54,270 nucleotides of DNA, taken from a bacterium (GTDB taxonomy: Bacteria > UBP6 > UBA1177). Positions within the stretch are counted from its first letter, which is position 1, and the number at the start of each line of letters is the position of its first letter. The notes below the pieces were generated by a model. It worked only from the letters and a program-made list of their open reading frames with translations. It had not been told where the DNA came from and did no database searches. Where the stretch lies: assembly GCA_017645765.1 (NCBI GenBank), contig JAGCNV010000080.1, positions 1 to 54,270 on the forward strand. Direction: 5' to 3'. Positions 1 to 54,270 of the stretch are shown piece after piece. Both the position numbers and the translations under genes were made by a program.

Positions 1-111
1 GAAATGGAACGAATGATCCTTGAATTTATTGAATATTATAACAACAGGCGGATTCAGAAAAAACTGAATTGGATGACACCTGTTGAATTTAGGTCTAAGA
101 GATGTTATTAA
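1..111 (+). CDS. IS3-family transposase, C-terminal end (cut by window edge)
   Basis: The reading frame is open from base 1 and ends at TAA 109-111, giving the last 36 residues of a protein. The residues EYYNNRRIQKKLNWMTPVEF match the usual C-terminal end of IS3/IS150-group OrfB integrase-type transposases (DDE family; the YNxxRxxxxLxxxxPxxY pattern after the catalytic core). The catalytic D, D and E residues lie upstream, outside the window. It is followed within 5 bases by a sequence that looks like the right inverted repeat of the element, so the 3' end is probably intact. Whether the whole gene works cannot be judged from here. Confidence 0.8.
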   Translation, partial: EMERMILEFIEYYNNRRIQKKLNWMTPVEFRSKRCY

Positions 112-140
112 ACCGTGTCCAAAAAAATGGGGTCAGAACA
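1..140 (+). mobile_element. Right end of an IS3-family (IS150-like) insertion sequence
   Basis: The transposase end is followed by a 25-base right terminal inverted repeat at 116-140. It begins TGTCCAAAAAAATGG and ends GGTCAGAACA. That is the layout known for IS150-group right ends (TGTCCAA, an A/T stretch, GGGGTCAG, then a CA terminus). The left end lies before base 1, so the partner repeat and the target duplication cannot be checked. The bases after 140 (CTCCCCCGAAGTGGGAG) form a small hairpin and could include the target site. Confidence 0.7.
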
Positions 141-170
141 CTCCCCCGAAGTGGGAGCCATGCGATCGTG

Positions 171-202
171 AATGTAAAATTCCTTTACATTTTATTTTTT
201 TT
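171..202 (+). terminator. Intrinsic terminator between IS end and ino1
   Basis: AATGTAAA (171-178) pairs perfectly with TTTACATT (184-191) around a 5-base loop. It is followed by TTATTTTTTTT. This would stop rightward transcription from the insertion sequence before it reaches ino1. Confidence 0.65.
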
Positions 203-271
203 AATTTCTAAAACTTAAAGATTTTTGTCTTTTTCCCGTTTTTTTCCCGATTTAAACCGTTTTTTAGCAGA

Positions 272-287
272 TGGCACAACTTTTGCT
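272..287 (+). promoter_or_regulatory. Sigma-54 (-24/-12) promoter for ino1
   Basis: TGGCAC-N5-TTGCT has the exact GG/GC spacing of an RpoN promoter, with GG at 273-274 and GC at 285-286. It lies about 67 bases before the ino1 start, which leaves room for a 5' leader starting near base 298. No convincing -35/-10 pair was seen nearer the gene. An RpoN promoter needs an AAA+ enhancer-binding activator; none is encoded in the window. Confidence 0.6.
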
Positions 288-353
288 TTCTCTCACAGCC
301 TTTTGTTTTTTTAAGTGCGATTAGTAACCTTATATTTTTTTGGAGGAATTCAA

Positions 354-1682
354 ATGACAGCACGTGAAATCAAACCCGCTGACGGCAAAATGTTGGTTTT
401 CTTTGTCGGTATGGGTGCAATCACTTCCACAGTTCTCACCGGTATCTTCAACATCAGAAAAGGACTTCACAAACCGATCGGCTCGCTCACCCAGATGGGA
501 CACATCAGACTTGGCAAAAGAACGGAAAACCGCTCTCCGCTCATTAAGGAATTCGTTCCGCTTGCAGACATCAACGATCTTGAATTCGCAGGCTGGGATA
601 TTTTCACAGACAATATGTACGAATCGGCTAAACACGCAGCAGTAGTACGCTCGGAAGACCTTGAACCGGTCAGAGACGAAATGCTCGCAATCAAACCGAT
701 GAAGGCTGTTTTCAACCACGAATGGGTCAAAAAACTTGACGGTCCGAACGTAAAAACCGGCAAAAACTACATGGATCTCGCTCATCAGCTTATGGACGAC
801 ATCAAAAACACGATGAAGGAAAAAGGCTGCTCGAGAGCCGTTATGGTCTGGAACGCTTCGACTGAAGCTTACCACAAACCGTGCGAAATCCACAACACGC
901 TCGCTGATTTCGAAAAGGCTATGGAAGACGGTTTCCATCCTGAAGTCGCTCCAAGCCAGGTTTACGCTTACGCTGCACTCAGCATGGGTCTTCCCTACAT
1001 CAACGGTTCGCCGAACTGCACAGTTGACAACAGAGCGATCCAGGAACTTGCAAACAAAATGAAGATGCCTATCGCAGGAAAAGACTGGAAAACCGGTCAG
1101 ACCTTGATGAAGACGATAATCGGACCCGGACTCAAGCTCAGAATGCTCGGCCTCAACGGCTGGTTCTCGACCAACATCCTCGGAAACCGCGACGGCGAAG
1201 TTCTTGACGATCCGGCTAACTTCAAGAGCAAAGAGGTTTCGAAACTTTCCGTTCTCGACACCATTCTTGATGCTAAAAACTATCCTGAACTTTACGGCAA
1301 CTACTACCACAAAGTAAGAATCAACTACTATCCGCCGAGAGGAGACGACAAGGAAGCATGGGACAACATCGACATTTTCGGATGGCTCAACATGCCAATG
1401 CAGATCAAAGTAAACTTCCTCTGCAGAGACTCCATACTTGCAGCTCCGGTCGTTCTTGACACGCTTCTCTTCATCGACCTTGCAAGAAGAGCGGGAATGT
1501 ACGGAATCCAGGAATGGATGAGCTTCTACTTCAAGTCCCCGATGGTTGCTGAAGGCCTCTATCCGGAACACGATGTTTTCATCCAGCACACCAAACTCAA
1601 AAATACTCTCAGATACATGATGGGCGAAGAACTTATCACGCATCTCGGCAACGAATACTACGATTATTCGAAAGAAGACTAG
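354..1682 (+). CDS. ino1: Inositol-3-phosphate synthase (myo-inositol-1-phosphate synthase)
   Basis: 442 residues. NAD-dependent enzyme that converts glucose 6-phosphate to 1D-myo-inositol 3-phosphate in the cytoplasm, the first step toward inositol lipids and compatible solutes. The N-terminal Rossmann motif VGMGAITST (about residues 18-26) binds NAD. Later stretches follow the family closely: INGSPNC, the KDWKTGQTLMK region (family form KSGQTK), the NILGNRDG segment (family NHLGNNDG) and the following FKSKEVSK. The start at 354 is chosen because GGAGG at 342-346 precedes it, and the 13 codons upstream in frame do not resemble the family. It stands alone between two terminators, behind a sigma-54-type promoter. 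Confidence 0.9.
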   Translation: MTAREIKPADGKMLVFFVGMGAITSTVLTGIFNIRKGLHKPIGSLTQMGHIRLGKRTENRSPLIKEFVPLADINDLEFAGWDIFTDNMYESAKHAAVVRSEDLEPVRDEMLAIKPMKAVFNHEWVKKLDGPNVKTGKNYMDLAHQLMDDIKNTMKEKGCSRAVMVWNASTEAYHKPCEIHNTLADFEKAMEDGFHPEVAPSQVYAYAALSMGLPYINGSPNCTVDNRAIQELANKMKMPIAGKDWKTGQTLMKTIIGPGLKLRMLGLNGWFSTNILGNRDGEVLDDPANFKSKEVSKLSVLDTILDAKNYPELYGNYYHKVRINYYPPRGDDKEAWDNIDIFGWLNMPMQIKVNFLCRDSILAAPVVLDTLLFIDLARRAGMYGIQEWMSFYFKSPMVAEGLYPEHDVFIQHTKLKNTLRYMMGEELITHLGNEYYDYSKED

Positions 1683-1705
1683 TTTTTTAAACGCTTCTAT
1701 TTTTT

Positions 1706-1735
1706 AAAACGGGGGCTTTGGCTCCCGTTTTTTTT
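1706..1735 (+). terminator. Intrinsic terminator after ino1
   Basis: AAAACGGG pairs with CCCGTTTT around a GGCTTTGGCT loop, and a run of Ts follows. It lies about 25 bases after the ino1 stop. Confidence 0.85.
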
Positions 1736-1769
1736 ATCCAATGATTTCAGATAATAATACAAAAATATC

Positions 1770-1797
1770 TTGCATTATTATTTTTTCATACTATAAT
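1770..1797 (+). promoter_or_regulatory. Sigma-70-type promoter for the repeat lipoprotein
   Basis: TTGCAT (1770-1775), a 16-base spacer, then TATAAT (1792-1797), a perfect -10. It is located 66 bases before the chosen start of the lipoprotein gene. Confidence 0.6.
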
Positions 1798-1863
1798 ATT
1801 TTGGTTTTTTGAAAGGTGGCAGAAATTTACGGTTTTATATTGAATGTTTTAATGGAGAAAAAG

Positions 1864-2619
1864 ATGAAAAAAGTATGTTTTATTTTTGCAATTTTTGCAG
1901 CAATGTTTCTTATGTTAGCTTGCGGAAAAGATTCATTACTGGAAAGCGGTGTACCTGAAGACGAAAACAACACATCGGATACTGAAACGACTGATCAGGC
2001 AGACACGAACGACATAGCTGACTCAGAAGCAAATGATCCGGCAGCAGATACCGATGATCCGAACAGTCAGGACGATCCCAACAACCAGAATGATCCGAAT
2101 GATCCCAACAACCAGAATGATCCGAACGATCCCAACAACCAGAACGATCCGAACGATCCCAACAACCAGAACGATCCGAACGATCCTAACAACCAGAATG
2201 ATCCGACCAACCCGACTGATCCGACAGTAGATCCGACCGATCCTAACAACCAGAATGATCCGACCAACCCGACTGATCCGACAGTAGATCCGACCGATCC
2301 TACAAATGATCCAACACAACCTGTATCTGATCCGTGCAATCCGAACAAATGCCTTGAAGACGAACATTCAGACGGTGTTTGCACTGTTGAAGTTGAAGAA
2401 GATTCATATTCCTGCGGTTGCAAAAACGATATTCTTGGCAACGAATATATGTGGTACGAGGATCAATGCCACATGGTCGTAACTCCGGATCAATGCCGTA
2501 TGTTCGCAGAAACAGTTGCCAGCATAATCGGCGGAGTTCCTGATTGGGTTACGGATGTTGTAGAGTGGGTCTGCCACTGCTTCACGGAAAGTGAATGTGT
2601 AATCACTTGGGAATGGTAA
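1864..2619 (+). CDS. Lipoprotein with Asp-Pro-Asn repeats and a Cys-rich C-terminus
   Basis: 251 residues. The N-terminus has a Lys pair, a hydrophobic stretch and lipobox MLAC with Cys20, so it should be exported and lipid-anchored. Residues about 22-70 are rich in Asp, Glu, Thr and Asn. Residues 71-144 are tandem DPNNQNDPN-type and DPTNPTDPTVDPT-type repeats, probably an extended spacer. The C-terminal part opens with CNPNKCLEDEHSDGVC and a later SCGC, resembling one EGF-like unit of the lipoprotein at 10606, then has more Cys and Trp. The start follows GGAG at 1854-1857 with 6-base spacing; an upstream in-frame ATG at 1852 would overlap that site. Function unknown; a surface or adhesive role is inference only. 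Confidence 0.8.
   Translation: MKKVCFIFAIFAAMFLMLACGKDSLLESGVPEDENNTSDTETTDQADTNDIADSEANDPAADTDDPNSQDDPNNQNDPNDPNNQNDPNDPNNQNDPNDPNNQNDPNDPNNQNDPTNPTDPTVDPTDPNNQNDPTNPTDPTVDPTDPTNDPTQPVSDPCNPNKCLEDEHSDGVCTVEVEEDSYSCGCKNDILGNEYMWYEDQCHMVVTPDQCRMFAETVASIIGGVPDWVTDVVEWVCHCFTESECVITWEW
2074..2295 (+). repeat. Coding tandem repeat: 27-bp units followed by an exact 57-bp duplication
   Basis: Five consecutive 27-bp units begin at 2074, 2101, 2128, 2155 and 2182, differing by a few third-position changes. The last one opens a 57-bp unit (2182-2238) that is repeated without a single difference at 2239-2295. All units are multiples of three, so gain or loss would change protein length without breaking the frame. 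Confidence 0.9.
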
Positions 2620-2660
2620 TTTCCGAATATTTTTCCCGCTTTAATTCCTAAAAAAACTCC

Positions 2661-2688
2661 TTGACATAAAATTTTTCAGTTGTAATTC
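2661..2688 (+). promoter_or_regulatory. Sigma-70-type promoter for sbcDC
   Basis: A consensus -35 TTGACA (2661-2666), a 16-base spacer and TAATTC (2683-2688), ending about 30 bases before the sbcD start. Confidence 0.55.
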
Positions 2689-2719
2689 TTTGCCGTACAG
2701 AATTTTATCGGAGGCTGAA

Positions 2720-3979
2720 ATGAAATTCATTCATACGGCAGACTGGCATCTTGGCAATTCGATGCATAGTATAGACCGGATCGAGGAAGTCCGCGCTTGT
2801 TTCAAATGGCTGAAAATGCAGATCGAAGAACAGAAAGCGGAAGCCCTCATCGTTTCAGGCGATATTTTCGATACGATAAACCCGCCGGTAGAAGCCCGGC
2901 ACGAATACTACAAATTTTTAGCATCACTACTCGGCACATGCTGCATGAATGTCATTGTCATCGCAGGGAATCACGATTCGGCGTCGTTCATCAATGCACC
3001 TAAAGAACTGCTCGAAGCGCTCAATATCCATGTCATAGGGAATATTGCCGATACTCCCGTTGAAAACTGCGTTTTTGAATTGAAAGACTCTGAAAACAAC
3101 ACCTGCGCTGTATGTGCCGCAATCCCGTTTGTCCGCGAAGCAGAATTAAGGAAATTTGCGGAAGACGGCGAAAATTTTGCCGATAACTCTTTCAAAGAGC
3201 TTTACAAACAGGCTTACAACGCCGCAGATTCACTGCGCGCCGGAAGAAACATTCCGATCATTGCCACAGGTCATCTGTATGCCGCGAATCTGGAAGGAAG
3301 GCTGGCAGAAGTTCCGTGCGGAGAAAAAACTGATGACGGAACAAAAACCATTGATCTGGTCGGTAATTTAGGAGCTGTAAACGTCTCCGTCTTTCCACCA
3401 GGATTTGATTATGTCGCACTGGGGCACATCCACTACCCGACCCGTGTAGCAAAAAACGACCGCATCCGTTACAGCGGTTCTCCGTTTCTTCTCGGTTTCG
3501 ATGAAGTAAACATAAGACGCAATCTCCTTCTAGTTGACGTTCAACGCGGATGCACGCCGCAGGTAACACAGCTTGAAGTCCCGTCATTCTTTGATTTCAT
3601 GCGCATCGAAGGAACGGTTGAAGAAATAAAAACTGCGATGGCATCTCTCTGCCTGAGGAATTTCGAGCGGAACACATATATTGAAATCGCATACGATGTT
3701 GAAACCGGAAAAAACATTCATGACGCGCTGGCAGAATTAGACATAAATCCGCCTCTGCACATTGTGAGCTGGAAACCAAGGTTCCGCAGCGGACGGCATT
3801 ATGACTCGACCCTGGAATCCTTCGGAGTCTCCGATGTAACCGAGCTCAGCGAAGAAGACGTTTTCAAGACTCTTATTCTGAGCCGGACCGGGCTCGATCC
3901 AGAAAGCGTCGAGGCAAAACAATGTCTCGACGAATACCTTCCGCTTTTTAAGGAAATAGCGAACGAGGCAGAACAATGA
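2720..3979 (+). CDS. sbcD: SbcD, nuclease subunit of the SbcCD (Mre11-Rad50-like) complex
   Basis: 419 residues. Mn-dependent calcineurin-type phosphoesterase that cuts hairpins and protein-blocked DNA ends together with SbcC. All metal-site motifs are visible: ADWHLG (D8, H10), SGDIFD (D48), GNHD (83-86), GH (184-185) and GHIH (235-238). The start at 2720 has GGAGG at 2710-2714 and puts the MKFIHTADWHLG motif at the N-terminus as in the family; the longer frame does not. It overlaps sbcC by ATGA, indicating translational coupling. Confidence 0.95.
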   Translation: MKFIHTADWHLGNSMHSIDRIEEVRACFKWLKMQIEEQKAEALIVSGDIFDTINPPVEARHEYYKFLASLLGTCCMNVIVIAGNHDSASFINAPKELLEALNIHVIGNIADTPVENCVFELKDSENNTCAVCAAIPFVREAELRKFAEDGENFADNSFKELYKQAYNAADSLRAGRNIPIIATGHLYAANLEGRLAEVPCGEKTDDGTKTIDLVGNLGAVNVSVFPPGFDYVALGHIHYPTRVAKNDRIRYSGSPFLLGFDEVNIRRNLLLVDVQRGCTPQVTQLEVPSFFDFMRIEGTVEEIKTAMASLCLRNFERNTYIEIAYDVETGKNIHDALAELDINPPLHIVSWKPRFRSGRHYDSTLESFGVSDVTELSEEDVFKTLILSRTGLDPESVEAKQCLDEYLPLFKEIANEAEQ

Positions 3980-6699
3980 AAATACTGGAACTGGAGTTCA
4001 AAAACATAAATTCACTCTACGGCGAGTGGAAAATCGATTTCACCGACGAAAACTACAGCAGGAACCGCAATATTTTTCTGATCCACGGTCCCACAGGTTC
4101 AGGCAAAACAAGTATTCTCGACGCTATAACGCTTGCGCTTTACGGCAAAACCGCAAGGCAGAAAATCATCAACAAAGGCGATGCAGGGAACGAAGTCATG
4201 ACGCGTGAAACAGGCAGCTGTTATTCGCGCATCACCTACGAAACCGAGGACGGCGTATATATTTCCGAGTGGTCGCAGCGACGTGCTCGGAACAGCGCTT
4301 CAGCCGCACTGAAAGAACCGGAGTATTCAATCAAAGAAAAAAACGGCGAAACGATTTCTTCGGGAAAAGCTTCTTACAACGCTCTGGAAAAGGCGACGAT
4401 AAAAATCGTAAAACTCGATTTCAATCAGTTCTGCCGTTCCGTCATGCTTGCACAGGGCGAATTCAACAAATTCCTTGACTGCGGAGAGAAAGAACGCGCC
4501 GAAATTCTTGAAAAACTGAACCGAAGCGAACGCTATAGAGATATTGCGGTCAAAATCGCGGAGCGCTCAGATGCGGAAGAAAAGAAATGCTTGACGATAA
4601 AAACCAAACTCGATGCCCTGTCAGGCAACATTTTAAGCGATGAAAAACTCAACGGTTTACGCATAGAGCTTGATGAAAATCTGAAACAGCAGCTGGAACT
4701 GAACCGGCAGAAGGAAATTTTGAAGAAAGATCTCATGTGGTATACGGAGTTCGATTCGAAACAAAAAGCTGCGGAAGAGTCAAAACAGGCTTTCGACGAA
4801 GCAAAAGAACGAAAGAGCAGCTTTAAAGAAAAAGAGGAATTTCTCAAACGGGCAGAGCAGGCCGAGTCGTGCAGAGTCCTATACACCGAACTGAAAATCA
4901 TGCGCAGCGACCGGGCAAAAGACATTTCCGCACTTAACACTGTCGGGAAAGAACTTCCGGCAAAAGAAGAAAGTTACAAAAATTCCTTGGAAAAGCTGCA
5001 AAAAGAACAGGGCGTCAGGCAGCAGTTAAGCGCTGAGCAGGAAAAACAGCTTATTTTATGGAATGAAGTAAACAGCCTTGACTCGGATATAAAATCAATA
5101 GAAACGCTGATTTCACGGGACGAAAAGGATCTGGAAAATCACAGGCAGAATGAGAAAAAACTGAAAAACGAGTTATCCGGATACGAGAAAAAATCCGCAG
5201 CTTTGGCAGAATTATCAAAAACATGCGATGAAATCGGGAAAAAAATCATTGAAAAAGAAGCTCAGATTTCAAAAATTTTTGCCGACGAAGGTCTTTTTCT
5301 TGCAGGGCAGCTCGAACTCCGCCTTAAACCGGGAGATATCTGCCCAGTTTGCGGAAACAGCTATCACCGAACCTGTACGGCGGAAGCTGACGATTCCCGC
5401 TTTCACGCCGCAGCCTCGAATTTAAAACAGCTGAGCGATGAACGCGACAGGCTGCTGAAAGAACAGGAGTCCGTAAGAGACAGGATCAGAAAATCAGGGT
5501 CTGAACTTGAATACTGGCAGACAGAAAAAACAAAACAGCTTGCAGATGCAGCGAAAGAGATTGCAGAAAAAGAAAAAAAACTTTCGGAATTGAAGAAAAA
5601 ATGCGGAGATCTGAAAACTCTCCGAAAAGAAAAGTTCGCTGACAAAAATGTTTCCGAAGAAGAAACAAAATTTTTCAAACAGATCAGAAGCAGCGAAGAA
5701 AAGATAAAATATCTTACAGAAACCAAAGATAAACTTTCAAAAGAATTCACCGCTCTGCAGACGAACCGCGAAGCTCTTTTCCGTCGGATAAACGAGCGCG
5801 GAACTCTCTTGGAAGAAAAGGAACGGGAATTTCTGACATTGATCCGGGACAGAAATTTTGCAGATGAAAAAGAATTCCTCGTTTTCCTTCTTGAACCGGA
5901 CAAATTCAGCTCACTCTGCGAAGAGCGGAAAAAAGCAGAGAACGAATTCAATTCCGCTCAGAAAGATGCGGAAAAAACAGAAGCCGTTTTCAAAGATTTT
6001 GCCGGAACAAAAAGACCTTCTATGCCTGACAGGAACGAATGCATAAAGGAAACGGACGAAATCGAAGAAAGAACCGGCATACTGAATCAGAATCTCGGAA
6101 AAATAAACCAGCAGATCAGAGAGAGTGAAAAAAACGGAAATGAGGCGCGTGAAATTCAAAAAGAATATGAGAATCAGAAAAACATCTGTTCAAAGTGGGA
6201 ACAGATGAGAAAATGGATCGGCAACAAGGACGGCTCTACATTTTCCGTGTTTGTCCAGAGCCTGACATTCAGACGGCTCATCGCGATTTCCAACAAATAT
6301 CTTCATCAGATGAAGGAACGCTACACCCTGACTGCAAAAGGCGATCTCGACTTTCAGATAGAGGATGCTAATTTCAGCGAACCGCGCAGCATTTCCAATA
6401 TTTCAGGCGGCGAGCGCTTTCTTGTAAGCCTGTCGCTTGCCTTGGGAATAGCTGAATTTGCAGGCCGGAACATAAAAGTCGACTCGCTTTTTCTTGACGA
6501 AGGTTTCGGAACACTGAGCGGACCTGAACTTTCCAACGTACTCGACACACTCAAGTCGATGCAGAAAAACGGCAAAATGCTCGGCATAATCTCGCACCTT
6601 CCCGCCGTTATCGATGCAATCGAACAAAAAATCGAAGTCGTTCAAGTCCCCGGCGGTCACAGCATTTTAAGGGGAGACGGCATCGAAGGTCCGGAATAA
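3976..6699 (+). CDS. sbcC: SbcC, SMC-like ATPase subunit of SbcCD
   Basis: 907 residues. Rad50-type ATPase that opens and positions DNA for the SbcD nuclease. Walker A GPTGSGKT is at residues 38-45, and a Q-loop-like LAQGEFNKFL lies near 158-167. Long Lys/Glu-rich coiled coils run from about 180 to 450 and 480 to 780, separated by the zinc hook CPVCG (456-460). The ABC signature SGGERF is near 810 and Walker B LFLDEGFG near 840. Length is within the usual range for the family. The start overlaps the sbcD stop (ATGA). A large share of Lys and Glu codons accounts for the A-rich strand here. Confidence 0.95.
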   Translation: MKILELEFKNINSLYGEWKIDFTDENYSRNRNIFLIHGPTGSGKTSILDAITLALYGKTARQKIINKGDAGNEVMTRETGSCYSRITYETEDGVYISEWSQRRARNSASAALKEPEYSIKEKNGETISSGKASYNALEKATIKIVKLDFNQFCRSVMLAQGEFNKFLDCGEKERAEILEKLNRSERYRDIAVKIAERSDAEEKKCLTIKTKLDALSGNILSDEKLNGLRIELDENLKQQLELNRQKEILKKDLMWYTEFDSKQKAAEESKQAFDEAKERKSSFKEKEEFLKRAEQAESCRVLYTELKIMRSDRAKDISALNTVGKELPAKEESYKNSLEKLQKEQGVRQQLSAEQEKQLILWNEVNSLDSDIKSIETLISRDEKDLENHRQNEKKLKNELSGYEKKSAALAELSKTCDEIGKKIIEKEAQISKIFADEGLFLAGQLELRLKPGDICPVCGNSYHRTCTAEADDSRFHAAASNLKQLSDERDRLLKEQESVRDRIRKSGSELEYWQTEKTKQLADAAKEIAEKEKKLSELKKKCGDLKTLRKEKFADKNVSEEETKFFKQIRSSEEKIKYLTETKDKLSKEFTALQTNREALFRRINERGTLLEEKEREFLTLIRDRNFADEKEFLVFLLEPDKFSSLCEERKKAENEFNSAQKDAEKTEAVFKDFAGTKRPSMPDRNECIKETDEIEERTGILNQNLGKINQQIRESEKNGNEAREIQKEYENQKNICSKWEQMRKWIGNKDGSTFSVFVQSLTFRRLIAISNKYLHQMKERYTLTAKGDLDFQIEDANFSEPRSISNISGGERFLVSLSLALGIAEFAGRNIKVDSLFLDEGFGTLSGPELSNVLDTLKSMQKNGKMLGIISHLPAVIDAIEQKIEVVQVPGGHSILRGDGIEGPE

Positions 6700-6732
6700 C
6701 ATTCTTTCAACCCTATAAAACCGCTTTAACCC

Positions 6733-6761
6733 TTGATTTTTCGACCACGGACTTGTATAAA
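6733..6761 (+). promoter_or_regulatory. Promoter for the 6831 gene, copy A of a shared promoter-leader
   Basis: TTGATT (6733-6738), a 17-base spacer and TATAAA (6756-6761). The following leader AACCGCGCTTTGTCTGCGG is almost the same as the one after the promoter at 49050 (AACCGTGCTTTGTTTGCAGG), although the genes are unrelated. Confidence 0.6.
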
Positions 6762-6789
6762 AACCGCGCTTTGTCTGCGGGGGGTTTAT

Positions 6790-6834
6790 ATGCGAGATTT
6801 CCGATATGAAATAAATTTTCGAGGTGAAAAATGA
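6790..6834 (+). CDS. 14-codon leader ORF coupled to the 6831 gene
   Basis: ATG at 6790 follows a G-rich stretch (GCGGGGGGTT) that can serve as a weak ribosome site. The frame reads MRDFRYEINFRGEK and stops at TGA 6832-6834, which overlaps the ATG of the next gene (ATGA). The real gene has its own GAGGTG site inside this leader ORF. A leader peptide or a relic start are both possible. Protein-level support is nil: the evidence is position and overlap only. Confidence 0.35.
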   Translation: MRDFRYEINFRGEK

Positions 6835-7253
6835 ACAGGATTTTTACGGTCATTCTGCTGGCTGCGACCATCGTTTCGCTCATTTCCACGGGATTCAATT
6901 TGAAAAAAGTCTCTTCGATGGAAGATGAAATCAACAAACTCAAGGCAGAAAAGATCGAGCTGATGCAGGAGCATGAAGAGTGTCTGACCTACAAGGAAAA
7001 GTCGCTCAGAAAGGAACTTGTTACGAAGTATCTCGATTCGGTCATGCTGCTTCTCAACAAAATGGAAAAAGGATATGAACCGACGAAAGAAGACACTGAA
7101 AATTTTTACGAGAGAACCGGTTTCATAGCAAAAAACATCGATTCAGTCGCAGTTTCGAAAGAAGAGACAAATCTTGTACTGACCTTTATCGATTCGGCGA
7201 AAAAAACGTTCGAAACAAGGATCATGACAGCACCGGAAAAGGATAAAGAGTGA
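6831..7253 (+). CDS. Small single-pass membrane protein with coiled coil, unknown function
   Basis: 140 residues. Residues 4-21 form one hydrophobic segment (FTVILLAATIVSLISTGF), which could be a membrane anchor or an uncleaved signal. Residues about 24-60 are Lys/Glu-rich with coiled-coil character (SMEDEINKLKAEKIEL). The rest is predicted helical and soluble, probably outside the cytoplasm. One Cys (CLTYKE) is present and no lipobox. GAGGTG at 6821-6826 lies 4 bases before the ATG. It precedes the FHA gene, which has its own promoter. I do not recognise the family. Confidence 0.7.
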   Translation: MNRIFTVILLAATIVSLISTGFNLKKVSSMEDEINKLKAEKIELMQEHEECLTYKEKSLRKELVTKYLDSVMLLLNKMEKGYEPTKEDTENFYERTGFIAKNIDSVAVSKEETNLVLTFIDSAKKTFETRIMTAPEKDKE

Positions 7254-7259
7254 ATTTTC

Positions 7260-7288
7260 TTGAAAATAAATTCTTATTATAGTATAGG
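7260..7288 (+). promoter_or_regulatory. Promoter for the FHA/DUF4388 gene
   Basis: TTGAAA (7260-7265), a 17-base spacer and TATAGG (7283-7288), followed by the GAGAGGAG ribosome site before ATG 7322. Confidence 0.5.
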
Positions 7289-7321
7289 GCGGTGTTTTTG
7301 AATCTTTGAGAGGAGATTTTT

Positions 7322-8515
7322 ATGGGCAAATACAGCAATTTGGTAAAAAACGTCGGAACAGACACGGATAAAATAAAATTCACATTTATAAAGGGAAAAT
7401 ACTCCGGCGGTGAATTTTCCATCCGCGAAGGGCAGAAACTTTCTATCGGCAGAGACATTTCTTCCGATGTCGCGATCGTTGATTCGAAAGTCAGCCGCAA
7501 CCACGCTTCGATAACGGCGCGCGACGGCAAACTTTTCATCGAAGACCACAACAGCACGAACGGAACTTATGTAAACGGCGAAAAACTGAGCCCCTCGACT
7601 GCAACAGAACTCAAAATCGGATCAAACTTTTCAGTCGGAGATTCAACGATCCTTGTCGGCGACGGAGCTGCTCCTGACGAAAACGCACCTGAAATTTCTT
7701 TCAAGGAAAACAGTTTCACAAAATCCAGAAAAGTTCAGGAAAAAACAATCCCTGAAACAAAGATCGAGACACCGGAAGAAGACGAAGAAGAGGCTTTCAC
7801 TCTCGACGAATCCCTTCAGGTTATAACTACCGACAATCAGCCGGAACCCGAAAAAGTGAATATCGGCAGACTCAACCTCAAGAAAACGACAAAATCTGAT
7901 ATCGAAAAAGACAATCTTGCACATGCAAACACTTCTTCTACCGGCAGCCTTTCTGCAATGGATGTTGCTGATCTGCTCAAGATACTGGCTCAGTCGTCTT
8001 CCGCAGGATATCTCAAGCTCAATATAACTTCACCTTTCGCGGAACAGATCGAAGTTACGATCAGCACGACCGGAATAGTTGCATGCGAATCGATCACAAA
8101 CAAGAATTTTGCTCAGGAAAAAGCTCTCTCCCGCGCACTTCTTGCAAAAGACGGCGAATATTCGTTCAGAATCGACAACGCGCCGAAAGACGAAGTTGCA
8201 AACAGACAGCTCGAAGATGTTTTCATGGAAATTTCCAACCAGAAAGGAAATCTTACTAAATACAGGGACATAGCAAATCACGGCAGACTTGAGTTCGCAA
8301 ATCCGATCAAAGGCAAACTTTCCGATCTTTCGAAAACCGAACTTGACACGCTTCAGTTCATGGTAAATTCCAAAGAAGTCATCACATACCTCAATGCTTT
8401 TCCGGATAACGACGACTTCATCCTTATGTCGGAAATCGCAAAATACCTTGATTTGGGCATCATTTCCACCGGCAAAAAATTCGATACACTTTCTGACGAC
8501 ATTCTCGATTTTTAA
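7322..8515 (+). CDS. FHA-domain protein with a C-terminal DUF4388 (PATAN-like) domain
   Basis: 397 residues, no membrane segment. Residues about 22-115 are a forkhead-associated domain with the phosphothreonine-binding signatures SIGRD (41-45), SRNH (58-61) and NSTNGT (77-82). An acidic linker (about 118-200) follows. Residues about 207-286 (GSLSAMDVADLLKILAQSS, then GYLKLNI) look like DUF4388, a signalling domain common in Myxococcota and other deltaproteobacteria beside response regulators. The last 100 residues are helical and unassigned. It probably reads Ser/Thr phosphorylation, but no kinase is encoded nearby. It heads a tight run with the aroE-like and rsmB-like genes. Confidence 0.8.
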   Translation: MGKYSNLVKNVGTDTDKIKFTFIKGKYSGGEFSIREGQKLSIGRDISSDVAIVDSKVSRNHASITARDGKLFIEDHNSTNGTYVNGEKLSPSTATELKIGSNFSVGDSTILVGDGAAPDENAPEISFKENSFTKSRKVQEKTIPETKIETPEEDEEEAFTLDESLQVITTDNQPEPEKVNIGRLNLKKTTKSDIEKDNLAHANTSSTGSLSAMDVADLLKILAQSSSAGYLKLNITSPFAEQIEVTISTTGIVACESITNKNFAQEKALSRALLAKDGEYSFRIDNAPKDEVANRQLEDVFMEISNQKGNLTKYRDIANHGRLEFANPIKGKLSDLSKTELDTLQFMVNSKEVITYLNAFPDNDDFILMSEIAKYLDLGIISTGKKFDTLSDDILDF

Positions 8516-8518
8516 AAA

Positions 8519-9277
8519 TTGATCCTTCCGAATCAGACAAAAGTTATCTATATTTGGGGAAATCCCCTTGATTTTTCGCTTTCACCTTTTTTTCAGGAAC
8601 ACTGCGCAATTCTTGCCGGAAACCGCATTCTCTACAAAATTTTCAGAGGAAGCGCTGAAGAGTTCAAGCTGCTTTTAAAAAGCGAAAGATGTATCGGTGC
8701 GAATGTTACGATCCCGCATAAAATCAATGCTCTGAGCCTTTGCGACGAGCTGAGCGAAAAAGCTAAAAAGGCAGGAAGCGTAAACACGATTTTTAAGGCA
8801 AAGGGAAAAATCATCGGTGACAACACCGACGGCGCAGGTCTCGGAAAATGGCTTAAAATCAAAGGAGCCGACTTTGAAAGATGCGAAATTTTAGGCAACG
8901 GCGGCAGCGCACGTTCGATCGCAGCAGCACTTGCTGAAGAGAAGTGCAGAATCACGATTTTCGGCAGAACCGAAAAAGGATGGGAAAAAAATTTCGGCGT
9001 TTTCCGCAATCTTTCAGAGTGGAAGGACAACACTTTAACAATAAGCACTCTGCCATTCGAAGTCAAAGGGAGAAATATTGTAACCATCGGATATTCTTCA
9101 GGAAATATTCCTATTGACGCAACTATGATGCTTGCATTCCAAGGCTGGCTCGGTGCTCAGAGATGGTTCAAGAAAACTATTTCTGCAGAAAAATTTGCAG
9201 AAATCACTAAGCTTCACGCAAAAGCTCAGTCGAACCGGCAGCTTATACTAAATTTGGCGAATAAAAATGAGATTTAA
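8519..9277 (+). CDS. aroE: Shikimate dehydrogenase (AroE family)
   Basis: 252 residues, a little short for AroE (usually about 270). Reduces 3-dehydroshikimate to shikimate with NADPH in the chorismate pathway. Visible are the substrate-binding Ser pair in DFSLSP (20, 22), the catalytic Lys68 in NVTIPHK, Asp104 in NTDGAG, the nucleotide loop GNGGSARS (126-133) and the FGRTE segment where AroE has NRT. TTG at 8519 is the only start that gives a normal N-terminus; it comes 3 bases after the FHA stop without a clear ribosome site, so translation is probably coupled. A quinate/shikimate dehydrogenase paralogue is possible. It overlaps the next gene by 11 bases. Confidence 0.85.
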   Translation: MILPNQTKVIYIWGNPLDFSLSPFFQEHCAILAGNRILYKIFRGSAEEFKLLLKSERCIGANVTIPHKINALSLCDELSEKAKKAGSVNTIFKAKGKIIGDNTDGAGLGKWLKIKGADFERCEILGNGGSARSIAAALAEEKCRITIFGRTEKGWEKNFGVFRNLSEWKDNTLTISTLPFEVKGRNIVTIGYSSGNIPIDATMMLAFQGWLGAQRWFKKTISAEKFAEITKLHAKAQSNRQLILNLANKNEI

Positions 9278-10454
9278 TCAGTTTTTAGGAAACATTCTTT
9301 CAACGGCTTTGGAAAGGCAGTCTGAAGGCGACAAATACGATATTCTTCTAAACTCTGTTTTCAAGGAGAAAAGGCTCGGGAAACGCGACAGGATCTGGGT
9401 TTCAGACCGCTTTTTCTTTTATTTGAGGCATAAACTTTTCTTTGATGAAGTCTCGGAAAATTCTGAAATATGCGCAAAAAACATTGCGATGGTTTTTGAA
9501 GACGAAGCAGACGAAATTTTGGCTGAAAAAATAGAAAATCTGAAAAAAAACGGAACTTACGACCAACTTTTCAACGAATCTTTCCCTGAATTTTTAGCCA
9601 ATGAAATCAGAAGTTTATACAGCAAATATGCTTTCGAATGGTTCAATTCAAAGGCAAAAACTCATCTGCGTACCAATCTGGTAAAAATTTCAAAGGACGA
9701 ACTTTCGGCAAGACTGGAAAGCGAAGGCTTTGACAATTTTCCGACAGAAATTTCACCTGCCGGAATAATTCTCGAACCAACAAATAAAAGCCTTAAAAAT
9801 TCGGAACTTTTTGAAAAAGGTTTTTTCGAATTTCAGGACGAATCAAGCCAGCTTGCATCGCTTTTAGTGAACAAAAACACTAAAACCCTGCTTGAACCGT
9901 GTGCCGGCGGCGGCGGAAAATCGCTTTCGATAGCTTCATTTTTCAAAAATATCGAAATCACGGCAAGCGATTCAAGAACACACCTTTTCAAAGAGATCAA
10001 AGAACGCGCAACACGCGCTGGAACAAGAATAAAAACAGCTGGATTTCAGGATATAAGGGCGAGTTTCGACACAGTTTTCATCGATTCTCCGTGCAGCGGA
10101 AGCGGCGTTCTCAGGCGAAATCCCGGAGACCGCTGGAAAATAGACGAAAAAATGCTTTCAGACCTCAACAATTTGCAGAAAGAACTGATTCAGAAATTTT
10201 CGGAAAAGGTGAGAATCGGCGGTGAACTTATTTATATCACATGCAGTTTCCTAAAATGCGAAAACGAAGAAATCATTAAAGATTTTCTCAATAAAAACAA
10301 AGGTTTTTCCTTGATTCCGGCAAAAGAACGCCTTCTTGAAAATCTCGGCTGCAAAGAACTTCTTTCCGAAATCACGGACGGCAACTTTCTCAAAATCAAA
10401 CCGATGCACGAACGGGATCTTATGTTCGGCGCGGTTCTTATTCGCCGCCGCTAA
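9267..10454 (+). CDS. rsmB: RsmB/NOP2-type rRNA (cytosine-C5) methyltransferase
   Basis: 395 residues. SAM-dependent m5C methyltransferase of the Fmu/Sun family, most likely modifying 16S rRNA. The SAM loop LEPCAGGGGKS lies near residues 209-219. Both conserved cysteines of the two-Cys mechanism are present in DSPCSGSGVLRRNP (motif IV) and YITCSF (motif VI). The N-terminal 150 residues are weakly conserved; in true RsmB this is a NusB-like RNA-binding domain, so the exact target is an inference. Starts inside the end of aroE with no gap. Confidence 0.85.
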   Translation: MRFNQFLGNILSTALERQSEGDKYDILLNSVFKEKRLGKRDRIWVSDRFFFYLRHKLFFDEVSENSEICAKNIAMVFEDEADEILAEKIENLKKNGTYDQLFNESFPEFLANEIRSLYSKYAFEWFNSKAKTHLRTNLVKISKDELSARLESEGFDNFPTEISPAGIILEPTNKSLKNSELFEKGFFEFQDESSQLASLLVNKNTKTLLEPCAGGGGKSLSIASFFKNIEITASDSRTHLFKEIKERATRAGTRIKTAGFQDIRASFDTVFIDSPCSGSGVLRRNPGDRWKIDEKMLSDLNNLQKELIQKFSEKVRIGGELIYITCSFLKCENEEIIKDFLNKNKGFSLIPAKERLLENLGCKELLSEITDGNFLKIKPMHERDLMFGAVLIRRR

Positions 10455-10455
10455 T

Positions 10456-10579
10456 TTTGTCGATACATCGATATTCCGATATATCGTTATACCGAAACGG
10501 CGAATCGACAAACTCGAAATACAATGTTCCGCTACTTAATTTATTGAAATTTTTCTCAAAATTCCTAAAATACAATGTT
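10456..10579. repeat. Cluster of inverted and direct repeats between rsmB and the lipoprotein pair
   Basis: TTTGTCGAT (10456-10464) is the exact reverse complement of ATCGACAAA (10504-10512), 39 bases apart. Inside lie the palindromes ATCGAT (10467-10472) and CGATATATCG (10477-10486) and several TATCG/CGATA motifs. A 12-base direct repeat AAATACAATGTT follows at 10517-10528 and 10568-10579, each copy holding a TACAAT that could act as a -10. It could be an operator region, a palindromic repeat element or a long hairpin; there is no T-run to make it a standard terminator. Confidence 0.6.
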
Positions 10580-10605
10580 TTTATTTTGTCATCGTGGAGG
10601 TTTTA

Positions 10606-11946
10606 ATGAAAAAATTCATTCTTTTCTTTATCGCTTTGACATTTCTAGCCGTTTCGTGCGGCGATTCGAAAAAAGCGGAAAATGATGACAATGCTGTTCT
10701 GCCGGATGAGGATGCTGTCGACGAGGATTCGTCCGAAGAAGAACAGCTTGAAGATGACGAAGAATCATCCGCGCCGGACGAAGATCTGCCTCTCGAAGAA
10801 GCGGTATGCAAGCCTAACCCTTGCAAAAACATGGAACACTCCAACGGAACATGCGAATTTGACGGAGACAAAAGCTACGTCTGTCACTGCGAAGAAGGTT
10901 TCTACTGGGAGGATTACAGGTGTACAGGACCATGCGACGGCGATCCGTGCAAAGATGTCACTCACTCGACTGGATGCTACGCGATAGACAGGGAAACTTA
11001 CTCATGCAAATGTGAAGAAAATTATTTCTGGGAAGAGGGAAAATGCTTTGATCCGTGTGATGACGACCCGTGTCCCGCCCATTCGACTTGTTACTCGGGA
11101 TGGCATTACGGTGAAATTTACTATGACTGTTTATGCAAGGACAATTACTTTGAAGCAGATGACAGCTGCGTAAGTCCGTGCGATCCCAATCCGTGTCAGG
11201 GGATATCGAATTCCACAGGAAAATGCGAGGCAAAAAATAAAAACGACTATTCGTGTGTATGCAATGAAAACTATGTTTTCAGCAAGGGGCAAGGATGCAT
11301 CAGTCCGTGTGACGGAAATCCCTGCGCCGGACGCGAAAACTCGACAGGAATATGTCTCACAATCAGCGAAAGCAGCTATTCATGCAGCTGCCAAGACGGT
11401 TTTGGATGGTCGGGAGCATCGGCAGGATGCACATCGATCCCTGAATGCAGCTCATCGAATACAGAACTGTGCAAAGATTCCTCAAGCGGAATTATGTGGT
11501 CGTCACTTTCCGAAGACGGCGCAATCCCCGGATATCCGGAATTTGACCCGTCCCTTGTCACATTCACCCAAGCCGAAAATTACTGCAAAAATCTGAAACA
11601 GGGAGGTTTCACAGACTGGCGGCTTCCGACAATAGACGAACTCAGGACTCTGGTTGTAAACTGTCCTAAAGTTGAAAGCGGCGGAGCATGCATGGTCAGT
11701 GAATCAACAAACTGCCTTTCGCTTTCATGTTACTCTGAGGAAAATTGTGTATGTCAGGGAGAAAACGACTATGCTGTATTCAGCAAATTCGGATATGAGC
11801 AGTACGGCCTGTACTGGTCTTCCTCTGCCAAAACAGAAAACGGTGAAAAGTTTATATGGGGTCTATTGATGATTGGTGACGCTGCACTTGTAACAGCTGA
11901 TCCTGAAGAAGATTATCTCGCCCAGGCCCGCTGTGTCCGCAAATAA
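10606..11946 (+). CDS. Lipoprotein with five EGF-like repeats and a DUF1566 domain
   Basis: 446 residues. Signal sequence with lipobox AVSC (Cys18), then an acidic Asp/Glu stretch (about 24-66). Five six-cysteine EGF-like units follow, each opening C-x4-C (CKPNPC, CDGDPC, CDDDPC, CDPNPC, CDGNPC), mostly followed by a HSTG/NSTG-like turn, and closing with C-x-C and a final Cys. From about 287 to the end it resembles DUF1566: DSSSGIMWSSL, FTDWRLPTIDELRTLV, YWSSS and the terminal ARCVRK. Start set by GGAGG at 10596-10600. Ends 11 bases before a paralogue. Probably displayed on the cell surface; the ligand is unknown. Confidence 0.85.
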   Translation: MKKFILFFIALTFLAVSCGDSKKAENDDNAVLPDEDAVDEDSSEEEQLEDDEESSAPDEDLPLEEAVCKPNPCKNMEHSNGTCEFDGDKSYVCHCEEGFYWEDYRCTGPCDGDPCKDVTHSTGCYAIDRETYSCKCEENYFWEEGKCFDPCDDDPCPAHSTCYSGWHYGEIYYDCLCKDNYFEADDSCVSPCDPNPCQGISNSTGKCEAKNKNDYSCVCNENYVFSKGQGCISPCDGNPCAGRENSTGICLTISESSYSCSCQDGFGWSGASAGCTSIPECSSSNTELCKDSSSGIMWSSLSEDGAIPGYPEFDPSLVTFTQAENYCKNLKQGGFTDWRLPTIDELRTLVVNCPKVESGGACMVSESTNCLSLSCYSEENCVCQGENDYAVFSKFGYEQYGLYWSSSAKTENGEKFIWGLLMIGDAALVTADPEEDYLAQARCVRK

Positions 11947-11957
11947 CGGAGGTTTTT

Positions 11958-13442
11958 ATGAAAAATTTTGTCATCTTGCTTACTATTTCGATATTTCTGC
12001 TTGCTTCGTGCGGCAATTCAAAGAAAACAGAGAACAATGATGCCGACACCGACATTCTGCCGGATGAAGATATCTGCGACATTGACGAACCCGATGACAA
12101 CGACGAAGAGAATGAGAATGAGAATAATAATGATAACGATACCGGTTCTAACGTGGAAGATGACGTCGAAATTGATGACGCCGAAACCGACGATGCCGAA
12201 ACTTACGGTCTACCGAAGTGCAGTCTTCAGGGTAAAACTCCGTGCTACGATCCTTCATCAGAGCTTGTATGGTCGTCTTTGTCCACTTACATGACTCATG
12301 ACGAAGCCGTTATTTACTGTTACAATCTTGAAGAAGGCGGTTTCGCAGACTGGCATTTACCGGACATCGACGAACTCAGAACCCTTGTCAGAAACTGTAA
12401 GTCACTTGAAACAGGCGGCAAATGCCGAATCAGCGAAAAAGAGGAGTGTTTGTCACGTGAAAATTGTTATGATGAATATGCCTGCTCCGAGGCGTGTTCC
12501 GGGAAACAAGACATAATATTCAGCAAGCTTAATGACAATGTTGAATTGTGGTCAAAGTCGAAGCGCACTGACAGCACAGACCAGGTTTGGACCATAATGT
12601 TCCATATCCCGCAAATATACTATGAATATGACAGCTACCAAAAGTATGTTCGCTGCACAAGAAGCGTTCATTCGAGCGGAGAATCCGAGGGAATGGAAAC
12701 CAGAACCGCTGAATGCACCGGACTGCCTGAAAATGCGCAGTGGAACACTGTTTCAAGTATTACGCAGACCTGGAGCGGCATTGAATGGGAACCTGATACA
12801 GCAGGCGTATTTAATGAAGAACCGACAACAGAAAACTGCCGTTTCAAATGTATTGACAATTACTTCTGGATGATCTGGGATATTTTCTATAATCAGGAAC
12901 GCGGAGAATGTGCGCCGGAGTGCGGCAAAACAAGCGCATCCGTCTGCGTCTACCCGGAAACAAGAATATTTTACGACAAAGATTCCGGAATGTTGTGGTC
13001 TGCCCAGGCAGATGAATCAGTTTACATACAAAACAACGGAACAAGGTGGGAAAACGCTGTCGCTTACTGTGAAAACCTCGTTGCAGGCGGATACGACGAC
13101 TGGCATCTGCCGAATATCGACGAACTGAGAACTTTGGTAAGGAACTGCCCGGAAACAGAAACAGGCGGCGCCTGCAATATAAGCGAAGTAAACGGTGAAC
13201 TCTCTGAAATGAATATCAAGGACGAATGTGCAGGCTGTGCCGCTGACAAAGACTACACCGGCAAATACAGCAGACTGGGAGACAGACAGTTTACTCTATG
13301 GTCTTCGTCTGTTGCCGAAAGAACCTACGTTTCTTCCGACCGGTTTATCTGGGGTTTTGATTTTTACCGTGCAGGTCCGAGTATGACTAACGAAAATTTC
13401 GGCGGCGGATTTTATGTCCGTTGTGTGAGAAAAGAAGAATAA
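11958..13442 (+). CDS. Lipoprotein with two DUF1566 domains, paralogue of the 10606 gene
   Basis: 494 residues. Lipobox LASC with Cys18, and the following GNSKKTENND copies the neighbour's GDSKKAENDD. An Asp/Glu/Asn-rich linker (about 25-80) leads to a DUF1566-like domain (about 95-235; GGFADWHLPDIDELRTLVRN). A Cys-containing middle module follows (CTGLPENAQWN, then ENCRFKC). A second DUF1566-like domain runs from about 330 to the end (GGYDDWHLPNIDELRTLVRN, VRCVRK). It has no EGF repeats. CGGAGG precedes the ATG and the gene follows its paralogue by 11 bases, so the pair is one transcript that arose by duplication. Function unknown; surface exposure is inferred. Confidence 0.85.
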   Translation: MKNFVILLTISIFLLASCGNSKKTENNDADTDILPDEDICDIDEPDDNDEENENENNNDNDTGSNVEDDVEIDDAETDDAETYGLPKCSLQGKTPCYDPSSELVWSSLSTYMTHDEAVIYCYNLEEGGFADWHLPDIDELRTLVRNCKSLETGGKCRISEKEECLSRENCYDEYACSEACSGKQDIIFSKLNDNVELWSKSKRTDSTDQVWTIMFHIPQIYYEYDSYQKYVRCTRSVHSSGESEGMETRTAECTGLPENAQWNTVSSITQTWSGIEWEPDTAGVFNEEPTTENCRFKCIDNYFWMIWDIFYNQERGECAPECGKTSASVCVYPETRIFYDKDSGMLWSAQADESVYIQNNGTRWENAVAYCENLVAGGYDDWHLPNIDELRTLVRNCPETETGGACNISEVNGELSEMNIKDECAGCAADKDYTGKYSRLGDRQFTLWSSSVAERTYVSSDRFIWGFDFYRAGPSMTNENFGGGFYVRCVRKEE

Positions 13443-13451
13443 ATCTCTGGG

Positions 13452-14624
13452 TTATCCCTCAAACACTCTGATTATTTCCTGAGCAGCCTTGCGGCCTGAT
13501 GAAATTGCTTCGACGATCGTGGAACCGCCGGTTTTGCAGTCGCCGGCATAGACAAGTTTCGCGTTGTCGTCGCTCTTCGTGTCGGAGCGGCTTCCGACTG
13601 CGCGGATGATAAGGTCGAAGTAAGGAAGCGAGACTGACGAATTTTCAAGCGGGACCCACTTTTCGCCGTCAAAGAAGTTGCGTCTCACGGTGAGACAGAG
13701 TTTGTTCCCGATTTTTTCGATTTTTTCGGGGCTTGTCATGCCGCAGAGGTCAATTTTGTGGTTGACGAGATCAAGGTATTCCGCTTTCGATATACGCATA
13801 TCCGAAATGCGGCGTCTGACGAACATTTCGACCGATGCCGCACCGTTTCTCATTGCCGTTGCAGCGCAGTCTGCCGCGACGTTTCCGCCTCCGATGACCG
13901 CGACATGACCGTTCGTCTGGAAATCTTCCGGATGGTAAAGGAAATCGGTGTATGAAACGCTGAGTTCTTCTCCAGGGATCTTGAGTTCAAGGCAGTTGGG
14001 CTCACCTGTTGAAACGATCACGGCGTCAAAACGGTTGAGAAGCTCGACTGTGTGGCTTACTTTCGCGTTGAGTTTCAGCGTAACGAGGTCGTTGTTGCTT
14101 ATAAACTCGTAGTCGCGCTCGATCACTTCGTGCGGAAGCCTGTTTTCGGGGATCATGCAGAGTGCGCCGCCGATTTCGTGACGACCTTCATAAATCGTAA
14201 CTTTGAAACCGTTTTTGACAAGAAGCGCAGTCGCCGCAAGCCCGGCAGGCCCTGCTCCGACAATGGCAACAGTGTGCCCGTTGTGCGGAAGCGAGACTTT
14301 TTCGGGATGATCGACCCTGAAATTGTGCAGGATCGTCGCCTGGACTCTCGGAATGTTGACCGGAAAGTCGATTCCGGAGCGCGTGCAGGCTTTCATGCAG
14401 AATTTGTCAGGGCAGATGAGGCCGCAGGTCTGTCCCATCGGGTTGACACGCGTAATTGCCGCCACTGCCTCGTCCCACTCCTCAGCCTTTGAATACTGGA
14501 TGAACTCGCGAGGATTGCAGCTCACAGGACATGCAGTCATGCAGGGCTGGGTTTTGCAGTTGAGACATCTTTTGAGCTCCTCGCGAAGCTGGATCTTGGT
14601 GAGATAAAGCGATTTTTCGGACAT
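13452..14624 (-). CDS. GltD/PreT-like NADPH-dependent flavin oxidoreductase
   Basis: 390 residues. The N-terminal Fer4_20-type region has nine cysteines (20, 23, 28, 32, 36, 67, 71, 76, 80) able to hold two [4Fe-4S] clusters. An FAD loop VGAGPAGLAA (122-131) and an NAD(P)H loop IGGGNVAADCA follow. This is the layout of the glutamate synthase small subunit (GltD), PreT and NfnB. The family passes electrons from NADPH to a partner subunit. No GltB, PreA or NfnA partner gene is in the window, so the reaction is open. It lies 22 bases after the dehydrogenase gene in the same direction, without a clear ribosome site, so the two are probably co-transcribed. Confidence 0.8.
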   Translation of the reverse strand: MSEKSLYLTKIQLREELKRCLNCKTQPCMTACPVSCNPREFIQYSKAEEWDEAVAAITRVNPMGQTCGLICPDKFCMKACTRSGIDFPVNIPRVQATILHNFRVDHPEKVSLPHNGHTVAIVGAGPAGLAATALLVKNGFKVTIYEGRHEIGGALCMIPENRLPHEVIERDYEFISNNDLVTLKLNAKVSHTVELLNRFDAVIVSTGEPNCLELKIPGEELSVSYTDFLYHPEDFQTNGHVAVIGGGNVAADCAATAMRNGAASVEMFVRRRISDMRISKAEYLDLVNHKIDLCGMTSPEKIEKIGNKLCLTVRRNFFDGEKWVPLENSSVSLPYFDLIIRAVGSRSDTKSDDNAKLVYAGDCKTGGSTIVEAISSGRKAAQEIIRVFEG

Positions 14625-14646
14625 GATTTTTTGTTAAAAAATGATT

Positions 14647-15777
14647 CTACTTAAGTGCGTTTTTAAGGATTTCTTCAGCAACTTCGAGCGTTTTTGCCGT
14701 TCCGCCAAGGTCATATGTTACAACTTTGCGCTCTTTAACGGTAAGCTCAACACCTTTCTGGATTCTTGCCGCCATTTCGTGCTCGCCAAGGTATGTGCAG
14801 AGCATTTTTCCTGCAAGGATCGTAGCCATCGGGTTGACTTTGTACATGCCGGTGTATTTCGGTGCGCTGCCGTGAACAGGCTCGAAAACAGCGTAGTTCG
14901 AACCGATGTTTCCGCTGTGAGCGAAGCCGAGTCCGCCGACAAGCTGGCTGCAGAGGTCACTGATGATGTCGCCGAAAAGGTTTTCAGCAACGAGAACTTC
15001 ATATTTTTCGGGGCATTTTACAAGCCACATTCCGATTGCGTCAACGTTGTCGAACCATGCGGTGATCTCAGGATATTCAGCAGCGATCTTCTCGAAAACT
15101 TCGACCATAAGTCCGCCAGTCTTTCTGAGAACGTTCGGTTTTTCAACGAGTGTGACTTTCTTCTTTCCGAACTTTCTTGCGTGCTCGAATGCTGCGCGGA
15201 TGATCCTCTCAGCACCCTTTCTCGTGATGATTCTTGTCGAGATCGCAAGATCTTCTCCCGGAGTATCCATGAAGAATTTCATCTTCGGCGAATCCTTTGC
15301 AAGAGCCGCTTTGAGCTCGTCGCTTACAGGACCGTATTCAACACCGGCATAACTGCCTTCCGTGTTCTCTCTGAAGACTGTGATGTTGATGTCTTCCTTT
15401 CCGTTGAGGTTGAGCGGGTTGCCCGGAATAGCGATGTTCGGTCTTTCGTTGCAGTAAAGGTCGAATTCCTGGCGGAGTCTGACTATCGGGGAAAAATATG
15501 TGAGACCTTTGTCGCGAAGCTCGGGAATAAGCTCGTTCTTAGCCTCTTTCTGCGGTTTTGACGTGATTGCGCCGAAAAGAGCGGCATCAGTCGTCTTCAT
15601 CATATCAGTCGTTCTTTTGGGAAGCGGATCGCCCTCTTTGCACCAGAATTCCCAGCCGATATCGCCGTGAATGTATTCAGCATCAAGTTTAAGACCGTCG
15701 AAAACGATCTTTGCAGCTTCCATAACTTCTTTTCCAACGCCGTCACCCGGCAGCCAAGCGATACGATACTTTGCCAT
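14647..15777 (-). CDS. Isocitrate/isopropylmalate dehydrogenase family enzyme
   Basis: 376 residues, a single-domain beta-decarboxylating dehydrogenase. Recognisable are LPGDGVGKEV at the N-terminus, the substrate segment VRLRQEFDLYCNERP, the catalytic Lys of VEKPN, the metal-binding Asp stretch ENLFGDIISDL and the coenzyme loop HGSAPKYTG followed by KVNP. The Lys-Tyr pair after HGSAP is what NADP-dependent isocitrate dehydrogenases carry, where NAD enzymes usually have Asp-Ile. The likely reaction is therefore isocitrate to 2-oxoglutarate with NADP, but 3-isopropylmalate or homoisocitrate remain possible. AAGGAG precedes the ATG. The downstream GltD-like gene hints at a link between 2-oxoglutarate, NADPH and glutamate. 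Confidence 0.8.
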   Translation of the reverse strand: MAKYRIAWLPGDGVGKEVMEAAKIVFDGLKLDAEYIHGDIGWEFWCKEGDPLPKRTTDMMKTTDAALFGAITSKPQKEAKNELIPELRDKGLTYFSPIVRLRQEFDLYCNERPNIAIPGNPLNLNGKEDINITVFRENTEGSYAGVEYGPVSDELKAALAKDSPKMKFFMDTPGEDLAISTRIITRKGAERIIRAAFEHARKFGKKKVTLVEKPNVLRKTGGLMVEVFEKIAAEYPEITAWFDNVDAIGMWLVKCPEKYEVLVAENLFGDIISDLCSQLVGGLGFAHSGNIGSNYAVFEPVHGSAPKYTGMYKVNPMATILAGKMLCTYLGEHEMAARIQKGVELTVKERKVVTYDLGGTAKTLEVAEEILKNALK

Positions 15778-15910
15778 GATTTTCTCCTTTTTTTTAAAAA
15801 ATTATTAAAACTCAGACAGTGAATGAACTTCAAAAGCGGATGATTTTACCTTCTGATTTTTTTTGGTCAAACAAAACTTATTTTTTTAAAAATTATATAG
15901 TTAGATTTCA

Positions 15911-16032
15911 GGAATTTTGTGAGAAATCATCCAAAAACGACCGGAATTTTGTGAAAAACAAATCAAAAAAATACTGGAATTTTGTGAAAATTGTGCTAAA
16001 AGTGGCAGGAATTTTGTGATGAGAGGTCAAAA
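15911..16032 (+). repeat. Four-copy 32-33 bp repeat array before the DUF4143 ATPase gene
   Basis: GGAATTTTGTGA occurs without mismatch at 15911, 15943, 15976 and 16008, spaced 32, 33 and 32 bases. The bases between also share a second element seven or eight bases later: TCCAAAAA, TCAAAAAA, CTAAAAG and TCAAAAA. The fourth copy runs into the ribosome site (GAGAGG) and ends on the ATG at 16033. The spacing is about three helical turns, as expected for a protein binding one face of the DNA. A TATATAGT stretch just upstream may be a -10. Confidence 0.8.
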
Positions 16033-17382
16033 ATGCAAAAACCGCTTTACAGAAAAATTGATGATTTTCTTACTGAATGGAAGAAAAATCCTGACAGACT
16101 TCCCCTTATTGTCAAAGGTGCCAGGCAAGTCGGAAAAACTTTTTCTATCAGGAATTTTGCCAAATCCTACAGAAATTTTGTCGAAATAAACTTCATCGAA
16201 GAACCTAAGTATAAAAATATTTTTTCAAGCGGTTACTCACCCGATTCGGTCATAAAGGAAATCTCGCTGCTGAATCCTGATTTCAAGTTTGTTCCGAAAG
16301 AAACTTTGATTTTCTTTGACGAGATGCAGGCCTGCCCAGACTGCGCCACATGCCTGAAATTCTTTAAAATCGACGGGCGGTACGATGTAATCTGCTCCGG
16401 GTCCATGCTCGGAATAAACTACAACGAAGTGACTTCCGTAAGTGTCGGCTACAAGAGAGATTTAGAGATGCATTCCCTTGATTTTGAGGAATTTCTCATT
16501 GCGAAAGGTTACGCGGAAAGTCAGACCGGAACAATTCTGCAACACATGGAAAATACTGAGTCTTTCAGTCAGACTGAATACGCGGTCTGGAATGAAAACT
16601 TTATGGAATACATGATTCTGGGCGGAATGCCGTCAGTCGTAAAGAAGTTTGTCGGCCAGAAAAATTATTCTGGAACGCTCGATCTTCAAAAGCAGATTCT
16701 CGCAGCCTACAAAGAGGACATAACAAAATATGCCTCCGGCCTTGATAAAGGCAAAATCGTCAATGTTTTCGACAATATTCCCGTTTTTCTGGCGAAGGAA
16801 AACAAAAAATACCAGATATCCAAAATCGCTGTCGGAGCGAGAAACCGCGAGTATGCCGGAACAGTCGAATGGCTCCGTGATGCCGGAATAATCAACATCT
16901 GCCACTGTCTCGAAACACCGGAACTGCCGCTGAAAGGCAACTACAAAGTAAATGATTTCAAGATTTATTTCCGCGACACAGGGCTTTTGATCGCCTCACT
17001 GGACGATGAAGCTCAGGCAGATCTGCGCCGTAACAGAAATTTCAACATATACAAAGGCGCGGTTTATGAAAATGTTGTCGGAGACATTCTGAAAAAACAG
17101 GATTACGATCTTTTTTACTATAAAAATGAAAAATCGACTCTCGAAATGGATTTTTTCGTCCGTGATGCAGACTCACTGATTCCGGTCGAAGTCAAAGCAC
17201 AGGACAGCGCTACCGTTTCTCTGAACAATCTTGTCGAAAAAGAGAAGTATCACGACATAAAATACGGAATAAAATTCTGCGGCAGAAACATCGGATTCAA
17301 CGGAAAGATCTATACTTTTCCGCATTTCTGCGCTCCATGGCTCAAAAGATGGATTTTTGAGACTAAAATTTCGAAGAAATAA
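16033..17382 (+). CDS. AAA-family ATPase with DUF4143 domain
   Basis: 449 residues. N-terminal AAA_14-type P-loop ATPase with Walker A GARQVGKT (29-36) and Walker B LIFFDE (92-97), then a winged-helix-like middle region. The C-terminal DUF4143 region (about 335-400) contains the YENVVGDIL helix and EMDFF followed by VEVKA, which resembles a PD-(D/E)xK nuclease core. Such proteins are common, often multicopy and poorly understood, and have been discussed in connection with mobile and defence contexts. A short GAGAGGTC site precedes the ATG, inside the last copy of the repeat array, which suggests the gene controls its own expression. Confidence 0.85.
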   Translation: MQKPLYRKIDDFLTEWKKNPDRLPLIVKGARQVGKTFSIRNFAKSYRNFVEINFIEEPKYKNIFSSGYSPDSVIKEISLLNPDFKFVPKETLIFFDEMQACPDCATCLKFFKIDGRYDVICSGSMLGINYNEVTSVSVGYKRDLEMHSLDFEEFLIAKGYAESQTGTILQHMENTESFSQTEYAVWNENFMEYMILGGMPSVVKKFVGQKNYSGTLDLQKQILAAYKEDITKYASGLDKGKIVNVFDNIPVFLAKENKKYQISKIAVGARNREYAGTVEWLRDAGIINICHCLETPELPLKGNYKVNDFKIYFRDTGLLIASLDDEAQADLRRNRNFNIYKGAVYENVVGDILKKQDYDLFYYKNEKSTLEMDFFVRDADSLIPVEVKAQDSATVSLNNLVEKEKYHDIKYGIKFCGRNIGFNGKIYTFPHFCAPWLKRWIFETKISKK

Positions 17383-17416
17383 TTGTTGAAAAATCGGGAA
17401 CTTGTTTTGAGCTAGC

Positions 17417-18079
17417 TCATTTTTTCATTCTTGCCTTCAGTTCGTTTCTGACTTTTTCCGGATCGCCGCAGGAAAGCAGAGGCATAAGATCATCTATCTC
17501 TTCTATGCTTTTATCCCACCACTTGAACTCAAGCAGCAGTTCAGTCAGCTCGTCGTCAAAGCGTTTTTTTACGACCCGGCACGGGTTGCCCACTGCAACA
17601 GTATAAGGCGGAATATCCGAAGCCACGACCGAATTTGCCCCGATAATAGCTCCGTCACCGATATGAACACCCGGCATCACAGTTGCATTCTGACCGATCC
17701 AGACATCATTTCCGACGATAGTGTCGCCTTTGAGCGGCAGTTCTTCTGTTACAGGCGCAAGCGCGTTTCCCCAGTTCCCGCCCATGATGTAAAACGGATA
17801 AGTGGTCACACAGCCCATTCTGTGATTGGCACCGTTCATCACGAACTCGACACCCTTTGCTATGGCACAGAACTTGCCGATGATCAGTTTGTCGCCGATA
17901 AAACCGTAGTGATGCGTTACATGTTTTTCGAACTGGTCTGCACCGTTCACGTCATCGTAATAGGTGAAATCACCGACAATGATATTCGGATTTTTCACAA
18001 CATTCTTGATATAGCAGAGACTTGGAATCTTCGGATTCGGGAAAGCCTCATCAGGACTGGGTGTCTGTCTGTTTTTCAT
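17417..18079 (-). CDS. Vat-type xenobiotic acetyltransferase (hexapeptide repeat)
   Basis: 220 residues. Left-handed beta-helix acetyltransferase that uses acetyl-CoA. The catalytic His86 sits in NGANHRM, and the later KGDTIVGNDVWIG and PGVHIGDGAIIGANSVV stretches follow the Vat/CatB streptogramin and chloramphenicol acetyltransferase family, including the C-terminal KWWD segment. By family knowledge this could confer streptogramin A resistance, but many chromosomal homologues have unknown substrates. CGGAG precedes the ATG. It lies 36 bases after the small Cys-rich gene on the same strand. Confidence 0.85.
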   Translation of the reverse strand: MKNRQTPSPDEAFPNPKIPSLCYIKNVVKNPNIIVGDFTYYDDVNGADQFEKHVTHHYGFIGDKLIIGKFCAIAKGVEFVMNGANHRMGCVTTYPFYIMGGNWGNALAPVTEELPLKGDTIVGNDVWIGQNATVMPGVHIGDGAIIGANSVVASDIPPYTVAVGNPCRVVKKRFDDELTELLLEFKWWDKSIEEIDDLMPLLSCGDPEKVRNELKARMKK

Positions 18080-18115
18080 TTGTCACTCCGTTATTAAAAC
18101 TGGAACTTGTCTCTT

Positions 18116-18481
18116 TCAATTCTTCCTGATCTGAAACCGGCAATGTTCCGCTCCACGCAATATAGTTTCCAAAATCTCCACCTCAAATTTGCTGTCCGGT
18201 TCCATACAGCTGAGAATAAACAGAATGCTTTGTCTGCTATATTCGCATTGCTCCGGGTCAGTAACCTTGCCGGACAAAACTTTCGGACAAGTGCATTTTT
18301 CATAGCCAAGCTCGTATTTATGACCGGGTTCGATCACCTTCCCGAAGTATCCGTTTCCGTTCATAGCCCCGCCGTAAACTCTGTCCAGATCGCCGTTGCA
18401 GGCCCGATAGAGTTCCATTTGTGCAGGGAGAACACGGTCTTTCACACAGGTTACGGCCTGTTCATAATACTTGTCTTTCAT
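18116..18481 (-). CDS. Small Cys-containing protein of unknown function
   Basis: 121 residues with seven cysteines (12, 28, 63, 65, 79, 92, 114), including the pair CTC at 63-65 and HC at 113-114. Several of these could bind a metal, but this is inference. No signal peptide or membrane segment is seen. The C-terminal LRGAEHCRFQI recalls the ends of some 4-vinyl-reductase-like and small-molecule-binding domains, but the match is too short to name. A good AAGGAG site precedes the ATG. It probably shares a transcript with the downstream Vat-type gene. Confidence 0.75.
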   Translation of the reverse strand: MKDKYYEQAVTCVKDRVLPAQMELYRACNGDLDRVYGGAMNGNGYFGKVIEPGHKYELGYEKCTCPKVLSGKVTDPEQCEYSRQSILFILSCMEPDSKFEVEILETILRGAEHCRFQIRKN

Positions 18482-18564
18482 AAATTCTCCTTATCTACAA
18501 AGTTGTATATTTTGCATTCAGCACCAATTCTTTATCTTTTAAATCCGGTGATTTCAGAGAAAAG

Positions 18565-19674
18565 CTACTCGTCTTCGTCGCTGCCGGAGAACTCTTCGAC
18601 GCTCTGACCGAGCAGAAGCGCATTCTGATAGTGGATGAGCGGATCGATTATCATGTCAAGAGAACCTTCCATGATTTCGTTTATTCTGTAAAGGGTGAGT
18701 TTGATCCTGTGGTCGGTGACGCGGCCCTGCGGAAAGTTATAAGTCCTGATTTTTTCGGATCTGTCTCCGCTTCCGACAAGGCTTCTGCGCTGCGAACTAA
18801 CCTCTTGATCGCGTTTTTCGCGCTCGAGTTTGAGAAGTTTCGCTTCCAATACTTTCATCGCTCTCGCACGGTTCTGGATCTGACTGCGCTCGTCCTGCAT
18901 CGCGACAACGATTCCGGTCGGAATATGTGTGATCCTGACCGCGCTGTCTGTCTTGTTGACGTGCTGACCGCCTGCACCGCTTGAACGGTAAACATCGATT
19001 TTGAGGTCTTTTTCGTCGATCTGGACTTCGTCGATTTCGTCAGCCTGCGGAAGAACCGCGACCGTAATTGCCGAAGTGTGGACTCTGCCCTGCGATTCGG
19101 TGACGGGAACACGCTGGACGCGGTGGACGCCGCCTTCGTATTTGAGCCTGCCGTAGACATCGTCGCCCGAAATTTCGGAAATGACTTCCTTGATCCCTGC
19201 GCCTTCCGCCGTACTGATGGACATAATCTCGACTTTCCACTTGTTGAGCTCGGCGTAACGGCAGTACATGCGGTAGATTTCTTCAGCAAAAAGAGCCGCC
19301 TCGTCGCCGCCTGTTCCGGCACGGATTTCAAGAATCGCACTTTTTTCATCAAGCGGATCTCTCGGAAGCAGGAGAATGTTGAGTTCATCAGTGATTGCGT
19401 TGTATTTTTCCTCGAGTTCGGGAAGCTCCGCCTTGATCATTTCGATAAGTTCAGGGTCTTTTTCGATCGAAAGCATCTCCTTCTGATCCGCGATTTCGCG
19501 CTCAAGCTTGTCCCACTCGAGATAGTTGTCGACGATTTTTTTCAGGCGTTTGTATTCGCGCATGAGTTTCGTGTATTTTTTCACGTCGCCGACAGTTTCG
19601 GGCTTTGCGATTTCTTTCTCGATGTTCAGAAAACTTTTGTGAATCTCGGCAAGTTTGTCTTTGATTTCAAGCAT
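18565..19674 (-). CDS. prfA: Peptide chain release factor 1
   Basis: 369 residues. Ends translation at UAA and UAG. The GGQ loop that triggers peptide release is at 235-237 ([17 protein letters not shown]). The codon-reading tripeptide is PVT (190-192, in [13 protein letters not shown]), an RF1-type loop rather than the SPF of RF2. The start at 19674 gives the standard MLEIKDKL beginning and has AAGAGG upstream. A terminator-like hairpin separates it from rpmE, so it may depend on readthrough or a weak promoter of its own. Confidence 0.95.
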
Positions 19675-19687
19675 CGGTTCCTCTTGA

Positions 19688-19730
19688 TAAAAAAATCCCG
19701 CCAATCTCACAAAAAAGGAAATTGACGGGC
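19688..19730 (-). terminator. Terminator between rpmE and prfA
   Basis: On the minus strand CCCGTCAAT pairs with ATTGGCGGG (one G-T pair) around a loop of about 15 bases, followed by ATTTTTTT. It would end most rpmE transcripts before prfA. Confidence 0.65.
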
Positions 19731-19752
19731 TTTAAAACTGAAAAAAGCAGAG

Positions 19753-19974
19753 CTATTTTTTGCCTGCGTAGGTGTCTCTTTTGTATTTTGCGTTGAATTT
19801 CTCGATTCTGCCTGCGGTATCAACGATTTTTGTCTTACCGGTGTAGAACGGATGGCAGTTTGCACAGATTTCAACGTTGTAGCCTTCTTTTTTTGTGGAA
19901 CGGGTAACATATTCCGCTCCGCATGAGCACTTAACCGTTATGAGCTCAAGCTTCGGATGAACTTTTTCTTTCAT
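19753..19974 (-). CDS. rpmE: Ribosomal protein L31
   Basis: 73 residues. Component of the large ribosomal subunit at the bridge to the small one. It carries the four zinc-binding cysteines of the C+ form (CSC near residue 16-18, CANC near 36-39) and the PFYTGK motif. The start at 19974 has AAGGAG 6 bases upstream. The prfA gene follows, a common order for these two genes. Confidence 0.95.
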   Translation of the reverse strand: MKEKVHPKLELITVKCSCGAEYVTRSTKKEGYNVEICANCHPFYTGKTKIVDTAGRIEKFNAKYKRDTYAGKK

Positions 19975-20016
19975 TTCAAACTCCTTCAAAAAATATGGAA
20001 CAAAAAAATCGCGGGT

Positions 20017-20044
20017 ATATTAATCAAATAAATAAAAAAAGCAA
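20017..20044 (-). promoter_or_regulatory. Promoter for rpmE
   Basis: Minus strand TTGCTT (20044-20039), a 16-base spacer and TAATAT (20022-20017), about 43 bases before the rpmE start. Confidence 0.5.
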
Positions 20045-20068
20045 GTTATTTTTACATCTCATGGTTTT

Positions 20069-20791
20069 TCAATCCGTTTTCAGCAGCGTTCTTACGGCAT
20101 AACTTGCAAGCATGAGTCCCGCCGCCTGCGGCACGAAAACAGTAGATCCCTGAACTTTGCGGATTCTTCCCGGATTTTCGTAGTTTTCTTCATCGTTTTC
20201 TATCGGATCACACGGGATTTCACGGCTGAAAACAACCGGAAAATGACTTTTTACCCCCCTGTTACGGAGTCTTTTCCGGACGAATTTCGCAAGCGAACAG
20301 ACATCGGTTTTCCAGATATCGGCAAATTCAAGTTTTTCAGGCATCAATCTGCCGCCCGTTCCCATCGAGGAAATAAAATTTTCACCTCTTTCCAAAAGGG
20401 CGATTATCAGATTTACTTTCGGATTAAGACTGTCAATCGCGTCGATATGAAAATCAGCGTCAAGAACTGTTGAAGCAGCATCGTTTCCATGCATAAAATC
20501 TGAATAAACTTCGACATTTACATCATGATTCACCGATTTTGCGCTATTCAGAAAAACTTCGCTTTTTTTCATTCCGACATTCGCTTCGAAACCAAAGATC
20601 AGCCGGTTCAGATTAGATTCGCTCACCGTGTCGAAATCAACCGCCTTTATCGTTCCGACTCCGCTTCTCACAAGCGCCATCGCAGCAGCAGCCCCTACTC
20701 CGCCCAAACCGTAAACGGCTACTGTTGAGGTTTTGAGTTTTTCGACTCCGGATGCACCGAAAATGATTTCGTTTCTTTCGGAAAAAGACAT
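20069..20791 (-). CDS. tcdA: tRNA threonylcarbamoyladenosine dehydratase (TcdA/YgdL)
   Basis: 240 residues. E1-like ThiF/MoeB-fold enzyme that uses ATP to cyclise t6A37 to ct6A in tRNA. The ATP loop VYGLGGVGAAAA is near residues 26-37. DFDTVSESNLNR carries the conserved Asp and Arg for adenylation, and DAIDSLNPKVNLI matches the TcdA family. No C-terminal partner domain is fused. It starts directly after the dnaJ stop (TAG-ATG), so it is co-translated with the chaperone operon. Confidence 0.9.
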   Translation of the reverse strand: MSFSERNEIIFGASGVEKLKTSTVAVYGLGGVGAAAAMALVRSGVGTIKAVDFDTVSESNLNRLIFGFEANVGMKKSEVFLNSAKSVNHDVNVEVYSDFMHGNDAASTVLDADFHIDAIDSLNPKVNLIIALLERGENFISSMGTGGRLMPEKLEFADIWKTDVCSLAKFVRKRLRNRGVKSHFPVVFSREIPCDPIENDEENYENPGRIRKVQGSTVFVPQAAGLMLASYAVRTLLKTD

Positions 20792-21946
20792 CTACTTATT
20801 GAACCATTTTTTGATTTTTTCGAGATAATCCTTCAAAGTCGGGCGCTCCTTTATCTCCTTTTCAAACTCTTTGAGCTTCATGATCGCCTCTTTGTGAGCG
20901 TCAGACAGATTTCTCGGCACTTCGAGCTTGAAAATTACATAAAGAACACCTCTGCCGCGACCGTGGACATCAGGGAAACCTTTGTCTTTAAGCCGCATTT
21001 TCGTATTCGGCTGTGTTCCCGCCGGAAGAGTCATGTCAACCGGTCCGTCCATCGTCGGAACTTCGATTTTGTCACCCAAAGCCGCCTGCGAATAAGTTAT
21101 CGGAATTTCTACTAAAATATCGTTTCCTTCTCTTACGAAAAGATCGTCACCCTTTACCCTGACCTCGACATAAAAATCGCCGCGAGGTCCGCCGTTGAGT
21201 CCTTCGTTTCCCTCGCCTGCAACACGGATCTGCATACCGTCAGCAATACCTGCCGGAACTTTGACTTCGAGTTTTTTGCTCTCTTTAAGGAATCCTGTTC
21301 CGTGACAGTGAGTGCAGGGTTTTTCAATGATCGTTCCTTCGCCGTGGCAGGTCGGACAAGGCTGTGAAATCGAAAAGAAACCGTTGCCGCTCCTGAGCTG
21401 GCCGCTTCCTTTGCAGGTCGGACACGCCTTTCTCGAACTTCCCGCTTCAGCTCCTGTTCCGTTGCAGAAGTGACATGCCGAAGAGCGGTTGAACGAAACT
21501 TCTTTTGAAACGCCGGTGTAGGATTCTTTGAAAGTAACCACTATTTTCGAAACTAAATCGGTGCCCTGCTGAGGCATGTTTCTGCCGCGTCTTCTGCCGC
21601 CGCCGAAAATGTTGTCGAACATATCGCCCAAATTGTCGAAAGCACCGCCGCCGCCGAAGCCTGCGTTTTTGAACATTTCCGACAAATCGACTCCGTCAGC
21701 TCCTGCGCCGAAACCGCCTTTGAGACCGTCTTCGCCGTACTGGTCGTAAATCTGACGTTTTTCGGGATCGGAAAGAACTTCGTTGGCTTCGTTTACCCTT
21801 TTGAATTTTTCTTCGGCTTCTTTATCGCCCGGATTTCTGTCGGGGTGATACTTCATCGCCATTTTTTTGAATGCTTTCTTTATCTCTTCGGGTGACGCCG
21901 TTCTCGAAACACCGAGTATTTCGTAATAATCCTGCTTGCCAGCCAT
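20792..21946 (-). CDS. dnaJ: Chaperone DnaJ (Hsp40)
   Basis: 384 residues. Delivers unfolded proteins to DnaK and stimulates its ATPase. J domain with HPD in [10 protein letters not shown], then a Gly/Phe-rich stretch, then four CxxCxGxG zinc motifs ([32 protein letters not shown]) and the two beta-barrel substrate domains. Full type-I DnaJ. It is separated from dnaK by a strong terminator-like hairpin, so it is probably made in smaller amount. CGGAG precedes the ATG by about 10 bases. Confidence 0.97.
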
Positions 21947-21967
21947 AACGTTAAAACTCCGTAAATC

Positions 21968-21996
21968 ACAAAAAAAGTGCCGGACTTGCGTCCGGC
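21968..21996 (-). terminator. Hairpin terminator or attenuator between dnaK and dnaJ
   Basis: On the minus strand GCCGGAC-GCAA-GTCCGGC forms a perfect 7-bp stem with a four-base loop, followed by ACTTTTTTT. It begins a few bases after the dnaK stop. Confidence 0.85.
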
Positions 21997-22004
21997 GTCA
22001 AAGT

Positions 22005-23951
22005 CTATTTCTTTTCGGTGAAGTCGGCATCGACGACATCGTCATCGTTTTTGCCCGGATTGTATTCGCCCGGATTCGGCTCGCCTGTTCCGCCTGCGCC
22101 GCCCATTCCGCCGAAACCGTCCATCGGGTTCTGACCGTTTGCCGAAGCCGATTTGTAAACAGCTTCCGCAAGTTTGTATGCAGCCTGATTGAGCTCGTTT
22201 ATAGCCGATTCAATTCTAGTTGCGTCATCAGTAGCCGTAGCATCGCGGAGTTCCTGAAGTTTGTCTTCGATCGCAGCTTTATCTTCCGACGATACCTTGT
22301 CACCGTATTCTTTGAGCGATTTTTCGGTCGTATATATCAGCTGTTCCGCATTGTTCTTGGTCTCGATGAGTTTCTTTCTCTTCTCATCTTCTTCCTTGTT
22401 CTTCTCGGCTTCGTTGACCATTCTTTCGATTTCCTCGTCAGAAAGTCCGCTTCCCGCCTTAATGACGATCTTGTTCTCTTTGTTCGTTCCGAGGTCTTTC
22501 GCGCTGACGTTAAGAATACCGTTCGCATCGATATCGAAACTTACTTCGATTTTCGGAACACCTCTCGGAGCTGGCGGAATATCCTTAAGTTCGAATTCGC
22601 CCAGAAGTTTGTTCTCATTGGCAATACTTCTTTCACCCTGGAAAACTCTGATCTGAACGCCCGGCTGGTTATCAACCGCAGTAGAGAAAGTCTCTGTTTT
22701 CTTGGTCGGGATCGTGGTGTTTCTCGGGATAAGTTTCGTGAAAACACCGCCCAGCGTTTCGATACCGAGTGAAAGCGGGGTTACATCGAGAAGAAGAATA
22801 TCTTTTACATCGCCTTTCAGAACGCCGCCCTGAATTGCGGCACCGATCGCAACGACTTCATCGGGGTTGACACCTTTGTGGAGCTCTTTCTGGAAAAACT
22901 CTTTTACAAGTCTCTGAACTATCGGCATACGCGTCATACCGCCGACCATGATGACTTCGTCGATATCGTTGACGGTAAGTTTTGCATCTGCAAGAACCTT
23001 TTTGCAGGGTTCAAGAGTTTTTCTTGCCAGGTCTTCAACAAGGCTTTCAAGTTTCGCTCTCGACATCGTGATGTTAAGGTGTTTAGGACCTGTAGCATCA
23101 GCGGTGATGAACGGAAGGTTGATGTTGGTTTCCATAGTCGAAGAAAGTTCGTGTTTAGCTTTCTCGGCTGCTTCTTTAAGTCTCTGAAGCGCCATCGGGT
23201 CGTTCGAAAGGTCGATCCCCTGCTCTTTCTTGAATTCACTTACCAGGAACTCGATTATTCTCTGGTCGAAGTCTTCGCCGCCGAGGAATGTATCACCGTT
23301 TGTCGAAAGAACTTCGAAAACGCCGTCGCCGAGTTCAAGAATTGAAATATCGAACGTACCGCCGCCCAAATCGTAAACAGCGATCTTCATATCCTTTCCT
23401 TTGTTGTCTACGCCGTAAGCAAGCGCTGCAGCGGTAGGCTCGTTTATGATACGGAGAACGTTAAGACCTGCGATTTTGCCGGCATCTTTCGTAGCCTGTC
23501 TCTGAGAATCGTTGAAGTAAGCAGGAACCGTGATGACTGCATCCGTTACAGTTTCGCCGAGATACTCTTCAGCGGTCTCTTTCATTTTGCTGAGAACCAT
23601 AGCCGAAATCTGCTGCGGGCTGTACTCTTTGTCCTCGATCTTTACCCACGCATCGCCGTTTGCAGCTCTGATGATCTGGAACGGAACGACCGTTTTCATC
23701 TTCATGACTTCGTTGGCTTCATACTTTCTGCCGATAAGTCTTTTGATTGAGTAAAGAGTTCTCTGCGGGTTCGTGATCGACTGTCTTTTTGCAAGCTGTC
23801 CGACCAGTCTCTCGCCTTTGTCAGTGAATGCTACGATACTCGGAGTGGTTCTTGAACCTTCCGAATTTGCGATGACCTTAGGCTCTCCGCCTTCCATGAT
23901 ACTTACGCAGCTGTTTGTCGTACCAAGGTCAATACCGATAACTTTTCCCAT
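22005..23951 (-). CDS. dnaK: Chaperone DnaK (Hsp70)
   Basis: 648 residues. ATP-driven folding chaperone. Visible are the N-terminal [10 protein letters not shown] phosphate loop, the [14 protein letters not shown] and VGGMTRMP signatures of the actin-like ATPase domain, the DVTPLSLG linker region, the substrate domain and a Gly/Asn/Asp-rich tail ([20 protein letters not shown]). The start at 23951 has GGAGGAG just upstream; a longer frame would start within the ribosome site region. It lies 20 bases after grpE. Confidence 0.98.
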
Positions 23952-23971
23952 AATCTCCTCCAATTATAATG

Positions 23972-24793
23972 TTAACAATTACCGTTTTCTTCTGTATTTT
24001 CCGGCTCATCAGCAGTTTCTTCAACTGTTTCAGCCGGTGTTTCGTCAACTTTTTCTTCTGTCTTTTCTTCTTCAGCTTCAGGCTCTTCAGGTTTTGTCGC
24101 AGGAAGACCGCTTGCAACGACGACCATAGCCGGTCTGATGACTCTGTCATGCAGTTTGTAGCACTTTACGTACTCAGCCACGATTTCGTTAGCCTCTTTT
24201 CCGTCAACATTTATCATGCTCATAGCCTGATGTATCGAAGGATCGAACTTCTCCCCGAGACTGCTGATGCAGACCAGACCATGCTTGCCGCAGACATCGT
24301 CGAACTTCGAAGCAAGATGCCTGATCCCCTGAATGAAAGGATCGTTTTCAGACTCTTCATTCTTCGGAATAAATTCCATAGCCTTGTCGAAATCATCCTT
24401 TACAGTAATAAAATCCTTAAAAAAGTCTTCAACTGCGAATTTTATCTTTGAACGGAACTCGTTTTCGATCCTCGTTTTCTGATTTCTGTTTTCTGCAACC
24501 AGCGATTTTACGTTTCCTTCGAGTTCAGCGATTTTTTCGTCTTTGAGTTTTATCTGCTCATCAAGTTTTGCGAGTTTTTCTTCAAGTTCTTTAATTTCCT
24601 TGTGAGCCTTTTCATCGCCTTTACCGCCGAATTTATTGAAAAATCTTTTCTTTTTCGATTTTTCGTGTTCGCCGAGTTCATTGGCAAAAGCCTGAAGTGC
24701 GTTTCCGGCATCGGAAAGATTTTCATCGATCTCTATCGCGCCGTCATTCTCTTTTTCAAGCTCTTCCCTGTATTTTTTTTCTTCTTCAGTCAT
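23972..24793 (-). CDS. grpE: Nucleotide exchange factor GrpE
   Basis: 273 residues, longer than the usual 180-210. Releases ADP from DnaK. A Lys/Glu coiled coil (about 75-125) leads to the conserved core (ENEFRSKIKFAVEDFFKDF and later DPSIHQAMSMI, ending VIRPAMVVVASG). The extra length is an acidic N-terminus and a C-terminal tail of about 45 residues made mainly of Glu, Pro, Thr and Ala. The start at 24793 has GGAGG upstream. First gene of the grpE-dnaK-dnaJ-tcdA unit; no hrcA gene is present. Confidence 0.93.
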   Translation of the reverse strand: MTEEEKKYREELEKENDGAIEIDENLSDAGNALQAFANELGEHEKSKKKRFFNKFGGKGDEKAHKEIKELEEKLAKLDEQIKLKDEKIAELEGNVKSLVAENRNQKTRIENEFRSKIKFAVEDFFKDFITVKDDFDKAMEFIPKNEESENDPFIQGIRHLASKFDDVCGKHGLVCISSLGEKFDPSIHQAMSMINVDGKEANEIVAEYVKCYKLHDRVIRPAMVVVASGLPATKPEEPEAEEEKTEEKVDETPAETVEETADEPENTEENGNC

Positions 24794-24862
24794 AACCCCT
24801 CCAAAGGCCAACCACCTGAAATCATTAAACTCTCAATCCGAATGAGCCTCAAAGCACGCTTT

Positions 24863-24890
24863 TATATAAAGACGGTTTCCGCAAAGTCAA
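24863..24890 (-). promoter_or_regulatory. Promoter of the grpE-dnaK-dnaJ-tcdA operon
   Basis: Minus strand TTGACT (24890-24885), a 16-base spacer and TATATA (24868-24863), about 70 bases before grpE. It looks like a housekeeping promoter. No CIRCE repeat (TTAGCACTC-N9-GAGTGCTAA) was found in the leader. Confidence 0.55.
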
Positions 24891-24936
24891 CGGTCAGAAA
24901 TCAAAAAATTTTCAGCATAGAAAAATTACGCCGGTA

Positions 24937-26232
24937 TTAATCCTGCCGCAGAGCTTCCGCAGGGCTTAGTTTTGCCGCTTTTCTGCCGGGATAGACTGCC
25001 GCGATGACAGTCAAAATCAGAGAACCCGCGATTGCCGCGATAAATGTGAGAGGCGACATATCGACCGGAATTTTCTCGATGTAGTAGACATCCTGCGCAA
25101 CTTTTACAGGCATATCACTGAGGATAATGCAGATTATCGTTCCCAGAATTCCACCCAAAAGAGTTCCGAAAAATCCGATTATGATCCCGTCGAGCATGAA
25201 TATTTTCATTACCGATTTTGCCGAATAACCGCCGGCGCGCAGGATAGCGATCTCCTCTTTTTTCCCCATAACGAGCATGATGAGCGCCGAAACGATATTG
25301 AACGAAGCGACGAGCGCGATAAAACCGATAATCAGGAACCATACGATTTTTTCCATTTCGAGCGCTGAAAAAAGAGGTTTGTTCATGTCACGCCAGTTTT
25401 TGACGACGATTTTATCTCCCAAATCTGCTTTTACAGCCTTTTCAGCTTCATCTATCCGCTTCATATCCTTAAGTTTTATCCCGAGATGATCGATGCTTTT
25501 ACCCATTGAAAAAAAGTTCTGCGCGTTTTCAAGCGTGATATAGGCGTAGTTGAAATCGTATTCGTAAAGCGAACTGAAAAATATAGCCGCAACCTGAAAA
25601 GTCTTTATCTGCGTTTTCGGTCCGGCAATTCCCATTTCGCCTGTCGGGGAGATGATTTTCACTTTGTCGCCGATATCGATCCCGTAATATTTCGCAAGCT
25701 CGACTCCGATCGCAATTCCCTGAAAGTTTTCGGGTTCTATCTCCCCTTTTTTGCCGCTGAACTCCTGAACTGATTTGCGTTTTTCAATGATTTCAGGGCA
25801 TTTGTCGGGATTTAAGAGGCAGTTCATCGAACCTTTCTGGATCTGCTGCGGAAAAAGCATCGCGTTTCCGACAGTCGCAGGATCAATACCGTTTATCACG
25901 AGCCCGTTAAGTTCGTCGCTGACAGAAATTATGACATCCCTTGAAATTACGGGAGTGACACCGGCGATTTCGGGATTTGCTGAAAGTTTCGCCATTTTCG
26001 GGGCATAATCTTCAAGTTTTCCGCTTTCAGTCGTTACGAGCAGATGAGTCTTGGCACCTAAAACCGTGGCTCGCATCTTGTTCTGAAGGCCGTCCATTAT
26101 CGACTGCACCGTAATCAATGCAGCTACGCCGATTGCAATTCCGAGAACGCAGATCAGAGTTATGACGCTCAGAAAACGTGTTCTTCTCGAATTCCAGAGA
26201 TAGCGCAGACCTATAAAAGTTTCAGCTTTCAA
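24937..26232 (-). CDS. LolC/LolE-type ABC permease (lipoprotein release)
   Basis: 431 residues. Inner-membrane permease with a cytoplasmic N-tail (FIGLRYLWNSRRTRFLSVIT), one TM helix, a large periplasmic domain of about 230 residues and three C-terminal TM helices with FtsX-type sequence (AILRAGGYSAKSVMKIFMLDG). Family role: extract mature lipoproteins and pass them to LolA, powered by the ATPase LolD. No lolD is beside it, so it either works with a LolD coded elsewhere or is a MacB-like variant. The start is TTG at 26232 behind GGGAG; it overlaps the upstream gene by 11 bases. The many lipoproteins in this window fit such a system. Confidence 0.85.
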   Translation of the reverse strand: MKAETFIGLRYLWNSRRTRFLSVITLICVLGIAIGVAALITVQSIMDGLQNKMRATVLGAKTHLLVTTESGKLEDYAPKMAKLSANPEIAGVTPVISRDVIISVSDELNGLVINGIDPATVGNAMLFPQQIQKGSMNCLLNPDKCPEIIEKRKSVQEFSGKKGEIEPENFQGIAIGVELAKYYGIDIGDKVKIISPTGEMGIAGPKTQIKTFQVAAIFFSSLYEYDFNYAYITLENAQNFFSMGKSIDHLGIKLKDMKRIDEAEKAVKADLGDKIVVKNWRDMNKPLFSALEMEKIVWFLIIGFIALVASFNIVSALIMLVMGKKEEIAILRAGGYSAKSVMKIFMLDGIIIGFFGTLLGGILGTIICIILSDMPVKVAQDVYYIEKIPVDMSPLTFIAAIAGSLILTVIAAVYPGRKAAKLSPAEALRQD

Positions 26233-27190
26233 TTATTTCTCCCTCTTTTTCAGGCTCGTCTCCCCTTTCTGCACAGGCAAAATTCATCGTTGCATGAACA
26301 ACGAAAACGGGGAACAGGAACGCCGTAAATATCGTGTTTATAACTGGAACAAACGATATCAAAGTCGGCAGAAGCGCCGTTTTAAGCGTAAGCGCAGGGT
26401 GAAAAACAAGCCATTTCGCCTTGCTGACAAAATTCCAGCGCCTTCTTGAAGTGACGAAATCAAAAATAAGAAGTGCGTTCATGAAAAAACATACAACCAG
26501 CGCCGTGACCTGCCCCAACACAGGAACAAATCCTACAAAAAACGCGACTACACCAAGCAGAAATGCGGCAAGAGTCACTTTCAAAGCCTGTTTCACATCT
26601 TCGATCGCACCTGCCAGCGAAATTTCGGCATCATCTTTCGGTTTCCCGAAGTAAATATCCTCAGCAATGATCGAAATAAAGGAGTAAAGCGGCGAAGTCA
26701 GAGCGTATGCCAGGATAAACGAGAAATAAAACGAAAGCACTCTTACGACAAGTTTGAAGAGAAACGCGCTGCAAACTTTAATAGCATGGTAAATTGCAGA
26801 AAAAAGATTATCCGAAGCCGGTGCAATCTCAAAAAAATCAAGTGTTTTCACTGTGACGAAAGAAGTTATCTGATTATAGAAAAACAGAGTCAGGACAACC
26901 ATTATCAAAATCACGCCTATGGAAGCCAAAAAGAGTTTTCCGCTTCCTAAAATTGCTTTAAAAGCCTGCAAAACAGAGATGCCGCCTTTCATATCAGACG
27001 AAGTTTTCTTAACAAATTCAAGAGCCCGTTCTTTTTTTGTTTTTTGAATTTCTTCCTCAGGTTTTTCTTCCGCAAAATCCGGCTGCGGCACAAATTCAGG
27101 CTTTTTCGATTTTGCCATTTCCGGCTTTTTGCGCGGTGCATGAAGCTCCTGAATCAGTTTTTCAGTCGATTCTTCCGATGCTGATTTCAC
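26222..27190 (-). CDS. EI24/CysZ-like multi-pass membrane protein
   Basis: 322 residues. The first 75 residues are charged and Pro/Lys/Glu-rich and cytoplasmic. They are followed by about four to six hydrophobic segments (for example LFLASIGVILIMVVLTLFF, VTLAAFLLGVVAFFVGFVP, SFVPVINTIFTAFLFPVFVV). The pattern, with SPLYSFI and GFVPVLGQVTA, matches the EI24 domain family that includes the sulfate transporter CysZ. The substrate here is unknown. The start is GTG at 27190, supported by GGAG upstream, and lies 29 bases inside tsaE; the stop overlaps lolC/E. Confidence 0.75.
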   Translation of the reverse strand: MKSASEESTEKLIQELHAPRKKPEMAKSKKPEFVPQPDFAEEKPEEEIQKTKKERALEFVKKTSSDMKGGISVLQAFKAILGSGKLFLASIGVILIMVVLTLFFYNQITSFVTVKTLDFFEIAPASDNLFSAIYHAIKVCSAFLFKLVVRVLSFYFSFILAYALTSPLYSFISIIAEDIYFGKPKDDAEISLAGAIEDVKQALKVTLAAFLLGVVAFFVGFVPVLGQVTALVVCFFMNALLIFDFVTSRRRWNFVSKAKWLVFHPALTLKTALLPTLISFVPVINTIFTAFLFPVFVVHATMNFACAERGDEPEKEGEIIES

Positions 27191-27608
27191 GTTCGTTTTC
27201 TCCGATACCGAATCTTATTTTTATTTCAATTACCGGGCGGTGCGCTTCCCAGCACTCCCTGAACATATCTGCCCATTCAACAATCGTTACCGAATTTTCA
27301 GCCTTCAAATACTCCGGAAAATCGGCGATATAAAGCTCGTCAACAGACGAAATCCTATAAAAATCCCAGTGGTAAATATCGAATTTTCCTGAATATTTTT
27401 TCATTATAACAAAAGTCGGGCTCGAAACCTTTTTCCGATCTACTCCAAGGGCTTCGCAAAGAGCGCCTGTAAAAAAAGTCTTTCCCGCCCCAAGATCACC
27501 GTCAAAAACAATCAGCTCGCCGCCCATCAGTTCACCTGCCAGTTTTTCTGCAAGGCTGATAGTTTCGGCTTCGTTTTTCACAAAAAAAGTCTCTCTCTTT
27601 TCAAACAT
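27162..27608 (-). CDS. tsaE: tRNA t6A-modification ATPase TsaE (YjeE)
   Basis: 148 residues. P-loop ATPase that works with TsaB, TsaC and TsaD to form N6-threonylcarbamoyladenosine on tRNA. The Walker A loop GDLGAGKT is at residues 37-44, with the family motifs SSPTFV, YHWDFYR and VEWAD. ATG at 27608 is 1 base after the nnr stop. It overlaps the EI24-like gene by 29 bases. Together with TcdA, which acts on the same modified base, two steps of the ct6A pathway are in this window. Confidence 0.93.
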   Translation of the reverse strand: MFEKRETFFVKNEAETISLAEKLAGELMGGELIVFDGDLGAGKTFFTGALCEALGVDRKKVSSPTFVIMKKYSGKFDIYHWDFYRISSVDELYIADFPEYLKAENSVTIVEWADMFRECWEAHRPVIEIKIRFGIGENEREISIGRID

Positions 27609-27609
27609 T

Positions 27610-29070
27610 TTATCTCTCTGTAAGTGCAATCATTTCAACAAGTTTTTCAATATCGTGCGTCACCGCGCTGAAGCGTTTTTCGAGTTCGATCCCTGCCGCT
27701 CTGTGCCTTGCCACAGCATTGACGCAGCCTTCGAAAAGTTCAGTTTGCAGAGTTTCGAAAGCAACTATTCCCGTGAGCGCATCCCCGCTGCCGCCGAAAG
27801 CAAGTGCCTTTGCCCCTGCCGGAACGATGACAGTTTTTTCGCTGTTTCGCACGAAAGTTGCGTGACTTTTTGCAATGAGAACATGGTTTTTTTCAAGCGG
27901 GAACCTCTCGACAAGGTTTATCCACGGCTCATTTTTATCGGCTTTGAGGAAGCGCCTGATCTCGCCCTGATGCGGCGTGAAGACGACTTTTTTATCTTTC
28001 AGAATTTCAGTAACCTTTCTGTTTTCAGGCATAATGTCGAACATTCCGGCATCAACTACGATTACACCTTCGAAATCTTTCAGAATTTCAAAATCAAACG
28101 GTATTTCACTGAGTCCGGGGCCGATGACAAGCGCCTGAAACCTGTGGAGCTCGTTTTTGAGTTCTGCAACGTCAGTGAGCATAAGTCCCGGCATTTTTCC
28201 AGCAATCGAAGGAAGAAAATCCTTTTTGAAAGCGGACGAGACAAGCCCGCCTCCGCAGGACATGAACGATCTCGCCGAAATTATTGTTGCCCCGACTTTT
28301 TCGACATCTCCGCCGACAACAAGCAGATGACCGTTGCGGTTTTTGAAGGAATCAAGCGGAATTTCACGGTTTCTGACTTCAGGATTTTCCTCAACAAAAT
28401 ATTTGAAAGCATTATTCTTTTCATTGACCGCCGAAATGTGGCCGAGAACGATTTTTCCCGATCTTTCGGTACCGTTTCCTGCAAAAAGACCGGTTTTGTA
28501 AATTCCCATAGTCACGGTTAAATCGGCTTTTACCGCCTCATCCAATATTGCGCCGTTATCGCAGTCGAGCCCTGTCGGAACATCGACAGAAACGACGAAT
28601 TTTTTGTCAGCAGGATAAGAATTTATGAATCCGGCAGACTCTTTTATTTTTCCCGAAATTTCGCTTTTAAGCCCCGTTCCGAGCATCGCGTCAACAAAAA
28701 GAATTCTCCCGAAAACATCTTTAAAATCAATAACTTGCACTTTTTCAGGTATCATCAGACGGTTAGTCCATGCAGAATTTTCGGGAACTTTGTTCAGCTC
28801 TTTAAATTCAGCCGCTTCCACAAGAAAAAGAGGAATTTCCGGCACTCTGTCGGTTAAAATACGAAGCAGCGCAAAACCGTCACCGCCGTTGCCGCCGTTA
28901 CCGGAAAACACGACGATTTTTTCAGGTTTCCACTCGTCAATCACCTTCTTCACTTCGATAAAAAGTGAAAAAGCGGCGTTTTCCATCAGAATCAGTGACG
29001 GAATCCCCGCTTCCATCGACCTTTTGTCGAAAGCCCTTGAATCTGCCGTTTTTCCTGCCGGAACTCTCAT
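27610..29070 (-). CDS. nnr: Bifunctional NAD(P)H-hydrate epimerase / ADP-dependent dehydratase
   Basis: 486 residues. Repairs hydrated NADH and NADPH. The N-terminal YjeF_N epimerase half (about 1-205) has MENAAFSLF and VVFSGNGGNGGDGFA. The C-terminal ribokinase-like dehydratase half has VIGPGLS and the ADP-binding AFGGSGDALTG with its catalytic Asp. The two-domain length is normal for fused Nnr. The start at 29070 has GGGAGG upstream and gives the usual N-terminus. First gene of a tightly packed run with tsaE, the EI24-like gene and lolC/E. Confidence 0.93.
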   Translation of the reverse strand: MRVPAGKTADSRAFDKRSMEAGIPSLILMENAAFSLFIEVKKVIDEWKPEKIVVFSGNGGNGGDGFALLRILTDRVPEIPLFLVEAAEFKELNKVPENSAWTNRLMIPEKVQVIDFKDVFGRILFVDAMLGTGLKSEISGKIKESAGFINSYPADKKFVVSVDVPTGLDCDNGAILDEAVKADLTVTMGIYKTGLFAGNGTERSGKIVLGHISAVNEKNNAFKYFVEENPEVRNREIPLDSFKNRNGHLLVVGGDVEKVGATIISARSFMSCGGGLVSSAFKKDFLPSIAGKMPGLMLTDVAELKNELHRFQALVIGPGLSEIPFDFEILKDFEGVIVVDAGMFDIMPENRKVTEILKDKKVVFTPHQGEIRRFLKADKNEPWINLVERFPLEKNHVLIAKSHATFVRNSEKTVIVPAGAKALAFGGSGDALTGIVAFETLQTELFEGCVNAVARHRAAGIELEKRFSAVTHDIEKLVEMIALTER

Positions 29071-29147
29071 GACCGCCTCCCGAAAAATGCTCGTAACATT
29101 ATTAAATTTAGCTGAATCTTTCAAGAAAACCTGAGTTTTAAGATAAC

Positions 29148-29175
29148 TTGAAAAAGATTTGGCTGAAACTATAGT
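29148..29175 (+). promoter_or_regulatory. Promoter for the flippase gene
   Basis: TTGAAA (29148-29153), a 16-base spacer and TATAGT (29170-29175), with the start codon at 29204. Confidence 0.5.
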
Positions 29176-29203
29176 CGCCTGTATTTTGATTTTGCGGGGT
29201 AAT

Positions 29204-30706
29204 ATGACTTCAAACGGTTCAATAATGAAAAAGCTGCTCGGAGAAAGTGCGGTTTACGGGCTTTCCAGCATTGTCGGGCGTTTTCTCAACTGGATGCTTG
29301 TTCCGGTCTACACGAGAGTTCTCGTCCGGACGAGCGATTACGGCATAGTTACGAATCTTTACGGCTGGACGGCGCTGATGCTCGTCATTCTGACTTACGG
29401 AATGGAAACCGGATTTTTCCGTTTCATCAACAAAGAGCCTGATCCGAAGCGGGTCTACGGCACGATTTTAACTTCGCTTGCTTCGACTTCAACACTTTTC
29501 GTTCTTGCGGTCGCCCTGTTTTTAAAGCCGGTTTCAGCCGCGATGGGTTATGCGCAGTACAGCGAATTCGTGATGATGCTCGCCGTGATAGTCGCAATGG
29601 ATGCTTTCTGCGCCGTTCCTTTCGCAAACTTGAGACACAAACAGAAGGCCTTCCGCTTTGCCGGCATAAAACTGGCATCTATTGCGATAAATATCGGGCT
29701 CAATTTGTTTTTCCTCATTGCCGCACCTTGGCTTTCAAAAAACGGATTTTCGGCAGTTGACCTGATCTGGACTCCTGGGCTTGAGATCCGCTACGTCTTT
29801 GTTTCAAACGTGATTTCATCGGCTTTCACGCTGCTCGCCCTTTCGCAGGATTTCCTTTTCAAGTGGTCTTTTGACGCAAAACTTATGAAGCGGATTTTCG
29901 CATATTCGTTTCCTATCCTTCTTTTCGGAATCGCCGGAATTTTCAACCAGACGGCAGACAAAATCCTGTTTCCTTACCTTTTTTCCGACCCGGCAGAGGC
30001 GAATTCGCAGCTTGGAATTTACGGCGCGTGCTTTAAAATCAGCGTGATAATGGTTATGTCGCTTCAGGCCTTCAGATACGCTTACGAACCGTTCGTTTTC
30101 CGCTACAAAAAAGGAGATGACACTTCGATTTACGTTGATGTAATGCACTTTTTCCTCCTTTTTTCGCTTTTCGTTTTTTTGGGAATCACGTTTTATCTCG
30201 ATATTTTCAAACACTTGATCGGAAGCGCATATTTCGCTGGTCTTGCAGTTGTTCCAATAGTCATGCTGGGTGAGCTTTTCTTCGGCATTTATTCCAATCT
30301 TTCCATCTGGTACAAACTCACCGACAGAACGAAATGGGGGAGCTATTTTTCGCTTGCAGCCTGCATAATAACAGTGCTGATAATCGTGATTTTCGTGCCT
30401 AAATTCGGCTTTATGGCGTGCGCATGGGCTTCGCTCATCTCGAATTTCGTGACCATGGCGGCATCGTACTTCATCGGACAGAAATATTTCCCGATTTCAT
30501 ACCGCGTAAAAAGCGGAGTTTTCTATTTCGCTTTAGCCATGATTTTCTGGGCGGTTGCGGCATTTGTTCCGGTTGAAGGAAAAATCGTTTCTCTCGCTTT
30601 CAAAACCGCACTTCTCATAGTTTTTGCGGCGATAGTCGTTTTCAAAGAACCGCTTCTTCGCGGCGGAGCATTCAAAGTTAAGAAAAAACTTCTCGGCGGA
30701 AAGTAA
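29204..30706 (+). CDS. Polysaccharide-type flippase (MOP superfamily, Wzx-like)
   Basis: 500 residues with about 12-14 hydrophobic helices. The N-terminal GESAVYGLSSIVGRFLNWMLVPVY pattern, with a positively charged loop after it, and the SDYGIVTNLYG segment are typical of lipid-linked oligosaccharide flippases. It would move undecaprenyl-linked sugars across the inner membrane for surface polysaccharide or O-antigen. No glycosyltransferase gene lies nearby, so the substrate is open. The start at 29204 follows a weak GCGGGG site; ATG 29225 is a possible alternative with no site of its own. Confidence 0.85.
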   Translation: MTSNGSIMKKLLGESAVYGLSSIVGRFLNWMLVPVYTRVLVRTSDYGIVTNLYGWTALMLVILTYGMETGFFRFINKEPDPKRVYGTILTSLASTSTLFVLAVALFLKPVSAAMGYAQYSEFVMMLAVIVAMDAFCAVPFANLRHKQKAFRFAGIKLASIAINIGLNLFFLIAAPWLSKNGFSAVDLIWTPGLEIRYVFVSNVISSAFTLLALSQDFLFKWSFDAKLMKRIFAYSFPILLFGIAGIFNQTADKILFPYLFSDPAEANSQLGIYGACFKISVIMVMSLQAFRYAYEPFVFRYKKGDDTSIYVDVMHFFLLFSLFVFLGITFYLDIFKHLIGSAYFAGLAVVPIVMLGELFFGIYSNLSIWYKLTDRTKWGSYFSLAACIITVLIIVIFVPKFGFMACAWASLISNFVTMAASYFIGQKYFPISYRVKSGVFYFALAMIFWAVAAFVPVEGKIVSLAFKTALLIVFAAIVVFKEPLLRGGAFKVKKKLLGGK

Positions 30707-30715
30707 TTGTTTTTC

Positions 30716-30744
30716 TTGATTAAACCTTTTGCAGACACCATAAT
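30716..30744 (+). promoter_or_regulatory. Promoter for the 30777 gene
   Basis: TTGATT (30716-30721), a 17-base spacer and CATAAT (30739-30744), about 32 bases before the ATG. Confidence 0.45.
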
Positions 30745-30776
30745 AGCCCGTTTTTAAGGTGTTTTGGATCTGACTC

Positions 30777-32633
30777 ATGATTACTATCGAAAAAGTTTTA
30801 AGGTTCGTTTCGGCTTCAACGCTTGCCGCAACGGTCATATTCACGATCGTCGTGATAATTCAGGAACTCACGAAGCCGAAAGATGTTCTTGAGCGCATAA
30901 AGCTTGAGCACTGCGCCTCTGTTGCAGAGCTTGAGGAAGCTCCTTCAGCTGAATATAGCCACAGCATGAAACATTCAGGAAGTGAATGCGTTTTTCTTCC
31001 GAGTTCTCTGCGCAAAGACTCGGATTTTGCCGATTCTCTTTTCAAATTCAGAAAACTTGAGGATTTCGACTATCTTTTTGCAGGCAAAAGCGGAATCCTG
31101 CTGAAAAGAACTGAAAAAGAAACCGATTCTAACATCTTTAAAAAATTACTACCGAAAAAAGACGCTGATTTTATGGAAGAGGAAGCTGATTTCATCACCA
31201 AATGTTTCCGCAATGAGAAGTGCCCTGACAATGTTCCCGACAAAAAGCGCACGATCACTACGACAGCTTGGGATGTTAACGGAAACGTCATGATGTCAGT
31301 CACTTACGAAAATGAACTTATCTCATCTACTGCAAAAAATCTGAAAAAACTTTTTAACGAAATAGCAAAGATAAAAAAACTCGATCTGGCGAAACTCCGT
31401 CTCATCTTATATTTTCATTCAGAATACGCATACCTCGAGGATAAAAGCGAAAAGTATCTGATCACGCTACCCAAAAGCGGTGTTGACGGGCTTTATTTAA
31501 AGTCGCGCGGCGCAAAGATAAGGCTCCTTCCCTGGGAATATTCGACAAATCCGCTGTCAGTCCTCGACAGAAAAGGAACTCAATACGGGCTTGACAAGGA
31601 TGAATACAAAAAGGATGCCGCTTCGGTCTATTTTTACAGAACGACGCAGTTTTCCGAAAATGACGGTAATGCTGTTCCGTGGCTTGACGGTTCGGCAGTA
31701 AAAAAAGGGGAATATTCGTCGAATTTTGCCCTTCGCCTCATCGCAAAACATCTTAAAAACATCCAGCGTGAAGACGGCTCATTCCCGACCGAGCTCGAAA
31801 CAACGGACGCAAAGGAAAAAAATGCGAAAGAGTCTCTTCTCATGCAGGCTTACGCGTCGGAAATCCTCTTCAGAATGGCTGAAAGGCTTGAAGACAAAAC
31901 TCTTGCCGAAGCGGCTGAAAAAACTTTGAAATACGTCCTTGAAAAAGAGGAAAAGGACGATGCTGCAAGGGCAAAATTAGAAGCTTTGATGGTCAGGCAG
32001 AAAAAAGATATGGGCTACCAGTTTCAGTTCTTCGATTTCGACACTACCGAAAAGGCGATAACTGCAAACTTCATATATTCGGGCATTTTCATCGAGGCGT
32101 TTTCGCTCCTTTCAAAAGATAGAAACAAGGATGAAAAGATCGTCAGCCTGCTGAAAAAAGCGGTCTCACTTTTTGAAAGCGCAAATACCGAAAACAAGAT
32201 GCGTTTCATTGGCTATCTTGCCGATTTTAATCCTGAAAAAGAAAGCGCTTCATACAAAGCGATGGAAGATTTTTTTGCTTCTCAGACCGGTTTTCTGAAA
32301 GAGATGAGATTCGACCATCAGGGTTTCTGGTACGAAGAAGGAACTTTTACGACCGACAAAAGCAGGAATTATCCCGACACCTCGCTTTCCCTGCTCATTG
32401 CAGACGGCTTGACAAAAGCGCTTATAAATGAACTGATCAGCATCGAAGAAACGGCGTTGCTTTCAGGCGATTTTATCAGGAAACTCATCATTAGCAGCGA
32501 CGATTTTCCGAACTGGGGAAGCGTAAAGGCTAAAGCCAGGATACAGGGCGGGGTCCGTGCTTCAAACCGCTCGAAAACGGTCAAACTTTCAAACACACTG
32601 CGCGCGGCATCTTACTTTACCCGCGTAAAATAG
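30777..32633 (+). CDS. Membrane-anchored protein with a helical repeat domain, unknown function
   Basis: 618 residues. One hydrophobic segment near residues 10-30 (VSASTLAATVIFTIVVII) anchors it; the rest is probably periplasmic. Residues about 180-300 include SGVDGLYLKSRGAKIRLLPWE and a following VYFYRTTQF, faintly like an AMMECR1 fold. From about 310 onward it is helical, with NIQREDGSFPTE and repeated AERLEDKTLAEAAEKTLKYV-like helices, as in alpha/alpha-toroid enzymes. No catalytic motif is firm. It follows the flippase and precedes the YkgJ-type gene by 9 bases, so a role in envelope carbohydrate is possible but unproven. Confidence 0.7.
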   Translation: MITIEKVLRFVSASTLAATVIFTIVVIIQELTKPKDVLERIKLEHCASVAELEEAPSAEYSHSMKHSGSECVFLPSSLRKDSDFADSLFKFRKLEDFDYLFAGKSGILLKRTEKETDSNIFKKLLPKKDADFMEEEADFITKCFRNEKCPDNVPDKKRTITTTAWDVNGNVMMSVTYENELISSTAKNLKKLFNEIAKIKKLDLAKLRLILYFHSEYAYLEDKSEKYLITLPKSGVDGLYLKSRGAKIRLLPWEYSTNPLSVLDRKGTQYGLDKDEYKKDAASVYFYRTTQFSENDGNAVPWLDGSAVKKGEYSSNFALRLIAKHLKNIQREDGSFPTELETTDAKEKNAKESLLMQAYASEILFRMAERLEDKTLAEAAEKTLKYVLEKEEKDDAARAKLEALMVRQKKDMGYQFQFFDFDTTEKAITANFIYSGIFIEAFSLLSKDRNKDEKIVSLLKKAVSLFESANTENKMRFIGYLADFNPEKESASYKAMEDFFASQTGFLKEMRFDHQGFWYEEGTFTTDKSRNYPDTSLSLLIADGLTKALINELISIEETALLSGDFIRKLIISSDDFPNWGSVKAKARIQGGVRASNRSKTVKLSNTLRAASYFTRVK

Positions 32634-32642
32634 GAGAAAATA

Positions 32643-33161
32643 ATGAACTTTTTTAAATGCACTGCATGCGGAAGCTGCTGCTCGGGCGACGGATCAGTCT
32701 TTCTCTATCCCGAAGATGTCAGAAGTCTGGCTGAAAATTTTAAAATGACGCTTCAAGAATTTATCGACAAATACACCGATTTTGTGATCCTTGAATACTG
32801 CGAAGAAGAATCATCTTATTCGTATCTCCCTTATATCGTTATGAAAAAAGAGAATAACACTTGTATTTTCTTAAAGTCTAAAAAGTGTTCTATTCACGAT
32901 TTCAAGCCGTTCCAGTGCAGAAACACTCCTTTTGTCAGCGAATTTTTCACAGATGACGAATGGAGAAAATATTTAATGAAACACTGCCCGGCACTCATGA
33001 AGCTGAAAAAAGAAGATCTTGAACAATACCTGCCGCTTGCGCAGATTTCTGACGAAAAAAACAAGAATTACGAATTCATTTTGAGGCAGAACAACTACAG
33101 TCTTGAAAAAATTCTGGGGGTAACTCTGCCGGAACCGAAAATCATTCCGGTCGACGAGTAA
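32643..33161 (+). CDS. YkgJ-family Cys cluster protein
   Basis: 172 residues, cytoplasmic. The N-terminal CTACGSCC (C6, C9, C12, C13) and the later CIFLKSKKCSIHDFKPFQCR motif define the YkgJ/CxxCxxCC family, thought to hold zinc or an iron-sulfur cluster. Its reaction is unknown. It lies 9 bases after the 30777 gene. Its last 20 bases overlap the end of etfA on the other strand. Confidence 0.85.
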   Translation: MNFFKCTACGSCCSGDGSVFLYPEDVRSLAENFKMTLQEFIDKYTDFVILEYCEEESSYSYLPYIVMKKENNTCIFLKSKKCSIHDFKPFQCRNTPFVSEFFTDDEWRKYLMKHCPALMKLKKEDLEQYLPLAQISDEKNKNYEFILRQNNYSLEKILGVTLPEPKIIPVDE

Positions 33162-34134
33162 AAAACTTCTCAGCTTCACGAAGCCACTCTTCGGCGTCCA
33201 TGACAAAGCCGAGATCAGAATAATTGAATATTTCCGCAGACTTATCAATATTAACTGCAACAATGAAGCCGCTTGATTTCATTCCGGCAAGATGCTGGAC
33301 CGCACCGGAAATGCCTATCGCGAAATAAATTTCAGGCGTGATGGTTTTGCCCGACTGACCGACCTGACGAGGCTGTTCAAGCCACCCTTTCTCGACGATT
33401 TTTCGAGAGCATGCGAGCACTCCGCCGATACTTACGGCAAAATCACCGAAATGTTTGAGAAGTTCTTGCGAAGAAATGCCGCTGCCAACAGAAACCACGA
33501 CAGAGGCATCTTCTATTTTTGCAGAATTACCTGTAATTATTGAGTTTTCCTTAAGTTTCAAAACTCTTTTCGCAAGTTCTGCGAAATCGTTTCTGACTAT
33601 ATTTTTCTCAAAATTTTCAGTTTTATACTCTCGTTTTTTGAAAACCGACGGACGTGCTGTCGCCATCTGCGGCAGAGTCGAAGGAGAAATTATGTGAGCC
33701 ATGATGTTGCCGCCCAAAGCAGGTCTGATCTGGACGAGACGCCCTTCCGCATCGATATCGAAATCGGTGCAGTCGGCGGTAATTCCACAGTGAAGACGCG
33801 CTGCAACTTCGGGAGCAAGAACTCTGCCGTAATCGGTTGCTGGGAAAAGGACGATTGAAGGTAAAACCTCTGAAATTATTGAAGAAACAGCTGAAACATC
33901 GCCTTCAAGTTCAAAAATTTCAGATTTTCTATGGGATAAAACAAAAACTTTTTCGGCTCCGAAGTCACCCAGCACAGAAACATCGCAGTTTTCATCGGCA
34001 CAAACCAAAGCAATAACTTTTTCTCCTGTTTTTTCGGCGAGAGAGCGCGCCGCGCCAAGAAGTTCAAAAGTTACATTTTTGAAAGAACCGTCAGCTTCGA
34101 TTGAGCAGACTACTGCAATTCCTGAGTTTTTCAT
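33142..34134 (-). CDS. etfA: Electron transfer flavoprotein alpha subunit
   Basis: 330 residues. FAD-binding subunit that carries electrons from acyl-CoA and other dehydrogenases to the quinone pool or to bifurcating complexes. The C-terminal FAD domain is clear: VVSVGSGISS, RQVGQSGKTITPEIYFAIGI, GAVQHLAGMKSS and NYSDLGFV. The N-terminal half is the alpha/beta domain normally paired with EtfB. The partner etfB is not next to it: miaB is upstream (overlap TAATG) and a convergent gene downstream. That makes it an orphan in this window. Confidence 0.93.
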   Translation of the reverse strand: MKNSGIAVVCSIEADGSFKNVTFELLGAARSLAEKTGEKVIALVCADENCDVSVLGDFGAEKVFVLSHRKSEIFELEGDVSAVSSIISEVLPSIVLFPATDYGRVLAPEVAARLHCGITADCTDFDIDAEGRLVQIRPALGGNIMAHIISPSTLPQMATARPSVFKKREYKTENFEKNIVRNDFAELAKRVLKLKENSIITGNSAKIEDASVVVSVGSGISSQELLKHFGDFAVSIGGVLACSRKIVEKGWLEQPRQVGQSGKTITPEIYFAIGISGAVQHLAGMKSSGFIVAVNIDKSAEIFNYSDLGFVMDAEEWLREAEKFFTRRPE

Positions 34135-35441
34135 TAAATTTTCTCGCCGCGCATTGTGTTTTCAAGGATTTCGACAACTTTGACAGGTATGATTTTCCCT
34201 TTGTCGGAAGAAGTGGAACCGGAAATATGGACAATCAGGTTGTGCTCGCTTCTACCCATGAAAGTGTCGCCTTTCGGACTTACCGATTCGACTAAAACAT
34301 TGACAGTTCTGCCTAAATACCTGCCGCGGACATCTTTCAATCTTCTCTTTTCAAGGTCAAGAAGCTCGTTGAGACGGGCGAATTTTTCCTCTTCTGGCAC
34401 ATCATCAGCCATTTTTTCGGCTTTCGTGAAAGGTCTCGGCGAGTAATTGAAAGCAAAAATCGAATCGTAGCCGACTAAATCGACAAGCTTCATCGTGTCT
34501 TCGAATTCTTCGCGTGTTTCACCTGGGAAACCGACGATAAAATCACTGCTTAAAGCAATATCCGGACAGTATTTCCGCGCAAGTTCCATCTTTTCGATGT
34601 AGTTTTCAACTGTGTAGCGCCTGTTCATCAGCTTCAAAATACGGTTGTTGCCTGACTGAGCCGGAAGATGCAGATACGGCATAAGATTGGGTATCTCGCC
34701 GAATGCTCTTGCAAGTTCTTCGCCGAAATCTTTCGGATGACTCGTTATGAAACGGATTCTTTTCAATGCAGTTTTTTCAGAAATTTCGTGCAGTAAAGCG
34801 GCAAAAGTCTTGCCTGTTTCGGGATCTTTGTAACTGTTGACATTCTGACCGAGCAGAGTGACTTCCTGGATGCCTGAATCGACAAGTCTTTGGATCTCTT
34901 CAAGAATCACAGCACTTTTTCTGCTAACCTCACGACCTCTTACAAACGGAACGATGCAGTAGCTGCAAAAGTTGTTACAGCCGTGCATGACGGTTACATA
35001 CGAAGAGTACGGACTGAAAAAACTCCCTTTCGACCTTGCTGGAAAAATCTCCTCACGCTCAAGCGAATCAGCCTTGTTTGAAACAAACGGAAAAACGCCT
35101 TTCTCGGCAACATCCGGAATCATGTCTTCGGCACCTGGACCGAAAACTCCGTCGACATACGGAATTTTTTCTATTATTTCGCCGCCTAACTGCTGGGCGA
35201 CGCAGCCCATTATAAAAATTCTCGTTCCTTTCGATTTTTTGAGCGGCAGATAACGCCCTGCACAGCTGTAAAGTTTAAGAAGCGGTTTTTCGCGGACGCT
35301 GCAGCTGTTGATGATGATAAGCTCCGCCTCTTCAGCATTTTCGGTATACTCCCAACCTTTTTCGGCAAGCATGACAGCAACACGCTCACTGTCGTAAACA
35401 TTCATCTGACAACCGAAAGTATGAATAAAAAATTTCTTCAC
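34134..35441 (-). CDS. miaB: tRNA-2-methylthio-N6-dimethylallyladenosine synthase MiaB
   Basis: 435 residues. Radical-SAM methylthiotransferase acting on i6A37 of tRNA. The N-terminal UPF0004 domain has its three cluster Cys (FGCQMN, NSCSVRE, MGCVAQQ), the radical-SAM triad is in HGCNNFCSYCIVP, and a C-terminal TRAM domain is present. The start is GTG at 35441 behind GGAGG, which begins the family's KKFFIHTFGCQMN; in-frame ATG further upstream has no site. Stop overlaps the etfA start by one base. Confidence 0.95.
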   Translation of the reverse strand: MKKFFIHTFGCQMNVYDSERVAVMLAEKGWEYTENAEEAELIIINSCSVREKPLLKLYSCAGRYLPLKKSKGTRIFIMGCVAQQLGGEIIEKIPYVDGVFGPGAEDMIPDVAEKGVFPFVSNKADSLEREEIFPARSKGSFFSPYSSYVTVMHGCNNFCSYCIVPFVRGREVSRKSAVILEEIQRLVDSGIQEVTLLGQNVNSYKDPETGKTFAALLHEISEKTALKRIRFITSHPKDFGEELARAFGEIPNLMPYLHLPAQSGNNRILKLMNRRYTVENYIEKMELARKYCPDIALSSDFIVGFPGETREEFEDTMKLVDLVGYDSIFAFNYSPRPFTKAEKMADDVPEEEKFARLNELLDLEKRRLKDVRGRYLGRTVNVLVESVSPKGDTFMGRSEHNLIVHISGSTSSDKGKIIPVKVVEILENTMRGEKI

Positions 35442-35457
35442 GAATCCTCCAAAAAGC

Positions 35458-35487
35458 AAAAAAAAACGGGGGAAAACCCCCGTTTTA
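35458..35487 (-). terminator. Terminator after the kelch-like lipoprotein gene
   Basis: AAAACGGGGG and CCCCCGTTTT form a 9-10 bp stem with a four-base loop. On the minus strand a run of nine Ts follows. It closes the 37630-35507 unit before miaB. Confidence 0.9.
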
Positions 35488-35506
35488 AATCAAATCGGAC
35501 AAGCGG

Positions 35507-37219
35507 CTACTGAACCGCGTAGCTGCCTACCTGATAAACATACATTCCGCCAAGCATGAAAACCTGACCGAGAGCATCAACAGCAACAGGACCGTCCAAT
35601 ATCTCTCCATCACTGTGAGGATCAATGTTTCCTTCCATCAAACTGTCTTTTACAGAAGATGAGAAAACTTCTATACCAAGGTCAGAATCTTTAACCCTCT
35701 TTACCTGAAGAACAAAAACGACCTGCTTCTCGGTATTTTGCTGAATTCTATCGACTTCTTTTACGCCACAGTTGACCGCAACATATTTGATAACATTCTT
35801 TTCTTCCGAACCAAGAAGACCTGCAGACGGTCTTGCACACTCGTTAGCTGTTCCGTTTTTATCGTAAACAAAAGCATTTTTACCATTTTCGCTGAAAACA
35901 AAAAGATTAGGACTTGAAACCCAAGTAAAATTACCTTCTTCGCCGTCGCGAAGATATCCGCCTACAACTGCAATAATAGTCTCGTCTTCTTCTTTATCAT
36001 CCATAAGAACACTGACTGCCGCCGGTGAAATAAGACCCTTCGTCTTCAATTCGGCATCATCCTCACCGTTTCTGTCTGTAATTGCAACCGAAACAGACCC
36101 GTTTTCTGTTACGAGTTCGGCAAAATTTTCACCGAGAACCGGAGTCTCTTTTCCTTCTTTTGCATTAGTCGATCCGCCAATTACCAAAATTCTCGGAATA
36201 ACTTTTCCATCCTCATTGACTGTTGAAACATCTGCAATCGCATGATTGCAACGACCTTGCTGCAAAGTCGCAAACTGCACAGGAGCCGCGTTACCAGACT
36301 TATCAAATTTGTAAACAATGTTTGAAGCACCGGAATCCGTGCAACCACCAACTATATAGACATCACCGTCAATCGTGATTGCTTTTGCCTTAGTCATAGC
36401 CGTAACAGGAAAAGGATTACCATATTTTCCACTTTCAGGATCATAAATCCAAATTGAGTCGTTCAAAACCTCATTATCGTCTTCATCGACTGTCGTACCG
36501 AGACCTACAACAACTTTTCCAGTTTCGCTTCCGTCGTCAAGAAGAGCTGCAATGTGGTCATAAAGTTCTTTGGGAAGATCTTTTACATCATTTCTGGAAA
36601 GAGACTGCATATCAAAAACAGCTGATTTTTTAAAAACCTTGTCTTCTTGTAAATCATACCCGCCGGCCATATAGATTCTTCCGTCTTTGAGAGCTACGGC
36701 CGCAGCGCCTTTCGAACCTGCTTCCGAAACATACGATTCAAGCGACTTGTCATCGTAATTCTCCCTGTCGGAAACGACTCTTGCAAAATCACCGACCGGT
36801 GCAAGGAAAATGCTGACTTCATAATTATTTTTGTCATCATAAAGAATACCGTCGATACCGCCGGTAAGTTTCAACTTTTCGTTTGCATTCGTAACTTCGG
36901 CAAAGAAACGGTAGTAAGCACCTTTTTTGAGAGATCTGATGAACTCTTTTTTACCGCCTTTGTCATCGGTAACTTTTATGAGTGTACGATCTGCATATAC
37001 ATATTCATCGGCAACAGCGGATTTGGAATAAATCGAAAGCATAACCTGATCGGTTTCAACTATGCAGAAAGTATGTTCGCCATCCTCATCACCACAGTCA
37101 TCCAACAGATCGACCGGCAGCCTCAGTGTGATTTTGAAATCACCGGTATTGCCCGAATCGCAAGATATGAGCATAAAGGCTAAAATGAAAGCCAAAGAAA
37201 GAAAAAACAATCTTTTCAT
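35507..37219 (-). CDS. Lipoprotein with kelch-like beta-propeller repeats
   Basis: 570 residues. Lipobox LISC with Cys20. Residues about 25-160 form a beta-rich domain of unknown type. Then five kelch-like blades can be seen, each with a hydrophobic strand and Gly-Gly: GRIYMAGGYD, GDVYIVGGCT, RILVIGGST, IIAVVGGYLR and VFMLGGMYVY. It is probably an outer-surface or periplasmic protein-binding propeller. The start at 37219 follows GGAGG. A small membrane protein lies 27 bases upstream and is likely co-transcribed. Confidence 0.8.
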   Translation of the reverse strand: MKRLFFLSLAFILAFMLISCDSGNTGDFKITLRLPVDLLDDCGDEDGEHTFCIVETDQVMLSIYSKSAVADEYVYADRTLIKVTDDKGGKKEFIRSLKKGAYYRFFAEVTNANEKLKLTGGIDGILYDDKNNYEVSIFLAPVGDFARVVSDRENYDDKSLESYVSEAGSKGAAAVALKDGRIYMAGGYDLQEDKVFKKSAVFDMQSLSRNDVKDLPKELYDHIAALLDDGSETGKVVVGLGTTVDEDDNEVLNDSIWIYDPESGKYGNPFPVTAMTKAKAITIDGDVYIVGGCTDSGASNIVYKFDKSGNAAPVQFATLQQGRCNHAIADVSTVNEDGKVIPRILVIGGSTNAKEGKETPVLGENFAELVTENGSVSVAITDRNGEDDAELKTKGLISPAAVSVLMDDKEEDETIIAVVGGYLRDGEEGNFTWVSSPNLFVFSENGKNAFVYDKNGTANECARPSAGLLGSEEKNVIKYVAVNCGVKEVDRIQQNTEKQVVFVLQVKRVKDSDLGIEVFSSSVKDSLMEGNIDPHSDGEILDGPVAVDALGQVFMLGGMYVYQVGSYAVQ

Positions 37220-37246
37220 AAAATCCTCCAAAATCCGTCCGATTTA

Positions 37247-37630
37247 TTACTTTTTTGCATTATCCCATTCAATAGTTTTGCCGTTAGGCTCAGAGGTTCT
37301 TGTTCCGTAGTAAATGCCTACTGCGGCACCTGCGATAACAACGACCGCTATCGTAGCAATGAACCATGTCTGTTTGTAAATAGGAGTAGACTGTGTCTCA
37401 GCCATAGACTCTTCTTTGTCATCGTCAGCTTTGTCGTTGACATTGCCTTCAAAATAGAAGTTGTCGCCGACTTTGAGGTTAACACCTGACGGTTTTTCCT
37501 GTTCCTGAGCAGCCGGCTGAGCTTCCTGAACTTCCTGAGCTTCCATAGCATCTTCAGCCTCTTGAGAATAAGCCGGAACAACGAAACTTACGATCAAAAC
37601 CATAGCAAGCAATTTTGAAAAAAACTTCAT
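37247..37630 (-). CDS. Small exported protein with C-terminal membrane segment
   Basis: 127 residues. A cleavable-looking signal peptide (residues 1-22, ending PAYSQ) is followed by an Ala/Glu/Gln-rich stretch (about 24-50). Then come an acidic region and one C-terminal TM helix near 92-110 (WFIATIAVVVIAGAAVGIYYG) with a short Lys-ending tail. This layout, exported N-part and single C-terminal anchor, is seen in several Myxococcota-type envelope proteins, but no family is recognised. AGGG upstream is a weak ribosome site. Same direction as the kelch-like lipoprotein. Confidence 0.65.
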   Translation of the reverse strand: MKFFSKLLAMVLIVSFVVPAYSQEAEDAMEAQEVQEAQPAAQEQEKPSGVNLKVGDNFYFEGNVNDKADDDKEESMAETQSTPIYKQTWFIATIAVVVIAGAAVGIYYGTRTSEPNGKTIEWDNAKK

Positions 37631-37764
37631 GTCACTAACCCTATAAAAAATTGTCCAATTACACCTAAAACAATCAGCGGCGGTGTTTACCAAATTTTGC
37701 GCCGTCAGTCAAACTTTTTTTGCAATTAAAAAATTTGCACTTTAAAACATATTTATTCGAGCCG

Positions 37765-38130
37765 TTATTCATTTTCACAAACAAGAGTTTTCCTAATCTT
37801 TTCAAGCATTTTATTTTTATCATCCGCAACAGAGCGAAATTCTTTCTTCATATAAAGCGCGGCAAAATCGACATTGTTTCCGCCTGCGGAATTAGTTTTC
37901 ACTGAAAAAATTGAAGGAACTTTTCCGGCAATCTTTTCGTGCCGTGCGCGGACATCATCCTCCGAAAAATTTTCTCCCGGCAAAGTGTTGAAAGAAAAAA
38001 CTACCCCGTCGGACGACAAAACCAAAGTGTTGATTTTAAAAACCGCTCCCGAAGGAACAACTTCCGTGTGTATACTGAATTTCAGGCCTGCTGCCGATAT
38101 TTCTGAATCAAAACAAGGAAAATCTGACAT
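37765..38130 (-). CDS. Hypothetical protein coupled to rpoZ
   Basis: 121 residues, soluble, no signal sequence. The N-terminal half is beta-rich (FKINTLVLSSDGVVFSFNT) and the C-terminal 40 residues are helical and Lys-rich (KKEFRSVADDKNKMLEKIRK). Its ATG overlaps the rpoZ stop (TAATG), so it is translated by coupling. I do not recognise the family. The coupling suggests co-regulation with RNA polymerase omega, no more. Confidence 0.65.
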   Translation of the reverse strand: MSDFPCFDSEISAAGLKFSIHTEVVPSGAVFKINTLVLSSDGVVFSFNTLPGENFSEDDVRARHEKIAGKVPSIFSVKTNSAGGNNVDFAALYMKKEFRSVADDKNKMLEKIRKTLVCENE

Positions 38131-38396
38131 TAGTCTTCATCTTGACTGCGGATATATCTTGAAATTTTGCGGCGGCGGTGGAAATGTTTCTTCTGCTTGT
38201 TAGCCGCATAACCGAGCTCGATTTTGCCGGCACTGACTTCACGCAGAGCTATAATCGGCGGCTTGTTGCCTTTTGTGTTGGCGATAAGCGGCTCCGCTCC
38301 GTCAAGAAGCTGGCGCGTCCTTTTCGCCGCAAGGATTATGAGTTCCATTCTGTTCGGAATCTTCTCAAGACAATCTTCAACTGTTACTCTTGCCAT
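38130..38396 (-). CDS. rpoZ: RNA polymerase omega subunit
   Basis: 88 residues. Small subunit that helps fold the beta-prime subunit and, in proteobacteria, forms part of a ppGpp site. It has the family's MARVTVEDCLEKIPNRMELI start, AAKRTRQL and PIIALREVSAGKI. The C-terminus is Lys/Arg/His-rich. Start chosen after GGAG. It follows purM but has its own promoter. Confidence 0.93.
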   Translation of the reverse strand: MARVTVEDCLEKIPNRMELIILAAKRTRQLLDGAEPLIANTKGNKPPIIALREVSAGKIELGYAANKQKKHFHRRRKISRYIRSQDED

Positions 38397-38427
38397 AAAA
38401 ATCTCCATAAAACAAAAAAACCGCAAA

Positions 38428-38455
38428 AGTATAGTGATATTTTTCTGAAAATCAA
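38428..38455 (-). promoter_or_regulatory. Promoter for rpoZ
   Basis: Minus strand TTGATT (38455-38450), a 16-base spacer and TATACT (38433-38428), about 31 bases before the rpoZ ATG. Confidence 0.6.
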
Positions 38456-38468
38456 TTTTTCGGAATCT

Positions 38469-39500
38469 TTATGCGAAATAGCTCTTCGAAATTTCGACTC
38501 TCTCAGCCTTGTCGGTCCTGACGATTCTGCCGACGACATATCTGTCTGAGTTTTCAAGCAGCGCATCGACCTGCTCAGGCGGCACGATCAGCATGAAACC
38601 GGTTCCACAGTTGAAAGTGGTAAACATTTCGCGCTCGCTGAGATCGGCGCATTTTCTGAGCCATTTGAAAACGGGAAGCACTTTGAAATCGCCGTCGATG
38701 AGAGCACCGAGACCTTCCGGAATGACTCTAGGGATATTTTCGTAGAAGCCGCCGCCCGTGATGTGGACCATGCCGCGTATGTCGAACTTTTTAAGCAGTT
38801 CGAGAACTTCCTTGACATAGATTCTTGTCGGTTTCAGGAACTCTTCCGCGACCGTGCAGCCGAGCTCTTCGATCCTGTCATTCACTTTGAGCCCCATTTT
38901 TTCGAGAACTATCTTTCTGACGAGTGAATAGCCGTTCGAGTGGACACCCGTCGAAGGAATTCCGACAATAACGTCGCCTTCTTTTATTTTCGAACCGTCG
39001 ATTATCTTGCTTTTGTCAACTACACCGACATTGAAACCGGCGAGATCGTATTCTCCTTCAGCATAAAATCCCGGCATTTCGGCAGTTTCTCCGCCGACGA
39101 GCGCGCATCCGGCCTGACGGCAGCCTTCCGCGATACCTGTAACGACTTCCGCTCCGACTTCGCTTCTCAGTTTGCCTGTTGCGAAATAGTCAAGGAAAAA
39201 GAGCGGTTCCGCACCGCCGACAATGACATCGTTGACACACATCGCGACGAGGTCAATGCCGATCGTGTCGTGTTTGTCGGCAAGAAAAGCGAATTTGAGT
39301 TTCGTTCCGACACCGTCCGTTCCGCTGACTAAAACAGGTTCCTTTATTCCTTCGGGAATCGAAACAAGCGACGAAAATCCGCCGATTGCGGCAAGAACTT
39401 CGGGACGCATTGTTTTTTTGACGATAGGTTTGATCTTGTCGACCATCGCCGCACCTTCGGCAATATCGACACCGGCATTTTTGTAATTGATTTCGGACAT
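38469..39500 (-). CDS. purM: Phosphoribosylformylglycinamidine cyclo-ligase (AIR synthetase)
   Basis: 343 residues. ATP-dependent ring closure of FGAM to AIR, step five of purine synthesis. Recognised by the N-terminal YKNAGVDI, VSGTDGVGTKLKFA, the VCNDVIV-like CVNDVIVGGAEPLFFLDY, VGGETAEMPG and the late HITGGGFYENIPR. Full length for the family. Start after GGAG at 39500. It is divergent from udk; no other pur gene lies nearby. Confidence 0.96.
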   Translation of the reverse strand: MSEINYKNAGVDIAEGAAMVDKIKPIVKKTMRPEVLAAIGGFSSLVSIPEGIKEPVLVSGTDGVGTKLKFAFLADKHDTIGIDLVAMCVNDVIVGGAEPLFFLDYFATGKLRSEVGAEVVTGIAEGCRQAGCALVGGETAEMPGFYAEGEYDLAGFNVGVVDKSKIIDGSKIKEGDVIVGIPSTGVHSNGYSLVRKIVLEKMGLKVNDRIEELGCTVAEEFLKPTRIYVKEVLELLKKFDIRGMVHITGGGFYENIPRVIPEGLGALIDGDFKVLPVFKWLRKCADLSEREMFTTFNCGTGFMLIVPPEQVDALLENSDRYVVGRIVRTDKAERVEISKSYFA

Positions 39501-39549
39501 CTCTTTCTCCAATAAAAAATCCGCGAAAATATATTCACAGCGCTTTTTT

Positions 39550-39577
39550 TTGCAAATTTAACTTTGCCCCGTATATT
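39550..39577 (+). promoter_or_regulatory. Promoter for udk-nth
   Basis: TTGCAA (39550-39555), a 16-base spacer and TATATT (39572-39577), 28 bases before the udk ATG. Confidence 0.55.
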
Positions 39578-39605
39578 AAGTGCGTCATTTTTGAGGGAGG
39601 AGAAT

Positions 39606-40244
39606 ATGCCGCTTTTTATCGGGATCGCAGGCGGATCCGGTTCAGGAAAAACAACCGTCGCGAAGAACATCAAACAGGCTTTTTCAACGGATGAAAGAGT
39701 CGTAATCATCGAAATGGACAGCTATTACAATGATCTGTCGGGGAAAACTCTTGCCGAGCGCGAGAAAAACAATTACGACATTCCCGACGCGATCGACTTT
39801 CCGCTTCTTCGGCAGCAGCTGAACGATCTGAAGGCGAACAAGCCTATAAAAAAACCGATTTACGACTTCGTTACCCATTCCAGAAAGCAGGAAACCGAGC
39901 TTATCGAGCCTGCCGACATCGTTGTTCTCGAAGGAATCATGACGTTCCATGATGAAAAAGTGCGTGACATGCTTGACATAAAAATTTTTGTCGATACCGA
40001 TGCCGATATCCGCCTTATGCGCAGAATCAGACGCGACATGGAGCAGCGCGGACGTTCGTTTGAAGAGATCCGCGAGCGTTATTTCACGATGGTGCGCCCT
40101 GCTTACCGCGATTTCGTCAAGCCGACACAGAGATTCGCAGACCTCGTCATTCCAGAAGGCGGTCAGAACTCTGTTGCAATAGACATCATCGTTTCGAAAA
40201 TTTCCCACTGGCTTTCCGACAAGGAAAAATCGTCAAAAAAATGA
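39606..40244 (+). CDS. udk: Uridine kinase
   Basis: 212 residues. Phosphorylates uridine and cytidine in pyrimidine salvage. P-loop GGSGSGKTT near residues 8-16, MDSYYNDL (catalytic Asp), the NYDIPDAIDFPLL substrate loop, IVVLEGIM and the RRIRRDMEQRGRS lid. The start at 39606 follows GGGAGGAG. It overlaps nth by ATGA. Confidence 0.95.
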   Translation: MPLFIGIAGGSGSGKTTVAKNIKQAFSTDERVVIIEMDSYYNDLSGKTLAEREKNNYDIPDAIDFPLLRQQLNDLKANKPIKKPIYDFVTHSRKQETELIEPADIVVLEGIMTFHDEKVRDMLDIKIFVDTDADIRLMRRIRRDMEQRGRSFEEIRERYFTMVRPAYRDFVKPTQRFADLVIPEGGQNSVAIDIIVSKISHWLSDKEKSSKK

Positions 40245-40891
40245 GCAGAAATCAGAAAATTCAAATCGACAAGGCGTTTGCGGCACTTAGAAAATGGGTA
40301 AAAGAACTTGATTACGCGCCTGTCATTGATTTAATGGCGGCAGGACACGATTCACCGTGGAAACTTCTTGCTTCGACAATGCTTTCGGCACGCACCAAGG
40401 ACGCAGTAACGACAAAAGCCTCGAAATCGCTTTTCGCCAAAGCCGATACACCCGAAAAAACGACAAAACTTTCTGTTGAAGAACTTGCCGAACTAATTTA
40501 TCCCGTTGGATTTTACAAGACGAAAGCGGAAAACCTCAAAAAACTTGCTCATGACATTGTTGAGAGATTCGGAGGTGAGGTTCCAGAAACTCTGGAGGAA
40601 CTCACGACTCTTCCCGGAGTCGGCGTAAAGACGGCATCGCTCGTTCTAATCAAAGCTTTCGATAAATACGAAATCTGCGTTGACACGCACGTTCACCGCA
40701 TTTCGAACATGTGGGGGCTCGTCGAGACCAAAACACCGGAAGAAACAAGAGTCGAACTCAAAAAAACTTTACCGAAAAAATACTGGAAAGAAATCAATCA
40801 GGAACTTGTCACACTGGGCCAGACAGTCTGCCGCCCGACCAAGCACGAATGCGAAAAATGCCCAGTGAAAGGGCTGTGCCCGGTGGAATAA
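40241..40891 (+). CDS. nth: Endonuclease III (DNA glycosylase/AP lyase)
   Basis: 216 residues. Removes oxidised pyrimidines and nicks the abasic site. The helix-hairpin-helix LPGVGVKTASL carries the catalytic Lys, and VDTHVHRISN the catalytic Asp. A C-terminal iron-sulfur cluster motif C-x6-C-x2-C-x5-C (CRPTKHECEKCPVKGLC) is complete. Translation is probably coupled to udk (ATGA). Confidence 0.95.
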   Translation: MSRNQKIQIDKAFAALRKWVKELDYAPVIDLMAAGHDSPWKLLASTMLSARTKDAVTTKASKSLFAKADTPEKTTKLSVEELAELIYPVGFYKTKAENLKKLAHDIVERFGGEVPETLEELTTLPGVGVKTASLVLIKAFDKYEICVDTHVHRISNMWGLVETKTPEETRVELKKTLPKKYWKEINQELVTLGQTVCRPTKHECEKCPVKGLCPVE

Positions 40892-40898
40892 TTCTTTT

Positions 40899-40961
40899 GC
40901 CGCCGCCTGTCATTGTTACGGCGAAACGACGTGACGACGTTACGACAAGTTTTGCGGCGGC
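40899..40961. repeat. Inverted repeat between nth and the YbhN-like gene
   Basis: GCCGCCGC (40899-40906) pairs with GCGGCGGC (40954-40961). The right arm lies in the last codons of the YbhN-like gene. There is no T-run, so a terminator role for the convergent genes is only possible. Confidence 0.4.
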
Positions 40962-41917
40962 GCGTCGACACTAATGTTCTTCACCCAGATCCAGATGAAA
41001 CCGATGACTGTTGTCGGAACAATTTGAGCAGCGTGGAGAATCACTGCGACCGCCATCCTCTGTTCGTAGGGAACATTGAACGATTCAAGGGCAAAGACTA
41101 TCGCGCCCTGAAAAACGCCGAGTCCTGCCGGTGTCGGAGCGGCAAGCATTCCAAGATTCGCGGCGCAGAGCATGACAAGGCAGCCAACAAACGGGATCTT
41201 TACGCCGAAAGCGGCTGAAATAAGGAGGTAAACCGCAAGTTCAAACGCCCAGACGCACATGCTGAGCAAAAATGTGGCAACAATTTTCTGCCACGAATCA
41301 AGCGAAGCGGCTCCTTTTAAAAATTTTTCGGCGAAATCGAAAAGAGGCATCGAAAATTTCGGCGCTTTGAAGCGAATAAACCGCACGAATTCAAGCGGTT
41401 TCGACGAGAATGCCGCCGCCAGCGCAAACACAAACAGAATGGCAAAAAGAAGCGATGCAACAAGCGCCAGAATTTTCATGTTGTCCTGAAACGGATAGAA
41501 AAAAAGTGTTACCGAAAGAATCAAAGCGATAGTAAGTCCGTCAAAAACGCGCTCGACAAAAACCGAGGCAAAAGCCGACGGAATGCTTATTTTGAATATT
41601 TTTCCAGCAATCGCGGCGCGGACTATTTCGCCTATTCGGACTGGCAGAACATTGTTCACCGCATAACCCGCGACAATCACGGGGGCAAGCTCCGGAACCT
41701 TAAAATTTCCGATATGTCTGAGAAGCACTTTCCAGCGCAGAGCACGAACCGCAAACGAAGAAAGATAAACCAAAACACCGCATAAAATCAGGAGTTTGTT
41801 GCCTTCAGACAGATATTTTCTGAAAAGTTCGAAATCAAGTTTTCTGAAAAGAAGAAAAAAAAGAACTGCGACAATCAGAAAAGAAATTGCGATTTTTAGA
41901 TTTTTTTTGAGAGCCAT
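40940..41917 (-). CDS. YbhN/LPG-synthase-like integral membrane protein
   Basis: 325 residues with about eight TM helices. The VYLSSFAVRALRWKVLLRHIG, PVRIGEIVRA and FVERVFDGLTIALIL segments are signatures of the lysylphosphatidylglycerol-synthase TM domain family (UPF0104/AglD-like), which includes flippases and proteins of unknown role. The aminoacyl-transferase half of MprF is absent, so lipid lysinylation is unlikely. It starts after the amylase stop by 6 bases, so they share a transcript. Confidence 0.8.
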   Translation of the reverse strand: MALKKNLKIAISFLIVAVLFFLLFRKLDFELFRKYLSEGNKLLILCGVLVYLSSFAVRALRWKVLLRHIGNFKVPELAPVIVAGYAVNNVLPVRIGEIVRAAIAGKIFKISIPSAFASVFVERVFDGLTIALILSVTLFFYPFQDNMKILALVASLLFAILFVFALAAAFSSKPLEFVRFIRFKAPKFSMPLFDFAEKFLKGAASLDSWQKIVATFLLSMCVWAFELAVYLLISAAFGVKIPFVGCLVMLCAANLGMLAAPTPAGLGVFQGAIVFALESFNVPYEQRMAVAVILHAAQIVPTTVIGFIWIWVKNISVDAPPQNLS

Positions 41918-41923
41918 AACCGA

Positions 41924-43894
41924 CTATTTTACAGCAAGAACTGCCGCCGTCTGTGCTGGAAGTTCGATTTCAAGCGTTCCGTCGCCCGAAACCGTGTAAC
42001 TTTTGCCTTCAGATCCTGGGAAAACGTTGACAAGATTCGTTCCGCCGTTGAAATTCGTCTTCATGACAGCGCCTTCATACGATGTTTTCGACGGATGATT
42101 TTTATTCGTATTGATGACGACAAGCATTCTTTCGTTTTTGTAAACCCTTTCGAAAGCGAGGATTCCGGCATCGCTCTCTTCGCCGGTGTGATCAGTCGAC
42201 CAGACAATATTCAAATCACCGCGTCTGAGCGGAGCATATTTCGCCCTGAGTGACACCATCTTCGAAATGTGCTGGAAAGTCTCGTTTTCGGTGTCGTAAT
42301 TGCTTGTCCATAGCGCTTCTCGGTTCGCCGGATCGTTGCCGCCGCTGAAATTCTGCTCGGTTCCGTAGTAAATACATGGAATTCCGTCCATCGTGAACAT
42401 GAGCGAAAGAGCGTTTTTGAGGGCGTTTTTGTCAGGCTGTTCGTAAAGGAAACGCGGCAGGTCGTGGTTGTCCATGAAGTTGACCATAATCCTCTGCGGG
42501 CTGAGGACATTTCCGTCAGCGTCCTTCACGCCTGAAACCGTGCCGTAACGCGGAGATTCGTCTTCTCCGAGCGCGCTTCCGTCGCGGTGTTTGTTCCATC
42601 TTTCATTGAAGAGCCCTTCAAAGTTTTTCGTTGAGTTGCCCCATTTAAAAATCGAATCAAACACCTGAAATTTCTGGGAAAAATAGAAAACGGAATCCAT
42701 TTCGTCATTCTGCGTGAAACTTCCGAGAAGAACATCGTCGCCGTCAAAAGCCTCGCCGAAAATGAAGAAGTTTTCCTTACCTATACTTTTCGCATAACTG
42801 CGCATTGCCGGAGTGAATTTCTGCCAGAACTCGTGCTCGACATGCTTGATCGTGTCAACGCGGAAACCGTCGATATCGAGTGCGCCGATCCAGTACTGGA
42901 AAACCGAAATAAGGGCGTTCTGGACATCGGATCTTGTCGTGTCAAGATCCTTGAGACCGCCGGGAAAGTCGCCTTTTACGACCTGATAGCGGCTGTCCCA
43001 TGTAACCGTTCTGCCCATTCTGTTGTACCAGTCGTCGTTGTGGAACTCAGCCGGTTCGGGCGGAACACGGTTGATTTCAGGCATATAAACCCACTTTATC
43101 GGCGCGATACCCGATTCTCCTGCATCGGAGAAAGAGCGGATTTTGCGCGGATCGAAGTCGGGATCCCATTCGCTGTAGCGGACAATTCCCATTTTCTGCG
43201 GATATTCCTCGTTTTTGCATCTCCAGACGCAGTTGGCATAGCAGTCGTTGCCTTCGGGAAGCCACGAAATGCTTTCCTTGGAATATTCCTGCGAGCAGAT
43301 CTGGTTTTTGACAGCTTCGTCTTCAACGCCGGTGATGTGGCCGCAGTAAGAGTCGCATGTCATGTCGCTTCCCATAACCATCTCATCGGGCTGGTCGTTC
43401 TTGTTCATGTCGTAGTAGAAAAGCTGACCGACATGGTTCGCAACGATATCGAGAATGACTTTTATATCGTTTTCGTGGAGAATCTGAATCATTTCGCGCA
43501 GTTTTGCCAAGTCACCGAAGTGCGGGTTAACAGCCTTGAAATTCTGCGTCCAGTAGCCGTGGTATCCTGCAATGCCTGCGTCCGAATCAACGTTTTTGAC
43601 AACCGGACTGATCCAAAGCGCCGTCACACCGAGCTTTTTAAGGTAGTCGATATTGTCGATTATCCCCTGAAAATCGCCGCCGTTCCACGATGTAAGCGAT
43701 TTCTTGTTGACATTGTAGTTGTTGTTCACGTCGCCGTCGGCAAAGCGGTCTGTAATAAGCTGATAAATAACCTCGTCGCGCCAGTCCGTGACATGGTTTG
43801 TGATTTCTATCGGCCCTTCGACTTTGCCCGTGTCAACACACGAAACCAGAAAAGCCGCAAAAACAAGAGAAAAAACAGTTGTAAATTTATTCAT
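41924..43894 (-). CDS. Alpha-amylase family (GH13) lipoprotein
   Basis: 656 residues. Lipobox VSC with Cys19, so the enzyme is lipid-anchored and exported. GH13 barrel with all catalytic blocks: DIVANHVG (region I), GFRVDTIKHV with the nucleophile Asp near 344, FIFGEAFDG with the acid/base Glu near 378, and FMDNHDLPR with the third Asp near 476. An insert of about 70 residues after region I has six Cys (TCDSYCG, ICSQEYS, CYANCVWRC) and may be disulfide-bonded. It breaks alpha-1,4-glucans at the cell surface by family knowledge. Start after GGAGAG. Confidence 0.92.
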   Translation of the reverse strand: MNKFTTVFSLVFAAFLVSCVDTGKVEGPIEITNHVTDWRDEVIYQLITDRFADGDVNNNYNVNKKSLTSWNGGDFQGIIDNIDYLKKLGVTALWISPVVKNVDSDAGIAGYHGYWTQNFKAVNPHFGDLAKLREMIQILHENDIKVILDIVANHVGQLFYYDMNKNDQPDEMVMGSDMTCDSYCGHITGVEDEAVKNQICSQEYSKESISWLPEGNDCYANCVWRCKNEEYPQKMGIVRYSEWDPDFDPRKIRSFSDAGESGIAPIKWVYMPEINRVPPEPAEFHNDDWYNRMGRTVTWDSRYQVVKGDFPGGLKDLDTTRSDVQNALISVFQYWIGALDIDGFRVDTIKHVEHEFWQKFTPAMRSYAKSIGKENFFIFGEAFDGDDVLLGSFTQNDEMDSVFYFSQKFQVFDSIFKWGNSTKNFEGLFNERWNKHRDGSALGEDESPRYGTVSGVKDADGNVLSPQRIMVNFMDNHDLPRFLYEQPDKNALKNALSLMFTMDGIPCIYYGTEQNFSGGNDPANREALWTSNYDTENETFQHISKMVSLRAKYAPLRRGDLNIVWSTDHTGEESDAGILAFERVYKNERMLVVINTNKNHPSKTSYEGAVMKTNFNGGTNLVNVFPGSEGKSYTVSGDGTLEIELPAQTAAVLAVK

Positions 43895-43920
43895 GAGTCT
43901 CTCCAACAAAAAAACGCTGT

Positions 43921-43948
43921 TTTATAGCAAAATCCCTGAAAATGGCAA
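43921..43948 (-). promoter_or_regulatory. Promoter for the amylase lipoprotein gene
   Basis: Minus strand TTGCCA (43948-43943), a 16-base spacer and TATAAA (43926-43921), about 27 bases before the ATG. Confidence 0.6.
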
Positions 43949-43952
43949 GAAA

Positions 43953-45689
43953 TTAGCGGTTATTCGATCCCGAATAGACGAAATCCTTGATGTAAAGCTG
44001 CATCATGATGTTGTCGCCGTAAACATTTATCCGCGGGAAGTAGATTATGTCGATCAAATCGCCTACAACCGGCGCGTTTCCGTGGTTCAGAAGGCCGAAA
44101 CCTATCGCGTTGAAGGTCATGTTCGTGTTCTTTGCACCGAGTTTCCAGTGGAGATGGCTTCTGTTTATGATGCTCTGCTTCAGGATTTTTACGTTTCTCG
44201 CGATAAAATTGGGCTCGGGGTTATTGATCCCGAAAGGTTCGAGCTTCGAAAGGGCGACAACAAGGTCGGGAACAAGCTCTTTAAGCTGAAGTTCCGCATC
44301 GATCTCGGTCATCTGACCACCGACTTCCTCTTCAAGCTCTTCAGCGACGATTTCATCGAATTTATCAATAAATTCAGCTATTTTAGATTCCTGGATCGTG
44401 AGTCCGGCCGCATATTTGTGACCGCCGTACTGAACTAAATAGTTGCTCAGCCTCTCCAGAACTTTGTAGATGTGGAGCTGCGGAATACTTCTTACGCTGC
44501 CTCGTCCGATCCCGTCTTCGACCGAGATCATGATCGTCGGCTTGTAGAACTTTTCAACAAGGCGCGACGCAACGATCCCGATGACGCCGGGATGCCACTT
44601 TTCGGAGTATAAAACTATCGAATTTCGCTTTTGGATAATATCGCTGTTTTCGACTTTTGCCAGAGCCTGGTCAAAGATCTCTGCTTCGAGCTGCTGACGG
44701 TATTCATTTGTCAGATTGAGCTCTTCCGCCATTTTGAGAGCCGCTTCGTAATCGGTGCTTTCGATAAGTTCCAAACCTTTTATCGCGTTTCCGATCCTGC
44801 CTGCGGCATTGAGGCGCGGAGCCATTTTGTAGCTTATGACCGAAGGAGTGATCTCTTTGAGCGATTTGAGTCCGCAGATATTTGCCAGTGCCAGAAGTCC
44901 CGGGCGCTGATTTTTCTGCATCTGCGTAAGGCCGTATTTTACGAAAATCCTGTTCGATTCAAGGAGCGGAACCATATCTGCGACCGTTCCGAGTGCGACG
45001 ATATCGAGATATTCAACTAAATTCGGAAGCGTTCCCGTGAAAAATCCGTCTTTTTCGACTATTTTCTTGAAAACCATGAGGAACGAGAAAGCAACGCCGA
45101 CAGCTGCCATTTCCTTGAACGGATACTGGCAGTCAGGCTGGTGCGGATTGACTATCGCGATAGCCGGAGGAACCGTCTCGCCGACATGGTGATGGTCGAT
45201 GATTATCGTCGCCAGACCGAGATCTTTGGCGTATTTGACTTCATCGACACTCGTGATTCCGCAGTCGACCGTGATGACAAGCTCGCCGCCGTTCGTCGCG
45301 ATCTCTTCCAAAGTGTAGGTGTTAAGGCCGTAACCGTCTTCAAGTCTGTGCGGAATGTAGTGGTCAACGCTTGCACCAAGATGCGAAAGGAACTGATACA
45401 TGATCAAAGTCGAAGTGATACCGTCGACATCGTAATCGCCGTAAATAACGATTTTTTTCTTGTTTTTGATGTAGTCGATGATGATTCCGGCAGCCTTTTC
45501 CGCATCTTTCAGAAGGAAGGGATCGGGAAGCGATTTGATTTTCGCCTGAAGGAACATGCTCGCAGTTTCGACATTGTCGATACCGCGGTTCACGAGGACA
45601 GTCGCAACAGTCTTGGAAATTCCGAGAGTTTTGCTTAAATCGTCGATTTTACCCGGATCTGGATTCAGTATTTGCCATTTCGGCTTCAT
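43953..45689 (-). CDS. recJ: Single-strand-specific exonuclease RecJ
   Basis: 578 residues. 5'-3' ssDNA exonuclease of the DHH family, for recombination and mismatch repair. The core is complete: IYGDYDVDGITS (motif I), ITVDCGITS, IIDHHHVG (motif III, DHH) and AVGVAFSFL. The DHHA1 domain has GGHKYAAGLTI. Its ATG follows the secF stop with no spacer (TAG-ATG), so it ends a yajC-secD-secF-recJ operon. Confidence 0.95.
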   Translation of the reverse strand: MKPKWQILNPDPGKIDDLSKTLGISKTVATVLVNRGIDNVETASMFLQAKIKSLPDPFLLKDAEKAAGIIIDYIKNKKKIVIYGDYDVDGITSTLIMYQFLSHLGASVDHYIPHRLEDGYGLNTYTLEEIATNGGELVITVDCGITSVDEVKYAKDLGLATIIIDHHHVGETVPPAIAIVNPHQPDCQYPFKEMAAVGVAFSFLMVFKKIVEKDGFFTGTLPNLVEYLDIVALGTVADMVPLLESNRIFVKYGLTQMQKNQRPGLLALANICGLKSLKEITPSVISYKMAPRLNAAGRIGNAIKGLELIESTDYEAALKMAEELNLTNEYRQQLEAEIFDQALAKVENSDIIQKRNSIVLYSEKWHPGVIGIVASRLVEKFYKPTIMISVEDGIGRGSVRSIPQLHIYKVLERLSNYLVQYGGHKYAAGLTIQESKIAEFIDKFDEIVAEELEEEVGGQMTEIDAELQLKELVPDLVVALSKLEPFGINNPEPNFIARNVKILKQSIINRSHLHWKLGAKNTNMTFNAIGFGLLNHGNAPVVGDLIDIIYFPRINVYGDNIMMQLYIKDFVYSGSNNR

Positions 45690-46826
45690 CTATGCTGCTG
45701 TTCCTCTTCTTTTGTTCATGTATTTTTCAATATAAAGCGTGATGGGAGAAGCGATGAAAAGCGAAGAATAGGTACCGACAACAACACCGATGCACATAAC
45801 GCCTGCAAAACCCGAAATGATTTCGCCGCCGAAAATGAGAAGCGCGAGAACCGAGAAAAGAGTCGTGATCGAAGTGAGGAATGTTCTCTGCAGAGTCTCG
45901 TTGAGGCTCGTGTTCATCTTGTCGGCAAGGGTTGCGCCCTTGTTCGGGTCTTTCATGTTTTCCCTGATTCTGTCGAAAATGACGATCGTATCGTTGATCG
46001 AGTAACCGACAATCGTAAGAAGCGCCGCAACGACGGTGAGGTCAAACGAGAATCCGAAAAGCGACCAGATTCCGAGAGCGATCATAACGTCGTGGAAAAG
46101 AGCGAGAACAGCGCCCGGAGCAAACATGAAGTTGAATCTGAAGGCGATGTAGACAAGAATTGCGATGAGAGCGTAGAAAACTGCCATAATCGCTGAAAGT
46201 TTCAACTGCTGGCCGACTTTCGGGCCGACGAGTTCGACTCTGAGGAGGTCTGCCTTAGCCTCAGTATTTATCTTGTCGATCGCATTGACGATTTCGTTCG
46301 TCATACCTTTGAGCATAAGTTTGTAGATGTGTCTGTCGCCGACTTTGTTGTATTTGATTGCATCTTTTTCGATAACCGGAAGTTTGGTTTCGGCGATAAG
46401 CGCGTTCATAGCATCTTGACTGATTTCCTTGTCAAACCAGATTTCTACTCTGTCGCCTACCTGTGAATCAAAGTGGGTTTTGACCATTTTCGCGTCGGTG
46501 AACTTTGCTTTTGCAGCATCAAGGAAAGCGTTGATTGTCGCGTCATCAACCATCGAAATGTTTTTGAAACGGACAAGGTATTCGTTCTGCTTGCCTTCAA
46601 ACTGCTGGATGTCGTTTGCTCCGAACTGACCCATAACTTCTCTGACCTGCTGCTGGGTTACGCCGTCAGCCTTGATCTGGATTTCTGTTCCGCCGGCAAA
46701 GTCAATACCGAAGTTGAAACTCTTGAAAATGACAAGAAGGATTGAAATCGCGACTAAAACGCACGAAATCGGGAACAATATTTTTGATTTGCCGATAAAA
46801 TCTATTTTAAGTTCATTTAATCTCAT
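45690..46826 (-). CDS. secF: Protein translocase subunit SecF
   Basis: 378 residues. RND-type partner of SecD that uses the proton gradient to finish protein export. One N-terminal TM helix, FGIDFAGGTEI, a periplasmic P4-type domain and five C-terminal TM helices with the VGYSINDTIVIFDRIREN motif. The start is ATG 46826 after GGGAG. It lies 11 bases after secD. Somewhat longer than the E. coli protein, with the extra length in the periplasmic part. Confidence 0.96.
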   Translation of the reverse strand: MRLNELKIDFIGKSKILFPISCVLVAISILLVIFKSFNFGIDFAGGTEIQIKADGVTQQQVREVMGQFGANDIQQFEGKQNEYLVRFKNISMVDDATINAFLDAAKAKFTDAKMVKTHFDSQVGDRVEIWFDKEISQDAMNALIAETKLPVIEKDAIKYNKVGDRHIYKLMLKGMTNEIVNAIDKINTEAKADLLRVELVGPKVGQQLKLSAIMAVFYALIAILVYIAFRFNFMFAPGAVLALFHDVMIALGIWSLFGFSFDLTVVAALLTIVGYSINDTIVIFDRIRENMKDPNKGATLADKMNTSLNETLQRTFLTSITTLFSVLALLIFGGEIISGFAGVMCIGVVVGTYSSLFIASPITLYIEKYMNKRRGTAA

Positions 46827-46837
46827 CTTCAACTCCC

Positions 46838-48565
46838 TTATTTAACGTGTGAAAACATCTTGATGTGTGCTTTCAGGAAATAGTTGAAAACAACTCTTGC
46901 TACGAATATTGCGGTAAACATACTCGAGCAGATACCGATCAAAAGGGTTATTGCGAAACCTTTGATCGCGCCGGTACCGAACTCCCAGAGAACGAAAGAT
47001 GTTATCGCAGTCGTCAGGTTAGAGTCAAAAATCGCCGACCATGCCTTGTTGAAACCGCCTTCAATTGCTGCTTCAAGAGCCTTTCCGGTTCTGAGCTCCT
47101 CTTTGATCCTCTCGAAAATAATAACGTTCGCGTCAACTGCCATACCGACTGTAAGAAGGATACCTGCTATGCCTGGGAAGGTAAGCGTTGCGCCGAATGT
47201 AGCCATCGCACCCATAATGAAAAGAAGGTTGAGGAAAAGGGCAAGGTCTGCGATAAGTCCTGCAAAACCGTAGTAAAGGAACATGAAAACTACGACAACC
47301 GCAAAGCCGACCGAAACTGCAACTTTACCTTTATCGATAGAGTCCTGACCAAGGCTCGGACCGACCGTTCTGTTTTCTTCGAATGTTACCGGTGCGGGAA
47401 GCGAACCTGCTCTGAGAACGAGTGCAAGGTCTTTTGCTTCCTCGAAAATCGAGTTGTAGTCGCCGTTTCCGCCGAGGGTGATCATTGCGCTGCCGCCTTC
47501 GATCCTTGACTGGATTACAGGTGCGCTGTTTACTTTTTCATCAAGGATGATCGCCATTTTGCGCTTTACGTTCTTGCCCGTTACGTCTGCGAAAATCTCA
47601 GCGCCGACTTTATCGAAGTTCATGCTGACATACGGTCTGTTCTTCTGCTGGTCGATCGAAACTCTTGCATCGGTGAGCATGTCGCCCGTGATGTAAGCCT
47701 GGCGGTAAAGCAGCCATGACATATATTCTTTCGTTCCGTCTGCCGATTCGGTCTCTTCAAGAAGGAATTCGGTTCCTTCCGGAGCTTTGTCCTTCAAGAA
47801 CTCGCGGAGTTTGTTGCGGTCTTTCGAAGTTGCATATTTGTAGGTAAGGACAGCGCCTTCCGAATTCGAGCCTCTGCCGGTGATAAGCGAAATGCCTTCC
47901 GGAACTTCGCCCTGATATTCGCCGAGCGGATCTTTGTCTTCAGCAACGATCTTGAACTCAAGCTGAGCAGTCTGACCGATGATGCTTCTTGCTCTCTCGA
48001 CATCTTTGTAGCCCGGAAGCTGAACAAGAATCGAGTTTTCGCCCTGTTTCGTAACGATGGGCTCTTTAAGTCCGAGTTCGTCGATTCTCGAACGAAGCGT
48101 TTCAAGTGTCTGGTCGACAGCGTTGACTTTAAGCTGCTGTACGTATTCGTCACGCATCGTGAGAGTGTAGGAATTTCCGGAACTTCCGGTCTTTTTGAGG
48201 TCGCCGAAGTAGTCGATGACCTTGTCTCTGAAAAGGTCTTTGTTCGCGCCGTCAGCAAGTTTAACTTCGATCGCATAGCTTTCGGGGAGAACTTTAACCG
48301 TTTCGTAAGGAATTTTCTCTTCGTCGAGTCTGATTCTGATCTCGTCGGTTCTGCGGTCGAGCCTGTCGGTAGCCGCCTTTTCGGTATCTACGCTGAGAAC
48401 GAAGTGGATACCGCCTTTGAGATCGAGACCAAGGCTAAGCCCGCTGTTTATCTTTTCAGCCCACGGATTTGCTTCCGTGTCGATAAAAGTCGGGATAAGC
48501 GCAACACATGCTGCGGCAATAATCACAAGAACAAAAATTGCTCTTGCCAACCAGTTTCTTTCCAT
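46838..48565 (-). CDS. secD: Protein translocase subunit SecD
   Basis: 575 residues. Periplasmic P1 region and six TM helices. Motifs SLGLDLKGGIHFVL near the N-terminus, a P1-like ELGLKEPIV and GYKDVERA stretch, NRTVGPSLGQDSI and the VGMAVDANVIIFERIKEELR segment that contains the proton-carrying Asp. Start at ATG 48565, 10 bases after AAAGGAG; an in-frame TTG at 48574 is closer to the site but gives a non-family start. Confidence 0.96.
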   Translation of the reverse strand: MERNWLARAIFVLVIIAAACVALIPTFIDTEANPWAEKINSGLSLGLDLKGGIHFVLSVDTEKAATDRLDRRTDEIRIRLDEEKIPYETVKVLPESYAIEVKLADGANKDLFRDKVIDYFGDLKKTGSSGNSYTLTMRDEYVQQLKVNAVDQTLETLRSRIDELGLKEPIVTKQGENSILVQLPGYKDVERARSIIGQTAQLEFKIVAEDKDPLGEYQGEVPEGISLITGRGSNSEGAVLTYKYATSKDRNKLREFLKDKAPEGTEFLLEETESADGTKEYMSWLLYRQAYITGDMLTDARVSIDQQKNRPYVSMNFDKVGAEIFADVTGKNVKRKMAIILDEKVNSAPVIQSRIEGGSAMITLGGNGDYNSIFEEAKDLALVLRAGSLPAPVTFEENRTVGPSLGQDSIDKGKVAVSVGFAVVVVFMFLYYGFAGLIADLALFLNLLFIMGAMATFGATLTFPGIAGILLTVGMAVDANVIIFERIKEELRTGKALEAAIEGGFNKAWSAIFDSNLTTAITSFVLWEFGTGAIKGFAITLLIGICSSMFTAIFVARVVFNYFLKAHIKMFSHVK

Positions 48566-48591
48566 AACAACCAATCTCCTTTTATATGTTT

Positions 48592-48954
48592 TTACTCTTC
48601 AGTTCCCTTTGCAACAACGCTAGAAACAACAGTTTTCTGCACGGTGACGACAACTTTCGGGTTCTGGCAGATCTCGACTTTGAGCTCTGCATCCTTGACC
48701 TCTGCAATACGACCCTGGAAGCCGTTGCTCATCATGACAGTATCACCTTTTTTAAGCTGATTAAGCATTTCATTGTGTTTTTTCATCTGTTTTCTCTGCG
48801 GGAGAATAACAAGAAAGTAAAAAATACCGAAAATAAGGATAAAAGGCAGGAGCATATTCAAAATTCCCATAGCTCCTCCCTGCTGGGCCGCCTCTTGAGT
48901 TATCAATAAATTACCTAATAAATTCAATGCGTTAGCTGTCACACCAATCTCCAT
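48592..48954 (-). CDS. yajC: SecDF-associated protein YajC
   Basis: 120 residues. One TM helix (ILNMLLPFILIFGIFYFLVI), then ILPQRKQMKKH and the cytoplasmic GDTVMMSNGFQGRIAEV domain typical of YajC. Accessory to SecD and SecF. No clear ribosome site precedes the ATG. First gene of the sec operon. Confidence 0.93.
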   Translation of the reverse strand: MEIGVTANALNLLGNLLITQEAAQQGGAMGILNMLLPFILIFGIFYFLVILPQRKQMKKHNEMLNQLKKGDTVMMSNGFQGRIAEVKDAELKVEICQNPKVVVTVQKTVVSSVVAKGTEE

Positions 48955-48985
48955 TTTTAAAGGTCAACAAAAAAACAAGCGGCAG

Positions 48986-49013
48986 AGTGTAGCACAAAAA
49001 TTTTTTTTAGCAA
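48986..49013 (-). promoter_or_regulatory. Promoter of the yajC-secD-secF-recJ operon
   Basis: Minus strand TTGCTA (49013-49008), a 16-base spacer and TACACT (48991-48986), about 32 bases before yajC. It lies back to back with the promoter at 49050. Confidence 0.5.
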
Positions 49014-49049
49014 GAAATGCACCGTTATTTTTAAAGTAGACTCTTCTTC

Positions 49050-49077
49050 TTGATTTTTAAATAAGTATTTGTATAAA
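49050..49077 (+). promoter_or_regulatory. Promoter of the TPR-leuS unit, copy B of a shared promoter-leader
   Basis: TTGATT (49050-49055), a 16-base spacer and TATAAA (49072-49077). It is followed by ACCGTGCTTTGTTTGCAGG and GGTTTTATG, which resembles the leader before the 6790 ATG almost base for base. Confidence 0.6.
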
Positions 49078-49104
49078 AACCGTGCTTTGTTTGCAGGAGG
49101 TTTT

Positions 49105-51543
49105 ATGAGCAGAAAACTTCAGACACTGGAAGAGCAGTACAATTCAAATCCGAATCTGCCGAATTTAATTGAGTATCTCGAAGAGTGCAAGCGAGAATCG
49201 GAGTGGCAGACAATTATCAAGGTGACAGACATAAGAAGCGGTTCTGAAACGCCGGAAGTCCACTTCTACCGCGGGACCGCGCTCATAAACCTCGGCAAGA
49301 AACGCGAGGGAATAAAAGAACTGAAAATGGTCATCGCCGCTAACCCGAACCACTTTGCGGCAAAACGCGAACTTGAAAAGTATGCCGATGACGAAGAAGC
49401 TGAAACCTCCGACACGAAGGCAAACAAAGCGGTGCGCGACATCGTCATCGTCAAACCGACGCTTGAAACGAACGAGCATTACAACAGGCTTAAACTGAGA
49501 AATTTTGCGATCGTGGTCGTCTTTATTGCCGGAATTATCGCTGCTCTCTACTTCGCTTTGAAGGAAAATCCGGCAAAAAAATACGAAGATATGCTCGAAA
49601 ATCCGCTTGCAAGCTTCACTTCGCTCTCTTTTGCAGACTATGCGGCATCTGTGCGCGAACTCAAACTAGCAGATATCCGCGAAGGAATGGGCGACAACAT
49701 CAAAAAGGCGGTTCTCTGGACTTATGCCCTCGGAATTTTGGATTTTCACATCACGCCGGACTTTGAAGAGAGTGACATTCCGCAGTTCAGGATCTATTCG
49801 ACTCTCGTTTCTGACAAAGGGAAAGAACTTACTCAGCTTGTAGATTCGATCGAAAACCGCGTTCCGCCGGTCGACACAGAATATTTCCACAAACTTGACT
49901 TCGAATATCCTGCTACGAAGCAGAAAATAGCAGCTATTGAGCTCGATATCCCCGAAAAAATCGAAAAATCGAATCTTCGCGAAAGTTTCTACACTGCGCT
50001 CATGCTTTTCAGGCAGGATAAATTCCAGGCGGCTGAAGAACTCAACAACAGGATTCTTGAAGCGTTCCCTCACTATGAGCTTTCGCAGAAATTAAAGGTG
50101 ATGATAAGTTCCAAAGTGGCCGTCACAGCGAAGAAAGAGCTTGAAAGCGCGCCGCACGATCTTGCGATCCTCGACAACTGGAAAAATCTAAGTCAGGAAA
50201 GATACTTTTTCGGCGAGGCTAAGATCCTTCTCGGAGAGGCTATGAAAAACGAACAAATTGTCGTTGACGGTTTCTACTCGGTTTGCCCGGGGCGCACTTT
50301 CTGTCGTGACATTGCACGTGAATTTATTAAGAAAAATCCGAATGAAGCATACCGCATGGCGCTTTACATGAAGGAAAAGAAGGATACAGCGCGAGACGGC
50401 GAAGATATAAAACTGGTTCTCGAAGCGAGCCTTGCCAACAGCGATTACAGCAACTGCTACTTCGCATACCATGAGCTCCAGCAGTTCTTTCCGGAGAGCG
50501 TCAACAGCGAAATTTTTGCGGCAGGTGCCCTTTGCAGTGAGAAAAACGGCTATTTTGAAGAAGCGGTTGCGGCTTATGAAGAGATCAACGAAAAAGATAA
50601 AAACGACAACATTACCGCAAAAATCCTCAGCATGAAATACCGCCTTACGAACGAGGAGCTTTACCTCAACCAGCTCAAGGGGCTTGTCGAGAAAAATCCT
50701 GAAAATCTGGAAATGCTCTATGCCTTTTTCGACGTTCTGGCGCACAAAAATGACATTCCGGAAGTTATAAAACTGCTCGAAAGAATATACGCTTTAGAAA
50801 CGCCTGAAAATAAGATGAACGTGATAAACGAATTTCTGAAATTCGGCGCGGTCTACCAGGCTGTCAAAACTCTGGAACAGCTGAACACAAAGGAAGCTCG
50901 GGCAAAACTAAACGAAATTTACAACCGTTACATGCTTTTCGACAAGGCCGATTCGTATCTGGAACTCGGCAAAAACAACGATCCGCTCTGGATCGCCCTC
51001 AGAGAGCAGATAAAAATGAAAGAAGCGGGAGAACTTGAGATCGTCTCGAAAGAAACCGACAAACTCATGGGAACGCTGCAGCACTGCGAACCGGCGCTGC
51101 TCTATCTCAAAGCCGAAATTTACAGAAGTCAGGGAGACAAACAGCGCACTTTCGCAACTATCGACGCAATGCTGGAATGCAACAGGTTTTACCTTCCGGC
51201 GCTCGCCTTCGCTTCGGAAATCACATATTATCAGGGCGATCTGACAAAGGCGAAAAACGGGCTCAACTACATTCTGGAAAACGAAAAATTCCTCTCTCCC
51301 GGCGAGCTCATCATGCATAACTACCTGATTTTACTGAATGCTGAGATCATGGTAAATGAAGGCCAGGAAAATAAAATCATCGCATATATGCAGAAAAATC
51401 TCGACAAAAAGCAGTCGTTCGGGCAGCGCGAAGTCGAAATCATCACCGACATAACGGAAAAACTCAAAGATTCCAAACAGAAGGTTTTGAGAAAGTTCCT
51501 TTTTAAAAATTATAAATTTTCAGTTCCTTTCAACGAAAAGTGA
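49105..51543 (+). CDS. TPR-repeat protein with one membrane segment
   Basis: 812 residues. Residues 1-130 are cytoplasmic with a TPR-like start (YRGTALINLGKKREGIKELK). One TM helix lies at about 134-152 (FAIVVVFIAGIIAALYFAL). The remaining 650 residues, presumably periplasmic, are helical with TPR-like pairs, for example AALCSEKNGYFEEAVAAYEE and LLYLKAEIYRSQGDKQRTFA. No catalytic motif is seen. A scaffold role is likely for such proteins. Start after GCAGGAGG; the in-frame ATG at 49069 lies in the promoter and was rejected. The leuS gene follows by 12 bases. Confidence 0.8.
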   Translation: MSRKLQTLEEQYNSNPNLPNLIEYLEECKRESEWQTIIKVTDIRSGSETPEVHFYRGTALINLGKKREGIKELKMVIAANPNHFAAKRELEKYADDEEAETSDTKANKAVRDIVIVKPTLETNEHYNRLKLRNFAIVVVFIAGIIAALYFALKENPAKKYEDMLENPLASFTSLSFADYAASVRELKLADIREGMGDNIKKAVLWTYALGILDFHITPDFEESDIPQFRIYSTLVSDKGKELTQLVDSIENRVPPVDTEYFHKLDFEYPATKQKIAAIELDIPEKIEKSNLRESFYTALMLFRQDKFQAAEELNNRILEAFPHYELSQKLKVMISSKVAVTAKKELESAPHDLAILDNWKNLSQERYFFGEAKILLGEAMKNEQIVVDGFYSVCPGRTFCRDIAREFIKKNPNEAYRMALYMKEKKDTARDGEDIKLVLEASLANSDYSNCYFAYHELQQFFPESVNSEIFAAGALCSEKNGYFEEAVAAYEEINEKDKNDNITAKILSMKYRLTNEELYLNQLKGLVEKNPENLEMLYAFFDVLAHKNDIPEVIKLLERIYALETPENKMNVINEFLKFGAVYQAVKTLEQLNTKEARAKLNEIYNRYMLFDKADSYLELGKNNDPLWIALREQIKMKEAGELEIVSKETDKLMGTLQHCEPALLYLKAEIYRSQGDKQRTFATIDAMLECNRFYLPALAFASEITYYQGDLTKAKNGLNYILENEKFLSPGELIMHNYLILLNAEIMVNEGQENKIIAYMQKNLDKKQSFGQREVEIITDITEKLKDSKQKVLRKFLFKNYKFSVPFNEK

Positions 51544-51555
51544 TTTGGAGGTATC

Positions 51556-54102
51556 ATGCTTTACGAACACAAGAAAATAGAGCCGAAATGGCAGAAAAAG
51601 TGGAGAGAATCAGGAATTTTTGAATACAAGGGAGCGGCTGATCCGCGTCCGAAATACTACATGCTCGAAATGTTCCCCTACCCGTCAGGCAGGCTTCACA
51701 TGGGACATGTCAGAAACTATTCGATAGGCGATGTAGTAGCCAGATACTACTTCAGAAAAGGGTTCAACGTCCTTCACCCGATAGGCTGGGACTCTTTCGG
51801 TCTTCCCGCTGAGAATGCTGCGATCGAAAACAAGATCCCGCCGGCAAAATGGACTTACGCAAACATCGACAACATGCGCGAACGCTTCCATCAGCTCGGT
51901 TTCAGCTACGACTGGAGCCGCGAAACCGCGACATGCAGAGCGGAATACTACCGCTGGGAACAGAAATTCTTCATCGAGATGTTCAACCGCGGCCTTGTCT
52001 ACAAAAAGAACAGCGAGGTCAACTGGTGCCCGAAATGCAACACCGTCCTTGCCAACGAGCAGGTCGAGAACGGCATCTGCTGGAGGCATGGCTGCCAGGT
52101 CGAAAAACGCAAGATCGAGCAGTGGTATTTCAAAATCACCGACTATGCCCAGGAACTTCTTGACTGCCTTGACGAACTCAAAGGCTGGCCCGACAACGTA
52201 AAAGAGATGCAGCGCAACTGGATCGGCAGAAGCGAAGGTACCTACATCGACTTCAAATTCGCCGACAGCGACGAGACTGCAACTGTCTTTACGACCCGTC
52301 CCGACACGCTGATGGGCGTAACTTTCGTCAGCATGGCGGTCGAGCACGAGTTTACGGCGAAATTTCTGGAAGACGCTCCCAACCGTGCCGAGATGCAGGC
52401 ATTTATCGATGAAGTAAAGCGTCTGCACCTTGAGACACGCGATGAAAACTACGAAAAGAAAGGCTTCTTCACAGGCAAATATCTGATCCACCCGCTCACC
52501 GGAGAGAAAGTTCCGCTCTACTTCGCGAACTTCGTCCTTGCAGGCTACGGAACGGGAATCGTAATGGCGGTTCCGGCACACGACCAGCGCGACTTCGACT
52601 TCGCAAAGAAATACGGCCTTCCGGTAAAAATCGTTATCCAGCCTGAAGACAAAGCTCTTGAAGAACCGCTTGCAGAGGCTTACACCGAACCCGGCGTCCT
52701 CGTCAACAGCGGCATTTTCGACGGCACGAAATCGACCGACGCCAAAAAGAAGATCAGCGATTATGTCATCAAAGAGGGAAAAGGAAGGATCGGCATCAAC
52801 TACAGGCTTCGCGACTGGGGCATCAGCCGTCAGAGATACTGGGGAACTCCGATCCCGATGATAAACTGCCCGAAATGCGGCACGGTTCCCGAAAAAATCG
52901 AGAATCTTCCTGTCAGACTTCCCGAAAACGTCGAATTTACCGGCGTTACAAGCCCGCTCAAGGATATGCCGGAATTTTACGAGACGACCTGTCCCTGCTG
53001 CGGCGGCAAGGCGACACGCGAGACAGACACGATGGACACTTTCGTCGAAAGTTCGTGGTATCACATGAGATACTGCGATCCTAAGAGCTCTGACGTCCCC
53101 TTCTCTCGCAAGGAAGTCGACCATGCGATGCCGGTCGACCAGTATATCGGCGGAGTAGAACACGCCGTAATGCACCTGCTTTACACCAGATTTTTCACCA
53201 AAATCCTGGCCGATTTAGGTTATGTCGGATTCCGCGAACCCGTCAAAAATCTTCTTACGCAGGGAATGGTCTGCATGGAGTCTTATTCCAACGATTCCGG
53301 ATACTTATATCCAGACGAAGTATACAAGAAAGACGGTAAATACTACACAATTTCGGACGATTCGCCTGTAAATGTCGGCAGAGTCGAAAAAATGAGCAAA
53401 TCGAAGAAAAACGTCGTTGATCCGCTCGTTCTCATCGACAAATACGGCGCTGACACGGCGAGACTTTTTGTCCTCTTCGCAGCTCCGCCTGAGAAAGACC
53501 TCGAATGGTCTGAAGAAGGCGTCGAAGGGTGCAGCAGATTCCTCACCAGAATTTGGAACATCGTCACGGCGAATGAAGAGATCATCAGGAACTTCGCCGA
53601 TCCCGAAAATGTTGAAGGTGCCGGCAAGGAACTCTGGGCAAAGACCCACGAGACGATCAAAAAAGTCGGCGACGAGATCGAAAGATTCCACTTCAACACC
53701 GCGATCAGCGCGATCATGGAACTTGTCAACGCGGCATACAAGCTTAAACCTGAAACCGACATCGAAAAAGCGGTCCTCGCACAGGCACTCCGCTCGATAA
53801 TCCTCCTTCTCAACCCGTTCGCACCGCACATCACCGAAGAACTCGCAGAGATCTGCGGAATGAAGGAAATCGCAGAAACACCGTTCCCCAAACTCGACGA
53901 AAAAGCACTCGTCAAAGACGAAATCTTAGTCGTAGTCCAGGTAAACGGCAAACTCCGCGACAAAATGAACTTCCCCGCAAATATCACCGCAGCCGAAGTC
54001 GAAGCGGCAGTCAGAGCGAAAGACTACTCGAAATTCCTCAAATCGGGCGAAATCAAGAAAGTCGTCTACATCCCCGGCAAACTCGTGAATGTGGTCGGGT
54101 AA
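51556..54102 (+). CDS. leuS: Leucyl-tRNA synthetase
   Basis: 848 residues. Class Ia synthetase that charges tRNA-Leu. HIGH-type motif PYPSGRLHMGH with HMGH at 48-51, and KMSKS at 612-616. The CP1 editing domain (about 220-420) has the TTRPDTLMG threonine-rich loop and the GTGIVMAVPAHDQRD Asp motif. The HIGH-linked zinc region (WCPKC and ENGICWRHGC) and a second CPKCG/CPCCG pair can be seen. The C-terminus ends with the short VVQVNGKLRDK domain. Start after GGAGG. Confidence 0.97.
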   Translation: MLYEHKKIEPKWQKKWRESGIFEYKGAADPRPKYYMLEMFPYPSGRLHMGHVRNYSIGDVVARYYFRKGFNVLHPIGWDSFGLPAENAAIENKIPPAKWTYANIDNMRERFHQLGFSYDWSRETATCRAEYYRWEQKFFIEMFNRGLVYKKNSEVNWCPKCNTVLANEQVENGICWRHGCQVEKRKIEQWYFKITDYAQELLDCLDELKGWPDNVKEMQRNWIGRSEGTYIDFKFADSDETATVFTTRPDTLMGVTFVSMAVEHEFTAKFLEDAPNRAEMQAFIDEVKRLHLETRDENYEKKGFFTGKYLIHPLTGEKVPLYFANFVLAGYGTGIVMAVPAHDQRDFDFAKKYGLPVKIVIQPEDKALEEPLAEAYTEPGVLVNSGIFDGTKSTDAKKKISDYVIKEGKGRIGINYRLRDWGISRQRYWGTPIPMINCPKCGTVPEKIENLPVRLPENVEFTGVTSPLKDMPEFYETTCPCCGGKATRETDTMDTFVESSWYHMRYCDPKSSDVPFSRKEVDHAMPVDQYIGGVEHAVMHLLYTRFFTKILADLGYVGFREPVKNLLTQGMVCMESYSNDSGYLYPDEVYKKDGKYYTISDDSPVNVGRVEKMSKSKKNVVDPLVLIDKYGADTARLFVLFAAPPEKDLEWSEEGVEGCSRFLTRIWNIVTANEEIIRNFADPENVEGAGKELWAKTHETIKKVGDEIERFHFNTAISAIMELVNAAYKLKPETDIEKAVLAQALRSIILLLNPFAPHITEELAEICGMKEIAETPFPKLDEKALVKDEILVVVQVNGKLRDKMNFPANITAAEVEAAVRAKDYSKFLKSGEIKKVVYIPGKLVNVVG

Positions 54103-54250
54103 CAGCGAGGCAGTTTTGAGCAGAAACGAATTCGAATTTTTGATTTACATGATTCATCTCGGAAAAATCCACAACGGTGAAAACGGCATCCAGTATCTTG
54201 ATTACAAGTTGCTTGCCGATATTTTGTCAGAAACCGAGCCGAAAAAATAA
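54089..54250 (+). CDS. Small ORF overlapping the end of leuS, unknown
   Basis: From ATG 54089 the frame runs 53 codons to TAA 54248-54250, starting 14 bases before the leuS stop. A better-supported start may be TTG at 54116, with CGAGG five to six bases before it, giving 44 residues (NEFEFLIYMIHLGKIHNGEN and QYLDYKLLADILSETEPKK). It is predicted mostly helical, with a Lys-rich end. No family is recognised. Downstream context is cut off by the window edge. Confidence 0.45.
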   Translation: MWSGNSEAVLSRNEFEFLIYMIHLGKIHNGENGIQYLDYKLLADILSETEPKK

Positions 54251-54270
54251 TGGTCAGCACAGCACAGCAC

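Follow-up and report, generated by a model that had tools for sequence, protein, structure and literature searches.

Phased direct-repeat arrays before DUF4143 (PDC-S01) ATPase genes as candidate operators for the proteins that they precede

Why should a bacterial gene for a DUF4143 ATPase be preceded by four identical copies of a short sequence, evenly spaced and running up to its start? The question arises from a stretch of 54,270 nucleotides (the window), in which GGAATTTTGTGA occurs four times without mismatch on the + strand, at positions 15911-15922, 15943-15954, 15976-15987 and 16008-16019, with spacings of 32, 33 and 32 bp, just as an earlier note on this DNA had described. Together these four units of 32-33 bp form a phased, iteron-like direct-repeat array (15911..16032, + strand), the proposed operator of the downstream gene, which is kept in the genus and in other phyla. 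A weaker second element had been placed after every copy, and this element is real but weak: it can be read clearly from the sequence after the first two copies (TCCAAAAA at 15930..15937 on the + strand and TCAAAAAA at 15963-15970), whereas it is degenerate after the third, being just CTAAAAG at 15996-16002, and overlaps the ATG at 16033 after the fourth (TCAAAAAT at 16027-16034). The AAAA run at the position of this element is kept across 19 units from the genus. The last 12-mer had been thought to cover the ribosome site and to end at the ATG. Instead, it ends 13 bp upstream of the ATG with a Shine-Dalgarno-like GAGAGG (16021..16026, + strand, read from the sequence) lying between the two, and it is only the full 32-bp unit, not the last 12-mer, that reaches the start codon.

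The array region is AT-rich, and no further exact copy of GGAATTTTGTGA was found in the 54 kb window beyond the four of the array. The 2.65 Mb genome holds eight exact matches, of which four are the window array, two are an orphan pair on contig C33 that is also spaced at 32 bp, and two are scattered; reversed control patterns of GGAATTTTGTGA gave 0 and 1 matches genome-wide. With six of the eight matches in phased arrays, the random scatter through the genome that the earlier note had weighed against its own reading was not seen. Elsewhere in the window, a tandem repeat finder returned a 9/27/57-bp repeat (GATCCGAAC...) at positions 2056-2312, which is probably coding.

The gene that follows the array (16033..17382, + strand) encodes a protein of 449 aa, and its identification as a DUF4143 ATPase is upheld by Pfam, with an AAA_14 domain (E 4e-22) followed by a DUF4143 domain (E 4.5e-30), both above cut-offs. 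The PADLOC model for PDC-S01 matches residues 5-439 of this protein with E 3.4e-150. PDC-S01 is a predicted anti-phage system whose activity is reported as unvalidated; excerpts of PMC12988326 describe it as a fusion of an ATPase with a PD-(D/E)-X-K domain and report that only three predicted prokaryotic defence systems are more common, and in the rumen it is the most frequent single defence locus (PMC13356809). The AF2 model of the window protein (pLDDT 87.9, pTM 0.89) places an AAA core at the N-terminus and also shows parts that resemble a winged helix and a PD-(D/E)XK fold. The predicted winged-helix DNA-binding domain (residues 239-313; 16747..16971, + strand) is so named from a reading of the secondary structure in the model, where helices are accompanied by a two-strand wing, and the predicted PD-(D/E)XK nuclease fold (residues 338-430; 17044..17322, + strand) draws on the model and on D373, E386 and K388, which are invariant in 40 proteins, so that the predicted nuclease motif is intact. 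The top Foldseek matches, which are whole-fold matches with low TM-scores, were the archaeal AAA+ ATPases 2qen and 2fna, with ORC/Cdc6 proteins next, DNA complexes included. A sequence search for a solved structure of a member gave only P-loop matches to midasin.

In several species of the same genus, an array is found upstream of the same gene even though the sequence further upstream differs. The expectation that homologues would carry related repeats at the same period holds well beyond the genus: some 68-69 loci from other genomes, mostly orthologues of about 60% identity from Bacteroidales, Selenomonadales and Clostridia, almost all have arrays of two to five TGTGA-core copies (AAAATGTGATT in most) that are 31-34 bp apart and lie before the start codon, and 2 of 68 orthologue loci are without one. 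The start codon was set by rule for many homologues, and the sampling was rich in gut and rumen genomes and left out archaea. More distant homologues on plasmids of Segatella copri, Fusobacterium animalis, Vibrio coralliilyticus, Criblamydia, Collinsella and Vescimonas have the same period with different cores, and so do plasmid homologues in Bacteroides thetaiotaomicron and Glaesserella parasuis, where the spacing is 66 bp (twice 33). The array is borderline in a Parabacteroides distasonis homologue, and no array was detected for a Fusobacterium vincentii homologue. The gene and its array recur as a unit in varied genomic surroundings, and on plasmids too.

The phased pair AAAATGTGATT-N20-22-AAAATGTGATT is absent from the 386 genomes sampled around the lineage of the window. 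Among 26 genomes carrying an orthologue, the pair is present in 22 (Bacteroidales) and is located each time at a DUF4143 start (22/22), a few of these pairs having been assigned to DUF4143 loci by agreeing contig positions. Besides these, a single orphan AAAATGTGATT pair was seen in the Bacteroidales genome G401 (locus L272, 1501-1543). Decoy copies of the array in phages were considered and rejected, since the two matches to the phased pair on viral contigs, neither of them beside a DUF4143 gene, were taken as chance.

The genome of the window holds 24 DUF4143 genes, and when the 176 bp upstream of each were scanned for repeat lags against dinucleotide-preserving shuffles, 21 of the 24 had a significant phased array ending near the start codon. 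Fourteen of these arrays have a period of 32/33 bp, four of 23 bp and three of 40-42 bp; for the window array, the scan peaks at a lag of 65, and the 32/33 register comes next. Each gene has its own motif, and the repeat sequences differ among paralogues, examples being TTGAAAAAGTGT, GACTTTGTG, TATTGAAAAGTTGT, TGGAGATTTTGTGA and GAATTTGTAT. All four genome-wide matches to TATTGAAAAGTTGT lie within its own array, and a paired pattern made for one 23-bp array is likewise confined to that array. A regulon or global site was rejected because neither GGAATTTTGTGA nor the motifs of two paralogues are found scattered through the genome. In a set of 50 window-type arrays, the more alike two proteins are, the more alike their motifs tend to be (rho 0.58, p 0.0005), while the same correlation among the 14 paralogues within the genome is rho 0.02. 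Orthologues, then, keep their motif, and paralogues have diverged.

The earlier note had equated the repeat spacing with about three helical turns, which fits the clade of the window, but other clades use 23 or 40-42 bp, and these periods are near, not exact, multiples of the helical turn. Searches seeded by protein similarity rather than by repeats gave small non-redundant sets of homologues, in which, with the seeds from the genome itself counted in, the period was 23 bp in 9 of 12 group B homologues (seeded with proteins of 23-bp arrays) and 40-42 bp in 11 of 24 group C homologues (seeded with proteins of 40-42-bp arrays). Several of these homologues come from distant families, and the tested proteins of groups A, B and C are also strong PDC-S01 matches in PADLOC. 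On a FastTree tree of 135 proteins, the period labels require 24 changes as compared with 63 for shuffled labels, and the arrays of the three period classes require just 2, the minimum possible. Control genes from the same loci had a significant repeat in 27 of 194 cases with scattered lags, and of the two control genes at lag 32, one is an antisense frame lying over an array. The array rule is not family-wide, since a DUF4143 clade of about 400 aa (PVVTITGPRQ) has no direct repeats upstream. That the arrays are private to each gene, with a spacing that goes with the branch of the family, suggests that each protein recognises its own repeats and controls its own gene. In the 40-42 bp clade (upstream regions in L208, L214, L219 and L220), the units look partly palindromic by eye, as in GTTTATNGGGTTATAACCC, and palindromic units would suggest that the protein binds as a dimer.

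Bacteroidales promoters carry a -7 element and Firmicutes promoters a -10 element, each of known consensus form. Among Bacteroidales orthologues, 34 of 57 loci have the -7 motif TANNTTTG with its start 16-18 bp upstream of the last core, and the motif has 40 matches in total as compared with 6 expected. In 7 of 9 Firmicutes orthologues, the last core runs straight into a -10-like hexamer, and because this element is downstream of the last repeat, the whole array is upstream of the transcript. The same operator goes with two promoter grammars. The promoter elements of the orthologues are at fixed offsets to the last copy, and it is by analogy with these phased promoters that we propose an overlap for the window itself, where a candidate extended -10 (TGCTAAAAG, TGC-TAAAAG, or TGnTAAAA in relatives) is situated between core copies 3 and 4 at 15994..16002 on the + strand. 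A sigma-70 scan of the window listed no + strand promoter, this candidate included.

Different arrays for different paralogues, a period that follows the protein clade, and promoter elements phased with the array all favour autoregulation by the cognate ATPase, as the earlier note had supposed. This would be the simplest arrangement because any separate regulator would need to diversify in step with every ATPase and match the spacing of its clade. We therefore regard it as probable that the arrays are iteron-like operators bound by the encoded AAA-winged-helix-nuclease protein, which would repress its own gene. The comparisons establish where the arrays lie, that they are conserved and near-exclusive to these genes, that each gene has its own motif, that the period goes with the clade, and that the arrays overlap promoters; which protein binds, that it represses, whether it does so cooperatively and what releases it are what we infer. 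The ATPase, which has both a predicted winged helix and a predicted PD-(D/E)XK nuclease domain, would bind its own array through the winged helix, probably as a chain of protomers whose spacing, 32/33 bp in this case and 23 or 40-42 bp in the sister clades, is set by the subfamily. Since the last site overlaps the promoter and leader, binding would block RNA polymerase and shut the gene off, and such repression would keep a potentially harmful nuclease low. With each paralogue having its own site sequence, the roughly 20 copies in one genome could be controlled independently, and a gene that is transferred would bring its operator along. The signal for release may be infection.

It could also be that the arrays are operators for another DNA-binding protein, a host regulator that controls the ATPase genes, and arrays without an ATPase gene do exist. 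However, the motif differs for each paralogue and, from phylum to phylum, the period goes with the clade of the ATPase, so that such a regulator would have to co-diversify and travel with the ATPase, and among the listed ORFs no separate regulator gene adjoins the window gene; we consider this reading unlikely. It is less likely still that the repeats work at the RNA level, as sites in the mRNA leader through which translation is controlled. In the window, as in Bacteroidales, the last copy does lie a short way before the start codon, but the Firmicutes -10-like element comes after the last repeat, placing the array upstream of the transcript, and in Bacteroidales all copies except the last are upstream of the inferred -7 element.

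If the array were instead a target or docking site, i.e., a recombination or homing site, a nuclease target, or an iteron by which a mobile element replicates or is partitioned, this would accommodate the iteron-like layout, the resemblance of the protein to AAA+ initiators, the intact predicted nuclease motif, and the presence of the gene-array unit in varied contexts and on plasmids. We think this quite unlikely because GGAATTTTGTGA does not recur 3′ of the gene, the fixed promoter offsets of the orthologues would not be needed at a homing or partition site, and some 20 different arrays in one genome are unexpected for replication origins. Chance or low-complexity repeats might come to mind in a region this rich in AT, but dinucleotide-preserving shuffles do not give such scores, the same period recurs in clades across phyla, and the genome-wide patterns match the arrays almost exclusively; from the shuffles and the conservation we ruled out a chance repeat with near certainty. 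A CRISPR array was also rejected, as 12-bp cores in 32-bp units are too short and the spacers are not unique, having the AAAA in common, and the ORFs listed near the array include no cas genes.

A bolder version of autoregulation, which we offer as speculation and think rather doubtful, is that DUF4143 (PDC-S01) proteins are a large set of self-addressed nuclease-ATPases, each parked on a private array over its own promoter. The array would then both repress the gene and store or position the enzyme, an infection-driven change in the state of the ATPase would release expression and nuclease together, and distinct arrays would keep dozens of such devices independent in each cell.

Archaeal Orc1/Cdc6 proteins have the AAA+ and winged-helix architecture in common with the window protein, and the DNA-bound structures 2qby and 2v1u are among the Foldseek matches. 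Origin recognition boxes lie near cdc6 genes. The present case differs in a TM-score of about 0.3, in having no origin, in an operator over the gene's own promoter, and in an extra PD-(D/E)XK-like domain. In autoregulated toxin-antitoxin systems and restriction-modification controllers, a potentially harmful gene is likewise held low by promoter operators, but the regulator is usually a separate small protein, whereas here the ATPase-nuclease itself carries the predicted winged helix and no partner gene adjoins. With the plasmid Rep iterons (R6K pi, RepE, TrfA) as presented in excerpts of PMC4980987, the likeness is in regular direct repeats near the gene of a winged-helix binder, and pi of R6K is an autorepressor by a reference given there. 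What we found here is regularly spaced tandem direct repeats next to the gene for the proposed binder. The same excerpts give units of 17-22 bp for Rep iterons, in contrast to the periods of 23, 32/33 and 40-42 bp here, and further differences are the roughly 20 different arrays per genome, an AAA+ ATPase with a predicted nuclease domain, and no implied replication function. A chromosome-like context together with about 20 arrays per genome argues against plasmid replication iterons.

Upstream arrays of PDC-S01 are not described in the excerpts of PMC12988326, and in the literature searched there was no description of such repeat arrays, DUF4143 being met in one paper, as a table entry. The arrays provide a concrete, sequence-specific candidate DNA ligand for each PDC-S01 protein, which makes binding, ATP dependence and regulation testable. 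The link between clade and spacing is a natural data set on how an AAA-winged-helix protein sets both repeat spacing and site sequence, and the arrays can be used for correcting start codons and for finding members of the family.

In several species of the genus, two to three window-type repeats form orphan arrays, with no ATPase gene, in the interval from Fic to ybaK (L035 5603-5646, on contig C33, and L038, L044, L045 and L063), and these, like the orphan pair in G401, may be relics or extra targets. The C33 orphan array might be the trace of a lost DUF4143 gene: the 190 bp before it resembles the region upstream of DUF4143 in L064 (77%), but there no ybaK or Fic gene was detected next to the DUF4143 gene. 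The Fic gene, which has a C-terminal winged-helix-like segment, itself has TTGGACGAAAA repeats about 20 bp apart directly before its start (L035 5603-5771, L044 1495-1757), and in the same loci 34-bp palindromes, TTTTCGTCC...GGACGAAAA, lie to either side. Self-operators of this type may also be in use at Fic genes. Tandem repeats of 12-13 bp were also seen upstream of two genes (L065, minus strand near 4649; L128, minus strand near 753) whose N-termini look like those of AlbA_2-type regulators (ETLEFKK), possibly another self-operator family. In L111 (minus strand, around 5807), inverted-repeat units make up a 54-bp repeat ahead of the gene for a 481-residue ATPase that looks to be of the archaeal ATPase_2 type.
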